Shown piece by piece: positions 1-64,000 of a stretch of 64,000 bases of DNA (its first letter is position 1; the number at the start of each line of letters is the position of its first letter). Origin of the DNA: Arabidopsis thaliana. Taxonomy: Eukaryota > Streptophyta > Magnoliopsida > Brassicales > Brassicaceae. Under the pieces are notes generated by a model. The model was not told the origin of the DNA. It worked only from the letters and a program-made list of their open reading frames with translations, and made no database searches. The stretch covers positions 22,181,971 to 22,245,970 of the forward strand of contig NC_003070.9 of assembly GCF_000001735.4 (NCBI RefSeq), written 5' to 3'. A program made the translations under genes and the position numbers.

Positions 1-675
1 GTTATGGTTTATGTTAATGCCGTCGATGTATCATAGTCATATGATTCAAATTTGCATATTATATATGTTGTCGATAAAAAAAATAGTAAAACAAACAATC
101 AAAAGTTCATAACTAATTAAATTGTACAAATCTATTTTTCATAAAATAATATATATACAAATTTATTAATGTCAAGTGTCAACATATTCAAACTATCAAC
201 CATATTCAATTTCACATGATTTTTTTTAACAAATTAAGAATTCATCAATGAAATCACAAACAATTTTATTTCATTAATAAATATATTTTGTACTACATAT
301 TGTATATATAACATAATGTATCATGTTTACATAGTGCTCAAAATTCAAAAACAAAAGAAAAAATCTTTATGTTTTGGTCAGTTATCAAAGACTTTAAGAT
401 ATCATTAATTTTATGATTGATAAAGAGAGAAGATAAATATATTTGACAAGAAAGTGGCACCGATGCTAATTAATAATAAAGAACGTTATCATATCAAATA
501 TGATTTGTCGTATACTCGTAACTTACGAATAATGCTATCACTTAATCATTTTAATAGATGTTTTAACTTAACTTTAACCATTATGCGACTCGGCAAAGGT
601 TGTCATGCATAAATATTTTTTTTGTGATTTTATAAGTTAAATGGGGTTACCAGTTACCAATCAAAAATCATAATA
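1..675. other. AT-rich spacer, no gene seen
   Basis: The stretch is low-complexity AT-rich DNA without an ORF of useful length, splice pattern or recognisable repeat. Its right edge is the left target-site duplication of the LINE fragment that follows. Confidence 0.6.
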
Positions 676-1180
676 TTTTTTTTTTTTTTGAATTTAATGT
701 TAAATTATATTTAAAAAGTAAATAAACGTTTATACATCAAGTGCAACATATGATTGAAAGAGTAGAAAATTTTTTGTAAAAAAGCTCATGATCTTGATTG
801 AAACTATAGTTGGAGAGCCTTATCATATCGATAGTCTCCGCTTGCTGCGATTGTGGAAATTTGATTCCTCATTTGTTTGTCGAGCCACCGGATTAGATGA
901 GTCGCTGAATTCGAACGTTCCCCATGTCTTCTACCATTTCTCTCATGCCATATGGTGTGTATGGTTTCCTGGAAGATGTATCTAGCAAGAAAACTCTCTG
1001 TTCTGTTTCGCCAAGTAGTAGAGACAGAAGTTAAAATAGTAGACCAGTTTGTTGAGAACTTAGTTTTGTATATGTTTTTGGCAAGATTTTCCCATATTTC
1101 TGCGGTGTAGCAGCAGGAGAAAAATAGGTGGTTTCTTGTTTCGATATTGTTGTTGCAGAGTACACAAGTTAATCATAATA
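666..1180 (-). mobile_element. 5'-truncated LINE (non-LTR) 3' end with target-site duplication
   Basis: Read on the minus strand, the insert (about 676-1170) encodes the C-terminal end of a plant LINE ORF2. A zf-RVT-like motif reads CVLCNNNIETRNHLFF, followed by a segment with IHTIWHERNGRRHG and IRWLDKQMRNQISTI. The same segment is recognisable in the LINE remnant at 49.1-50.8 kb (ALWRERNGRMHG, GWLDKQIRNRLSAI). The element ends in a poly(A) tail, seen as a T run from about 678 on the plus strand. The 10-bp AATCATAATA lies at both borders (666-675 and 1171-1180), as expected for target-primed reverse transcription. The reverse transcriptase domain is absent, so the copy was inactive on arrival. 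Confidence 0.85.
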
Positions 1181-1195
1181 ATATTGAGCTAACCT

Positions 1196-1318
1196 GGAAA
1201 ACAAGATAACAAACCAAAACCTCGTGAAGCAGAAGTTAAATAATATTTTAGTACAGTAAGATATTTAGAATATTTTTTTACTTCTGCTTCACATATTTGG
1301 TTTGCTGTCTTGCTTCCC
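1196..1318. repeat. imperfect inverted repeat (foldback, arms about 50 bp)
   Basis: The left arm (1196-1246) and the reverse complement of the right arm (1269-1318) share ACAAACCAAA- and GTGAAGCAGAAGT-type blocks, roughly 80% by eye, with a loop of about 22 bp. The duplex would resemble a young miRNA precursor or a minimal foldback element. It starts 15 bp beyond the LINE target-site duplication. No transcription signal is evident. Confidence 0.6.
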
Positions 1319-4300
1319 AAATTATTTCAATAGATAACTAAAATAGTTAAAAGTACAAACACTATTATAGCTTAAGTTAAATGTTGAAGGTAACTAAAAA
1401 ATTTGATAAGAAAAAGAAAAATGTGCAAGTGTAACACTCTTGATTTATGAAGTTTGAGAAACTCAACTCTAATGTCAAAGACTCGTAGTTAATACTTAAT
1501 AATAGTGCACTATCAATCAACGAATTTTTATCATGCATTAATATTTAATTTTGAGTTGGCAATAGTATAAATTAAACAAGGTTATGGCTAGCTTCTCGCA
1601 CCATGACTCATGCGTGATGACTGATGAGTAAATGAAGCTCAAAACAAGGTATTGTCCAGTGACTTCAGTTATCTGGCTGTCTACTAACGAACCAAGTAAA
1701 AATGCAATGGTATATCACTAATTATACGTATTCAAACTCTAATCTATCGCCTTTAGTTTTCCTCGTCCGACCACATAAATATTAAATGTTGCATTTACAT
1801 GACAAAATGATTAATTACCACTTATTTTTTCTGAGAGGACATTTTGGTACGAACAAATTGTCAAGTTTTTGAATCGAGGACAAGCACCATAATCTCCACC
1901 CATATTATTTATGATGGATAGGTATCAGTATTAAATTTAACATAAGATTTTTTTGTTTGGATGAATGAAAGAAAAAAATAACAAAAAGTTGGAATGTAAT
2001 ACACATATAATCATCTATATAAAAAAGGTTTATCAAAATCATAACATACAATTATTTGTATGTGGTAAATAACATACCCCGATTTATTGATTAGGTACTA
2101 GATCCTCTTTTACTGCCAGATTATGTCTATCAAATCTTGAAACAATAGTTTTGACAAGTAATTTGCATTGTGGTGGTGGAAGTGTAGATTTATTATATTT
2201 AGACTATTCCAACATACCAGAAAACTAATATTAAAAATTATTTCTAGTTATTTTTAAACATCACACATTTCATTCTCCACAAAAAAAATGAATTCTGTCT
2301 TTAAAATTCAACTAATTAACCAACTGTAAAATAACAAAAACTAAGGAGTGACTTGACAAAGATTGTGACTGTAATTTCCATTTTTGTAATAAATTTTAGA
2401 TAACTAGAGTTTTTACTGTATATAAGTTTTGGATGTAGAAATTCTAGCAATAAAATTAAACAAAATCTACTTAATGTATGGTTATTTTGTTCTCAAATGA
2501 ATTATTTTTGTTAAAGGTTTTAAAAGAATCCCATTATTATGGATTCGTTAGTATATCTTCCCTATATTGGTTTATGAGCAATTGTTGTCATTATATCTCA
2601 ATTGTTTGTAGTTTTTAGTCTTATATGTATAAAAAGAAATTTGTGAAGGTGTTAGGTGTCTCAAAGTTTAGGTTCGAATTTTTGTGGTGTTTAAAGAACG
2701 AAAAAAAAAAATATACTATGTTTTGGGCACGTGGTCGCCACGGGGTACGTGAATAGACAAAAAACATGCGTTGGTGGCTTGTGGTGCTGTGACGACGGTA
2801 TGGGTCCCACTGGCTTATCCACTTCGCCGCGTTTTTCGGTTTTAGCTCATAAGGTGGGACCCACACTCTTAATGGCCTGATCCTCATCTTCTCACCGACG
2901 AAATATTACCATAAACCTAACTGAGTTGACCAATTGGGCATTTTTTTTTCATTTTTTCAAAGTTTCTACTTTTTTTATAGGCTCTATTTTAAACGTAAAG
3001 ATAATTATTATGCGAATACCTTAATTTAGAGGATTACTGTCAAGTTACTATCAATGCAAGGCAACCAACTATCTTAATTTTTTTGTTAATTATATTAGCT
3101 ATTTAACAAAAAATTTAATTGTTTGCAGTTATAAAATAATTAGAAATTGTCGTTCAATATTTACGGATATAACTGGTAGACATTATTAGAGTATGATAAT
3201 TTATTTTTGGTGGATTTATACCTTTCTTTGTGTTGTTTTTCTTCTGTTCATTCATTCCTCTCTATTACAATGTAATTACTCTAGTATCTTACCAATCATA
3301 ACCTCTACATTTGTTTTTACACAACGATACACATCACGAAATTTGAAGTCTATAATTTACGTGTGTAATATTTAACAAGGAGTCAAAGAAAATCTTACGC
3401 AGACCCACCAAAAGAGATTCTAATTAAAAATTTCTTAATCAATGGTCTGATATTTATATACAGTCACAATCACCACAGATCTTACAATATCAACTTTATT
3501 TGTCTCTTACCTTCCTAATTCTTTTTGTAATGAAAATTTACTTAATTTTAATATATATGAAAAACTTTTAAATGACAGAATTATAAAAAATCAGGAAAAT
3601 AATATTTTAATACAAATTATTAAAATAATTTCCTAAATAATATGTCAAAATTTTGAACATCATTAAAAAAAATGAGAGAGAGTATATAAACATGATACGT
3701 GTACGGTGTACCCAACCCTAGTCGGCAATGGTGACACCAGGAAAGAAACAAATAAAGATAAATGTTCATCTTTTCAAAAGGACAAAAATTAAAGAAGATA
3801 GCACATAGAGATAAGAAAAGGAAATGGAAAGTTGTGAAAATGACCTAACGAGTGGATAAATATTAAATACAGACTAAGCAGGAATCATAAATTGTCTTGG
3901 AAGTTATAGACAACCGTGCAAGTCTTTTTATTATGGGCATAAATCAAAGGCCACTTCAATTGTTCTAGTTCCAACCTTTGTCCGCAAGTCGACAAAACTA
4001 ATATCATGTCTATTTTTTATTTTATTTTTTTGAAACTGTGGGTTGTGTGTTGGTGTAAGATTACTATTTTTGATCAATCATCCTTTTTTTGGGACCGATA
4101 GGTATGGAATTCGGATCGGATTTTTGGATTTGAAGATCTTGTCTACTTCTAGTTAAGAACACTACTTACTCGCAAAACTGTATCTTAAAAAAGACGTGGT
4201 ACAATGAGATACGAAATTTATTAAGAGACGTGGTACAAAGAGATACTTTTGTTTTTGGATTAAGTCAAGATGCATCAGAAATTACTGTAGACTGCTTTTT

Positions 4301-6359
4301 GGTATGTTTAAACTTAAAACCAAATAGGGATATTATAAAAGAACGACACAAAATTAATCGGCAAAAGAAAAAACATATTAGTTGAAACGAAGCAACACAA
4401 TTTGTTTAGTTTATAATATTTTGGTGAATAGTTTGTTTTGCATTACAGAATGCAATTACATTTTATAAACTTATATGGTTAGTAAACAAATTGTGAAGGT
4501 GTTACAAATTTTCTCTCTTTATATGGTTACTAAAAAAATGTGAAATGTGTTACAAATCCCAAATTTCCTCATTTGAAAGTCACCAATCAAAACTGGTAAT
4601 GTGAAAGAATTAAGGACAATTTATCAATTTAGTAAGGATATTAGATATGAGTCCAATTTTTTAGACCAAACATCAGTCGAATAGACACCAATGCACCCTT
4701 CCACTGATTTTCACTTCAGTTGTTTTCCCTAGAAAAAAAATTGCTTCAAAACCCGACTATTTAGCTCGTATTGCTACAATCCATTCATGTAATTTGCGGT
4801 CTGGTTGTCGATGCCACTAGTTTAAGTTATTTCTATTTATTAACAACTCTTTAGGTGAAAAGAAATAATCTCTCCTAACTCACAGTTATCTTCTAAGTTA
4901 CTCTGCTTCAATATCAAATGTTTATCAAGTCTTGAAAACCAAGGAGTTATTATTAATTTTACCATCCAAACATTTGTTTAAAATAACTAAATTCCCAATC
5001 ACAAAATTCTTGAGTGATTGTTTCAGTTTGTAGGTATATTACTATCACATGCACAATTTCTAAACATGTTGCACATGTACGTGGGTTTATATATAATGTA
5101 ATTCAAAGACATGCCAATGCTTAATTTCTTCACTTTGATAGAAACAAATAGTGTACATGACATAGCATACACATAGAAATTAGCAGTAGATACAAATTGT
5201 TATTGGATATCAAATCGATAGTTGCATAAACTTCAATATACAACTATATTATGTTTTTCTTTTATTGTTTTAATTTATCAACTAAGAGATTCCGAACAGA
5301 AAAATCTATTTATATATTTTTAAACGATTCGAAGCAACATTAAATAATTTATTTGTACTGTTTGTCATTTAATCATATGATTTCTTAAATTATTTCTGAA
5401 TATTTTTCCAATCAAAGTAGCAATTTTTAGTAACTATACTATGTTATAATTTGTTTGTTCTATAATAGTTTTGACAGTGATGGAAAAGAGTCTATTTATC
5501 CAGAAAATGACCCCTTCGACTATAAACAAATATAAATGATGGTTGTTATTCAAAGCATAGGTGAAGGTGTCCCTTCACTTTGTTGTATTGACTTTTATTT
5601 AATAAGTAATCCAAACTCGACCAATACGAATAATCTACTACATAAACATATATGAGAGTTTTATTTGTACACTCGTCTTTTGAATTTGACATTTGTATGT
5701 GAAGCTGTCACAAATTTTGTAATATTTTTAGTTATTATAAAATATATTGTGGAGGGGCAACTTAACATGTCACTAGCTAGTAGCCAAATTAAATTCAAAG
5801 ATTTTTGTTTAATGAGATTTTTAATTAGAGCTTTAAGTGACATAAAGGGGATAAAAAGAAGCGCAGTGAGTTACAAGTAGGATTCACTTTGTAATTAGAA
5901 ATTTGTTTTTCGACATTAATATGAAAAAGAATGTCACATTATCTACTTTAACATCCAATCAAAGACTAACTCAAATCCCACTTACCTATTGGTCTCTATG
6001 CTTCTTTAACAAATATCTTTAGTTGAAACTCAGATTATTCAATTAATATGATTATAAACCACCATGCGAATTTAGTAGTGATGCAAAAAATATGCACATC
6101 TAAACTCAATTATCAATTTTAAATTTAGCAACACACTAGACTATAATCACAAGTGAATTTGGTATATTTGTATTAAGTAGTTGATACACTTTTATTTCCC
6201 TAAGTATTAGAATATAAATAATATTAGGAAATCTTCAACCTTTGCTTGTTCCTTACGGTAACGACAGTCACAGACGTCAACCGCAAGAAACAAACCCTAA
6301 TTCATGGAGATATCCAGAGGAGAAATGTTCCAAAGAGAGTATAGCTAAAGAATCATACA
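1319..6359. other. long AT-rich intergenic spacer
   Basis: About 5 kb lie upstream in window order, and downstream in sense, of the KUP12 stop codon. Short ORFs here look random. The only distinct patches are a GC-richer island with G-box and TCP-like sites at about 2725-2895 and short local duplications at 4190-4560, reported as findings. No coding exon, tRNA or intact transposon could be supported. Confidence 0.55.
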
Positions 6360-9300
6360 CTAGACCATATAAGTCATCCCAGCTTGCAAGATGTTCATAT
6401 GAGGAACAGTGAGATTCGCAGCTCCAGCTCTGCAATTTCTCCTTAGAAACGCATAGAAGTAATTAATCACAAGCTTCTTCACGAAAATCGAATTCTTCTT
6501 CGCCCTTACATCTCCATGAGCCAGTAAATACGTTAGCCCCGAGTCTGTGGCTTCTCTCAAAGCCGCAAGTTCATATTCCAGAGCTGGATCTTCCTCCATA
6601 GACGACCCTACGCTTGAAGATGGCAAAACCTCTGAATCCAACTCTTGCTCTGGCTCAGAACGCTTTGCACGGTGGATGAGAGGAGCCATGAGGTCGTCCG
6701 TGTAAGTATCACTTGCAACGGAAACTCTATCGGGATCAAAATCATTCAGAGTGCTCTCTAGAGCATCCTCTAATGCTTCACATCTCAAGAACTTCTCTAG
6801 ACTTTCAATAAGAAGCTGTTCAAAGACTCTAGAATCTTCTTTTCTGACATCTTTGTAACCATACCTCGCAATGCACCTGAACATATGGTAGTCCTTAGGA
6901 CAAACCCGTCTGAAGAGGAACCTCTCTTCTTGAGGAACAACCGGGACAGGAACATATTTGATGCAGACAAAGATGATTGTTGAGTGAATCGCAGGAAGAG
7001 TGAGCAAGAACTGTCCAAAAATGGAAGGTATACCTTGGACAAGCTCGTTATAAAGGAGTCCAATCCCAGGGATTCGAATGGTCCCAAGAGTTGAACCGAG
7101 CTCACGCATAAAATCCATGGAGATTCTTTCCCTGACCTCGCTTTGGTACTTGAGTACACTTCCGTAGTTCCAAATGTACATTACAGTGAGGAAGAAAGTG
7201 GCGAATACTAGCGGAACCCAACCGCCTTCCAATATCTTGGTGAGAACAGCTAGCAAGTAAATGGTCTCCACTGATCCAAATATAAGGGGAAAGCAAAGGG
7301 CGAGAAATATATTGGTTTGCCAAATAAGAAGCATCACTAGAGTTACCAAAACTGTGCTAACCATCATTACACCTACCTCTGCTATGCCTGAAACAGGAAA
7401 AAAGAAGAAAAAATATCAAAACGAGAAAGCCTTTTCAGGACTCTGCGTAGAAATCAAACCGAAAGACTGACCGTAAGCATTGGCAATGTGGGTTGTGCTT
7501 CTGAAGATGGAGACGACAAGAATGCACATGATCATCAAGAACCAGTTGATAACTGGTATATAGATTTGACCTATCCGTTTCTTAGAAGTGTGGATTATCT
7601 TCAGCCTTGGAAAGCAACCGAGAGCCATGGCTTGTTTGACGCATGAGAAAGTCGCGGAGATCATGGCTTGGCTAGCTATCATAGCAGCTAATGTTGCAAT
7701 CACAAACACCGGCCAGAACAAACTCTCTGCTCAACATTGCATTTTATCACAACTTTCAGAATTTTTGACATCTAATATAATCAAAGCTGAGAGATTAAGG
7801 ATATATTGAACTATTACTTGGAACTGAATCATAGAATATGCGAGCTGAGGCCTCGGGATGCTTTGTTAGATAAGCAGCTTGACCCATGTAAGCTAAGAGA
7901 AGGCATGGGAACACCACGCAAGTAAATGCCATCTGTATAGAACGAACTGAGAAATGTCCTAAATCTGCAAACATTGCTTCAGCTCCTGCGTAGTTTTAAA
8001 CACTTTGTAAGAAAGGTTTGATTTATTTTAGAAGTTGTTAAGCGTGTTGACTTACCTGTTATGCATAAGACACATCCACCAAGAGCAGACCAAGCCTGTT
8101 TGCTATTCTTGTTGAAGAACAAAACGATATAAAACGGGTTTAGTGCTCTTATGACAGTGAAGTCATACTTCAACAGATTATAGATTCCAATAGCACCAAG
8201 AGAGAAGAACCAGAGCGCCAGAACTGGAGCAAATAGAAAACCAACTTTACCCGTCCCAAACCGTTGTATGCTGAACAAAGCCACGAGAATCACAATCGAA
8301 GACATAACCAATGCATCTGACAAGAACAACACATCAAGATTGAAAATCAAAGATCAAATTGACATCAAGACATAGAGAGAGAAATCATGTGATAATGATA
8401 CCCACTTGTTCCAAATCCTTTAACTTCACCTTGTAGACCACTCATTGCAGACATCACTGCAGAAGAATCAAAAGGAAGATCAAATTCCAACTGTAAATGC
8501 AGCTCAAGTTACACTGTATTAATACAAATAAGACTCACCTGACATAGCTGGTGTTAGAATTCCATCGCCAATAATCATGGAAGTTCCCATTAGGACTAAA
8601 AGCAAAAGAAGAGTTTTCAAATACCCTTTTGTCTCCAAAGCTTCTTTAATCCCCAGAGCTCTTTCCAGCTCAGGAGTTGGGAGTTTAAGCCTAAAACTCG
8701 AGATCTGCTCATCCGCAGGTTGTTGATTTGGCAGCTTATTCACCTTTGCATACCTACAAATAAGTGAATACAACGCAAATGTCCCTCCTGCACACATAAC
8801 AAACATATCCTGAGAAACCACTTAAATATCTCACTTTACTAAACACATCGGTGCGGAAGCATTACCTTCGCCATTGTCGTTAGCTTTAAGGACTACAAAT
8901 ACATACTTTGCCAAAGGAATCACAGCAATAGTGTAGATAACGAGAGACAAAGCTCCAAGAACATCAACTTCTGATCTTATAGGAACTTTACTAAACACAT
9001 CACTGAACACATACAAAGGACTTGTTCCCATATCACCATACACAACACCTAACGTCTGAAACGCTATTCCAAGTGTAGTCAAAAGTGACAAATCCTAAAA
9101 AAGTTTTCATTTTTCAATGTCAATAACACAAACACAACATGTGCACTTATAAAAATCAAAACTTTAATCATGGGTGATTAACCTTGAGATTGTGACCATG
9201 AGAACCTGCAATTTCCATAGCTTCAACATCAAGAGAATCAGCTCTTTTGGGTTTTTTCATTAATCTTCTCCTCAAATTCCCAAAACTATAGTCTCTATCT

Positions 9301-9425
9301 CTGATTTCTGAAAACAGCGGCGTTTCAGAGTCTACCTCGCTTCCATCAACCCATCTCCGGTCACTACTTCCGGTACCAACACGTCTTATGCTGTTGTTGC
9401 TGCTTCCTTCTTCAATTTCCTCCAT
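6360..9425 (-). CDS. POT12: KUP/HAK/KT potassium transporter KUP12
   Basis: This is a proton-coupled K+ uptake transporter of the KUP/HAK/KT family, a multi-pass membrane protein. Coding exons on the minus strand are 9425-9183, 9094-8866, 8787-8539, 8456-8406, 8316-8056, 7985-7818, 7726-7472 and 7387-6360. They join in frame to 827 aa, as I recall for At1g60160. After an acidic, Ser/Arg-rich N-terminus of about 80 aa comes the family signature [11 protein letters not shown] (about 101-111), then a run of hydrophobic helices and a long hydrophilic cytosolic C-terminus in the last exon. Every intron has GT..AG ends and no frame break was seen. The start is the first ATG of the N-terminal exon. 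It is divergent from the PRP31 homologue, with a Helitron between them. Confidence 0.95.
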
Positions 9426-10037
9426 TATTTAGAATAATCCTCCAAAACGAGAAGAAGCAGAGAAACTAACAACTCTGTTTTCTTGAAAGGATTATAATTT
9501 TGGTTGGAGGAAAAATTAGAAGAGATTGGATTGGTCATTGTTATTGGTTGAGTGTGACTTCACTCTCTGACAATATCTCACGGGTAACATGTTCATAGTT
9601 ACTGTCAAGAAACAGACAATTATTTGAACTACTTTAATAACGTTCCCAATGAAAACACTATATTTTTTTTTTTTTTTCCTCGATTATCTATCCTTATCCT
9701 ATAAAAGTATTTTAGTTCCTTCTTTCTTTTGTTATGTATAATGGAAATTTACTTTATTCAAGAAAAAATTTACTCTTTTTAGTTTCTTTGCTTTTTTGGT
9801 AGCAACATTTTCCCCAATGGAGAACAAGGATCTCTGTCTCAACCATTTTTTTAGATACATTTTACTCTATTTTATTTGATATACAATAGATTTTAGTTTA
9901 ATTTTTTGTTGTTTCAAGAAACACATTATAAAGAGAGAATTTTTTTTTTTCGATGGGTGAAAATTTTGTTTTATCAAAAAAAATTGTTGATTTGTAATTG
10001 TAATATAAAATTTGCTACATATGTATAATTATTTTAA
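9426..10037. other. KUP12 5' leader and promoter region
   Basis: AT-rich DNA lies upstream of the KUP12 start codon, with a T run at 9664-9677 and no ORF. It forms the KUP12 half of a divergent intergenic region and ends at the proposed Helitron 5' end. Confidence 0.5.
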
Positions 10038-10581
10038 TCTATATATACATTTTTGCAGCCACTTTGTGAAATAAATCCTCAAGTTGGGACTTATTTACAG
10101 TGGCTGCCACTGACATTTAATAATTATTTTTGATAATTAGAAAGTAAATCTTCGAATTAAATATTTGACATTTAACTATCTTCCCGAAATCTCTCCATAT
10201 TAACTACACAATTAGTTACTAAAATAAAACTTCCAAAATATTTAATATCATTTAAACACTACAAAATTATCATTTTTGATATTGCTTTTTTCATGACTAT
10301 AACAATTCGATTATAAGCATCAAACCGCAGAAATATTTGATAGCAGTTAATTACTACAAAATTACAAAATATTTATACAATGATTTATAAATATATCATA
10401 AATAAAATCAACATTAATAAAATAAATAGGTTTCTTTTACGGGACGGGTTTGGCAGGACGTTACTTAATAACAATTGTAAACTTTAAAATAAAAATATTT
10501 TATATATAGATACAATTTGCAAATTTTTATATATATTAAAAAATTAATTATCCCCGCGGTGTACCGCGGATTAAAATCTAG
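10038..10581 (+). mobile_element. small non-autonomous Helitron (ATREP-like)
   Basis: The right end shows the Helitron 3' signature: a GC-rich palindrome CCGCGGTGTACCGCGG (about 10554-10569), a short AT spacer, then CTAG at 10578-10581 followed by a host T. The AT-rich stretch before it (from about 10440, with ACGGGACGGGTTTGGC) resembles the 3' portions of Arabidopsis ATREP elements as I remember them. The 5' end is proposed at TCTATATATAC (10038), which fits the A|TC rule but is less secure than the 3' end. No Rep/helicase coding capacity is present. It sits about 230 bp from the PRP31 transcript region. Confidence 0.7.
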
Positions 10582-10694
10582 TGTGACATAAAATAGAACT
10601 GAAGCAAACCTAAAGAGTAACTTCCTTTTGTAGAAATATAATTATTTCAACAAAAGATTGTATAGTAAGATATTTTAAAACGGAAATTTGCAGA

Positions 10695-10744
10695 AGCCCA
10701 TTTACTAGTGTTAGTTTCAAAGAAGGCCCATTAAAAAAGGCCCA
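10695..10744 (+). promoter_or_regulatory. site II (TGGGCC/T) elements upstream of EMB1220
   Basis: AGCCCA at 10695-10700 and GGCCCA at 10725-10730 and 10739-10744 are reverse complements of TGGGCT/TGGGCC site II elements. These are bound by TCP factors and are typical of growth and housekeeping promoters. A telo-box-like TTAGGGTTT lies at 10959-10967 inside the 5'UTR intron. This combination fits a constitutively expressed splicing gene. Confidence 0.65.
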
Positions 10745-11037
10745 AATATTGCCGGCTTCGAAACTCGACTTTTTTATAGCACACAAGGTTTCAACTGAAA
10801 ACATTCCTCTTCGCCTTCCTAAGGAAAAAACACTAGTCGCTCGCTGCTCTTCAATTTTCTTCTCGAATCTAATCGATTGATTTCTCCTTCGATTCTTCAG
10901 GTAACTTTTGATTATCCTCCTCTAATCAATTGTGTATATCCCAAGCTTTCTCTATAAATTAGGGTTTCTGAATCAACGATTTTTCTTTTATCCGTAGGAG
11001 AATCACTGAAGCTTTTGCCTCCCAAGTAGAAAGAGAT

Positions 11038-13207
11038 ATGGTAAGCGTTTCTTTAACTCTATTTTCTTCATTGTTTCAGTTATTGGCGATTGTATTCTCT
11101 GTTTATTGTAATCGTATTGTGTTAATTTTGATTTGACTCATCTTCTCTAAAGTTCAATTTCAAAATTAGGGATTCCGAGATCATAGATATTGCTTTGTTT
11201 CCGAGATTTGAGTTATTCTTAAGCTTGTTTTACTAACTTTCAATATGTTGGATTTGTTATAGGCAACTCTTGAAGATTCTTTCCTTGCTGATTTGGACGA
11301 GTTATCTGACAATGAAGCAGAATTGGTGAGTGTTAAAACACTTTTGATTACTATTATCTGTTTACTTGGAGGAGCTATGATTGTAATTGTAGTTTGTTTG
11401 ATTATACATATGCAGGACGAGAATGATGGTGATGTTGGAAAGGAAGAAGAAGATGTTGATATGGATATGGCTGATTTAGAGACACTTAACTATGATGATC
11501 TCGATAATGTTTCTAAGCTGCAGAAGAGTCAGAGATATGCTGATATTATGCATAAAGTAGAGGAGGCTCTTGGGAAAGATTCTGATGGAGCTGAGAAAGG
11601 AACTGTCTTGGAAGATGATCCTGAGTATAAGCTTATTGTGGATTGTAATCAGCTTTCGGTCGATATTGAGAATGAAATCGTTATTGTCCACAACTTTATC
11701 AAAGACAAGTACAAGCTTAAGTTTCAAGAGCTTGAGTCGTTGGTTCATCACCCTATTGACTATGCATGTGTTGTGAAGAAGATTGGGAATGAGACGGATT
11801 TGGCTCTTGTTGATCTCGCTGACCTTCTTCCTTCAGCTATTATCATGGTTGTTTCAGTTACTGCTTTAACTACGAAAGGGAGTGCACTGCCAGAGGATGT
11901 TTTGCAAAAGGTGTTAGAGGCTTGTGATCGGGCTTTAGATCTTGATTCCGCAAGGAAGAAGGTCCTTGAGTTTGTTGAAAGTAAGATGGGATCTATTGCA
12001 CCTAATCTTTCTGCTATTGTTGGGAGTGCTGTTGCAGCCAAACTCATGGGGACTGCTGGAGGTTTGTCAGCACTTGCTAAAATGCCTGCGTGTAATGTTC
12101 AAGTTCTTGGCCACAAGAGGAAGAACCTTGCTGGGTTTTCTTCTGCAACGTCTCAGTCCCGTGTGGGTTATCTGGAGCAGACAGAGATTTACCAAAGCAC
12201 GCCTCCTGGACTTCAGGCTCGCGCTGGCAGGCTCGTGGCTGCAAAATCAACTTTGGCAGCAAGAGTTGATGCTACTAGAGGGGATCCGTTAGGGATAAGT
12301 GGAAAAGCTTTCAGGGAGGAGATCCGTAAGAAGATTGAGAAATGGCAAGAACCTCCTCCTGCAAGACAGCCTAAGCCACTTCCTGTTCCTGATTCTGAAC
12401 CGAAGAAAAGAAGGGGTGGTCGCCGTCTAAGAAAAATGAAAGAAAGGTAGCCTTTTTCATCCTACTTTGTGTCCTTAATTACTGTAGATTGAGTTCTATT
12501 CACCTGTATTTATTTTGTTGCATTCTTACGTTTCTCTTTAAATCAGGTATCAAGTAACAGATATGAGGAAGCTGGCCAACAGAATGGCGTTTGGTACACC
12601 TGAAGAGAGCTCCCTCGGTAATATATCTTGTAGTTACACTTGTTAATGGCCACTTATAAGGCACTTAGTCTAATATCTACTCTTCATGATGATAGGTGAT
12701 GGACTAGGAGAAGGTTATGGAATGCTTGGCCAGGCAGGAAGCAACAGGCTGCGAGTATCCAGTGTTCCGAGCAAGCTTAAGATTAATGCTAAGGTCGCCA
12801 AAAAGTAAGTGTTCCTCTATTTCTCCTGTGTTTTTTCGGATTTATCATGTTAATATTTTTACTCTTACAAATTATCCTGCCCTGTTCTTCTTCCATCATA
12901 TCTCATTTGCGTCTTTATATCAATTACTTTTTCAGGCTTAAAGAAAGGCAGTATGCGGGTGGTGCGACTACCTCTGGTTTGACATCGAGCCTGGCTTTCA
13001 CTCCTGTGCAGGTACAAACATTTCATTCGATTCTTGACAAAAGTTTGATCCTGTGTTCCATTTGCATCACTGTCTGACTCCAATTGGTTATCTATTTGAC
13101 AGGGAATAGAGTTGTGCAATCCTCAGCAGGCTTTAGGATTAGGAAGTGGGACTCAAAGCACTTACTTCTCAGAGTCAGGAACCTTCTCGAAGCTGAAGAA
13201 GATCTAA
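11038..13207 (+). CDS. EMB1220: PRP31-type U4/U6 snRNP splicing factor
   Basis: This is a homologue of PRP31, the Nop-domain protein that bridges U4 snRNP and the tri-snRNP in the nucleus. Coding exons are 11038-11040 (only the ATG), 11263-11325, 11416-12446, 12547-12617, 12696-12804, 12936-13011 and 13103-13207. They give 485 aa, as I recall for At1g60170. An acidic N-terminus is followed by the coiled-coil and Nop domain. The Nop core is visible as PNLSAIVGSAVAAKLMGTAG, then the GHKRKNLAGFS region, and a basic C-terminal tail (KKRRGGRRLRKMKER). A further intron lies in the 5'UTR (about 10901-10997). Intron 11326-11415 is 90 nt, stop-free and in frame, so retention would add a hydrophobic 30-aa insert. 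Loss is embryo-lethal according to the EMB name. Confidence 0.94.
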
Positions 13208-13554
13208 AATATGGAAGACAGAGATACAAGTCTTGAAAAGCCGAGCACTAAAAGTGTAAAAATGAAACAAAGGTGGAAAGAAACTGCTTTCTCTATCTCA
13301 TGTCTGTTTTAAGGTTTCTTCGGTCACTTAAGAGACAAAAGGCATTGTTTTGATCACTCTTTGGAAACGTTTTATAAATTTTATTTTTGTATTAGAGCCA
13401 TACCTAAAGATCCATCTTCTTATTACCATCATACATGACACAAGCCATTGCAGGTTTTAACCACTCTTCGAACATAGTTAGTAAAAACAAGAAAAGAAAA
13501 AACACTATATTTAATTGAGGTTCAATCAAGACTAAACCAAATGATTCACACCAC
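13208..13554. other. 3' flank of EMB1220
   Basis: This is the 3'UTR and a short convergent spacer between EMB1220 and the minus-strand F-box pseudogene. Nothing else is recognisable. Confidence 0.5.
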
Positions 13555-15184
13555 TCATAGTCTCAGTGTGGTTGAGAGCACAATCAAGACATTATTCTTC
13601 TGAGAAAATGTTGGAACAAACTCTTTTAACTTAGACCTAAGGTAATGTTCGTTTAACTGAACGACCATCTTGTCTAATATCTTTGTGTTTTTAAGCATAA
13701 GTTCCACGAATAAAGTCACTCTCTTTGACCCTAAATTCGAACGGGATTTATTCCAAAAGACCCCATCTTTTGATCTCCAACATTGATTCGGATTCAAGCC
13801 TTGCAAGTCCAAGTAGTTGTCAAAACACCTACCCTACACAACAGAAGAGTAAACATGGTTCTTGGATTATTAGAAGGAAGGTAGTTAGAAGGTAGGCCAT
13901 GAAAAAAATCAAAGAAGTTTGTGGTAAATATACCGGCATGATGTTGCCATCACTTGGACGAACTGTCACCGTCTTTAAATCAGGTGAGTTTTGTAAAAGT
14001 CTTTCTATACCAGGAATAACATACTGAAAGATATCTGTCTCAAGAGTCAAAGCTTTTGTCTTGAACATCGGGAAAGGAAGACCGCAAACCTCGGCAAGAG
14101 ATAAAATCTAACACAAAGATAGATAGTCAACACCAAAACGCATATTGATGAGTACCATTAGTCCATTAGTAAACTTATATAGCATCGGTAAACGTTGAGT
14201 GTGCAACCAACATAAGTGAAGTAAGTAAGAGAGTACTTGAAGACATTGGAGAATGCAAGAATGAGCCCAAAACATACCTGAAGAATGTTGCACCCAAAAA
14301 TAAGCTTCTCTGCATTCTGCAACTTCTCTAGCATTTTAAGAATGTCTTGAAGTAAATAAGCGTCGAGGGTCTTTAGATGTGAGTAAATGAAACAGTCCAC
14401 TTGAGCTTCATCTAAAGACGAGACATCAACTAAAGCACATGGTGACTGATAGGTTTTCAGTCTGAGACGATGGATATGCGGTGCCACAATCTGCCTTGGC
14501 CTCGTATTGTCAATGTTGCAGGCTATTTCTAATGTTCTCAAGCGCAGCGATTTGCTAAGATCAAGAACCGTAAGGTAGATGCAGTGGGACAATGTTAAGC
14601 TTTCGAGAATCGGACAACCAGATAGAATCTTCGCAATACATTCATCAGAGAGCTCACAAAAACGCAGGGACAACTTCTTCAGGGACGTCCAAGATACGGA
14701 ACATCTAGGAATCATATTAAATAACTCAAAAGCTGAGTTGCTTAATAGAGGAATTGATGTAGAAGAAATCAGGAAGATTATAACTATGAAAAAAAGTACT
14801 ACTGAATGATAGATTCTCCACGTTGCGGGACATGGCGAACTTGATCCACTTGTCGAAGTGGGGAACAGTGTGCTGGTTGCTGGTTTTGAGATGAAACTTT
14901 ATCATCTTGAGAGCTGTGTAGCGAGTTAGGGTTTCGTTTATCGAAGCAGCATGCAGTGTATCACTATCATCAAAGGAAAGAGAAGGTATATCGGACCATA
15001 CATGCCTCCATCGTTTTTACAAGACGGAAGTTGTGATCGAGAGTTTGGTCGGAACAAATAATAGGATTTGTTGGAGGATCTCATCAGGCAATAAGCTGAT
15101 TAGGTCAATATTCCGGCGATGACGACCACGATCGTTACAGTGGATAGGAAGACTGGAAGTGGCTGTGGAGCTCTCTCGGGCCAT
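13555..15184 (-). pseudogene. broken F-box/LRR (FBD) gene
   Basis: On the minus strand the gene starts at 15184 (MARESSTATSS...) with an F-box that reads ISLLPDEILQQILLFVPTKLS. LRR-like segments follow (LKKLSLRFCELSDECIAKIL, CPILESLTLSHCIYLTVLDL), then an FBD-like C-terminus ending near 13558. The family runs to about 400 aa or more. Here the usual SVLSKRWRHVW motif is interrupted by an apparent 1-nt loss near 15012-15025, which creates an immediate stop. A second shift (an extra T in a homopolymer) lies near 14725-14732. Downstream exons keep coding-like sequence, so the decay looks recent. I recall At1g60180 being listed as a pseudogene. Confidence 0.8.
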
Positions 15185-16160
15185 CTTACTTTATTAACCT
15201 AACTTGTGATCTTCTTAATTAGGGTTTAAATCTTAATTTTAGCCGCATATTGTTTTCTATATATAATAACATTCTTTCAAAATACATGTCAAACAATTTA
15301 TAGCAAATTTAATTAACTATTTTTTTTAAAAAGTCTTCCCTAATAAGTGCTCTTAGAACAATAAATCGGCATTTAAAAAAAAAAATTGGCATTTTATTTT
15401 TTTCGTTTTTTTAAACTTATTATATGGTGTAGTCGGGCTATACTGGACTTTTGCAAAAATGTGGTTTTTATATTTTATATTGTATTAGGTTTCTGTTAAA
15501 ATTAAATGAGAATTTTAATTAAAAAGAGAAATTATTTGTTAAAAAAAATCAGGATGGGGTCCTAATTATTATATGTTTTGATTTTCTATGAGAAAGTTGC
15601 ACCGTCCATTGTTTCTTGAAAACTATTATCTGACTAAAAGAACAGAAAATGTAAAGAAAAGACAAAGAGACACAGAGACGACTCTGTTAAATAACTCTAT
15701 AGCAGAGTCTCTCGAGTTAAATCAATAAAATAAAGACCTGAAAACATATATTTCTTCGAAGCAGTGTCTAAAACCAATGTACAATTTATGACAAAAGGAA
15801 CATGTTATTTTAGTCGCATATAATTACAAAATAATCGCATGATTTATCTAAGTTGGTCTTTATTAACTCTTAACAAAAAAATAATATAAGAAAACAGAGT
15901 CAGAATTTAAAAACCACTTAATTAGTCCTTCAAGAACAATTATCAAAACCTTAATAATGTTTTCATCCAATAACATCCTCGAAGTCTCCTCTAAATCATT
16001 GGATCCAACGAAATTCATGTTTATCTAAACTAACTCGAATAAAGAAACGATTATAATAATTGCACACTATGAAAAATATCAGAAGCGTCATAGAAATTGT
16101 CGGCTACCTCCATGCACGGAACCTTCACGAAACAGTTGGTCCCTCACACACTTCATCGCC
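15185..16160. other. intergenic spacer upstream of PUB19
   Basis: AT-rich DNA separates the F-box pseudogene from the PUB19 promoter. No ORF, repeat or RNA gene is supported. Confidence 0.5.
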
Positions 16161-16168
16161 ACGCTATA

Positions 16169-16294
16169 CCACGTGTCAATTTTACATACACCAAAACATA
16201 TCTACTAATCATACCTCTTCACGTGTAACAAAGTCCCATTCAACGTGGCAATTACAGACCCCAAAATTATGAACTAATCAAACCTCTTCACGTG
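16169..16294 (+). promoter_or_regulatory. G-box/ABRE cluster of PUB19
   Basis: Three perfect CACGTG cores (16170-16175, 16220-16225, 16289-16294) plus ACGTGGCA (16243-16250) lie within 126 bp, 140-265 bp before the ATG. A TATA-like GTATATATCC is at about 16338-16347. ABREs in multiple copies are the hallmark of ABA and drought induction via ABF/AREB bZIPs, matching the known stress induction of PUB19. Confidence 0.8.
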
Positions 16295-16432
16295 TCGCAA
16301 ACTTGTAGAACGTTGAAACCCCCCACTCACACGAAGTGTATATATCCTCTTCACAACACAAACATAAACATTACTTCAAACAAAGACTTGAAAGAACTAT
16401 CTTTGTTTTCACTCATATCTTATCTTTATTAA

Positions 16433-18493
16433 ATGATCCATACACCAACCGGGTCGAGTCGTCGGATTCTGACCTTTCCGGCGGTGAATCCATGCGAATC
16501 GATCTCTTTAACCACTCTCGTCGACTCACTTTTACAACTCGCCGGCGAGATTCTTAGCTTCAAACCAAAACACTTCTCTACCAACAAAAGAAGTGTTAAA
16601 GAAACTCTCCGACATGTTCAAACTCTTGTGATCTTCTTTGAAGAGCTCCGGATTCAAATCCGAGTCGGGTCAATACCGGCGGGTCGTTCGGTAATCTTGA
16701 GCCTTTCAGAGCTTCACGTCATCTTCCAGAAACTCAAGTTCCTACTAGACGACTGTACAAGAGATGGAGCTAAGCTATATATGTTAATGAACTCCGGTCA
16801 AGTCTCGGCTCATTTCCGGGATTTGACCCGATCCATATCCACTAGCCTCGACACGTTTCCAGTCAGGTCTGTTGACTTACCTGGAGAAGTTAATGAGCTA
16901 ATCTATCTAGTAATGCGTCAGACTCGAAAATCCGAAGCAAGACCCGACCGAGACGACAAACGAGCTATAGACTCTGTTTATTGGTTCTTTAATCTGTTTG
17001 AGAACAGAATTAATCCGAATTCTGATGAAATACTCCGAGTTCTTGATCACATTGGTGTAAGAAAATGGAGAGATTGTGTCAAAGAGATCGATTTTTTACG
17101 AGAAGAGATCTCCGTGGGGAAGAAGAGTAACATCGAAATCGAGCTTCTCAGCAACTTAATGGGGTTCATATGTTACTGCAGATGTGTTATACTTCGAGGC
17201 ATTGATGTTGATGATGAAGAGAAAGACAAGGAAGAAGATGATTTGATGATGGTTCGAAGTTTAAACGTTGATGATCTTCGTTGTCCGATTTCTCTAGAGA
17301 TCATGAGTGATCCAGTGGTTTTAGAATCAGGACACACTTATGATCGGAGCTCTATCACAAAGTGGTTCGCTTCCGGTAACATTACGTGCCCTAAAACCGG
17401 TAAAACTTTGGTTAGTACTGTGTTGGTGGATAACTTCTCTGTCAAGCAAGTGATTCAAAGCTACTCCAAGCAAAACGGTGTAGTTATGGGTCAAAAGGGG
17501 AAGAAGAAGGTGGATGTGGCGGAGAGTTTAGCGGCGGAAGAAGCTGGAAAACTAACGGCGGAGTTTCTCGCCGGAGAATTGATCAAGGGAGACGAAGAAG
17601 AGATGGTTAAAGCATTAGTGGAGATTCGAATTCTCACCAAGACGAGTACTTTTTACAGATCGTGTTTAGTGGAAGCTGGAGTTGTTGAATCGTTGATGAA
17701 GATTCTTCGTTCGGATGATCCGAGGATCCAAGAGAACGCCATGGCTGGGATTATGAATTTATCGAAAGATATCGCCGGAAAAACTCGAATCGTCGGAGAA
17801 GACGGTGGTGGATTAAGGCTAATCGTTGAGGTTTTAAACGATGGTGCGAGAAGAGAGAGCAGACAATACGCAGCAGCTGCTCTGTTTTATCTATCTTCTC
17901 TCGGAGATTACAGCAGATTGATCGGAGAAATCTCTGATGCGATTCCGGGATTGGTGAGAATCGTTAAAAGTTGCGATTACGGTGATTCAGCGAAACGCAA
18001 CGCGTTAATCGCGATTCGGAGTTTGTTAATGAACCAACCTGATAATCACTGGCGGATCCTCGCCGCCGGAATTGTTCCTGTTCTTCTAGATTTAGTGAAA
18101 TCGGAGGAGATTAGCGACGGAGTTACGGCGGACTCGATGGCGATTTTAGCGAAAATGGCTGAGTATCCCGACGGGATGATATCAGTGCTCCGTCGTGGGG
18201 GATTAAAACTCGCGGTGAAGATATTGGGTTCGTCGGAGGTTTCGCCGGCGACGAAACAGCATTGTGTTGCTCTGCTTTTGAATCTGTGTCATAACGGCGG
18301 AAGTGACGTCGTTGGGTCTCTGGCTAAGAATCCGTCTATCATGGGGTCGCTTTACACGGCGTCAAGTAACGGAGAGTTGGGAGGTGGGAAAAAGGCAAGT
18401 GCTCTAATTAAAATGATCCACGAGTTTCAGGAGAGGAAAACCGGTCCGGGTGAACCGGTTCTAGAAAGAGAACGGTTTGTCCACGCCTGGTGA
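16433..18493 (+). CDS. PUB19: U-box/ARM-repeat E3 ubiquitin ligase PUB19
   Basis: This is a plant U-box E3 ligase that moves ubiquitin from an E2 to substrate, known as a negative regulator of ABA and drought responses with its paralogue PUB18. It is a single uninterrupted exon of 686 aa. Order: an N-terminal UND-type helical region (about 1-260), an acidic linker (DDEEKDKEEDD), then the U-box from about residue 280. The U-box contains LRCPISLEIMSDPVVLESGH, TYDRSSITKW and CPKTGKTL. Armadillo repeats run from about 380 to 670 (for example IQENAMAGIMNLS and YAAAALFYLSSL). The start is the first in-frame ATG, just after the TATA and leader. The U-box has no zinc ligands, as usual for the class. 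Confidence 0.96.
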   Translation: MIHTPTGSSRRILTFPAVNPCESISLTTLVDSLLQLAGEILSFKPKHFSTNKRSVKETLRHVQTLVIFFEELRIQIRVGSIPAGRSVILSLSELHVIFQKLKFLLDDCTRDGAKLYMLMNSGQVSAHFRDLTRSISTSLDTFPVRSVDLPGEVNELIYLVMRQTRKSEARPDRDDKRAIDSVYWFFNLFENRINPNSDEILRVLDHIGVRKWRDCVKEIDFLREEISVGKKSNIEIELLSNLMGFICYCRCVILRGIDVDDEEKDKEEDDLMMVRSLNVDDLRCPISLEIMSDPVVLESGHTYDRSSITKWFASGNITCPKTGKTLVSTVLVDNFSVKQVIQSYSKQNGVVMGQKGKKKVDVAESLAAEEAGKLTAEFLAGELIKGDEEEMVKALVEIRILTKTSTFYRSCLVEAGVVESLMKILRSDDPRIQENAMAGIMNLSKDIAGKTRIVGEDGGGLRLIVEVLNDGARRESRQYAAAALFYLSSLGDYSRLIGEISDAIPGLVRIVKSCDYGDSAKRNALIAIRSLLMNQPDNHWRILAAGIVPVLLDLVKSEEISDGVTADSMAILAKMAEYPDGMISVLRRGGLKLAVKILGSSEVSPATKQHCVALLLNLCHNGGSDVVGSLAKNPSIMGSLYTASSNGELGGGKKASALIKMIHEFQERKTGPGEPVLERERFVHAW

Positions 18494-18911
18494 TGATTTG
18501 ATGATACACAATAACTCTTTGAGCTTTTTTTTTATCAAAGAGTTAATATAACTTCATTTTTTATAGGTTAAGGTTGAAATACTATATTTTACAATACTTG
18601 TGTATATTTTAGTTCTGGGATTTTTAATAACCCAAAGAGCTATACTATTGTAATCAGTCTCTTGTTTTCAAAATGTAATGTAATAAAGCATTACCGATTT
18701 TTGAACTAAAGTGAAGAAAAAAGAGAACATTAAACTCAAGTGGTGCAAATATTTATTCTGTGAACTAAATGTATATTTTGTATTTTCTTGTTTCAATATC
18801 TTCTTTTGCATTTAAACATGGCGATTCTTTTTTAATCCAAAGACAAGAAGACTTGGAAAAAAATTGGGATACTAAGCAACAAAGGAAGATAAAGATCTTT
18901 AAAGAAAAGTT
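18494..18911. other. convergent 3' spacer PUB19/RBM25
   Basis: The 3' regions of two convergent genes share about 400 bp of AT-rich sequence. It contains AATAAA-like strings (ATGTAATAAAGC at 18676-18687) that could act as the PUB19 polyadenylation signal. Nothing else is seen. Confidence 0.5.
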
Positions 18912-21900
18912 TCAGGCTTTGGATTTTACCGGGACTCCAGCTTCAACCCGCTTGATCTCAAAGATGAGCATTCTCCACATCTTCAGCACAAACATCTCAG
19001 CTTCTTCGTCTAGAATTGATTGCAACAGCTCAAGCATCTGAGACGCCTGCACGTGTTGTTGAGTGTTTGACACGATGAAATCTACCAGAGTGGCTTCCTC
19101 TTCTCCGAGAAACTCCATAATTTTCTTTGAGATCCATGGTCTCATTCTTTCGTGCACTTGGTGCTTTTCAATGTTAAAAAAGGTGAAACATGTCAGCACC
19201 AAAACAAACTCACAGTCAAGGTAAAAAAAAACATTGATCTAGTAAAAGTGTAATGAGATTTATGAGTAGCTTACCTTGTCATACATAGCCCAGTTTATCT
19301 CGTAAGAAAATAAATCTTCCTTTGTCTTTGGGATTGTATCTATCAATTGTTTCGCATCCAGAAACTTAGTATCAATTATCTTTGCTTTTCCAGACTCTTT
19401 GGCGTCTTTGGTGGGACCACTATGCCCGTCACCTCGGTCCCTGACTCTATCCCTGTCCCTGTCCCTTTCCCTTTCCCTTTCCCTGTCCCGGTGGCTTGCC
19501 TTATCATGAGAACGTCTGCTCCTTTGTTTTTCGGTTTCTATCGTCTCTTCCTTGGGATTGGTACTCGAAATTCGTTTTGCAAATTCAGCGGCTAAAGCCA
19601 AATGAGGTGGTGTATTCCCTGAGCCACCATGGGCCACAGCCTCTTGTTCCTCGGTTGAGTAATCTATAGGAACCAAAGGTTTCATCTTTTTAGCCTTACG
19701 TGCTTCATCTTCATCCTCCTCATAGAAAACAGAAGGCACAGAAGTTCGCTTTCCGGATCCCACAAGCCCAAATCCTAATTTCTTTGAGGGAGCATGTGCC
19801 TCTGATCCACTATTATTATCGATAGCCATCGATTCATTACCAGAACCATTTTCTTCAAAATCTGCAATTGGCAATGAGAGCATTAGAAAGAGAGACAGAG
19901 GAAAATGAGAAAGACGATAATGAGAATAAGACAGAGAGAATATAAACTCCTTACCTGCTGCATGGTGCTCATTGGCAGATTCACCGACAGTTTGGAGAGT
20001 TGCCTTGTGATCATTTTCAATAGGTGATGTCTGAACCGTTTCGCTTCCAATAGCTGCCTGTCCCGATAGGATTCTTAAGGCATCTAATTGCTGTTGCTGC
20101 AAATTTTGCTCCTCGGCACTCCTCTTCGCCTCAGCAACCTCTTCCTCTTCTTTCAATCTATCAGCTAAGTCATCCTCCTTTTCTCTTAGTTGTCGTCTTC
20201 TTCTCTCATCTAATGCAGCCCTATGCCATCTTCTTCTTGAATCATCATCGTCTTCTTCCTCTTCTTCCTCATAGCGGATTTCCTTTTTCCTCTTGCGCTC
20301 TTTCTCTTTCTCTTTCTCCTTCTCGTACTGTCGTTCCTTCTCCTTTTCTCTTTCTCTTCGTTCCCATTGTCGAAGACGAGTCTGGTAAGCACGCTCTGCA
20401 TCCTCAAGTTTCCTCCTTTGCTCTCTCTCTTTCCTTGACCGTTCTCTTTCAGCCTCCCTCTCGTATCTATCCATTTCTTGCTCCTTCTCACCTCTTTCTC
20501 TGCTTCTTCGGTCATTTCTCTTACTCCAATCAGGTGAGCTTGTGTCAGGCCTATTGTGTTCTCCAGAAGTCTCAACATCATTTGCTGCGGCATCTACATG
20601 ATAAAAACATCCTATCAGACCAATATTTCAAGGAAAAATAGAAATGGCAGCCAAATCAAGGACAAAAAAGAGAGAAGAAGATTAGTGGAGGTAAAAACAG
20701 ACCACTCCTAGCTACGTCAGTGTTGGAGTCACCATCCTTAGATTTGAAAGCAAATTCCATGCCTGAACCATCAGCAGGTGGTGGTGGTGGAGGAGGCAAA
20801 GGGTTGGACTTTAACCTTTCTTCAATAGCAGTTTCAATCTTTTCCATAGCCTCTCTGTCTGCTTCCCTTTCTTCATCAGTTAGGACAGCAGAATTCGCAA
20901 TATCGATGTTTTCTTTAATCTTCGATTCTCCATCCTTCCCTGTCTCATTATCAGCACTCTCAAGCTTGTCTTGCTCACTCTCAGGACCTTCAGCTTGGTT
21001 CTCTTTGGTTCCTTGACTTTCCTTGGCTTTCTTTGCAGTCTCTATTTTCTTCTCAACATATTTTAGCAAATACTCCTTTGTTGCTTGATTAACATTCACC
21101 TACCGACCATATAGAAGAAAAAAATGAGAATAAAGCTAAGAGAATACCGTAGAAGCATACCTAGATATTGGTTGACACAGAAGTGCATCTATTGAAGAAA
21201 CATAAATATATTTTGAAATGAGAAGAGAAATCCACAATTACCAAAAGCTCTTGTCCATCTATAGTACGTTGGGTCAGCAGGCGTATTGCGCGGAGAATCC
21301 CTTCAGCTGATTCAAATTCATAGAATCCAAAACCTTTAGGTTTCTTGGTGGTAGGATCTTCCGCACGTAAACAGCTTTTGACATGGCCACAAAACTGCAG
21401 AAAAAAAATGACAAAATCAATTCTTATAAAATGTATAGCAAAAGAGATGGAAGTAAGTGCCTCGAACATAAACCTTAAAAGTAGTAGAAGAGGAACATAC
21501 AGATAGAAAGAAGAAAACAAACCTCAAGAATAGACATCATAAAGTCATTTTCCACGGTAGCTATCTTGCCAATGTAAATTGTGGTCTGGGGCTTTTCTGC
21601 AGGTGTTACAAAAGGAAGAGAAGCCGGTCTAACCATAGGAGGCATTACAGGACGGAGACCAGGCATTCCTGGAATAAGGGGTCGTGGTGCTAGTTGAACA
21701 GCACCGATTGTACCAGGCGGCCGCATAATGAATCCAGGACGAACCATTGTTGGATATGGAGAAGGATACCGGAGAAGCCCTGCATAAACAAAAACAAGTC
21801 TCTACAAATTCATCAGTAGATGTTTACATTGGAATACCCTGAACAACTGCATTGGCATAAATCAAGAGTATCAAGAAGCAGTAAATAAAAATCATTTTGT

Positions 21901-23271
21901 ATTGTTACCACAAACTAGAGCAAATTAGATATGCACACCAGAGGCAGTACAAATACCACCCAGCTGAACAGAGATCCTGAAGGACACATTGAGAAGATAG
22001 CACCAGGATCGTAGTCATTATTACCACATTAAGTAGTCATACCTCACAGGGCAACTTGAAATAGGTAAGAATCTATAATCATCTGTTGAATTTGAGATTC
22101 AGTAATATTGAAACTCCCATCATTTCATGCCCATATAGAACTTATAAAAACTATTATTACCCATCATAATAGCTTTATTTCAACCATTAGCAGCTTGACC
22201 ACAGAAGGGAATAGAAAAAAGAAACATGTCGAAGATGTAACGGAAGGTGTAATTTGAAAGAATTGCAATACCTCAAAATCAAGACCAAGGAGCACTCAGT
22301 CGCTACAAATGCTTGCTGCTGGCAGTTGATTAACCCATCAAGTTCAAAGTTTTGTTCTTAAAACTACAGTAATTCTCAACTTAACATATAAATTGGGGCA
22401 AATCTTTCAAGAACCTTTAGGTAAGCGGTTTGGTTAAAGATGTGTTACACTAACTAAATAAATTAAGAGAATAAGAAGAACAAAAAGCGAATTTGCGCAT
22501 ACCAAAATGAGGGAGTCGTAGAAGTGAGTCCCTACCCAAAATTTGATGCCTTGCAACCATTCTCAGGGAACTCAATCAAGACGCTGTAGGAGAAAACACC
22601 CGGTCATCGGTGTTCCTGTTTCTAGTTTTCTCCCTAATTCCTCTTTCAATAAAACTTCTTTTTACTCTAAACCTTTAATCTAATCCAACTACATAGACAT
22701 ATATAGTTCCCCTTCACTACTTTAAGCATCACAAATTCACATTCAACATACACAGAACGAAAAAAAACGCCACGAAAATAAACTATATAGCCTAAAGTGC
22801 ATCATAAACAAAAAAAAGAGTAAGAACTTATAAAATTAAGAGATAGAAGAACCCACCATGAGGAGGCATGGCACCAGGAGGAGCAACACCATGAATTCCG
22901 GGATAACCATTAGCCATAGGCTGGAAAGGTCTCATACCAGGCTGCGGTTGATACTGAGGCATAGATCCTGGAGGAGGAACTCCAGAGCTAGGGTTTTGAA
23001 AATTCGCAACGGGAGTGAACTGCATACCGGGACGGAATGGTGGTGGCGGCGGGAGATTGGTGGGGAGAAGCGAGCTAGGAATCTGAGCCGGAGGAGCATA
23101 AGGCGGACCAGGTGGAACCAGAGGAGCGACTGGTGGTTGCGAATGTTGTTGAGGCGGCGGTGGTGTTAGTGAAGGATTGGGATTTGGATTGGGAATTGAA
23201 ATCGGAGTAGTGGATTCTGGTTTCTGTGAATTGGGATCCCCCGTGGCCGGAGAAGAAGATTCGTCGGCCAT
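18912..23271 (-). CDS. RBM25: RBM25-type splicing factor (RRM, RE/RD-rich, PWI)
   Basis: This is a nuclear splicing regulator of the RBM25 family. In Arabidopsis it has been linked to ABA-responsive alternative splicing. Minus-strand exons are 23271-22857, 21779-21523, 21394-21242, 21099-20703, 20593-19955, 19861-19275 and 19163-18912, giving 899 aa as I recall for At1g60200. Domains in order: a Pro/Gly-rich N-terminus (1-200), an RRM (about 203-280, RNP2 IYIGKI, RNP1 KGFGFYEF at 244-251), a long charged Arg/Glu/Asp-rich coiled-coil section, and a C-terminal PWI domain (last 90 aa, with MRPWISKKIMEFLG). The in-frame codon upstream of MADESSS is GTG, so the 23271 ATG is chosen. The first intron is about 1.08 kb. 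Intron 19862-19954 (93 nt) has no stop and keeps frame. Confidence 0.94.
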
Positions 23272-23800
23272 GGGAGTTTTGGTTACAAGCTTTGGCAATG
23301 AAGTAATGAATGACTTCACCGAATCTAAAGATTTTGTGCCCTAGAAATCAGAAACTCCAATTTTAATTACTCTTTATCTGTGTGTGTGTGTGTGTGTGTC
23401 AAAGTTACAATTTCTTTCCCTTCTTTACGACAAAAATCTTAAGTAACTTTTGTTTATTGTTACACGTGTCAATAAATTATTGGCTCATTATTCCATTGTT
23501 TCAAAGTCAATTTTCATTATACAAGACAAATAATAGGCAGTCGGGAAAATATAATTCATCTATACTTAATAAAGAAAATTAATGGTAATTTGCTTAATTG
23601 ACCAACAAACTCTTAATATATTCAATTTATTTTTATGATATTATTGTCTTGGTACTTAGTAATCATTAATCAATATACTTATTTAAGCAATCATCCTTGA
23701 AAACATGATGATAAAATAATATTTTTAATGGATCAAGATACTTAACCAGTTTAATTTATAAAAGAAAGAAATTTACTTGTTGATCCACTCAATTTAGCCT
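23272..23800. other. RBM25 5' region with (TG)n microsatellite
   Basis: RBM25 leader and promoter sequence. It includes a (GT/TG)n run of about 19 bp at 23381-23399 and otherwise AT-rich spacer. Confidence 0.55.
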
Positions 23801-24638
23801 TGAAATCTTTGGTGGTTGATTAGCCTTTGCTTTGGAAGTGACAAATCTGATTCAATTTGGGGTGAAGATGGTGACGTTGGTGTGGAGTGAAGTCGGCGGT
23901 GCTGAGCTCCTTTGTTAATTCTTTCATATGTCATCTTGGAAGGTTGCTAGATCGGAGGTTTTGTCCTTCTATCACCACTTTGAATATTATTTTCATCGTT
24001 GTAGGCGATTTGGTGTTCTTAGTTGGGCTTTACTTCTCTTTCTCGGCTATTCATTCTGTTTTTAGTTTGGGACTGAGTTCTTGGCTAAAGAATTGTGGTG
24101 TCGTTTACTGATTTTTTGAGAATGGTTGTGGATTGAAGCCTTAGTTTTAAGGCTTTGGTTGGGTCTACAAATGTCCTCGTGTAAGAAATGAGGGTCCTCT
24201 TTGGCATTTTCCCCTTCGGATATCAAGTTTTCTCCTTGTACCTTTGCTTTCTCGTCTTCTTTGGTTGCTGGAAGGTAGTATTAGTTTGGTTCTTTGCTCT
24301 ACTCTATTTGATTATCCGTCTTCATTTCTGCTGAGGTAGTGGTTGTGTGAGCTCGGTTTAGCCCTTTTCTCGGGCTTTCTCTTTTGAAGGCATTCTAATG
24401 ATTTGGTTTTCTTCAAGGCTTTTGTTTGTAACCTTTCTTGTGGTGAAGAGTTTCTAGTAGTGAATTGCTTTGGAGTCTTTAATTGTTAGTCATCTCCATG
24501 TCTTAGTGATTGTCAAGTTTAGTCTCAGTAATCTTGTTTTGTACTAGTTGATAGGTTTTTGTTTACTATGGGTTTGTCCATTTTAATGGTTCATATATAA
24601 AAATAACACTCTTGTGACCCAAAAAAAAAAACACATAT
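23800..24638 (+). mobile_element. probable LINE 3'-end fragment (non-coding)
   Basis: The segment is T/G-rich on the plus strand, unlike the AT-rich flanks, and ends ATATATAAAAATAACACTCTTGTGACCC followed by about 11 A residues near 24628. This tail, with the preceding CTAGTTGATAGG and GGGTTTGTCC phrases, resembles the 3'UTR of Arabidopsis Ta11-type LINEs as I remember them. No ORF2 motif is present and I found no clear target-site duplication, so the left border is approximate. It could instead be a decayed retrocopy. Confidence 0.45.
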
Positions 24639-25354
24639 TCTATCTTAATTGTTTTTTTTTAATGATATTTAAAATTTTAATAGTAAACCACACATTTTTT
24701 CTATATTTAGTGTTTTTACTTTTATCTCAATTTATTTATTCTCTCAATATATCTTTAAATAACGTCAGTTATTTTTGTTGTTTACTAAATAATTACTACT
24801 GTGTAACTTAAACTTTAAATATTAGTGACGATAAAAAAGACTTTAAATATTAGTAACTTATCCTTAACGTTTTACTCAAACATAATTATACTTAATTCTC
24901 ATTCATCTTTGTACTATTGAGTTTTCCCATTATAATCTTTATCTATGCATCACACCATTTATGTGTTTTGTTGAGATCTATATTTTATAGTTATCTTAAC
25001 ATAGCAATAGGAAAAAGAGAAATTTTTTGACAAATACTAAAAAAACTTATTTGGAAGGTCCCCATTTTTTATAAATCTGTTATATTATGAATTATCTTAT
25101 TATATAATAAATAATTAATAATTACGAATATATAATTAATTTTTTGTGATTCATGTATATAGATTCTTTTCGGTTAGGAAATTTTCTATTTTTTGTTTTT
25201 AAATATTTTAACAAAAACTTAGATTTGACACATGTCGATATCTCATCAATGTAGTTGACTCGTGCGTGATCACGTTAGTTAGCAACTTTAAAAACCCTAT
25301 TTTATATAATAAGATGCAAACTTGAATAAAATGGTTCTATTTGAGACTTGTTTT
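24639..25354. other. AT-rich spacer
   Basis: Very AT-rich DNA with no ORF or splice signals that hold together. No repeat was recognised before the tandem array begins. Confidence 0.5.
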
Positions 25355-26035
25355 TTTGTACAAAATTAGAAAGATCCAAAATTCAAACTGATCAAACCGT
25401 ACAAATTAGGGTTTTTTTGTCGTGTATTACGTCATTAGAAAATATTATTTTTAACAATGATGATCTTATACATTTGATAAGCAAATCTAAACTAGGGTTT
25501 TGAAATCCTAAATTAAAGTAAATGTTTCATGTACATGACACATACATTTTCAAAAAATTAGAAAAATCCAAAACTCAAACCGTTCTAATCCAATAAAATT
25601 AAGTTTTTTTTGTCGTTAGAAAATACTATTTCTAATGATGATATTACATTTTTCAAGAAAATTCAAACTAGGGTTTCATGACAATACACATGCATATCTT
25701 TAACACTATTGGAAAAATCTAAAACCTCAAACCGATCCAACAAGATAAAATTAATTTTTTTGTCGTGTCTGTTAAAAAGTACTATTTTCAATGATGATCT
25801 TATATTTTTCAAGTAAATCCAAACTAGGGTTTCATGACAATATACATACATTTCACAAAATCGAAAACTCAAACCGCTCCAACCTTATAAAATTAAGTTT
25901 TTCTTTTGTCGTGTATTAAATCGTTAGAAAATATTATTTTTAATGATAATTTTATATTTTTCACAAGTAAATCTGAACTAGTGTTTTAAAAATCCTAAAT
26001 TAATAATATTTGAGCAAAAGTAAATTCTTGACAAT
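25355..26035 (+). repeat. degenerate tandem repeat, four copies of about 145-190 bp
   Basis: Four successive blocks carry the same order of phrases: AATCCAAAACTCAAACCG, then (T)nGTCGTGT, GTTAGAAAATATTATTTTTAA, TGATGATCTTATA and AAACTAGGGTTT. The AAACTCAAACCG-type marker recurs at about 25378, 25571, 25720 and 25864, giving spacings of roughly 193, 149 and 144 bp. The later three copies are closest in length. The array ends about 330 bp before the OTS1 ATG and so forms part of its upstream region. Confidence 0.75.
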
Positions 26036-26054
26036 TACACATACCCATACATTT

Positions 26055-26230
26055 ACACAAGTAAATAAGTTACTCAAATTGCAAAATTACCAACATTTAC
26101 GAAATAACAAAAAAAAGGGAAAAAATCTCTTTCTTTTGTGGATTGCGAAAAAGAGTCAAACATTTTCACAAGCAAATAATTGCTCAAGTTACAAAATTAC
26201 CAAACTTTACGAAAACAAAAAATAGAAAAA
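26055..26230 (+). repeat. two-copy direct repeat of about 112 bp in the OTS1 5' region
   Basis: The phrase CACAAG(T/C)AAATAA, then CTCAA, (G/A)CAAAATTACCAA and CTTTACGAAA-like sequence, occurs at about 26056-26107 and again at 26169-26215. It is followed by a (TTTG)n run at 26238-26257. It lies in the presumed promoter and leader of the SUMO protease gene. Confidence 0.65.
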
Positions 26231-26361
26231 AATCCTTTTGTTTGTTTGTTTGTTTGTGAGGAAGAGACTCTTCAAAAAGGGGCTGACAGTGAAGAGATTG
26301 TGAGAACAAAGACGACAAATGGGCGATTGAGCGAAGAAGAAACCTTCGTTCTCTCTCGGAA

Positions 26362-27647
26362 ATGACGAAGAGGAAGAAGGAAGTAATAGATGTCGATTGC
26401 TCCGAGAAGAAAGATTTTGTGATTGATTGGTCTTCCGCTATGGATAAGGAAGACGAAGTTCCCGAGCTCGAGATTGTTAATACCACCAAACCTACTCCTC
26501 CGCCACCGCCAACGTTTTTCTCCGACGATCAAACCGATTCTCCGAAACTCCTAACCGATCGTGACCTCGACGAGCAGCTAGAGCGTAAAAAAGCGATCCT
26601 GACATTAGGTCCGGGCTTACCCGACAAGGGTGAGAAAATTCGACTCAAAATCGCTGATCTCGAAGAGGAGAAGCAGCGTAGAGTTTTAGAAGGCTCGAAA
26701 ATGGTTCGCATTCTGATTCAATTGCATGCTTAGTTCGTTTGATTTTCTTAGATATGTTACTGTTTTAGGTTGGGGTTTTCAAGTTTATGCTAAAGTTTGG
26801 CTTTTTTTGAGTACATTTATGTGTATCTTTACTGGTCTTACCTCATAGTCCAAGCTAGATTCGAGCTCATTTATGTGTATGATCTATAGTCACAGAACAT
26901 CTATGTGTTCGAGCTCATTTATGTGTTTGAATATGAATATGATGCTACAAAAGACTTTTTTGGCAGGAGGTGGACAGAAGTTCTAAGGTCGTGTCTTCGA
27001 CTAGCTCAGGTATTCTTGGTGGATAATGTTAAAGTTGTTTGCTTCTAACATAGTGGTTCATTTTTCTGTATGGTTTTTCGATTTATCTTTCATTTTTTGG
27101 ACTTAAGTTTGATGAGCCATGTTTCATGTAGGTTCAGATGTTTTACCGCAAGGAAATGCAGTTTCAAAAGATACCTCTAGAGGGAATGCAGACTCAAAAG
27201 ACACCTCTAGACAAGGGAATGCAGATTCAAAAGAAGTCTCACGGTCAACATTTTCTGCGGTTTTCAGTAAACCAAAAGTATGGAGCATCGTTTTTTTTTT
27301 TTTGTTCAACGTATGGAGCCTCTATATTTTGCAATTTTAAAACTGTTTTGGATGGGTACTTCTTCATGATACGATTTTGTAATCTGTGTTCAACAGACGG
27401 ATTCTCAGTCAAAGAAAGCCTTTGGTAAAGAACTAGAAGATCTGGGATGTGAAAGGAGGAAACACAAGGCTGGTAGAAAGCCTGTAACAAGGCTGAGCAA
27501 CGGGTGGCGGTTGTTGCCAGATGTAGGGAAAGCTGAGCACAGTGCAAAGCAGTTTGATTCTGGACTTAAAGAATCAAAAGGGAATAAGAAATCCAAGGAA
27601 CCTTATGGAAAGAAAAGGCCCATGGAATCTTCGACTTATTCTCTGAT

Positions 27648-27680
<33 letters not shown>

Positions 27681-29940
27681 CAACGACACCAGTGGCCATG
27701 AAACTCCTAGGTTCGTTTCCAACTGTTTCTGCTACTAGTTTGTTGTTTTCTCTAAGGGTTCTCAAGTTTACCACTGCTGGTTACTGCAATTTTGTTGTGA
27801 CATGACAATCTGGTACATAATAGAATGAGATGTATTGTAATTGCTCAACTTCTTTCTCTCATAGGGAGTGGTCTTGGGAAAAATCTCCATCACAAAGTTC
27901 AAGGCGCCGTAAGGTATTCTTGCTTACTCCCGCTACTGTATATCTTGCAATTGCAGTTTTTACGTAGTCATTATAGTCCTTAAGAAATTTACACCAGCAG
28001 AAGCATGACTCATTTTCTAAACCTTCTTGTTATCTCCCAACAGAAAATTTTATGAATTCCTTAAAAAGACTTCAGTTTTCGAACGTTTGATTCCTCTCTA
28101 GATGAACTGCAGGATTTATACTTGCCAGGAAAACTTCCTACTTGACTATATCATTTATTTGGCTTCTTTAATATTGTCTTTACTCCAACTCATTTGTTAT
28201 GTTGTTTTTCTTACTTATTGATGATATTCCCTAAAAAAACTATAGAAATCAGAGGACACAGTGATAAATGTGGATGAAGAAGAAGCTCAGCCTTCAACAG
28301 TGGCGGAGCAAGCGGCTGAACTGCCTGAAGGGTAAATGTGACCTATTTTCTCTTTAGCCTCATTAAGTTACAACTGGCTATATATAAACTAATAGTTGAT
28401 AAAACATGCAGCTTACAGGAAGATATATGCTACCCAACAAGGTAAATCTATCTCAAGACTGATCTAGGCTAACTTCCTGTAAATTTGTAACCCTCAAAAG
28501 ATTTAATGCTTGGTGATTCAGGGATGATCCTCACTTTGTTCAAGTTTGTCTTAAAGATCTTGAATGCCTTGCACCTCGAGAATATCTGACATCGCCGGTT
28601 ATGAATTTCTACATGAGGTATTTTTTGGAGTGATAGACTTGCCATATATGTCATCTTATATTATGCTAGCGCTATTTGCATGTTATTTATATAACTATTG
28701 TCCTGTTTTCTTTTGGTAGGTTCTTGCAGCAGCAGATATCATCATCGAATCAAATCTCTGCTGATTGTCACTTCTTTAATACCTATTTCTACAAGAAGCT
28801 CAGTGACGCTGTTACGTACAAGGTGATTAGAAAAATGTGATCCTTTAAAAATAATTATCTGTTGGCATTCTTGCGATTCAAATTTTTATCATTGTTATTT
28901 ATGTTAACTGGTCTATTTATCTTGTCCTTTCAATGAAATAGGGGAATGACAAGGATGCCTTCTTTGTGAGGTTCAGGCGGTGGTGGAAGGGTATTGATCT
29001 ATTTCGTAAGGCTTATATTTTCATACCAATACATGAAGAGTAAGTATCTTTCCTTTTAGCACTCTACTTTCGATTTTTTCGCAAGAGTTCTCAAGAATTC
29101 AGATTCTTGTACCATGTTTCAGTCTCCACTGGAGCCTTGTGATAGTTTGCATCCCTGATAAGAAAGATGAATCGGGGTTGACTATACTTCACCTTGATTC
29201 TCTAGGACTTCACTCGAGAAAATCAATTGTTGAAAATGTAAAAAGGTGAGATGCTAGGGGCTTTACCCGTGACTTTATGTTCTCACATGCTTGACGTTGT
29301 ATGCATATGGTTTCAGTTCATAAAAGGAAAAATTATTACACTGGCTTGAAAATGTACGACATTTACTAGTTTCTATGTCAATTTGTTGTAGGTTTCTAAA
29401 AGACGAATGGAATTATTTGAATCAAGATGACTATTCCTTGGATCTGCCTATCTCAGAAAAAGTATGGAAAAACCTCCCTCGTAGGATCAGCGAAGCTGTT
29501 GTTCAGGTCAGTCTTTTACCTTCTTAATCCCATGATTCAAGGAACTTTGTTTATACGGTTTCTTCGGAAATATGATTATATTCAGACACTAGAACCACAG
29601 GAAGTTCAATTCGTCTTATGATATTATTCTCTTTGTGCAACCAGGTTCCGCAGCAGAAAAACGATTTTGATTGTGGTCCGTTTGTGCTCTTCTTCATTAA
29701 ACGGTTCATTGAAGAGGCGCCTCAAAGGCTGAAAAGGAAAGACCTGGGAATGGTGAGTAATCTCAAACTCTTTTCCTGATACCGAATCACATATCTTCTT
29801 CTTACTCTTGTCTAAACTTGTGTCCTCAATGTATCCAGTTCGACAAGAAGTGGTTTAGACCCGATGAAGCCTCTGCTCTGAGAATCAAAATCCGAAACAC
29901 GCTCATCGAGCTATTCCGTGTCAGTGACCAGACAGAGTAA
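26362..29940 (+). CDS. OTS1: SUMO-specific cysteine protease OTS1/ULP1D (C48)
   Basis: This Ulp1-type peptidase matures SUMO and removes it from nuclear proteins. OTS1 and its paralogue OTS2 act in salt tolerance. Exons: 26362-26703, 26967-27009, 27132-27277, 27397-27710, 27865-27913, 28246-28331, 28412-28441, 28522-28617, 28720-28822, 28942-29039, 29123-29245, 29392-29506, 29645-29752, 29839-29940. They join to 584 aa. The N-terminal half is charged and low-complexity, with a repeated NADSKDTSR-type motif and a run of 12 Asp. The C48 domain follows, with His about 438 (DLHWSLV), Asp about 461 (LHLDSLG), Gln about 518 and Cys about 525 (DFDCGPF). All catalytic positions are present. The start is the first ATG after the repeat-rich leader. 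Confidence 0.95.
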
Positions 29941-30252
29941 ACCAGTACAGATTATGCAGCTTCAAATCAAGACATTTCTCACCGCTCTAACAGAGTTCAA
30001 GTTTTTGTTCTTGTATAGACTTGGCAGAAGTATTATTTGGGCCAAAAGTTAAATTAAAAAATGGCTACAGACTCCATAGGTTAATGTTGTAATCCAAAAA
30101 AAAAAAATACCTTTGAACTTTTAATTGTAGTTTCACAAAATTTCATTGTTAAAGAATCTCAGAAGAAGCATAAAAAATTGGCATCTAATAAGAGTTACGT
30201 TACAACAAGGTGGGGATTTTGTTTTCTTTTCACTAATCCAACATTTGACAGA

Positions 30253-32376
30253 TCAAACTGATGCTTTTAAAGCGGTGCGGAACTGCTCGGGCACCCGCAT
30301 CACTGGTGCCTGAACCGCCCCAATCATACCAAGCTGCCCACATGCTGCCATTTGATCATTGCCTCGGCTAAACCGCATGAGAACAGTGCAGCCTCCTTCA
30401 GCCAAAACGTTACGAAACTTGATCATCTTGTCTTCCTCGGTCTGTATGAACTGAGAACCACTGTGTGGGTTGAATTGAATAAGGTTGATCTTGCATGGAA
30501 TCCCCTGCACAAGCTCCACTAGCCTCCTTGCATCATCCATGCTGCACAATTAAAGAGTTTCTAGTTCATGATGGTTTCAGAATTGAACCATTTTTAACAG
30601 AGGAGACTTAAATTGAGAAACAGAGAGCTTAATAGCGGTCTCTACTGAATTATCACTTACCTGTCATTGACTCCTGCGAGCATTACATATTCAAACAACA
30701 CTTTGTACTTATGCCTTGAACTGAGTCCTTCTCTGAGCGTCTCAAGGAGCAAAGATAACTTGTATTTCCTGTTTATAGGCATAATCCAGTTTCTGACCTG
30801 CACGGTTCAATGAGGTCAGATCATACCTCATGAATGATGACTGGCTTAAAGAGAGCATGAAAAAACCTCATCAGTTGTTGCATTCAGACTGACTGCCAAA
30901 GCGCAATTTGACTCACGGAGAAAACGCTTCAGCTGAGGAACAAGGCCACTAGTCGAGACTGTGACCTTGCGGGGACTGAAGTGAAGTCCATTCTCGTCTA
31001 CCATTATGTTTGCAGCTTTGATGACATTGTCAATGTTGTGAAATGGCTCTCCCATTCCCTACAAAACACATCCAGCTCCATGAGAAACTGGAGACACCAG
31101 TATAAACAGACCTTAAATGTGATCTATGTTGAGTTTTTTGTTTGTCTAACGAACATGCATACCATAAAGACGACATTTGTAATTGACCCAACTTCATGGG
31201 AAAGCAATCGCCTGGCATAAACAGCCTGCTCAACTATCTCAGCAGTAGTGAGATTTCTCTTCAAGCCCATCCTGTGAAATCAGTACAAACATACATTAAA
31301 CACAAATCAAGACCTGAAAAAAGTGGCTCAAGATAATATATGCTTACCTGCCAGTGTAGCAGAACTGACAATTCATGGCACAACCAACTTGGCTCGAAAC
31401 ACAAACTGTTGTCCTGCCTCGATCACAAGGTATAACAACAGTCTCAATCACAAGTCCATCATCCAACGTGAACAGAATCTGCAACATCCTGCGAGTTATG
31501 AATCAATGAGAAGATTCCCCAAAAACTCATAAAGAGAAATAACCACTTCCCAGTCATTGACTCATCCACATCATTAGACGAAAAAATAAAACGATCTATT
31601 CACCTTCCTAGTTCCATCTGAAGCCGAACGAATATCCTTAAAAGATAATGCCCCAAACTCAGCATGTTCACTAATCATTCTCTTGAGATCTTTGTTCAAA
31701 CCTAAAAGAATGAACACATAAATGAAAACCAATCCTCATTGCTAAATCACAAAAACTTCTGAGCAAAGACATATCAGAAGACAAACCTTCAAGTTCATCA
31801 ACATTATTTGCCCATATATTGTCCTTGTACAATCTCTTCCACAACATTAAAGCCTGTCCTGGTCTAAACCCATGAGATTGAACCCATTCCTACAAGTTGA
31901 AAATATCCCCAATTCCACCTCAAAGATCATAAACCAAATGAAGAAAAGATTGAGAATTGCAAAAGGGACGTACTTGGAGCGAAGCATAAGTCATACCCTT
32001 CAAGACCACCTTCTGGTTATCATCTCTCTTCACAGAACCTTAAAGATAGATAATTACTACATTCCTCAGCAAACTTTAACTCAAAATCCGAAGTTGAAAC
32101 AGTGGTTAAACAAAAGTAGTCACCTTTAGCTGATGGGTACTCTTCTAGTGAAGGAAGATAAGCTGCTGAAGAAGAAGAAGAAGAAGAGAAGCAAGAGAAG
32201 GAGAGGCTTCTGGATTCGTGAAAGAGAATTGAATTGGTAAGACGGTCGCTGAGGAGGGGAGAGGGTAAAGTTAGGGTTCCGGGGAAAGCTGCCGTTGAAG
32301 AGAGTAGCGACGGAGTGACGACGGCGGCGGAATTGGTGAGAGTGATGATTCCAAGACGCCTCATTGTCGTCGACAT
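30253..32376 (-). CDS. RlmN/Cfr-family radical SAM methyltransferase, organelle-targeted
   Basis: Homologue of bacterial RlmN, which makes 2-methyladenosine in 23S rRNA and tRNA. Minus exons: 32376-32124, 32038-31974, 31889-31787, 31701-31604, 31478-31348, 31271-31163, 31058-30867, 30797-30661, 30541-30253, giving 458 aa (At1g60230 from memory). The radical SAM cluster motif CxxxCxxC is CAMNCQFC (C206, C210, C213). Both RlmN cysteines used in radical methyl transfer have counterparts: C199 in VCVSSQVGC and C430 in AACGQL. That favours true methylase activity. The first 65 or so residues are rich in Ser/Thr/Leu/Arg with few acids, like a plastid or mitochondrial transit peptide. The first ATG is used; the codon upstream is GTG. 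It is convergent with OTS1, 310 bp apart. Confidence 0.92.
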
Positions 32377-33448
32377 ACGACCAATCACAAAATTGAATTT
32401 TTATTATCCCTTTAATATTTAGACACAAAATTGCTCTTTTTTTTTTTTTTGTATAACACCCAGCTAGTTTTCAATTTTCATAAAAGTACATGAACCATTT
32501 TTGTATATACTCAAAATATACACATTGCATTTCGTACGTAATAGAAATTTAACTTCGATATGGGTGATATTAAAGCTACTTTTGTAGACTTATCAGAAAC
32601 CATTTTTTATTTGTGAATCTTTCTTTACTTTTTCATGGTGTATATTTTTTTTGAAGATTCATTATTTGATGGAATTTTCTACTTATCGTTTTCGTTTTGT
32701 AAATAGAAGCATTTAACTTAAGATTATAAACAGTTATTGAGAGTTAAGACATTGTAGAATTTTAGTTGAGTATATCAAGAAAATGTATTTTTTGCTTATG
32801 TTTCAAATGTACAATGAAATCTATTTTTGAAGTCTTTGATTACACTTTGATTTATTTATCATTTTGTGATATCTCCTTTTTTCGCAAACTAAATTTGGAA
32901 TATTGCAGTATATTTAAGATAGCAACAACAATTTTTTTTTTGTGTAAACGCAACAATAAAATTATTTAATCGTAGGTAATGTCTACATTTAGTACTGTAT
33001 ATATATTTTTTGTTAGGTCAATTGAGAATCATGTTTGAGAGCAAATTAGCAATAGTATCAATGTATAAAAGAAAATTATGCCTTTGGATAGAGAAATCTA
33101 ATCTTAGAAGAATTCCAAATTTGGAACTCGATAACAAATCCACCGACCAATCACCCTACATCTAAATATTTCTTTACAAAATCAACGCAATTGCATAACC
33201 AAAAATAACACTTAAAGATGCCACAGTTTTAAAACGATTCCACCAATCTTTCTTTTCAATTCTAGTAACATAAAGATTGTACAGAGACGATTTGCCCCAA
33301 ACAAACAAAAAGATTGAACAAAGATGAATGAGAGAAATCAAGAAACTGGATAATGAGAATACATGAAAATTCCCAAACAACGGGTTCAATAACGTGACAC
33401 CAAAAACAGTAATCGAGTGTTCAAATCCAGGATCAGAATATCAGTGAT
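32377..33448. other. spacer between the RlmN-like gene and the NAC-like gene
   Basis: Contains the short leader and promoter of the radical SAM gene and AT-rich spacer. No supported feature. Confidence 0.5.
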
Positions 33449-33976
33449 TCATTTATAGTAACCTCGAATGTGCTGGGCCAACATGTAGTCAAATGGTTGT
33501 GGATACAGACGTCGAATCTTGCAGATCACGTAATCTTGTTTCCACGTACTTGCAAACCTATACTCTTCCATCGCCCAGATTCGTCTATCTCTTACTCTTC
33601 TCTTCTCCTTTTCCAAGAACTTAAAAACCGATTTCGGTTTCCGATCAGTTTCACAGAACTTATAAACCTTCTTTAACCCTAGAATCTTCCCGGTCGTCAC
33701 CGACTTGATCACTCTATCACGACCGATGATTCTCCAACAACCGTATTCACATCCATCGGTTAAACCTGAATTCACACTCCGATTAACGAAGAAGTATCGT
33801 CCGAAGTGTAGGATTATAGGATCTCTAGTAACGAAAAGCGTCCACGGATTCTTGCAGTACACGTCTTCGCTTCGGAGGAAGTGGCGAGGCCAAACGTTTA
33901 CGTTATCGATCATCATCTTCAAATAATTTGCGACGATTGCTTCTTCGATTGATTGTTCACGTCTTGACTTCATCAT
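33449..33976 (-). CDS. short single-domain NAC-like protein
   Basis: A 175-aa, single-exon protein with one degenerate NAC-like fold (At1g60240 from memory). Visible NAC subdomain echoes: VANYLKMMI (like the YLKxKV of subdomain A), a WPRHF..EDVYCKNPW segment (subdomain B), GCWRIIGRDRVIKS with GKILGLKKVYKF (subdomain C/D), and RRIWAMEEYRFAS..QDYVICKIRRL (subdomain E). The canonical LPPGFRFHPTDEE opening and the KATGKDK core are lost, and no C-terminal activation region follows. It matches the first half of the double-domain proteins at 44.9-60.3 kb and so is probably the simple form of that family. Two ATGs sit in tandem at the start; the first is given. A TATA-like string lies at about 34122-34130. 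Confidence 0.8.
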   Translation of the reverse strand: MMKSRREQSIEEAIVANYLKMMIDNVNVWPRHFLRSEDVYCKNPWTLFVTRDPIILHFGRYFFVNRSVNSGLTDGCEYGCWRIIGRDRVIKSVTTGKILGLKKVYKFCETDRKPKSVFKFLEKEKRRVRDRRIWAMEEYRFASTWKQDYVICKIRRLYPQPFDYMLAQHIRGYYK

Positions 33977-35106
33977 CTTCGTTCTTCAGTGAAACTAAGA
34001 TCTCTTAGAAGAAGAAGATTTAAGGAAAATGCTGATGATGATTGATGAAGGGAGAGAAACAAGAAACGGAAGATGTAAAATATGAAGATGATAGTGTTTC
34101 TTGGGAAAGAAGGTACTCTATATATAGAGAGGCGCTTCGTCATCTGTTGGTACCGTTTATATCAAATTAGTGAATTGACCGATTTGTCCTTTGTTTTTTT
34201 CTCTTCGATATATACACTTAACGAAATTATTCTATAATCTTTGCTTATTGAAATAATTAGACCGATAGTTGTCAATATTTGTATATTTTACTTTGGTTTA
34301 AAGATGTAATATTAAGTTCTTAAATAAGAACTAAATTAGATCTATTTAACAAAACGTGAAGAATTTGCATTTTTATTTCGTTCTTTCCTTTTACAAAATG
34401 ACTATGTTTTCTCTTATTGAAGAAAATAGTCAGAAATAAAATATTAATAAAAATTATTTATTATACAAGCATATTTTCTTGCAGAACATCATGTAACTTT
34501 TTTTAACACAAAAAAGGTCATGTAAATTTTATTTGTACTATTTTTTGTCGTCATACTAATCAAAATCTTCTACTCTGCTTACTAATTGTGAGATATTCAC
34601 GTAAAGTACAACAACAACATCAAAAATCAAGATAATTAGACGATTTTATTGAGAAAATCACATCCCCGGAAATATTGGAGTTGGTTCTTGACTTTCTTAA
34701 ATAAAATTAAAATCGCAAAGTGAAATTTAATTTTATTGTTGAAAAAAAAATATTATTTAATTCCTATAAACCCCTTAAGCATCGATTGTTAATCAAATTA
34801 ATTTGTGTTCTTAACATTTTAGCAAAATTGTTTTATGTTTTTTCGGTAATTGTGGTTTCTAGATAGTTTCTAGTTAAATGATGAGATATACATACATCAA
34901 GATATGATATCTTCCATCCTCGAACAAATTGGAGTTAGTTTTGACATTTTATTTTCTTCTAACATATTAAATCCAACTGATTGTTTTTTTTTTCTTCTTC
35001 TTTTCTTTTTCAAATCCAGAAGCAATTATAACACCAAGAATTAAACCCCTAACGAAAACTCTAAGAAACACACATAAATAAAAAGCTAAAGAAGACGATT
35101 TTCTAT
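33977..35106. other. spacer between the NAC-like gene and BBX26
   Basis: It begins with the NAC-like gene leader and promoter, including ACCGTTTATATC and GAATTGACCGATTTGTCC, which echo promoter phrases of the double-NAC genes. The rest is AT-rich with no further features seen. Confidence 0.5.
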
Positions 35107-35862
35107 TCACCTACCAAACCAAGAAAAATCATCAACATCATCTAGATAATCATAATTAATATCTTGTTGAGGTAGTTCTGTTGGGGGCGTAACTGGAATC
35201 CCCTCTGCCGCAGGAGGATGAACCGGTGGGAAATTAAACTGATAGCCGCCAATGAGAAAACGGCGAGAAGGTCTCTTGCAGATTACGCAAAGCTTACACC
35301 TCGAATGCGGCGGCACCGCGTCCTCGTGACTGTGAATCATCCGGTCGCAACTATCGCATAGAATCTGGTTGTGTGTAGGACAATAAACAACAGCATTTGA
35401 ATTCGAAGCTACGCATAACTCACATCTCATTGCAAACATCCATCTCTCGCAATTGTTATCCCCGTGGCAGCTCCTCTCAAACATCTCTGCTCTTCTTTGG
35501 TGACCACCCACATGCTGCTGCTGATGATTATTGTTATTGTTATGGTGAACCACATGAGGCATATGTGCATGATCATGGTGTTGATTATTCATGTTAGCGA
35601 AGACGACTTGAGTTTGATGGCCATTAGTGGCACAATTGTAATGGTGCGAATAACATGATTGACAAAGAACCATCCCGTCCTCATAACAGAAAAGTATAGA
35701 CGGATACATCGAGCAGTTATCGCAAAGTTGGTAACGTACGTGTTCTGCATGTATGTTATTATGATGGCGAAGGTTGTCACATGTAAGGCAGAAGTTAAGA
35801 GCTTCTGTAACACAATGGATCACGGCTGTTACATGTCTACATGTGTGACAAACTTGAGCCAT
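35107..35862 (-). CDS. BBX26: B-box zinc finger protein BBX26
   Basis: A 251-aa B-box protein, probably At1g60250/BBX26, expected to act as a nuclear transcriptional co-regulator. B-box 1 (about 5-40) has CHTC, then FCLTC. B-box 2 (about 47-85) has CDNC, FCYEDGMVLCQSC and a His end. A His/Asn-rich linker (about 93-122) is followed by a third cysteine-rich element (C147, C150, C161, H164, C169, C172, H177) with B-box-like spacing, then CKLCVICK. The C-terminus is acidic (DYDDVDDFSWFGR-like). No CCT domain is present. The coding part is a single exon. A 5'UTR intron is suggested by GT at 35966-35965 and AG just before 35867, a few bases upstream of the ATG. Confidence 0.85.
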   Translation of the reverse strand: MAQVCHTCRHVTAVIHCVTEALNFCLTCDNLRHHNNIHAEHVRYQLCDNCSMYPSILFCYEDGMVLCQSCYSHHYNCATNGHQTQVVFANMNNQHHDHAHMPHVVHHNNNNNHQQQHVGGHQRRAEMFERSCHGDNNCERWMFAMRCELCVASNSNAVVYCPTHNQILCDSCDRMIHSHEDAVPPHSRCKLCVICKRPSRRFLIGGYQFNFPPVHPPAAEGIPVTPPTELPQQDINYDYLDDVDDFSWFGR

Positions 35863-36908
35863 GTTTCCTGAAAAATATTCATATAAGATTATAACAAAAT
35901 TATCAACTTCGCAAAACGGAAGAGAAGAAACACGAATTTAAAATAAAAAAAAACATTCAACTTACACGAACCAAGGAGAGAAGGAAGCCAAAGTTTTGTT
36001 TTCTCTGTGAAACAATCTGTGAAGCTCGTATTTAGATGGAGTTTCTAATTTGTAGATTTTTTTTTAACAAACTGATTATGTAGAAGGATATATTTTACTA
36101 AGTTATATACTTATCTTTAACTATAAATTATTCTCAAAATTCAACATTACATTTATTAATTGAGAATAAGAAAGAAAAAAGATAATTATATGATATTTGA
36201 AAAATTGATCCTTGTTTCTCATTTTTTTGTTAAGAATAAAGTTTTTTTTTTTCCTTTTATCGGATCTTAAAGATCAGTAAGAATAATGTCGTTTCTTAAA
36301 TTTTGATGTAGAAATCTTTTTTTTTTGAAGAAAAAAATATCCCAACTTTATCAACATAACCAAACGGGGGACAAACAGGTAAATTAATGAGTTTTTTTTT
36401 TTTGTATAACTATTTTGCTTTAGAGTTTAGATTGTTAGCTTAGTACTTACATACTTAAGTTTCTGATCAGTCTTTGTTATGATTTTCACATGTAGGTAGG
36501 AAGCTGCGCTTTTGTTCTTTTTAATGTGGAAATGCAGCCTTAACAATGGATGGTATATGAATTTGAAGCTGCTCTTTTGTGTCTCTTTTTTGATGCGGAT
36601 TAGCATGCTTTTGTGTAAAAAACAACTTTGCTAAGAGTTACTAACTATTCAAGTGTTTGTATGGTTCTGTAATATGGTTTTTTGATACAATGCTAGCTTG
36701 AACTTGATGTCATGCTTAGGCCTGGGTACGAATTTCTTTTTAGCATTTAAAAACGGGCAATTCTTGTATTCAGCATCTGTGATTTCTCATTATTTTGTCG
36801 TGTAAAGTTACTAAACTAGTTTAATTTAGAATTTATAGAAAAAAAGAAGTGGCTCTCATGACAAGTAGTCTAAATTCAGTAGAACATAAGAGTTATTTCA
36901 TCACAGTA
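35863..36908. other. BBX26 leader and spacer to BGLU5 3' end
   Basis: Contains the presumed BBX26 5'UTR intron (about 35868-35966) and then AT-rich spacer with homopolymer runs. No ORF is supported. Confidence 0.5.
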
Positions 36909-39424
36909 CTAAGAGGAAGAAGAGAAGTTGCTCTGCAATTCCTTGATGCCTTTGGAATCAAGAAAAGAAGTTTTGCCCTTGAGAAAATCAGAGTACCAAT
37001 GAGCAGAGAGTCTAGGAGATCTCTTGCGATGTGGATCACTGAAATTTACAGAGTACAATCCATAACCATAATCGTACCGCCCTATAAGCTCGAATAAATC
37101 CATAAATGACCATACAAAATAGCCTCTAGTGTCTGATCCATTCCTACACGTAGCAATGTCCTTTTCCTTAATTACACGAACAAGATAAGAGAAGAAAAGA
37201 TGCAATAAAAAAACTTTACTTACCTTATGGATTTGAGCACACCACCAATGTAAGCATTCATGTATTCCACCCTATGTGTATCCTTGTGTTGCGTCATCGG
37301 TGTACCTGTTTGTATATGACATTTTAAGTCCAAATCAAAAACATGAGGGAGAGACGAATAAATTAATCATAGAAGAGATTGACCATTCTCAAGAATGTAG
37401 ACAGGAGGATTGTCATAGCTCTGCTTTATATACTCTAGGACAGCTTCCATAGTCCACGGAGCAACAGGATACTTGTCCAAACAAAAACAAAACAAACAAT
37501 GAAAGATAGATTAGTAGCACTTATTTGTTTAAAGACTTATAATGTCAAGGAATATAAGGTGTTTTGTATCTGAATTTGGTAGCCTTAAAACTCTTACCTC
37601 TATAACTGAAAAATTCCCAAGGTCTTCTAACCAGTAAAACGAAGAAAAAATGAGTAGTAACAAATTATAAAGATAAAAGAGGTTTTTTTTTTGTTATACA
37701 AAAGAATGAGTCTGATTCATACAAGTCACATATGCGCCCATGTCTGAGTAGAAGTCCGGGTTTCCAGAAATAGAAGGTTTGAATTTGATGTTTGTGACAG
37801 AAGCCGCAAACTAATGATTGATTCCTATGAAGTCAGATGAGCCTTTAACTTGTTCTGATTCTTCCTCTGAGAAAACTGGCAGTCTTGATCCAATGGTTCT
37901 TTTCATTGTATCTGGATAGTCTCCAAATATAAGAGGTCCAAGGAACCTGAGTTTTAAAGAGCAGATTTTCTTTCTTTTCAGCTTAAGATCTTGCACATGT
38001 TGCCCAATTTGAAAAACCTTTTAGAACTGTTTGTGCCTGACTCACCAACCGAAATAGAAATCTTTGGCTCTTTGAGTTGCAATGGCATCATCCTTGGAGC
38101 TTGTAGAAGGAGTCAACCCCATTAAATATAAGCCAAAGCCTATGGAACCACCCTGCTTATCCTGCACATTGTATATAGTATGTTGCTTCTTATACATTCA
38201 AAAGAGGGTTATGTATAAGCAAGTATACCTTGTACTTTTGCTTATATAGTCTTGAAGCAGAGGCGTGCGCAAGAAGTAAGTTATGGCCTACAATATATGT
38301 TTCAGTAGAAGAGTTCCCTAACAAGCAGTTTTTGCCCGGTAAAGAACAACGACCAGGCGGTGTATCCCCATCGTTGTAACCTCCAATAGTAAATACATTA
38401 GCCTCATTGATAGTGGTCCAGAATTTGACATAGTTCCCAAACTCTCTGAAACAAACATCTACATAAGCAGTGAAGTCTTTGCTACAATGCCAAATAACAC
38501 CAAATTTAGTTTCACATAATACTGTCCTAGAAAATCTGTAAAAGAGATTTAATTAATGTTGTTTTTTCTTAGCCTACATCATCATATTGTTGACCCATCC
38601 TCCATATTCATCCTCAAGATACTGAGGATGATCGTAGTGATACAGTGTAACATGTGGTTCAATCCCATGGGTTATTAATTCGCTGATGAGGTTCTTGTAG
38701 AACTGTAGACCCTTTTGGTTAACAGAGCCTCTTCCATCTAATGAGATAAGAGCTAATTATAAAGTTGATCCCTTCAAGTGAAACAAAACCGGCATAAATG
38801 TTTAAGAAGGCTTACTAGGTATTAGCCTAGACCAAGATATAGAGAATCTGAAGGCATCTAAGTTAGTGTCTACCATCAGCTTCACATCTTCCTACAAAGT
38901 CACAATGAAGTCAGGCTTGATGAATAAACTATATAATGTAGTAGTAGTCACAAGGAGAGAGTAAAGCAGAAAAGAGAAAGAACCTTATACTTGTGATACC
39001 CATCACATGTTACATCTCCGTTACCAATGTTACCTGAAAAGTTAGAAACGAAAAAATTGATCAGAAGCATAAATAATTCAAAGGCAACAACTAATCTCTG
39101 TTTCTAAATATATCTGTTCAAATACTGATGCTAATAACAGTTTATGTTAAAATGAAAGCTTACGAGAGTAACAAAGAGTGTCCCACACGCTAGGTTTCCT
39201 TCCATCTTCCGCAGCAGCTCCTTCCCACTTGCAGAGATCAAACATTTGGTTCAAAAATTCCAAAAAAAAAAAAAGCTTAGGAATTGATTCCAAACCTGAT
39301 AAGCAGAAGTGCCAGCTCCGAAGAGGAATCCCTCGGGGAAATCAGATCTGCTGAAAACGTCGCTGCATCTCCCGGGGAAAGCAAAAGATAGAAAAATGGT
39401 AAACAGAGCAAAAAACTGTTCCAT
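36909..39424 (-). pseudogene. BGLU5: GH1 beta-glucosidase BGLU5 with in-frame nonsense codon
   Basis: Family 1 glycoside hydrolase with a signal peptide ([21 protein letters not shown]). Minus exons: 39424-39296, 39227-39164, 39033-38984, 38891-38816, 38737-38578, 38481-38229, 38161-38046, 37946-37723, 37623-37598, 37471-37384, 37305-37224, 37143-36909. They would encode 500 aa. The acid/base Glu is present (TINEAN, about E186) and the nucleophile is encoded (YILENG, about E394). However, codon 328 is TAG (37811-37813), where BGLU6 has TAT for Tyr in GINHY. The predicted product is 327 aa and lacks the nucleophile. I recall a 500-aa database entry, so other accessions may be intact. It lacks one intron that BGLU6 keeps. 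It could still be an active gene if this base is an error or polymorphism. Confidence 0.8.
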
Positions 39425-39755
39425 TTCTAATGCTCTTTCTCTTGTACTGCTACTAGAGATAATATTTGTGTGACGAAGAAACAAAGTATATGGTCCACTG
39501 TATTTATTTAAAGTGTGTAACACGTGTTGAAATAAATAACTCTAGCGTTTTTACAAAAAAAAAGCCTTTAGTTTTGAGTTTTTCATACATTATTGGGATT
39601 TTTTTGCACTGTTTTCAGTCCATTTTGAAATAAGAAGCAATTCGGTTATCAATATTTGATTGTAAAATAAATGAAAACAAATAATATTCGAATGAATTTA
39701 TTACGCTTCTCATTATGACAACGGATTCATCAGAATATATTATTGCAATTCATTA
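39425..39755. other. BGLU5 promoter and BGLU6 3' flank
   Basis: A short spacer between the tandem glucosidases. It holds a TGGTCCAC..CACGTGTTGAAATAAATA block (39490-39536) shared with the BGLU6 promoter. Confidence 0.55.
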
Positions 39756-42287
39756 CTAGGAGTAAGGAGAGAGGTTGCTCTGCAATTCCGTGATGCCTTG
39801 AGAACCAAGAAAAGCGGTTTTGCCCTTGAGAAAATCAGAATACCAATGAGCAGAGAGTTTGGGAGATCTTTTGCGATGAGGATCACTGAAATTGACAGAG
39901 TACAATCCATAACCAACATCGTATCCCCCCTTAATCTCGTATAAATCCATAAGTGACCATACAAAGTAGCCTCTCGTATCTGATCCATTCCTACATGTAG
40001 TAATGTTTTTTTTCTTTATTACACTGACAAGAGAAGTGACGAAAATATGCAATAAGAAACTTTACTCACCTAATGGATTTCAGCACACCACCAATGTAAG
40101 CTTGTAAGAACTCAATCCTTGGTGTGTCCTTTTCTTTCAACTGCGAATCTCGATTTATCGGTCGACCTATTCGTTGACATTAACAAGAGAATTTAGCTGA
40201 CTAAAACGAGAGAGAGATAGAGAGAGAATGAGAGAGAGAGAGAGACCATTCTCAAGAACGTAGACAGGAGGATTGCCATAGCTCTGCTTTACATACTACA
40301 AGACAGCTTCTATAGCCCATGGAGCAACATCATACTTATCCAAAACAAAACAAAAAATAACTAAGAACACTCATTTGGTTTAAAACTTTGTATAAGAATT
40401 TGGTAGCCGTAGAAACTCTTACCTCAGAAGATGAAAAATTCGCAAAGACTGTCCCTCCCAAGCAGTAAAGCGAAGACGAGATGGTTAGCGAAGAAAAAAT
40501 ATCGAGATAAATAGTAAAGAGCTAATTTTTGTTAGTCAAAAAGATTGAGTTTGATTCCTACAACTCAAAATTACGTTCATGTCTGAGTAGAAATCAGGGT
40601 TTCCTGAAATAGAAGGTTTCAGTTTGCTGTTTGTGATAGAAGCTGCAAGATAGTGATTGATTCCTATATAGTCAGATGAGCCTTTCACTTGTTCTGATTC
40701 TTCCTCCGAGAAAACGGGCATTCTTGATCCGACGATTCTTTTCATTGTATCCGGATAGTCTCCATATATAAGAGGCCCAAGCATCCTGAGTTTGAAAGAG
40801 TGTATTTGGTATTTCTTCTCATTTTATGAGGATATCTTTTGGAACAGTTTGTGCTTGACTCACCAGCCGTTGAAGAAATCGTTGGCTCTTTGAGTTGCAA
40901 TGGCATCATCTTTGGAGCTTGTGGAAGGACTAAACCCTATCGTCAATATGCTAAAGCCTATGGAACCTCCCTGCTTATCCTGCACATTGTATGTACTATT
41001 TAGTATGTTATTGTTCTCTTGTCATCAACTCACACATTCAAGAATAGTGTTATGCAAAACTATATGTACCTTGTAATTTTGCTTATATAGTCTTGAAACA
41101 GAGGCGTGCGCAAGCAACAAATTATGGCCTACAATATATGGTTCAGTGGAAGAGTTCCCTAATAAGCAGTTTTGGCCTGGTATGGAACAACGACCAGGCG
41201 GTGAATCCCCATCGTTGTAACCTCCAATAGAGAATATATTGCCCTCGTTGATCGTGGTCCAGAATTTGACATGGTTTCCAAACTCTCTGAAGCAAACATC
41301 TGCATAAGCAGTAAAGTCTTCGCTGCAATGGTAAAAACAACAACAAGTTTTGTTTACTATTTCACATCATCTTTTTCTACATAATCTGTAAAAAGAAAGT
41401 ACAATGCCGCTTTTTGTTAACCTACACGATCATGTGGTTGAGCCATCCTTCATATTCGTCCTCAAGATATTGAGGATGATCAAAGTGGTGCAGTGTAACA
41501 TATGGTTCAATTCCTATAGTAATTAGTTTACTTAAAGTCAAGTTAATAATAATAACACCGCGCAGAATATCGAGTGGATATGACGAGAGGTCTTACCATG
41601 GTTTACTAATTCTTGGATAAGATTCTTGTAGAACTGAAGACCCTTTTGGTTAACAGGGCCTCTTCTATCTAATGAGATAATTAAGAACTGATCATAAACT
41701 TGATCTAAGATTAATGAGTAAAACTGAAGATTAATGAAGACTTACTAGGTATTAGCCTAGACCAAGAGATGGAGAATCTGAAAGCATCTAAGTTAGTGTC
41801 CACCATCAACTTCACATCTTCCTGAATAGTCACAATAAACTCAGGCTTGATGAACAAAAAACTCATAATGTAGCAAGAGTAAATTAGCAGAGAAGAGAAA
41901 GAACCTTGTATTTGTGATACCCATCACATGTTATATCTCCGTTACCTTGGTTATTATCTGCAATGTTAATATTAATATTTGTTCAAACACTAACAATAAT
42001 TAAATGTTGAAAAACGAAAGCTCTTACGTGAGTGACAAAATCTGTCCCAGACACTAGGTTTCCTTCCGTCTTCCGCAACAGCTCCTTCCCACTTTCAGAT
42101 ATTAAAACCTTTGTTTCAGTTCTGTTCGAAGATTCAAGATAATAAATTGATTCCAAACCTGATAAGCAGAAGTGGAAGATCCAAAGACGAATCCCTCAGG
42201 AAAATCACATCTGCTGAAAACGTCGCTGCATTTCCCGGAGAAAGCAAAAGCAAGAAAAATGGTAATCAGAGCAAAAGTCTTTTCCAT
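39756..42287 (-). pseudogene. BGLU6: GH1 family BGLU6 (flavonol glucosyltransferase locus), nonsense allele
   Basis: Tandem paralogue of BGLU5 with signal peptide [21 protein letters not shown]. Minus exons: 42287-42159, 42091-42028, 41957-41905, 41821-41746, 41668-41597, 41513-41426, 41322-41070, 40979-40864, 40785-40565, 40448-40423, then 40334 onward. Codon 379 is TAG (40296-40298), where BGLU5 has GAG ([10 protein letters not shown]). Translation stops at 378 aa, before the nucleophile motif YVLENG, although downstream exons remain GH1-like to 39756. From memory, BGLU6 acts as a flavonol 3-O-glucoside 6''-O-glucosyltransferase in some accessions and is non-functional in Col-0. This copy fits a null allele. 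An intron near 40205-40246 holds a (GA)n run. Confidence 0.85.
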
Positions 42288-42591
42288 TTTTTCACACTTT
42301 TTCTCTCTTTTCGTTCCATTATTGGCTTGTCAGAACTTAGAATTAATAAATTACGAGTCTCTCGCTCACTGTACCACCTGCCCCTCCAGTGTTATTTCTG
42401 TGAGGATGAAAAAGAAAGATGGTCCACTTTTGAATTACCACGTGTTGAAATGAATATTACGCTTCCCACAAATAGAAATATCAAATATGCATAGTAGTGT
42501 ACTACTATCCATTTTTGTTTTGGGGTTTGAAAAATATATTATCCTAGATTTAGTAATTAGTACTATATGAAGTGTAAAAAATATCTTTGGG

Positions 42592-42850
42592 CATCTCCAT
42601 CAAGGAGAAACCCAAAAAGTTTTTCAAACAAACAAATTAGTATTTTACTAAATTTTTATTATATGATTAAATTTTTATTTTAATGAAAAAATTGAACCAA
42701 TTGAGAGGAGAGAAATGTAATGATGGCTTGTAGAGAATATCTCATAGTTTCTCACTTGAGAAACTTTCTATACTCTCTCTCTTCTCTTTTTATTATTTTT
42801 ATTATTTTAGTAGTGAGAAACTCTCTTGAGAGACTACCAATGGAGATGGT
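42592..42850. mobile_element. MITE-like element, short terminal inverted repeats
   Basis: The left end GGGCATCTCCATCAAGG and the right end CCAATGGAGATGGTC are partly inverted (CATCTCCAT / ATGGAGATG). About 260 bp of AT-rich, non-coding sequence lies between them. Similar GCATCTCCAATGG phrases recur at 55722-55850. The ends suggest a PIF/Harbinger- or hAT-type MITE, but a clean target-site duplication was not found, so the family is uncertain. Confidence 0.4.
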
Positions 42851-43031
42851 CTTAGATTTAGTTCTGTATGAAGTAAGAAAAAATCTATCCGCAGAAATTG
42901 GAATACGTAATGTAAATTTGTAATGAAGACCATATATATAGATTTGTAAAAAAGAAAAAAAATTTGGAACCTTTGGATTAATCCAAGACTCAAATTGGTC
43001 AGCTCCATATATAAGTTATAAATTGAACTTG

Positions 43032-43084
43032 AATTTGGATTGGCTATGTTGTTCAAAAAAAAAAAAAAAAAATTTGGATTGGCT
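43032..43084 (+). mobile_element. minimal retro-insertion with 14-bp target-site duplication
   Basis: AATTTGGATTGGCT occurs at 43032-43045 and 43071-43084, flanking only ATGTTGTTC plus 16 A residues. This is the expected mark of an extremely 5'-truncated LINE- or SINE-type insertion. Confidence 0.75.
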
Positions 43085-44599
43085 CTCAGGCTGTGAACTA
43101 GCTACTTGCTTTCTCAACACACTTGGAATCTTGGATGATTTCGAAAATATTTAGGAGTTTCTTGTTTCCTCACTTTTCACGTATTTTCCATACTTTAAAA
43201 TGGATAAATTAGCACCATGATATTATTTTTTCAGGTTCTACTATTTTGGTTTGAATTTTTTGAATCGTTTAGAGTTAGTATTATATATATTTTTACTAGA
43301 ACTAATATAATTTGTTGACAAAAAGATGATATCTTATCCAAACAAATTTTGTGTTATTTCCATACGCATTTTTAGATTAAATAAATTATGAGAAATCATA
43401 TTTATTTAGATATTTTAAGTTTGATATCATATAATGAAATACCATTATATTTATAAATAACAAAATGAAAATTCAGATAGGTAAGCTAGTAATTTATGAT
43501 AGTACCGTTATTGTGTTATATTTGAATTTACATCCAAAAAAAATAAAAAAAAAATAAATAAATATTGAGCATCGCTCCTAAATTGCTAAATGTTTTTAAA
43601 ATGCCCTTTCCCGCGAGAGAGATATGTCGGTGGAATGTTGGTGAAATGAATAAATAAAGATTGGTCCAAGCTGTGTGTGACAAAAGGATGGTCCAATGCA
43701 TTCATGTAGGAAAATTGGAACACTTGTTCAACAGGTAACCACATCTTTCTTCATTTGGTTTATTCGAAAACTAATCTTTTTATTATGGCAAATTCATTAA
43801 AAATTGGTCGGCTCCACGAGTTATAAATTCTAAAATTTTCTAAATTAAGGCTTTGTCGATCGATATAAACATACCAGCTGCGGGTCCAGATTTAGAGTGT
43901 CATGGTACCGGATTTGGAAGCTAAATAAACTGGAAATTTTGATTGATAAGTAGATGGTGAAGTATCAGTTTAACTTACATTTTGAATATTTAGATTTGTT
44001 TTGGAAAATTAAATGTATTCGTTATTTTTTCTTTTCTTTTTTCTTTTTTTTTTTCTTCTTCTTTTTTAGCTTAAAACTTATTCATTGTTTTTCCTCATTG
44101 TTATTCATTGATTAAAGACTCTGAAAATTGAAATGTATAGTTGAAGATATTTTGTTCTAAAAAAAAAAAAAGAGTCTAGTTATTAACTAAACTCATTTTA
44201 AAAGATAGAAAGTCTAGTTATTGATAGATTTAACCACTTAGACAATCCTCATCGGTAAGATCTACAAAAATGGTCTTTGATGAATAAAATGTATTGTTTT
44301 TGTTACAATTTTATTATTCAAATAAAATTTGAAATAACTAAATTAAATCACACCAATAGAATTAATATATCTGGCAAAATGAGTTTGTTAGATTAATTCA
44401 GAGTCTATGGGCAAAGTGAGAAATTTTCTCTTTTTTTTTCATTTCTATTTTTTTTAATTATTTTAGTTGTGAAAGATCTTCCAATAAAAATGCTATTAAA
44501 TCTTATCTCTCCATCAGTAGTTCGCCTTAGCTTCTCTCTCGAATCGAGAAAGATAGACTTTTTTTTTTGGTAAAAAAGAAATTGATTACGTGCGGGGTT

Positions 44600-46410
44600 T
44601 AATTTTTGTGTGATGTTTGTCATTACTGGTAATATCATTGTTTATATTCGATTAGCGTTATTTTGTGTTTAATCACAAACCTCTCATCTCACAACCACAA
44701 ACCATGGAAAATAAGAATATTAACTAGTCTCTAAAGCAATTAATAGAGAGAATAAGAAAACTATATTGTTGAAATACTAGAAACAAAAAAAAAAAATAAA
44801 GACAAAGAGTAATTTTTTTTTTTTTTTGATATACCCTATCAGCTAATGTGACCAGTCTCAGTAAGAACACATCGAAGTGCTACGGAGTATGACTTCCAGA
44901 GTAAAATCTCCTTGTTACCTTTGGTTGAGTGGGATTAAGAACTTGATAACGCATAACACTTTATCCTTCTTATTATTTTCGTCAGGCCTATACTCTTCTA
45001 TGAACCAAGCAGTTTTCTTCGGATCTTCTCCTTCACAAACATTTCTTGGTTCCTCATTTTCCGAAAATTGAAAAATCCTCCTGTAACCAAGAACCTTACC
45101 TTTTGACTTGATAACTCTATGACCTTCTACGATCCTCCAGCAACCACCACCATCACATTCATCGGTTTTACCACAAGTCTTTGTCCTGTTAGCAAAGATA
45201 CAGGTTCCGAACTCTTTAAACTTGTCATCTTGAGGATCCACAAGCGTCAACGGATGCAAACGGTACACATCGTTGGTAACGTAGCTAGGCCAAGTGTTTC
45301 CATCATAACCGATTATCGTCTCCAGATAAAATGCACCCTCCGCTTCTGAATCGAAGAAACAGACTCCATAAGCTGGCAACAATTGATTTGCAGGAAGCGG
45401 TGATCTAGTGGAGAGACACGAGAAATGCTTGGCTAGCAAGAAACTGATTTCAGCATCGAACATAAACCGAATCTTGCAAATCACATGATCTTGCTTGCAG
45501 TTCAAGTTATTGTTAAGCCTGTACTCTTCCATTACCCAACTTCTCTTGTATTCTCTAGGTTTCTTCTTTAGGCAGAACTTGAGAATCTTCTTGAACCCTA
45601 GAATCTTCCCAGTCTCCTTCGATTTTATCAGTTTATCACGACCAATGATCCTCCAGCAACCAGATTGACATCCATCGGTTCTACCACAATTCTCTGTTCG
45701 TGGTTTAACGATCACGAATCTAGGGCTCTGAGAATGAAACTCCTCATTTGGATTCTTGTTGAACACGTCTACATCTTCGATGAAGTGATCAGGCCACGAA
45801 TCCCCGTTAACGATCATACGCTTCAGATAACGTGAGATGATTACATCGTCTTCTGCTTTGATCAGTTCTTCTTTGATTAGCCAATAAGTTGCTTCGTCTT
45901 CTGCTTTCATCAGTTCGTCTTTGATAAGCTCATAAGTTGCTTCGTCTTCAACTTTCATTGGTTCGTCCTCATAAAGAAACTAAATCGATCAAGAGAGAGA
46001 GAAAGATTAAACGCAAAAATGAGTGTTGTTTCTTGGAGATGAAGCGAAGAAGACTCATGTTCATAAATGTGCTTTTAAGTTAATGGCAACCGTTATATCT
46101 AAGTTTCGTATTGATTAATTTACCCTTGTTGATCTCTTTTTATTTCTCAACTACCCTTCTTCCACGGATATTTTTTCACTGTTTATCCAAAATTTGTGAA
46201 TGGATTAAAAAAAAGAAGGGAAACACCTCAATAATGTAACCAAAAAGTCTACATAGTTGTCAACCAGAGTTTCCAAGTTATTTAGACCATATAATTGTCT
46301 CAAGTCAAGCACCAACCTTTGATAATGTTTGTCCTTATTCATAAAACGGTCGGCGCATCTTCATCATATCAAGTTAGAATAGCATAAGAATATACAGAAA
46401 TAGATACTCC
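44600..46410 (-). repeat. diverged fourth copy of the NAC cluster unit
   Basis: The 3' flank (44600-44790) shares phrases such as GCGATTAG/CGATTAGCGTTATTTTG, CTCTCCTCTCAC-like and CACAAACCA...ACTAGTCT with the flanks at 47.5, 57.2 and 59.0 kb. The NAC-like gene lies inside. The upstream flank at 46220-46410 (CACCTCAATAATGTAA..AAGTC, TTCCAAGTTATT-AGACCATATA, TCTCAAGTCAAGCACCA) recurs at 51325-51500 and, inverted, at 63870-64000. Confidence 0.65.
44915..45958 (-). CDS. NAC023: double NAC-like domain protein (probably ANAC023)
   Basis: A 347-aa, single-exon protein made of two degenerate NAC-like folds. Fold 1 (about 35-180): VIISRYLKRMI, WPDHFIEDVDVF, a TDGC..GCWRIIGRDKLIKS core, GKILGFKKILKF, WVMEEYRL and DHVICKIRF. 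Fold 2 (about 200-345) repeats the order: WPSYVTNDVYRLHPL, GTCIFANRT..TDEC, CWRIVEGHRVIKS, GKVLGYRRIFQF, WFIEEYRP and KVLCVIKF. The N-terminus carries a short tandem repeat, EDEATYELIKDEL / EDEATYWLIKEEL / EDDVIISRYLK, where its paralogues have one unit. No C-terminal activation region is present. Whether it binds DNA is unknown, because most canonical NAC contact residues (KATGKDK) are altered. The symbol is from memory of At1g60280. Confidence 0.8.
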   Translation of the reverse strand: MKVEDEATYELIKDELMKAEDEATYWLIKEELIKAEDDVIISRYLKRMIVNGDSWPDHFIEDVDVFNKNPNEEFHSQSPRFVIVKPRTENCGRTDGCQSGCWRIIGRDKLIKSKETGKILGFKKILKFCLKKKPREYKRSWVMEEYRLNNNLNCKQDHVICKIRFMFDAEISFLLAKHFSCLSTRSPLPANQLLPAYGVCFFDSEAEGAFYLETIIGYDGNTWPSYVTNDVYRLHPLTLVDPQDDKFKEFGTCIFANRTKTCGKTDECDGGGCWRIVEGHRVIKSKGKVLGYRRIFQFSENEEPRNVCEGEDPKKTAWFIEEYRPDENNKKDKVLCVIKFLIPLNQR

Positions 46411-46545
46411 GATCCACATGTCCTTCACTTTCCACGTGAGTACCACACAGTACAATACTCCACATGTGAAATTAGTAGTGTGGACGTGTGGTAAAACACG
46501 GATTTAGGTTATTTACTTTGATTGTCTAATGTCTAATTGATAAGA
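45959..46545. other. promoter and spacer upstream of the first double-NAC gene
   Basis: Contains the conserved cluster promoter phrase (ATTAATTTACCCTTGTTGATCTC at about 46116) and then the flank repeat noted above. No separate gene. Confidence 0.5.
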
Positions 46546-46794
46546 TTCAGATTTTTTTTTTCTTTGACCAATAGTTCCAAATCTTTGCCCCATAATTTAC
46601 TGATCACTGGTTTCGTTTGGCGTAATGTGGAGAATCAAGACCAACTATTGATAATATAATTTTTATCTGTTGGGCATTTTTGATCCTAGTCCATGACATT
46701 CTTTGAATATCCTTAAAAACAGAGGAAAACATTTGAAGGGAGCTAAAAAGTCTTATTATTGAATATTGAAACATAAAGACCTACAAGAAAAATG

Positions 46795-47340
46795 TCTCAT
46801 ATTCATTTGTTCTCTTTTGCTTCTTCTTCGACTTTGTTCTTATTCATCAACTGGGCCAATCTCTCTGCAAGATTTAGCCTAGTCGCAGGAGACACCCCAT
46901 TACTTCCAATGATTGATTAAAGAACTGCCAACAGCTTATTCTCGACCATAGCTTGTCCAGTTGTAGGAATGATATCGTCTTTAGAAAACGCAATCTGCAA
47001 AACATTTTAATTCACAACAAACATATAGTAGTGAGAACGTGTAGCTATGCACACTTTTATGACATTGTTTTAAAAGCCAATTTCAAGTTTTTTTTTTGAA
47101 ATTTGAAAGCGTTTATATAAAAGCGTTTATGCTCATTATGCTCACTTTCTCCTTGGTATCCTGGTTTGGTGTCTAAGGTGCAGCGACAATCTTTTCCAGT
47201 GGCTCTACCCAACTCCTCTTCTCCTTCACGGTTCAAGACGACACCGCAACTCTTGGTTTATACATGGCGACGACGGTGTGGCAACAACAAGCCTTGGCAA
47301 AGTTGATGACCTAACCTATCTCTTAATTCTCTGTTTCTTC
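46795..47340 (-). pseudogene. captured exon fragment of an unrecognised gene (copy 1)
   Basis: On the minus strand an acceptor (TGTTTTGCAG, about 46995) precedes IAFSKDDIIPTTGQAMVENK and LLAVL, an in-frame TAA, then SIIGSNGVSPATRLNLAERL and AQLMNKNKVEEEAKENK, ending in a stop near 46792. Further upstream on the same strand (47160-47340) lies a second coding-like piece. I do not recognise the parent gene. The retained acceptor shows that genomic DNA, not a retrocopy, was captured. A second copy lies at 56.1-57.0 kb. Confidence 0.55.
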
Positions 47341-47809
47341 CTGGAAAAATATATGACGGCTATATGACGGCTATATGTAAACAACGATATACACACGAGC
47401 ACACACACGAAATCGCAAAACAACACAACAACGATGATCTCTGCTAATCAGATAAAAACAAATGTCAATTTTTCTGCCCATTGATCTTCATTTATAGATT
47501 ATTAGGGTTGCTGATTCAGAAACATGTAGTTGGTTTCAGATCATATCAATTCTATACGTTTAGGCTCAACTTGTCTCTGATGTTTTTGATTGCTGCTAAT
47601 ATGGTTGTTTACATGCGATTAGCAAATTGCAGCGACGACAAAAAAAGTCTCTCCTCTCACTACCACAAACCACAAGAAATAAGCATACTAGTCTTTAAAC
47701 CATATTGAACAGAGAAATAAGAAACACAAAGACTCATGAATCTATAGATGTGTGTATCTAGAATATTCGTAAGATACTAAGATGATCACAAAAACCAAAG
47801 TAAAGTATC

Positions 47810-48778
47810 CTATCTATCATAAGTCAACTTGATAACGCACAACACTTTATTCTGCTTCACGTTTTTGCTAAGCCTATACTCTTGTATAGTCCAAGTTACC
47901 GTCACTTCTTCTCCATCACAAAGATATATTTGTCTCACCGTTTCATAGAACTCAAATACCTTCTTGAAACCAATGACCTTTCCGAAATTTGACTTGATCA
48001 GCTTATCACCGTGCAGGATCTTCCAGTAACCACCATCGCATTTATCAGTTTCACCACAAGTCTTGTTAGCGAAGATGCAGGTTCCGTAATCATTAAACAT
48101 CCGATCTTGAAGATCCACAAGCTCCAATGGATGCAGACAGTACACGTTGTTGGTAACGTAGCTAGGCCACTCGTTTCCTTCCGAAGTCATTATCGCGTCC
48201 AGATAAAATTCATCCTCCTCTTGTGTATTGGATAAATAATATCCATAAGATGGCAACAGCTCATTTTCAAGAACCGATTCTGATGTAGTGTAGAAATGCT
48301 TGCTTAGCAAGAAACTAATTTCAGCTTCAAACATAAACCGAATTTTGCAAATCACATGATCTTGCTTCCAGTTCAAGTTATTGGTAAGCCTATACTCTTC
48401 CATTACCCAACTTCTCTTGTAGTCTATAGGTTTCCTCTTTAGGCAAAACTTGAGTATCTTCTTGAACCCTAGAATCTTCCCAGTCTCCTCCGACTTTATC
48501 AGTTTATCACGACCAATGATCCTCCAGCAACCCGAATCACATCCATCGGTTTTACCACAAGCCTCTGTTCGTGGTTTAACGATCACGAATCTAGGTCTCT
48601 CAGAATTGAACACCTTATCTGGATTCTTGGTGAACACGTTTGCGTCTTCGATGAAGTGATCTGGCCAAGAATCTCCGTTAACGACCATACCCTTCAGATA
48701 ACGTGAGATTATTACTTCGTCTTCTGAGTATAACAGTTCGTGTTTGATTAGATCATAAGCTGCGTCGTCGTCCTCCAT
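47810..48778 (-). CDS. double NAC-like domain protein (copy A)
   Basis: 322 aa, single exon, starting MEDDDAAYDLIKHELL at 48778. In-frame sequence upstream is not conserved in the paralogues, so this ATG is preferred to the one at 48958. Two degenerate NAC-like folds: fold 1 with EVIISRYLKGMVV, WPDHFIEDANVF, GCWRIIGRDKLIKS, GFKKILKF and WVMEEYRL; fold 2 with WPSYVTNNVYCLHPLELV, GTCIFANKTCGETDKC, GYWKILHGDKLIKS, GFKKVFEF and WTIQEYRL..KVLCVIK. Fold 2 keeps a closer match to the NAC GYWKATGKDK core. Probably At1g60300. It is closely related to the genes at 57.5 and 59.3 kb. Function is unknown. It is intact here. Confidence 0.82.
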   Translation of the reverse strand: MEDDDAAYDLIKHELLYSEDEVIISRYLKGMVVNGDSWPDHFIEDANVFTKNPDKVFNSERPRFVIVKPRTEACGKTDGCDSGCWRIIGRDKLIKSEETGKILGFKKILKFCLKRKPIDYKRSWVMEEYRLTNNLNWKQDHVICKIRFMFEAEISFLLSKHFYTTSESVLENELLPSYGYYLSNTQEEDEFYLDAIMTSEGNEWPSYVTNNVYCLHPLELVDLQDRMFNDYGTCIFANKTCGETDKCDGGYWKILHGDKLIKSNFGKVIGFKKVFEFYETVRQIYLCDGEEVTVTWTIQEYRLSKNVKQNKVLCVIKLTYDR

Positions 48779-49100
48779 AATGAAACTAAATCGATCAAAA
48801 AAATTATCTAGAGAAAGATCAATCGCAAGAATGAGTGTTTGTTTCTTGGAGATGAAGGGAAGAGGAAGAGAGACTCGTGTTAATAAGTTAGTGGCGACCG
48901 TTATATATAATTTTTGTGTTGACCAATTTACCCCTGATGATATCTCTTTATTTCGCAATTATGAACTACCCTTTCCTCCGCGGATAATTTTTTTGTAAAC
49001 TTTTTTTCTTCTTTTCTTCTGGTGCTTTTGTTAAAATAAATTACTGTCAGTTATACGATAGTTTTGTTTCGTTGACATATGTATAAGTAATAATCTTATT
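48779..49100. other. promoter of the copy A NAC-like gene up to the LINE
   Basis: Contains TTGACCAATTTACCCCTGATGATATCTC (about 48913), also seen before the other cluster genes. It ends where the LINE poly(A) tail begins. Confidence 0.5.
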
Positions 49101-50762
49101 TCTTTTTTTTGAATTTCATGTTAAATTAGATTCAAAAGAAAACGTTTTTACAACAAGTGCAGCTTTAATTTAGATTACAATAGCAGAGAAAAGATTAAAC
49201 TTTGATGAGTTGAGAACTTAGTGCTTTGACGCAAACCACTTTTGGAGACCACTCGCATAACGCCCATCGCCCATGAGCCTAATTGCTGATAATCGATTTC
49301 GAATCTGCTTGTCTAGCCATCCGACTAACCGAGCTGGTGGGTTAGGATCATCCCCATGCATTCTTCCATTCCTCTCTCTCCATAATGCATAGATTACAGT
49401 CTGAAACACATACCTTTGTAAAAATCCTTCTACCCGCTGGTTTTGGTGGCAAGAGACGCGCATTAGGTTCGTGTGCCAATCTGTTGAGTAGCTAGTTTGA
49501 AAAATGTTCTTAGAAGAGGTGCTCCCTAGTTTCTACCTCGGTGTGACAGAGAAAACACGTGTCTGTTGCTCCGACATTCCACATCCTCATACGGTCCCCG
49601 GTGGAGAGACGATTTAGAACCGCTAGCCACACACAAAAGGATTGCCTAGGCGTCGCGTGAGTAAACCATACTCCTTTGTGCCAAGTGATCGTGGGAGAGA
49701 TAGTTCTTAGATGATGCCATGTATCCTTGGTAGAGAAACGTGGCCGATAAGTGTCATTTATACCACGCCAAAGAATATGATCTGCTTCATCTTTACGATT
49801 CTGCATTTTTTTATTTAAAGCCTCTTCTATTTGCATGAGTAATCCGTCTCTATGCCTTCGACGACGACGCATTGTCCACGCATCCGCCACAGATTTTTGC
49901 CAATCTATTCCCAAATCAATAGCACCTCGCTCACCCACAAGATCAGATAAACGACCCAAATCAGACCAGTTATCATACCAAAATGATGTGGTTTGCCCAT
50001 TCTTGACTTCCGCTCGACATAAAGGACTTGCAACTGCCCGATATTTGAGGAGTTTCTTCCACATCCAAGAGCCTATGTGTGTTTGACAGACCAGAAGGAC
50101 TTCTGTTTGAGAAGATTTTCTTCTATCCACTTCACCCAAAGAGAGTTTCCATGAGACACTATTCTCCATATTAGCTTCAAACAACAGACATCGTTAGCCT
50201 CCTTTAAGGATCTTAGACCCAAACCACCTTCATGCTTAGGCTTACAAATCTCTTGCCATGACACCTTTGCTTTCGTTGTTTTCATTTCCTGCCCAGACCA
50301 AAGAAATGCAGAACAAATTTTATCCACTTCACGAATACAACCGCGAGGAAGTCTAAACGCTGCCATCCAAAAGTTACAAATACTCCAGAGTACTGAACTT
50401 ATTAGATTCAATCTACCAGCAAAAGAGAGAAATCTTGCTGTCCAAGAGCCAATTCGTTGTCTTATCTTTTCAAGGAGAGGAAGGTAATCAGCTGCAGATA
50501 GACGTTTATTAACAAGGGGAAGTCCAAGATACCTTACAGGTAATGTTCCCACTGAAAACGGGTATGTAGAGGTGATCGTTTGGTGAGCTGTTGCAGACGT
50601 GCCCGCTAAAAACAGAGTCGACTTCTCCATACTTATTCTGAGTCCTGACCACAGAGCAAAGTCATTGAAAACTCGGACCACTCCATCAATTGACCGAATT
50701 TTACCATCAGAGAGAACCATGATGTCATCTGCAAAACTTAGGTGAGTGAGACCTATATTTTT
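49101..50762 (-). mobile_element. 5'-truncated LINE with RT C-terminus and zf-RVT
   Basis: The minus strand encodes the end of the reverse transcriptase (FADDIMVLSDGK, the plant LINE form of the YxDD motif), then the maturase-like region (RYLGLPLVNKRLSAADY, FAGRLNLISSVL, FLWSG, KPKHEGGLGLRSL). The zf-RVT segment follows (TPRQSFCVWLAVLNRLSTGDR, CFLCHTEVETREHLF), then LWRERNGRMHGDD. The open frame is interrupted at least twice. The poly(A) tail appears as a T run near 49106-49111. The N-terminal endonuclease and most of the RT are missing, so it is a dead 1.6-kb copy. No target-site duplication was identified. Confidence 0.9.
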
Positions 50763-53120
50763 GCAAACTTAGGTCAATAGAGGCAGTAAAATAAAATTTT
50801 CTTAATTATGAAAGCACCTTTATTTTCTTGTTCATGTTTAACACACTTTATAGCTGTTATACAGATATTTGTATCCTTAACTAATAAAATTAAAAACACA
50901 TAATAAAATAATACAAGTACATGACTGTAATAGTAGGCGAAATTCTAAATTATTGGCAATATTTAGAATTACTAATGAAATGCATGATTAGCCAACTCAC
51001 TGTTTCTTAACAGCTGATCAATATGAATATATATATATATATGGTACTAATTTACTACAACTCACTAGTTTACGTTCACCTGAAATTGGTATCATTTACA
51101 TATTTCGGGTGAGCCACGGATCTAAATCTTAAAGTCAAGTTAAAAAATCACGGATTGACTCAACATAACATACATGATTGAACGTGTCTGACCCATCAAA
51201 ACAACCCTCTATATATATAAGCCCAAATTTGCATTGCAAGTGTTCGTGCTTCTTAGATTTGAGGTTGAAACGTTGATGTTAATTATGACCTGTTTCACTC
51301 TTCTCAATTTACTTTTCTCCTACTGAATCAAACACCTCAATAATGTAATTAAAAAGTCCAAAACCAATTAATGAAGAACGCAACATCACAGATTCTCCGC
51401 ACTTAAAGTTAATTTCTGTCAAAGATTTTCCAAGTTATTAGACCATATATATAGTTGTCTTAAGTCAAGCACCAGCCTTTGTTAATGTTTGTCGCGGATC
51501 ACAAAGCATAATTTTTCTTCCCTAGCTGTTTGAAGGAAAACTTTTCTTCATCCCATCAGAAGAGAATTTGAAGAATAGTTTTAAAAGAGTTTTTGGGAAA
51601 TATATGTTTTCCGAGTAACTTCCATCTAAACCTTATTTATAAAACAATTGGCGCATCTTTGATATATACAATAGAACCTAGTTCAACTACTGACCATTAA
51701 CTTACTGCACCTTTGGTAAAGTGAAAAAGCACTCTTTACCACACAAAAAGGGTGTATATCAAATGTAACTTGGAAAGTCAATCTGAGAAAGAAGAAGTCG
51801 TTTGTTTATCAAATGTTTAGGGGATTTAGAAAAATAATAAGATAAGTGACTGATCAATACTTCTGGGCCAATAGCCGACGGCGGGAGTGTTTTCGTAAAT
51901 TTGGTCATGTGTTTATGTCTTATGTCATAACTTTAAATGATAAAATAAACTCTGCCACCAAAACGTAGAAACGAAGCAAGATATGTAGAAAAAGAGATGA
52001 AAATTTTAATATATAATTGATACTCTCAAATCTCAATGCATCGATTAACTTTTATTTGGAAGTTTGGTCTAATTTGAGTAATATTAATTCTTATATATGC
52101 AGGAACGTATGAAGGTGGGAGGGAAACACGGCGAATCTATTACAATAATGCTAAACTTAGGGCTTGACTGGTTTAACAATTAAAGTCAATACATAATTTA
52201 CTCATCAATTTTTGTGCTTGGTCGTGATGAGTAACGTTCTCTCTAACAGGGAGCATAAAGATCATTCGATTTGTAAAGTAAACCATTAGAATATCCGCAG
52301 TATCATAGGAAAAAATCAATAATATTAGATTAGAACATTTCTTCAACTCAAGAAATCTTTTTGGATCCGGTTTTGATTAGGTTTTATGTCAACCTCTATT
52401 ATATTACTTTTTTTTGTCCCTTCATTATGACTTATGAGACGTGGTGAATTGGGAGAGCATGATACTTGAAACCAAAAGAGAGTCATTATCAAAACGGACC
52501 AAAATGCCTAAACATGCTCGACTTCATTGAGCTGACTCGGCTCAGTTTAAAACGTATTGATTTTGTCATGTGCCGATTATAAAATTCCAATTCAGTTTAG
52601 TATCAACAAGTTTTATTACTTAAAAAAAGGAGTTTGCCTCGTTCATTATAACTAAATATTTTCTTTAGGAAAATACATGTCATTTGATTAGCTTCTTTTC
52701 TATTCCTTTTTATTAGTCATAGAACCAATTCTTTGTAGGTTTTCAAATAATCTTGTACGTACCTTTCCGTCTTTCTAACAGCCGTACTTTATTATTACTA
52801 ATCGTTAAACGTATACATAATAGTGCGCTACACTATTCGTATAGTATCCATACGAACGTGGATTTTCTAGTTAAAATAATCAGCAATTTTATCTACTAGC
52901 TAGATTGTTTGGTGATTTCAATTAAATCTGATCTAGCTAGAAGCACCAACTACATGGCCTATAAATATAGACTAGATTAGATAAAAAAAACTTGCTAATC
53001 AGAATCGGTTTTACACTACGTACAAATCCTAATTTTCTAGTCTAACCAATCAAACAACTTACAAAAGTTACGGTTTCAAGTTTTCTCTTTCCATCTCTGT
53101 AAAGTCAGTCTTACAATAAT
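50763..53120. other. spacer with a flank repeat, promoter of the TIR gene
   Basis: AT-rich DNA. 51320-51660 repeats the NAC-cluster flank seen at 46215-46410. A TATA-like CCTATAAATATAG lies at 52958-52970, about 150 bp before the TIR start codon. No other gene is supported. Confidence 0.55.
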
Positions 53121-55344
53121 ATGACAAAGAGTGTTAAGAAGATCCCGATGGTGGCTATCTCTCGATTCATGCAGCCTCCACAGTTCCAGGACCAGGTGTT
53201 TATCAACTTCCGAGGAGAGGAAATTCGCTATAGCTTCCTCAGCCACCTCGCTGCCGCTTTTGAACTACACGGAATAAACTTCTTCATTGACAAAGATGAA
53301 CAGAAGGGAAAAGACCTTAAACACCTTTTCAAAAGGATCAAGCAGTCGCAGATTGCATTAGCAATCTTTTCCGAAAGATATGCGGAGTCCCCATGGTGCT
53401 TGAACGAACTGGCAAAGATGAAGAAACTTGCAAAGAAGGGCAAATTAAATGTGGTTCCTATTTTCTACAAGGTGGAGGTAAATGATGTGAGACACCAAGA
53501 GGGAAAATTTGGTAGTAACTTTTGGAAGTTGGCAAAGATTTCTAGTGGTGACGAGATCAAGAAGTGGAAGGAAGCTTTGGAGTTTTTCTCTAATAAGATG
53601 GGCTTGACGTTATGTGGCAAGAGGTACTCTACATGATCTTTCTTTTTATCTAAGAGTACGTACATATATGTCACTACATGTACAGATTGTTTTCGTGACT
53701 TGTGAGTCAAGAAATAAAAGCATAACACGACACTAGCATAAAGTGATCAGCTGAAACAATTCCGTGATATTTGCAAAAGAAAAATAGAAGAATAAAGCTT
53801 CAATCATAGATTTAGAAAAATAAGAAAATGGTTTGTTTGTTTAATATGGTTTAAGAGTGTATTTTTTAGTTTTGATTTATATTCTTCTTAGATTTTAAAA
53901 TTTTTATTTGGAGCGAATTTTAAATTAAACGTTACTGAAAATGAACCCAATTAATAGTCAGTTAGTCAAGTTATATGCACCTCTGTAAAAGTTAAAATTT
54001 AGTTTTATATATTGATTTTGTTTTGACTTCCTTGTCAACTTCATATCTTAATATATAAGATATGATCCAACTTTACAAATTGTATTTACAAAGCGGCATC
54101 ATACATTCATACAAGAAAACAATTAATTAAGAGATTCATTTAGGTGAATATGATCTCAGCGAACAACCATCTACCATAACGCTTACTTTATGCATTCATT
54201 ATTAACCACTGAATTTTCTTCAATTCTCACCAAGCATTCATCGGGATAGGTAAATCTTCATACCATGATCCCAACACATTACCAATCAACAATATAGTTG
54301 ATGCATTTGTGACAACGAACAAATAAAAAAGCTCTTCATTTTCAAACCAAAACTGTTCTGATTCGGGATTCAAGCCAAAACGAAAACCAAGATTGGACCA
54401 TACATAAGAATCCACTCTTGAACCTAAAAGCACAATTGTAATGTTGTTTACCGGCGTTACTTGCCTTGAACATGACGAGCTCAAAAATAAATAAGCTTTT
54501 TAATAAATCAACCTCCAATTTTTAAAATGCTTCTCAATATGGATCATTTCTTTTTGTCTTCTGCTATAGTCAATTTAATAGATGTTAATTTATTTTACAT
54601 CATATAAGTACTAATTTGCCCGTTGTATACTAATTTACCCGTTCAACAAGACACTAACAAAAATTATATTATTGGCTGATAAGTCCTTGCTATTAATAAA
54701 AAATGGCAAGTCCAAATGATGCCTACCACGTATTTTTTTGGAACAACTTAGTTTTTTAAACATTTTCTCTCATCCCATGATATGTGTTTCGTGATTTATA
54801 GGTGTTTAAATCTGGATTCTGTTTAGTGTCAACAGCTTTTAAATTAACCTTAAAAGAGTCATTTATGAAAAATGTTGTTTACAAATGTGATATGATGTAC
54901 TTTGGTATTATTTTTCATTGCTAAGTTATATATTTTAACATTTGCACATTAAGAAATTAAATTCGGATGAATAATAGTTTTTTTTATTAATGTGACATTA
55001 CTTTTGAGGGATGTTTATTTTAATTATTGATTATCATCCATAAATATAGGCTAAATAGGCTAAAAATATAGAATTAGCATGCATAGCATTGTTTTTTTAA
55101 ATTATTTTCCTAATCAAGTATTGTTAATTTCCAGCGGAATTCTTTTTTCGCCTTGTAGAATTGACTCTTAGCTAGTGTGTCTAACTAGTTGGTTTTGGTC
55201 ATTCCTTTTCCCAGCTCAGAGGCAGATTTTGTCAAACAAATTGTTGCGGAACTGGAGAGCGTACGAAGGAGAATCCCAATAGAAGAGAGGAAGGATCATA
55301 CTCTCTATCTTTCCTCGAGAAAAAGAACTAGAGAATGCATGTAA
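53121..55344 (+). CDS. TIR-only (TIR-X) protein
   Basis: Two exons, 53121-53623 and 55215-55344, joined across AAGAG|GT..CAG|C to give CGKSSEADFVKQIV, which is the usual TIR-X continuation; total 210 aa. The TIR domain spans about 22-165: DQVFINFRGEEIRYSFLSHL (the family norm is DVFxSFRGxDxR), FFIDKDE, LAIFSERYAESPWCLNEL, VVPIFYKVEVNDVR. The Glu of CLNEL (about E96) corresponds to the catalytic glutamate of TIR NADases. NB-ARC and LRR domains are absent. The short C-terminal tail is basic (RKRTRECM). Such proteins can act as helpers in immunity or cell death; here that is inference. Probably At1g60320. The 1.6-kb intron is long for this genome. Confidence 0.82.
53624..55214. other. long intron of the TIR gene
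   Basis: A 1.6-kb AT-rich intron. A minus-strand open stretch at 54227-54484 reads protein-like (RFGLNPESEQFWFENEELF) but has no recognisable family and could be a captured fragment. Nothing else is supported. Confidence 0.5.
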
Positions 55345-55861
55345 TGAGTGGTCTCTATGAATTTTCTCACTGTGAAACGAGCAAAACAAGAAAATTCCGA
55401 TGAAAAATCAATTCAGTTCATCATACACAACAATGCCGAGATTTGGTTAAAATTATTTGCAAACTGCATTAGCATTTCTCTAATAGTAAATATACTAAAA
55501 CTGTAATTATGTGTTTACTATTTGTAAATTCAAACGTGTACATAATGGACCACACGCGTATGATGTAACGATTTGGTATATTAACATAAGATCTTTGTAT
55601 GCTTCGGAATTTCTGAATAGCCTTAAAAAGATCTAATCTAAATTCATTGTTATTCAGGGAGTTGAGTCTCAAATTTTTTATAAATTCATTAAGCTTCTAA
55701 AAACATTTTAATGACTAGAGCATCTCCAATGGTGAGAGCCCCTCATTGGCTCTCACCATTATTTCTAATATAAATTTTGCAAATTTAAAAGTTGAGAAAC
55801 TCATGAAGAGCTCTTGAATTTTAGCATCTCCAATGGTAGACTCTCATGTTCTTGAAAATTA
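55345..55861. other. spacer with MITE-like ends
   Basis: Contains AGCATCTCCAATGG twice (about 55722 and 55824), resembling the ends of the element at 42.6 kb. It runs up to the start of duplicated copy B. Confidence 0.45.
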
Positions 55862-56099
55862 AGATTTTTCTTTGACCAATAGTTCCAAATCTTTGCCCTA
55901 TAATTTATTGATCACTGATTTCGTTTGGCGTATAATGTGGAGAATCAAGACCAACTATTGATAATATAATTTTATCTGTTCGGCATTTTTTGATCCTAGT
56001 CCATGACATTCTTTGACTATTCTTAGAAACAGAGGAAAACATTTGATGGGAGCGAAAATGTCTTATTATTGAATATTGAAACATAAGACCTACAAGAAA

Positions 56100-57000
56100 A
56101 ACGTCTCATCATTTGTTCTCTTTTGCTTCTTCTTCGACCTTGTTCTTATTCATCGATCACCTGAGCCAATCTCTCTGCAAGACTTAGCCTAGTCGCAGGA
56201 GACACCCCATTACTTCCAATGATTGATTAAAGAACTGCCTCTGCCAACAGCTTATTCTCGACCACAGCTTGTCCAGTTGTAGGAATGATATCGTCTTTAG
56301 AAAACGGAATCTGCAAAACATTTTAATTCACAACAAACATATAGTAGTGAGAACGTGTAGCTATGCACACTTTTATGTTGCACACTTTTATGACATTGTT
56401 TTAAAAGCCAATTTCAAGTTTTTTTTTTGAAATTTGAAAGCGTTTATATAAATCAGCAACTAGTCATTTGTATAAGTTGAAACCGCGCGCTTCTAAATCG
56501 AGAAAGGCCCTTTTTCCCATAATAAGAACTGTTTATCGTTTATTCTTGCGCAAGAAGCAACGTGAATAACTCCTCAAGCTAAACTCGATTGAAACACTCT
56601 CAGTTCATGTATGACCCGAATCCTCCTCCTAAAACACCAATTTGAAACAGCCCTTTTTTCCTTCCTTTTCTTCCTTCTTTGCTTGTCTTTTGCTCTGCCC
56701 CATCTCCAAAATTCTTCATTTTCGTTTTGAACCTAATCTCCATTCGTAGTGGTGACGTCTCGCCTACATCTCAGCTTTCTCTCCCACGCAACCAATCGCT
56801 TTCTTTCGCTTTAGTGGATCATTATGCTCACTTTTTCCTTGGCGTGGTGTCTCAGGTGCAGCGACAATCTCCTCCGGTTGCTCTACCAAACTCCTCTTCT
56901 CCTTCACGGTGACGACACCGCAACTCTTGGTTTGTACATGGCCACGACGGTGTGGCAACAACAAGCCTTGGCAACGTTGATGACCTAACCTCTCTGTTTC
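56100..57000 (-). pseudogene. captured exon fragment of an unrecognised gene (copy 2)
   Basis: Same exon as at 46.8 kb on the minus strand: an acceptor near 56313, IPFSKDDIIPTTGQAVVENK, a stop, then SIIGSNGVSPATRLSLAERL. It also has extra small changes, including an inserted EA and a frame break near the end. Further upstream on the minus strand is a second open piece that reads GVVTVKEKRSLVEQPEEIV. The parent gene was not recognised. Both copies share the in-frame TAA, so it predates the duplication. Confidence 0.5.
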
Positions 57001-57463
57001 TTCCTGCAAAATGTTGACGGCTATATGTACATATATACACGAGGACACTCCGAAATTGCAAATCAACACAACAACAACGAAAATCATTTTATGTACCAAT
57101 TAGATAACAAAAACATGTCAATTTTCTTTCCATTGATATTTATTTATAGATTATTATAGGGTTGCTGATTCAGAAACATATAGTTGGTTTCAGATCATAT
57201 CCATTCTCTACGTTTAGGCTCAATTTGTCTCTGATGTTTGTGATTGCTGCTAATATGGTTGTTTACATGCGATTAGCAAATTGAAGCGACGACAAAAAAA
57301 GCCTCTCCTCTCACAACCACAAACCACAAGAAACAAGCATACTAGTCTTTAAACCATATTGAACAGAGAAATAAGAAACACAAAGACTCATGAATCTATA
57401 GATGTGTGTATCTAGAATATTCGTAAGATACTAAGATGATCACAAAAACCAAAGTAAAGTATC

Positions 57464-58429
57464 CTATTTATCATCAGTAAACTTGATAACGCACAACAAT
57501 TTATTCTGCTTCACGTTTTTGCTAAGCCTATACTCTTCTATAGTCCAAGTTACCTTCACTTCTTCTCCATCACAAAAATATCTATGTATCACCGTTTCAT
57601 AGAACTCAAATACCTTCTTGAAACCAGTGACCATCCCGAAATTTGACTTGATCAGCTTATCACCGTGCAGGATCTTCCAGTAACCACCATCGCATTTATC
57701 AGATTCACCACAAGTCCCGTTAGCGAAGATGCAGGTTCCGTAACTTTGAAACATCACATCTTGAAGATCCACAAGCTCCAATGGATGAAGACAGTACACG
57801 TTGTTGGTAACGTAGCTAGGCCAATCGTTTCCTTCCGAAGTCATTATCGTCTTCAGATAAAATTCATCCTCCTCTTGTGTATTGGATAAATATCCATAAG
57901 ATGGCAATAGCTCATGTCGAAGAAGTGATTCTGACGTAGTGTAGAAATGCTTGGCTAGCAAGAAACTAATTTCTGCTTCAAACAAAAGCCGAATCTTGCA
58001 AATCACATGATCTTGCTTCCAGTTCAAGTTATTGGTAAGCCTATACTCTTCCATTACCCAACTTCTCTTGTATTCTATAGGTTTCCACTTTATGCAAAAC
58101 TTGAGAATCTTCTTGAACCCTAGAATCTTCCCAGTCTCCTCCGACTTTATCAGTTTATCACGACCCATGGTCCTCCAGCAACCAGATTCACATCCATCGG
58201 TCTTACCACAAGCCTCTGTTCGTGGTTTAACGATAACGAATCTAGGTCTCTCAGAATTGAACACCTCATTTGGATTCTTGGTGAACACGTTTGCGTCTTC
58301 GATGAAGTGATCTGGCCAAGAATCTCCGTTAACGACCATAGGCTTCAGATAACGTGAGATTATTACTTCGTCTTCTGAGTTTAACAGTTCGGATTTGACT
58401 TGATCATAAGCTGCGTCGTTATCTTCCAT
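57464..58429 (-). CDS. double NAC-like domain protein (copy B)
   Basis: 321 aa, single exon, beginning MEDNDAAYDQVKSELL. It has the same two-fold layout as copy A and is nearly identical to it. Fold 1 has VIISRYLKPMVV, GCWRTMGRDKLIKS and WVMEEYRL. Fold 2 has WPSYVTNNVYCLHP, GYWKILHGDKLIKS, MVTGFKKVFEF and WTIEEYRL..KLLCVIKF. Differences from copy A are scattered substitutions with the frame fully kept, which suggests selection or a very recent duplication. Probably At1g60340. No C-terminal transactivation tail. Function is unknown. Confidence 0.82.
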   Translation of the reverse strand: MEDNDAAYDQVKSELLNSEDEVIISRYLKPMVVNGDSWPDHFIEDANVFTKNPNEVFNSERPRFVIVKPRTEACGKTDGCESGCWRTMGRDKLIKSEETGKILGFKKILKFCIKWKPIEYKRSWVMEEYRLTNNLNWKQDHVICKIRLLFEAEISFLLAKHFYTTSESLLRHELLPSYGYLSNTQEEDEFYLKTIMTSEGNDWPSYVTNNVYCLHPLELVDLQDVMFQSYGTCIFANGTCGESDKCDGGYWKILHGDKLIKSNFGMVTGFKKVFEFYETVIHRYFCDGEEVKVTWTIEEYRLSKNVKQNKLLCVIKFTDDK

Positions 58430-58719
58430 AATGAGATAAAATCGATCAAGAAAAAGATCTATAGAGAGAGAAAGATCAAACGCAAGATCGAGTGTTTTGT
58501 TTCTTGGAGAGCGAAGAAGAAGTGAGACTCATGTTGAAACTTTAGTGGGGACCATTATATCTTTACGTAGTGACCAATTTACCCTTGATGATGTCTCTTT
58601 ATTTCGCTACCACCCTTCGTCCACGGATATTTTGACTTTGCTATAATGGATAAAAAATTTATAAACTTTTTTTTTTGTTTTTCCTGGTCTGCTTAAATTA
58701 GTATCAGCTTAAAATATAT

Positions 58720-60480
58720 GATAGTTGTTTCGTTGACATATGTATAAATATAATGTTAAAACGGATCATATTAGACCATGGCATTTTATATCCTAGTCCA
58801 TGGCATTCTTTGAATATTTCTTAAAACAGAGGAAAATATTCTTTCTCTCTTAAGTCTCTGGCAACCAAAAAGGCTACATGTGCATATACACGAGAAATCA
58901 ACACAACAACAATCTCTGCTTAGCAGATAAAAAAACATGTCAATTTAATTGATCTTCATTTAATTTATAGATTGTTCGGGTTGCTGATTCAGAAACATGT
59001 AGGTTGTTGTCGAATCATATGTACATGTTTGGTTACATAAGGCTCAATTTGTCTCTGATGTTTGTGATTGCTGCTAATATCGATTGTTTACATGCGATTA
59101 GTGTTATTTTGGGTTTAAAATATTGCAGCGACAAAAAAGCCTCTCCTCTCACAATCACAAACCACATGAAAGAGAGAAAAAAGCACACTAGTCTCTAAAT
59201 CATATTGAACAGAGAAATATAAACACAAAGACTATCGATATATGTTTTAAAGAGAATGTCCTCAAGATACTAAGATGATCATAAAATCCAAAGAAAAGAT
59301 TCTTAGTTATCATAAGTAAACTTGATAACGCACAAGAATTTATTCTGCTTCACGCTAAGCCTATACTCTTCTAGAGTCCAAGTTACCTTCACATCTTCTC
59401 CACCACAGAAGTATCTTTCTTTCTCCGTTTCATGAAACTTAAACACCTTCTTGAAACCAATAACTATCCCGGACTTTGACTTGATCAGCCTATCACGGTG
59501 CAAAATTTTCCAGTAACCACCATTAATGCATCTATCGGTTTTACCACAAGTCTTGTTAGCGAAGATGCAGGTTCCGTAATCATTAAACATCCGATCTTGA
59601 AGATCAACGAGCTCCAATGGATGCAGACAATACACATTGTTGGTAACGTAGCTAGGCCAATCGTTTCCTTCAGAAGTCATTATCGTCACCGGATAAGATA
59701 CATCCTCCAATTGCTTATCTGATGAAAGGAATCCGTAAGCTGGCAACAGCTCATTTCGAGGAAGTGATTCTGATGTAGTGTAGAAATGCTTGGCTAGCAA
59801 GAAACTGATTTCAGCTTCAAACATAAACCGAATCTTGCAAATCACATGATCTTGCTTCCAGTTCAAGTTATTGGTAAGCCTATACTCTTCCATTACCCAA
59901 CTTCTCTTGTATCCTCTAGGTTTCCTCTTTAGGCAGAACTTGAGAATCTTCTTGAACCCTTGAATCTTCACAGTCTCCGTCGATTTTATCGGTTTATCAC
60001 GACCCATGATCCTCCAGCAACCAGTTTCACATCCATCGGTTTTACCACAAGCCTCTGTTCGAGGTTTAACTATCACGAAGCTAGGGCTCTCAGCATCGAA
60101 CTCCACATTTGGATTCTTGTTGAACACGTCTGCGTCTTCGATGAAGTGATCAGGCCATGAGTCTCCGTTGACGACCATACGCTTCAGATAACGTGAGATT
60201 ATTGCATCGTCTTCTGCGTTTAAGAGTTCGGCTTTGAGTAGATCAAAAGCTGCATCTTCCTCCATAATGAAACTAAATTGATCAAGAAAAATATGGGATC
60301 TAGAGAAAGAAAGATCAAACGCAAGAATGAGTGTTTGTTTCTTGGAGACGAAGCGAATAGGAAGAGAGTAGAGAATAAATGTGCTTTTAAGTTAGTAGCG
60401 ACCGTTATTTATAATTTTCGTGGTGACCAATTGACTCTTGATGATCTCTCTTTATTTCGCAACTTTATTTCCCTCTTTAA
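58720..60480 (-). repeat. segmental duplication copy C (shorter unit)
   Basis: Repeats the GTTTCGTTGACATATGTATAA phrase of 49067-49087 (58730-58750), then the GTTGCTGATTCAGAAACATGTAG flank, the NAC-like gene and its promoter. It lacks the captured exon fragment, so it is a shorter or older unit than A and B. Confidence 0.75.
59303..60265 (-). CDS. NAC024: double NAC-like domain protein (copy C, probably ANAC024)
   Basis: 320 aa, single exon, MEEDAAFDLLKAELLN. Two degenerate NAC-like folds: fold 1 with AIISRYLKRMVV, WPDHFIEDADVF, GCWRIMGRDKPIKS, GFKKILKF and WVMEEYRL; fold 2 with WPSYVTNNVYCLHPLELV, GTCIFANKTCGKTDRC, GYWKILHRDRLIKS, GFKKVFKF and WTLEEYRL. It differs most from its neighbours in the linker (SSDKQLEDVSYPVT). 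The symbol is from memory of At1g60350. From general knowledge, ANAC024 is listed in the NAC superfamily, but its activity is unknown to me. The frame is intact. Confidence 0.82.
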   Translation of the reverse strand: MEEDAAFDLLKAELLNAEDDAIISRYLKRMVVNGDSWPDHFIEDADVFNKNPNVEFDAESPSFVIVKPRTEACGKTDGCETGCWRIMGRDKPIKSTETVKIQGFKKILKFCLKRKPRGYKRSWVMEEYRLTNNLNWKQDHVICKIRFMFEAEISFLLAKHFYTTSESLPRNELLPAYGFLSSDKQLEDVSYPVTIMTSEGNDWPSYVTNNVYCLHPLELVDLQDRMFNDYGTCIFANKTCGKTDRCINGGYWKILHRDRLIKSKSGIVIGFKKVFKFHETEKERYFCGGEDVKVTWTLEEYRLSVKQNKFLCVIKFTYDN

Positions 60481-60777
60481 TGGATGGGTTCAAGAAACTA
60501 AAGGATGTTACAGTAAGACCACTAAGACAGAACTGCAGTAAGATTTGAGAGAGAAGTTTAGTTTACTCAAGGTTACAGTCTTTTTCCACTAATTATTTTT
60601 GTTATAGCATGCAAGTCCTTCTTATCGCTATGGGCTTGGTAGGGCTTTCTCTAGTCGTTAAATATGTTTCGCTTGAGTTTATTTCTGAGATATACATGCA
60701 CATTCAAATAGACAATGTCTCATAGAGTCTATACATATAGATAGTCACGATTTTTATTTCCCATGGAATATTCAGAG
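60266..60777. other. NAC promoter and RING gene 3' flank
   Basis: Contains the conserved promoter phrase GTGACCAATTGACTCTTGATGATCTC (about 60421) and the 3' end of the RING gene. No other gene. Confidence 0.5.
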
Positions 60778-61761
60778 TTAGCTCCTGTTATCTCGAGGAT
60801 TCTGGTTTGCTGTTTCTTCTGGACTAACCCTTTGGTATCTTGCTCTAAATGGCCAAATGTTACCGAGTTGCATCCACCTTGGACGCCTTCTTTCAGGCAT
60901 GTCTTGTCTAATAGGATTGCTCCTTTCTCGAGATTCAGCAACGGTGTTGACAAGTGGCAGGTCACGGCGGCAGATAGGGCAAGAATTGTTAAGCCTAAGC
61001 CACGGGACTATACAATCTTTATGGTAAATATGTTTACATGGTAATTCCGTTGCGTCCCCACCAACAATGAATTCTTCCATGCACACTGTGCATTGGGACA
61101 TGTCGTTAGTTAGATGTTGTGGTGTTATTTTCACAGATGGTAGGGAATTAATGGTGGGTTCTGACGCAGGTGGTGGTCCAGGCCTATCGTCTTGTGTTAG
61201 TTGTTCAATCAGCTGCTCTAAGCTTGATGCTCCAGTAAAGTAATCATGTGAGTTCACATGCCGTGGTGGTGCTTGATTTGGTGGCGCAATTATGTTTCCG
61301 AGTGGACTAGTCGGATTATTGGGCCGGAGAATAACATATGTTCTTCTTGGTAGAGGTAAACCACCATTGTTAACATTGTCAAGGCTGTGTCGTCTTCGAT
61401 GTTGCGGTCGGGGTCTTGATTCAGGTTCCAAGATGTTTCTGGATCTTGCCCTAAGAAATGGGTCTGCACCAAACCTACCTATGGTTGCAGGCTCAAACAT
61501 GAGCGAGAGAGCTTCGAGAAGACGAGCCTCAGGAGAAGCATCAAAAGGCGGAGTAGCATGGTTGAAAGTAAACCGAGGCCGTTGTCTCGTTTCAATCTCA
61601 ACGACAAATTGCCTCAAACATCGAGGACAGGCGATCTCTGATGGGTTAGAGGATGCAATTCTGACCATACGATCACAATGGTAGCACCAGTAGAGACCAA
61701 AAGTCCTAAATGCTCCATTGGGTGCACTATCGGTCCGTGTTATTGGCTGACTCAATGACAT
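60778..61761 (-). CDS. zinc-ribbon/RING-H2 E3 ubiquitin ligase
   Basis: 327 aa in one exon. An N-terminal zinc ribbon (C26, C29, C45, C48; WCYHC..CPRC) is followed by a Pro/Arg-rich linker and a RING-H2 finger with a full ligand set: C224, C227, C242, H244, H247, C250, C261 and C264 (CTVCMEEF, LPCKHIYHKDC, PWL, SCPICR). The layout matches the RDUF/CIP8-type cytosolic or nuclear RING ligases, which pass ubiquitin from an E2 directly to substrate. The C-terminus is Arg/Pro-rich. Start is the first ATG. Probably At1g60360. The gene is single-copy in this window and sits beside the duplicated block without being part of it. Confidence 0.92.
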   Translation of the reverse strand: MSLSQPITRTDSAPNGAFRTFGLYWCYHCDRMVRIASSNPSEIACPRCLRQFVVEIETRQRPRFTFNHATPPFDASPEARLLEALSLMFEPATIGRFGADPFLRARSRNILEPESRPRPQHRRRHSLDNVNNGGLPLPRRTYVILRPNNPTSPLGNIIAPPNQAPPRHVNSHDYFTGASSLEQLIEQLTQDDRPGPPPASEPTINSLPSVKITPQHLTNDMSQCTVCMEEFIVGGDATELPCKHIYHKDCIVPWLRLNNSCPICRRDLPLVNTVAESRERSNPIRQDMPERRRPRWMQLGNIWPFRARYQRVSPEETANQNPRDNRS

Positions 61762-62992
61762 TGTTGGAAGGAATTGTTATACACAAGACATATAAACATT
61801 TACAACATTTATAGATAACGTTGAGGGTTGCATGAGGCAATTGAAAAGGGCAGATTCTTTTCAAATATAGGTCTTGGTTTCTTTGAGGCAAAGCTTGAGA
61901 TGGATGAAGAAGCAATGCTCATTTTTTCTAGTTTTCTATGCTTTTAAGATTACCTCTAGCTAAAGGCTAGAATCATTTCTCGAATCCATTTATTTTTCTA
62001 AGGCCTGGACCGTTAACGAATATTGGGCATACTGAATTATTATGGTGGTTATGAAGGATCATTTTCAGTTTTAGAATTAACATAAATAGTTTTCTTTTAG
62101 AATTAGTAGTTTCAAATTAGAAGAATTAGTAATTGATTTTTAATTCCATCTTTATGCACTCAATTGAGCATTTAGAAATTGGAAAACGTGTTGATATGAA
62201 GACCCTATATTTTACTGCCATAGTCTCCATTGATTAATACATACATAGTTGGGAGACTAATGAGAGAAAATATTGTCCAAGAGCAAAGGCATATCAATAT
62301 CACAAAGCATAGATAAAAATTGGAACACGAGTTGAAATGAAGACCATATCTCTCTGCCTTTTGCTTTTTTAGTCCAAGAATAATTTTTTTATCATAGCAC
62401 ATTCATCATCACATGCCGTGTCTTTGTTGCGCTTAACCTTTTGGTTTTCTTGAACATCATCTAATTCTATTTAGTTTTATCTGAATTTGTTTTTCTTGGT
62501 AACTTTTTACTTGCCTTGCTTGATATAAATAGCTTGGTCTTAAAGAAGAGAATATAGCGAGCGGCTTACGAACTAGAAAATTTGATCTAGGGTTTTATTA
62601 GGTCAAACCGATCGGTTTCACTTATATGTTGGTGTGTTCCTGATCGAACCGTTCAATATAACAAAGGCTTGAAAGATAATGAAAGTCTCCGATCAGGAGA
62701 GCTCTCTGTATTGCATTCAATATATAGCCAAAGTTGTTACAATATGTTCAGGGATTTCCCTAGATTCACGGAGAATATCCACAGTATTTCCAACTAATAT
62801 TTGAGAATATTCTATCTGTTAATAAGGCTACTGATTGGTTAATGCCTTTAAAGCCAAATCAAACAGAATTACACAAACCTCGGCAATTAGGGTTCGGTTC
62901 GATCAGTACTGAATAAATGCCCTAGGCTTCAAACCTTAGATATATAGTCGTCTATCTTTCTCCTTGTTATAAGCAAAATACCAGGAGACATC
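61762..62992. other. divergent spacer between the RING and F-box genes
   Basis: AT-rich DNA, with a moderately complex stretch at 62640-62930 that looks repeat-like but could not be assigned. No ORF is supported. Confidence 0.45.
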
Positions 62993-63844
62993 ATGAACGG
63001 AGGAGAAAAGTTAGAATCTATCCCGATTGATCTCATTATTGAGATACATTCAAGATTACCAGCGGAGTCAGTCGCAAGGTTTCGCTGCGTGTCGAAGCTA
63101 TGGGGGTCTATGTTTCGCCGTCCATATTTCACCGAGCTGTTCTTGACCAGGTCGCGTGCTCGTCCACGTCTCTTATTCGTCCTCCAACACAACCGTAAAT
63201 GGAGCTTCAGCGTCTTCTCTTCGCCTCAAAATCAGAATATATATGAGAAGCCGTCTTTTGTAGTAGCTGATTTCCACATGAAGTTCTCTGTAAGCACGTT
63301 CCCAGATTTTCATAGTTGCTCTGGTTTGATCCATTTCTCTATGATGAAAGGCGCATATACAGTGCCGGTGGTATGTAACCCTCGCACGGGACAATATGCG
63401 GTCCTACCTAAACTGACAAGGACAAGGTACGAAAATTCGTATAGCTTTGTAGGGTATGATCCGATTGAGAAGCAAATCAAGGTACTGTTCATGTCTGATC
63501 CAGATAGTGGTGATGACCATAGAATTCTGACGTTAGGAACAACTGAAAAAATGTTGGGGAGGAAGATCGAATGTAGCTTAACCCATAATATATTGTCTAA
63601 TGAAGGGGTATGCATCAATGGAGTTTTGTATTACAAAGCTTCCCGAATTGTTGAATCGTCATCTGACGATGACACGTCTGATGATGATGATGATGATCAT
63701 GAACGGTCTGATGTGATTGTTTGCTTTGATTTTAGGTGTGAGAAATTCGAGTTTATTGTCATATGCTTTTATGGCCAGTTGATAAATTCCGTCCAGTTAT
63801 CACTAAAACAAAAATCTCACCAGAAACTTGACTTAATCATATAG
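62993..63844 (+). pseudogene. 3'-truncated F-box (FBA-type) gene
   Basis: The open frame (283 aa) begins with a good F-box: LESIPIDLIIEIHSRLPAES, VARFRCVSKLWGSMFRRPYF. An F-box-associated region follows (SCSGLIHFSMM, VCNPRTGQYAVLPKL, YSFVGYDPIEKQIKVLFMS, EGVCINGVLYYKA) and a poly-Asp insertion (TSDDDDDDHE). The family normally continues about 100 aa after the CFDFRCEKFEFI motif. Here homology stops at about 63785 (YGQLINS) and a short unrelated tail (VQLSLKQKSHQKLDLII) runs into an inverted copy of the NAC-cluster flank. The F-box itself is intact, so a short protein could be made. Probably At1g60370. Confidence 0.65.
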
Positions 63845-63869
63845 CAAACTCAAACAAGTTTCGGTTAGA

Positions 63870-64000
63870 TAAATCTTCTCCAATAGCAAAAATGCTTGAC
63901 TTAAGACAACTATATGATCTAATAACTTGGAAACAGAAATTAAATTTAACCGGATAATCTGTGGCTTTGTGTGTTGCGTTTTTCATTGGTTTTGGACTTT
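63870..64000 (-). repeat. inverted copy of the NAC-cluster flank
   Basis: The reverse complement reads AAAGTCCAAAACCAAT, AACGCAACA, CACAGATT-TCCG, TTTAATTTCTGT, TTCCAAGTTATTAGA and GTTGTCTTAAGTCAAGCA, in the same order as 51350-51470. The repeat continues past the window edge. Confidence 0.75.

Follow-up and report, generated by a model that had tools for sequence, protein, structure and literature searches.

Tandem NAC-type domains in a divergent gene cluster of Arabidopsis thaliana: open frames kept by selection and a candidate role as protein-binding adaptors

Background

Canonical NAC transcription factors bind CGT[A/G] DNA as a dimer. A window of 64,000 nucleotides of Arabidopsis thaliana (C1:22181971-22245970) holds four minus-strand genes that each encode two NAC-like domains back to back, together with a single-domain relative, and the question that this locus raises is what such a double chain does: whether it mimics a NAC dimer in one molecule or acts as a decoy that blocks NAC dimers, as a sequence-only reading had proposed, or serves some other task. 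The genes in the window are as follows.

33449..33976, minus strand: single-domain relative, 175 aa, with one NAM match, in the same clade as both half types; presumably AT1G60240
44915..45958, minus strand: double NAC-like gene, 347 aa; probably AT1G60280/NAC23, from cluster order and the gene list of PMC4488383
47810..48778, minus strand: double NAC-like gene, 322 aa, its ATG start lying within a 382-codon TTG frame; probably AT1G60300, from cluster order
57464..58429, minus strand: double NAC-like gene, 321 aa; probably AT1G60340, from cluster order
59303..60265, minus strand: double NAC-like gene, 320 aa; probably AT1G60350/NAC24, from cluster order

Results

Gene copies and their surroundings

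The locus had been described as a cluster of four adjacent genes. Four copies do lie in the window, not strictly side by side, as a LINE-type reverse transcriptase remnant at about 49.2-50.7 kb (zf-RVT at 67.1 bits, RVT_1 under its cut-off) and a TIR-only gene at 53121-53636 stand between them, and the genome search raised the number of full copies to five, with the fifth at C1:22246488-22247405, just beyond the window, where the matches cover both halves. In all five copies a single open frame holds both domains, i.e. they are intronless by sequence. The nearest match outside the cluster in the genome search was a 55-aa C-half fragment on C3 with two stops; within the window no additional NAC-like remnants were found at E<=0.01, and neither Rfam (at the gathering threshold) nor a tRNA scan gave a hit.

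Two NAC-type domains in one chain

Against the Pfam NAM profile (PF02365; cut-off 27 bits), each of the four large window proteins gave two matching stretches and a whole-protein score of 88.3-95.2 bits, and the 175-aa protein gave one stretch at 46.2 bits, so that the two-fold and one-fold layouts first read from the sequence both stood. When the halves were scored separately, all eight exceeded the cut-off, the N-halves at 55.5-61.6 bits and the C-halves at 35.9-39.4:

45413..45958, minus strand: N-half of the 347-aa protein, NAM 61.6 bits, with about 17 extra N-terminal residues
44918..45412, minus strand: C-half of the 347-aa protein, NAM 37.8 bits
48287..48778, minus strand: N-half of the 322-aa protein, NAM 55.5 bits
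47813..48286, minus strand: C-half of the 322-aa protein, NAM 38.6 bits
57938..58429, minus strand: N-half of the 321-aa protein, NAM 56.8 bits
57467..57937, minus strand: C-half of the 321-aa protein, NAM 35.9 bits
59777..60265, minus strand: N-half of the 320-aa protein, NAM 58.3 bits
59306..59776, minus strand: C-half of the 320-aa protein, NAM 39.4 bits, matching in sequence the NAC domain of ORE1 in the PDB (E 6.2e-4)

The canonical layout, in which a variable regulatory C-terminus comes after a single N-terminal NAC domain, does not describe these proteins. Only 17-23 residues follow the last NAM-matched residue in the four large proteins, which agrees with the earlier remark that an activation tail is absent, at least in the sense of a long one. 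The model of the full-length 321-aa protein is of moderate confidence (pLDDT 60.9, pTM 0.43) and does not firmly give the packing between the halves; it places a helix, a short helix and five strands in the same order in both. A PDB fold search with the whole model returned 13 matches at E<=0.001, all of them NAC domains, with TM by target of 0.59-0.71 and the aligned half not specified. Thus, of the proposed check on the fold of both halves, the shared order of elements holds for each half and the PDB matches belong to the whole protein, for which the model supports a NAC fold with moderate confidence.

Common origin of the halves

We compared 11 halves, namely the ten halves of the five full copies and the single-domain protein. 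All of them share a common origin: they form one divergent clade (100/99 and 100/100 in two trees), within which the five N-halves group together (97/90; 87/84) and so do the five C-halves (99/96; 98/99). It is likely that a single-domain ancestor was duplicated internally and that tandem gene duplication followed, the order of these events not being fixed. Whether the 175-aa gene would be a truncation or a progenitor turns on its placement relative to the N- and C-halves, for which the AU test gave p 0.425 and 0.445.

Residues for DNA binding and dimerisation

On the NAC dimer surface, E26 is the partner of R19. R19 is published as required for NAC-NAC dimerisation, and R88 of ANAC019 as essential for DNA binding (PMC6749658). 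At the R88 position, nine of the 11 halves have D; the other two, which carry one extra residue, have E and R, and show D there once the insertion is removed. R88 is therefore retained in at most 1/11 halves, as against 35/40 other NAC exons. The R19 position tells much the same story, with R in 1/11 halves versus 24/25 other NAC N-termini (in the 25th, the stretch compared does not cover the position); E26 occurs in three halves, and R19 and E26 together in none. D24 is kept in 8/11 halves and P16 in five, all of them C-halves. The LPPGFRF dimer strand has no profile match in the N-halves and persists in the C-halves as a partial LLPxYG version, and in none of the eight window halves does the NAM profile alignment begin before position 9.

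Other features are retained. W followed by K or R is conserved in all 11 halves. In the stretch around the DNA strand the net charge runs from 0 to +6, and 40 other NACs show overlapping values (median 4.5, range -7 to 8). With a net charge of +17 the single-domain protein is strongly basic, and both halves of the fifth copy are basic too (+6 each); three of the five C-halves are acidic and a fourth is neutral. Canonical DNA binding is probably absent, judging from the residues; some DNA binding by the cluster proteins is possible, because the charge overlaps that of other NACs and because the single-domain protein and the fifth copy are basic.

By eye, a C-x5-C pattern, considered as a possible zinc site, is seen in 10/11 halves, the single-domain protein being without the first Cys.

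Selection and frame integrity

The five full-copy frames contain no stops and can be aligned along their length with whole-codon gaps only. Under a neutral simulation, a mean of 19.7 stops was expected and all five frames stayed open in 0/2000 runs; halving the branch lengths lowered the expectation to 10.8 stops, and again no run of 2000 was fully open. Selection thus maintains the open frames, which bears out the initial argument from intact frames to function, and a pseudogene reading of the cluster is disfavoured. The constraint is uneven, the N-half being held more strongly (omega 0.57; LRT against 1 = 6.51) than the C-half, where omega averages 1.01 and the sites are heterogeneous (M1a better than M0 by 10.0 log units). 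For the gene as a whole, omega is 0.82, indistinguishable from 1 (LRT 1.97), and for the closest pair, the 322-aa and 321-aa genes, it is 0.94. Of the combination named beforehand as counting against function, dN/dS near 1 with frequent stops, the cluster copies of this one genome show the former in the C-half and zero stops.

The C-half omega near 1 could result from relaxed constraint. Positive selection on this half is not claimed: the M2a versus M1a LRT of 17.2 overall falls to 5.19 once columns within 3 of a gap are removed, to 8.54 when the most divergent copy is left out, and to 1.95 when the two filters are combined. For the N-half, the upper class of M2a was only 1.41 and unsupported, so that its site list is not meaningful.

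Discussion

What, then, would two NAC-type domains in one chain be doing? Most of the residues of the R88 and R19 type, by which a NAC factor grips DNA and pairs, are lost, and therefore an adaptor role is likelier than that of a DNA-binding NAC dimer. We consider it about an even chance that the cluster encodes functional tandem 'pseudo-NAC' proteins, each in a single frame and most likely a two-module protein-binding adaptor, and we favour such a protein binder over both the dimer mimic and the decoy. Going by the difference in rate, the slow N-half would hold a fixed partner and the fast C-half would meet one that changes. A role in female reproductive cells may be envisioned from one member, AT1G60280/NAC23, whose promoter was active mainly in synergids and more weakly in the egg in a published reporter (PMC3236301). 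The fuller picture, of a tandem pseudo-NAC family, perhaps Brassicaceae-wide, that has given up DNA binding and pairing and works in synergid or egg cells as a reproductive protein-recognition module, its fast C-half keeping pace with a changing partner, is speculative and unlikely.

The two proposals of the sequence-only reading both came out less well supported. A single-chain dimer mimic, whose halves would pack like a NAC dimer and constitutively bind paired NAC sites, could draw on the two domains per chain and on the partial LLPxYG strand and P16 that persist in the C-halves; with R88 gone from at least ten of the 11 halves, R19 gone from ten and never joined by E26 in one half, LPPGFRF unmatched in the N-halves and the window profile matches starting late in every half, we regard it as quite unlikely. 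A decoy or dominant-negative protein would pair with ordinary NAC factors and hold them off DNA, and a non-binding partner of this kind would be in keeping with the short tail and with the changes at the DNA-contact residues; the same loss of R19 from 10/11 halves means, however, that the contact would need a different surface, and this too is unlikely.

Two further explanations depart from both proposals. If the altered strand read another sequence, the proteins could be DNA-binding factors with changed specificity, which would agree with the W and basic residue kept in every half and with the basic fifth copy and single-domain protein. Against this, an acidic residue stands in place of the key arginine in 10/11 halves by position, and C-halves are mostly acidic or neutral (three and one of five), making the idea unlikely. 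That the genes are decaying duplicates, functionless now and open by chance, would fit the C-half omega of about 1, the whole-gene value and the 0.94 of the closest pair. It is very unlikely given that about 20 neutral stops were expected and none seen, that no simulated run stayed open, that N-half omega is below 1, that C-half sites are non-uniform and that the frames align throughout with whole-codon gaps.

The pseudo-NAC adaptor, if true, would be a clean example of a DNA-binding fold reused for a different task. The cluster genes are catalogued as NACs, and publications handle them as transcription factors. One cites AT1G60340 and NAC24, hits of a meristem-length GWAS, as suggesting that NACs take part in root growth (PMC9697774); in another, a rapeseed homologue of AT1G60340 became a candidate for pod number on the grounds of being a NAC factor (PMC5225578). 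Such interpretations would be misleading if the proteins do not bind NAC sites.

Comparison with known systems

Both the cluster and the two-domain arrangement are already known, so that the label of an under-described system is fair for function and not for the genes themselves. A published report (PMC4488383) describes AT1G60280, 300, 340, 350 and 380 as five NAC genes that lack introns and are very divergent, and these are very probably the genes described here, as we also find five full copies in a row, in single open frames and with very divergent domains; in the main text of that report, 'two NAC' occurs 0 times, and the available part mentions neither the two-domain build nor the lost residues. 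Double-domain NACs, i.e. two NAC domains in one protein as in the cluster proteins, have been counted, with counts only, by PMC7147800: five in A. thaliana, 1-17 in each of 12 other Brassicaceae rows (in part of its Table 1), and some in many non-Brassicaceae rows as well. The five of A. thaliana would be those of this cluster, and those of the other species presumably orthologous. What is added here is the one-clade origin of the 11 halves, the loss of R88 and R19, and the selection on the open frames. Among solved structures, the nearest in both sequence and fold are the domains of ANAC019, ORE1 (ANAC092) and rice NAC1 (PDB 1UT4, 3SWM, 7XLJ, 3ULX); unlike the cluster proteins, these canonical NACs combine a single domain with a regulatory region at the C-terminus, and R19, R88 and the LPPGFRF strand are all present.

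Gene copies and genomic surroundings

Two NAM stretches were found in each of four minus-strand frames and one in a 175-aa frame, and all eight halves of the window proteins, cut at the linker, separately passed the Pfam NAM cut-off (27 bits). The sequence-only reading was therefore correct that each chain carries two NAC-type domains. The genes and their neighbors are as follows:

33449-33976 (-), single-domain gene, 175 aa
44915-45958 (-), double NAC-like gene, 347 aa
47810-48778 (-), double NAC-like gene, 322 aa
49218-50720 (-), LINE-type non-LTR retroelement remnant between the second and third double genes (zf-RVT 67.1 bits; RVT_1 match under cut-off)
53121-53636, TIR-only gene within the cluster, 171 aa (TIR 123.4 bits)
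57464-58429 (-), double NAC-like gene, 321 aa
59303-60265 (-), double NAC-like gene, 320 aa
60778-61761, gene of a RING finger plus zinc ribbon protein, 327 aa, adjoining the cluster and apparently ordinary
C1:22246488-22247405, fifth double NAC-like gene

The gene names given to the cluster members are presumed ones, assigned by gene order. A search of the genome (119,662,809 bases, 7 contigs) with the 321-aa protein gave 53 matches, headed by five full-length copies (66-88% identity to the query), the fifth just past the edge of the window (C1:22181971-22245970), and followed by the single-domain gene (49% identity) and a fragment of the C-half on C3, 55 aa long and interrupted by two stops (E 5e-9). 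The remaining matches had E-values of 5e-7 and weaker, many coinciding with NAM exon locations. The 175-aa protein matched itself and the ten halves (11 matches), and no additional remnants of the family were found within the window at E<=0.01. Upstream flanks match over ~165-200 bases in four of the five copies and over only ~35 in the fifth; downstream, the match runs from ~80 to ~680 bases depending on the pair. The 347-aa protein has an additional copy of an acidic N-terminal stretch (~17 residues; 45854-45958) that the other copies lack.

At the C3 locus (640-978 and 2057-2245 of the retrieved stretch), an ORF with a visual likeness to the terminal part of the window LINE remnant (49218-49463) lies ~1 kb away from the C-half fragment. 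Neither a Pfam match nor a DNA match was found; a retro-copying link between fragment and remnant is a guess.

Fold and descent

The AlphaFold2 model of the 321-aa protein, from an alignment of five rows (pLDDT 60.9, pTM 0.43), has a helix, a short helix and five strands in each half, with two extra helices at the ends of the N-half. Foldseek against the PDB, using the whole model with the aligned half not distinguished, returned nothing but NAC domains at E<=0.001, in 13 matches (ANAC019, ORE1 or rice NAC1; TM by target 0.59-0.71). By sequence search, the C-half of the 320-aa protein matched the ORE1 NAC domain (E 6.2e-4), the remaining NAC structures scoring no better than E 0.03, and a profile built from the nine window halves matched the four NAC sequences (E 3.7e-9 to 2.5e-8).

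In a tree of 51 rows and 81 columns, for which the program gave a long-branch warning, the 11 halves (five N-halves, five C-halves and the single-domain protein) fell together (100/99), with the C-halves grouped at 99/96 (n=5) and the N-halves at 97/90 (n=5). A smaller tree (23 rows, 95 columns, including 12 less divergent outgroup rows) gave 100/100 for the 11 halves, 98/99 for the five C-halves and 87/84 for the five N-halves; it did not separate the competing placements of the single-domain gene relative to the N- and C-halves (AU p 0.425 and 0.445). With whole genes, the 322-aa and 321-aa genes paired (100), as did the 320-aa gene and the fifth copy (88); the N-half-only tree placed the fifth copy elsewhere, with support of 52.

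Residues for DNA contact and dimerization

In ANAC019, R88 is essential for DNA binding and R19 is important for protein interaction, according to PMC6749658. The R88 column was set seven residues N-terminal of the W in GYWK (alignment, chain offset three), and 40 other NAC stretches were picked for comparison from 164 genome matches, divergent ones deliberately included. Arg occupies this position in 35 of the 40, and Asp in nine of the 11 halves. The other two, both C-halves with one additional residue, have Glu and Arg at the R88 spacing and Asp once the insertion is removed, so that R88 is retained in at most one half. The W with a subsequent K or R is present in 11/11. Net charge around the DNA strand is 0 to +6 in the halves (other NACs: median 4.5, range -7 to 8); net charge is -9 to +6 in C-halves and +17 in the single-domain protein. 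Charge yields no clear answer. In 10/11 halves a C-x5-C pattern (58190-58210 and equivalents), a conceivable metal or disulfide site, stands where canonical NACs carry the Arg-containing segment that precedes the DNA strand; the 175-aa protein lacks the first Cys.

Among 25 N-termini of other NACs, 24 have Arg at the R19 position and the remaining one is not covered there by its stretch; among the 11 halves, one has it, the single-domain protein. E26, which we take to be the partner of R19, is kept in three halves, and the two together in none; D24 is kept in eight and P16 in all five C-halves, these four columns coming from a single alignment of divergent N-termini. In none of the eight window halves does the NAM match start before profile position 9. 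The proposals that the double protein imitates a NAC dimer, or acts as a decoy that blocks NAC dimers, were over-read: both require surfaces that are absent in their known form, although a novel contact surface is possible.

Selection and proposed mode of action

Over 10 pairs, omega (dN/dS) was 0.50-0.96 for the N-half, 0.49-1.86 for the C-half and 0.51-1.18 for the whole gene. One-ratio estimates were 0.57 (LRT vs 1 = 6.51), 1.01 (0.00) and 0.82 (1.97), respectively. C-half sites are heterogeneous: the advantage of M1a over M0 is 10.0 log units, and omega is ~0.1 at 30% of sites; a class with omega >1 is suggested, not robustly. Neutral simulation along the tree (majority-codon start sequence, transition bias fixed at 2, indels omitted) gave a mean of 19.7 expected stops, with all five frames open in 0/2000 runs; with branch lengths halved, 10.8 stops were expected and again 0/2000 runs were fully open. 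No stops were observed in the five copies, which bears out the earlier claim that intact frames argue for function. The genome search, which is not halted by stops, found no broken full-length copy, so this is not a mere picking of intact copies.

Because the DNA and dimer arginines are lost from nearly every half while domains and frames are retained, the simplest reading is that these are two-module proteins that would act through contacts with other proteins. A constrained N-half beside a loose C-half suggests that one partner could be fixed and the other changing.

Comparison with known two-NAC proteins

The cluster is already catalogued: five intronless Arabidopsis NAC genes (AT1G60280, 300, 340, 350, 380) are described as having very divergent domains, unclear origin and little-known functions (PMC4488383). 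Of 160 species, at least 77 are reported to have proteins with two NACs, including many plants beyond Brassicaceae; A. thaliana has five in Table 1 and at least four in the text, and at least 12 further Brassicaceae rows of that table, Aethionema among them, have 1 to 17 each (PMC7147800). Atypical NACs having two NAC domains are also mentioned in PMC10651149. An AT1G60280/NAC23 reporter was active chiefly in synergids and more weakly in the egg (PMC3236301), AT1G60340 and NAC24 were handled as candidate regulators (PMC9697774, PMC5225578), and tables of expression, or lists, include AT1G60300 and AT1G60240 (PMC11511487, PMC13029538, PMC9957447). In the main-text passages covered on these loci and on two-domain NACs, we found no report of the loss of DNA-contact and dimer residues. 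It is this loss that makes an already catalogued cluster of two-NAC proteins a fair, small experimental target.
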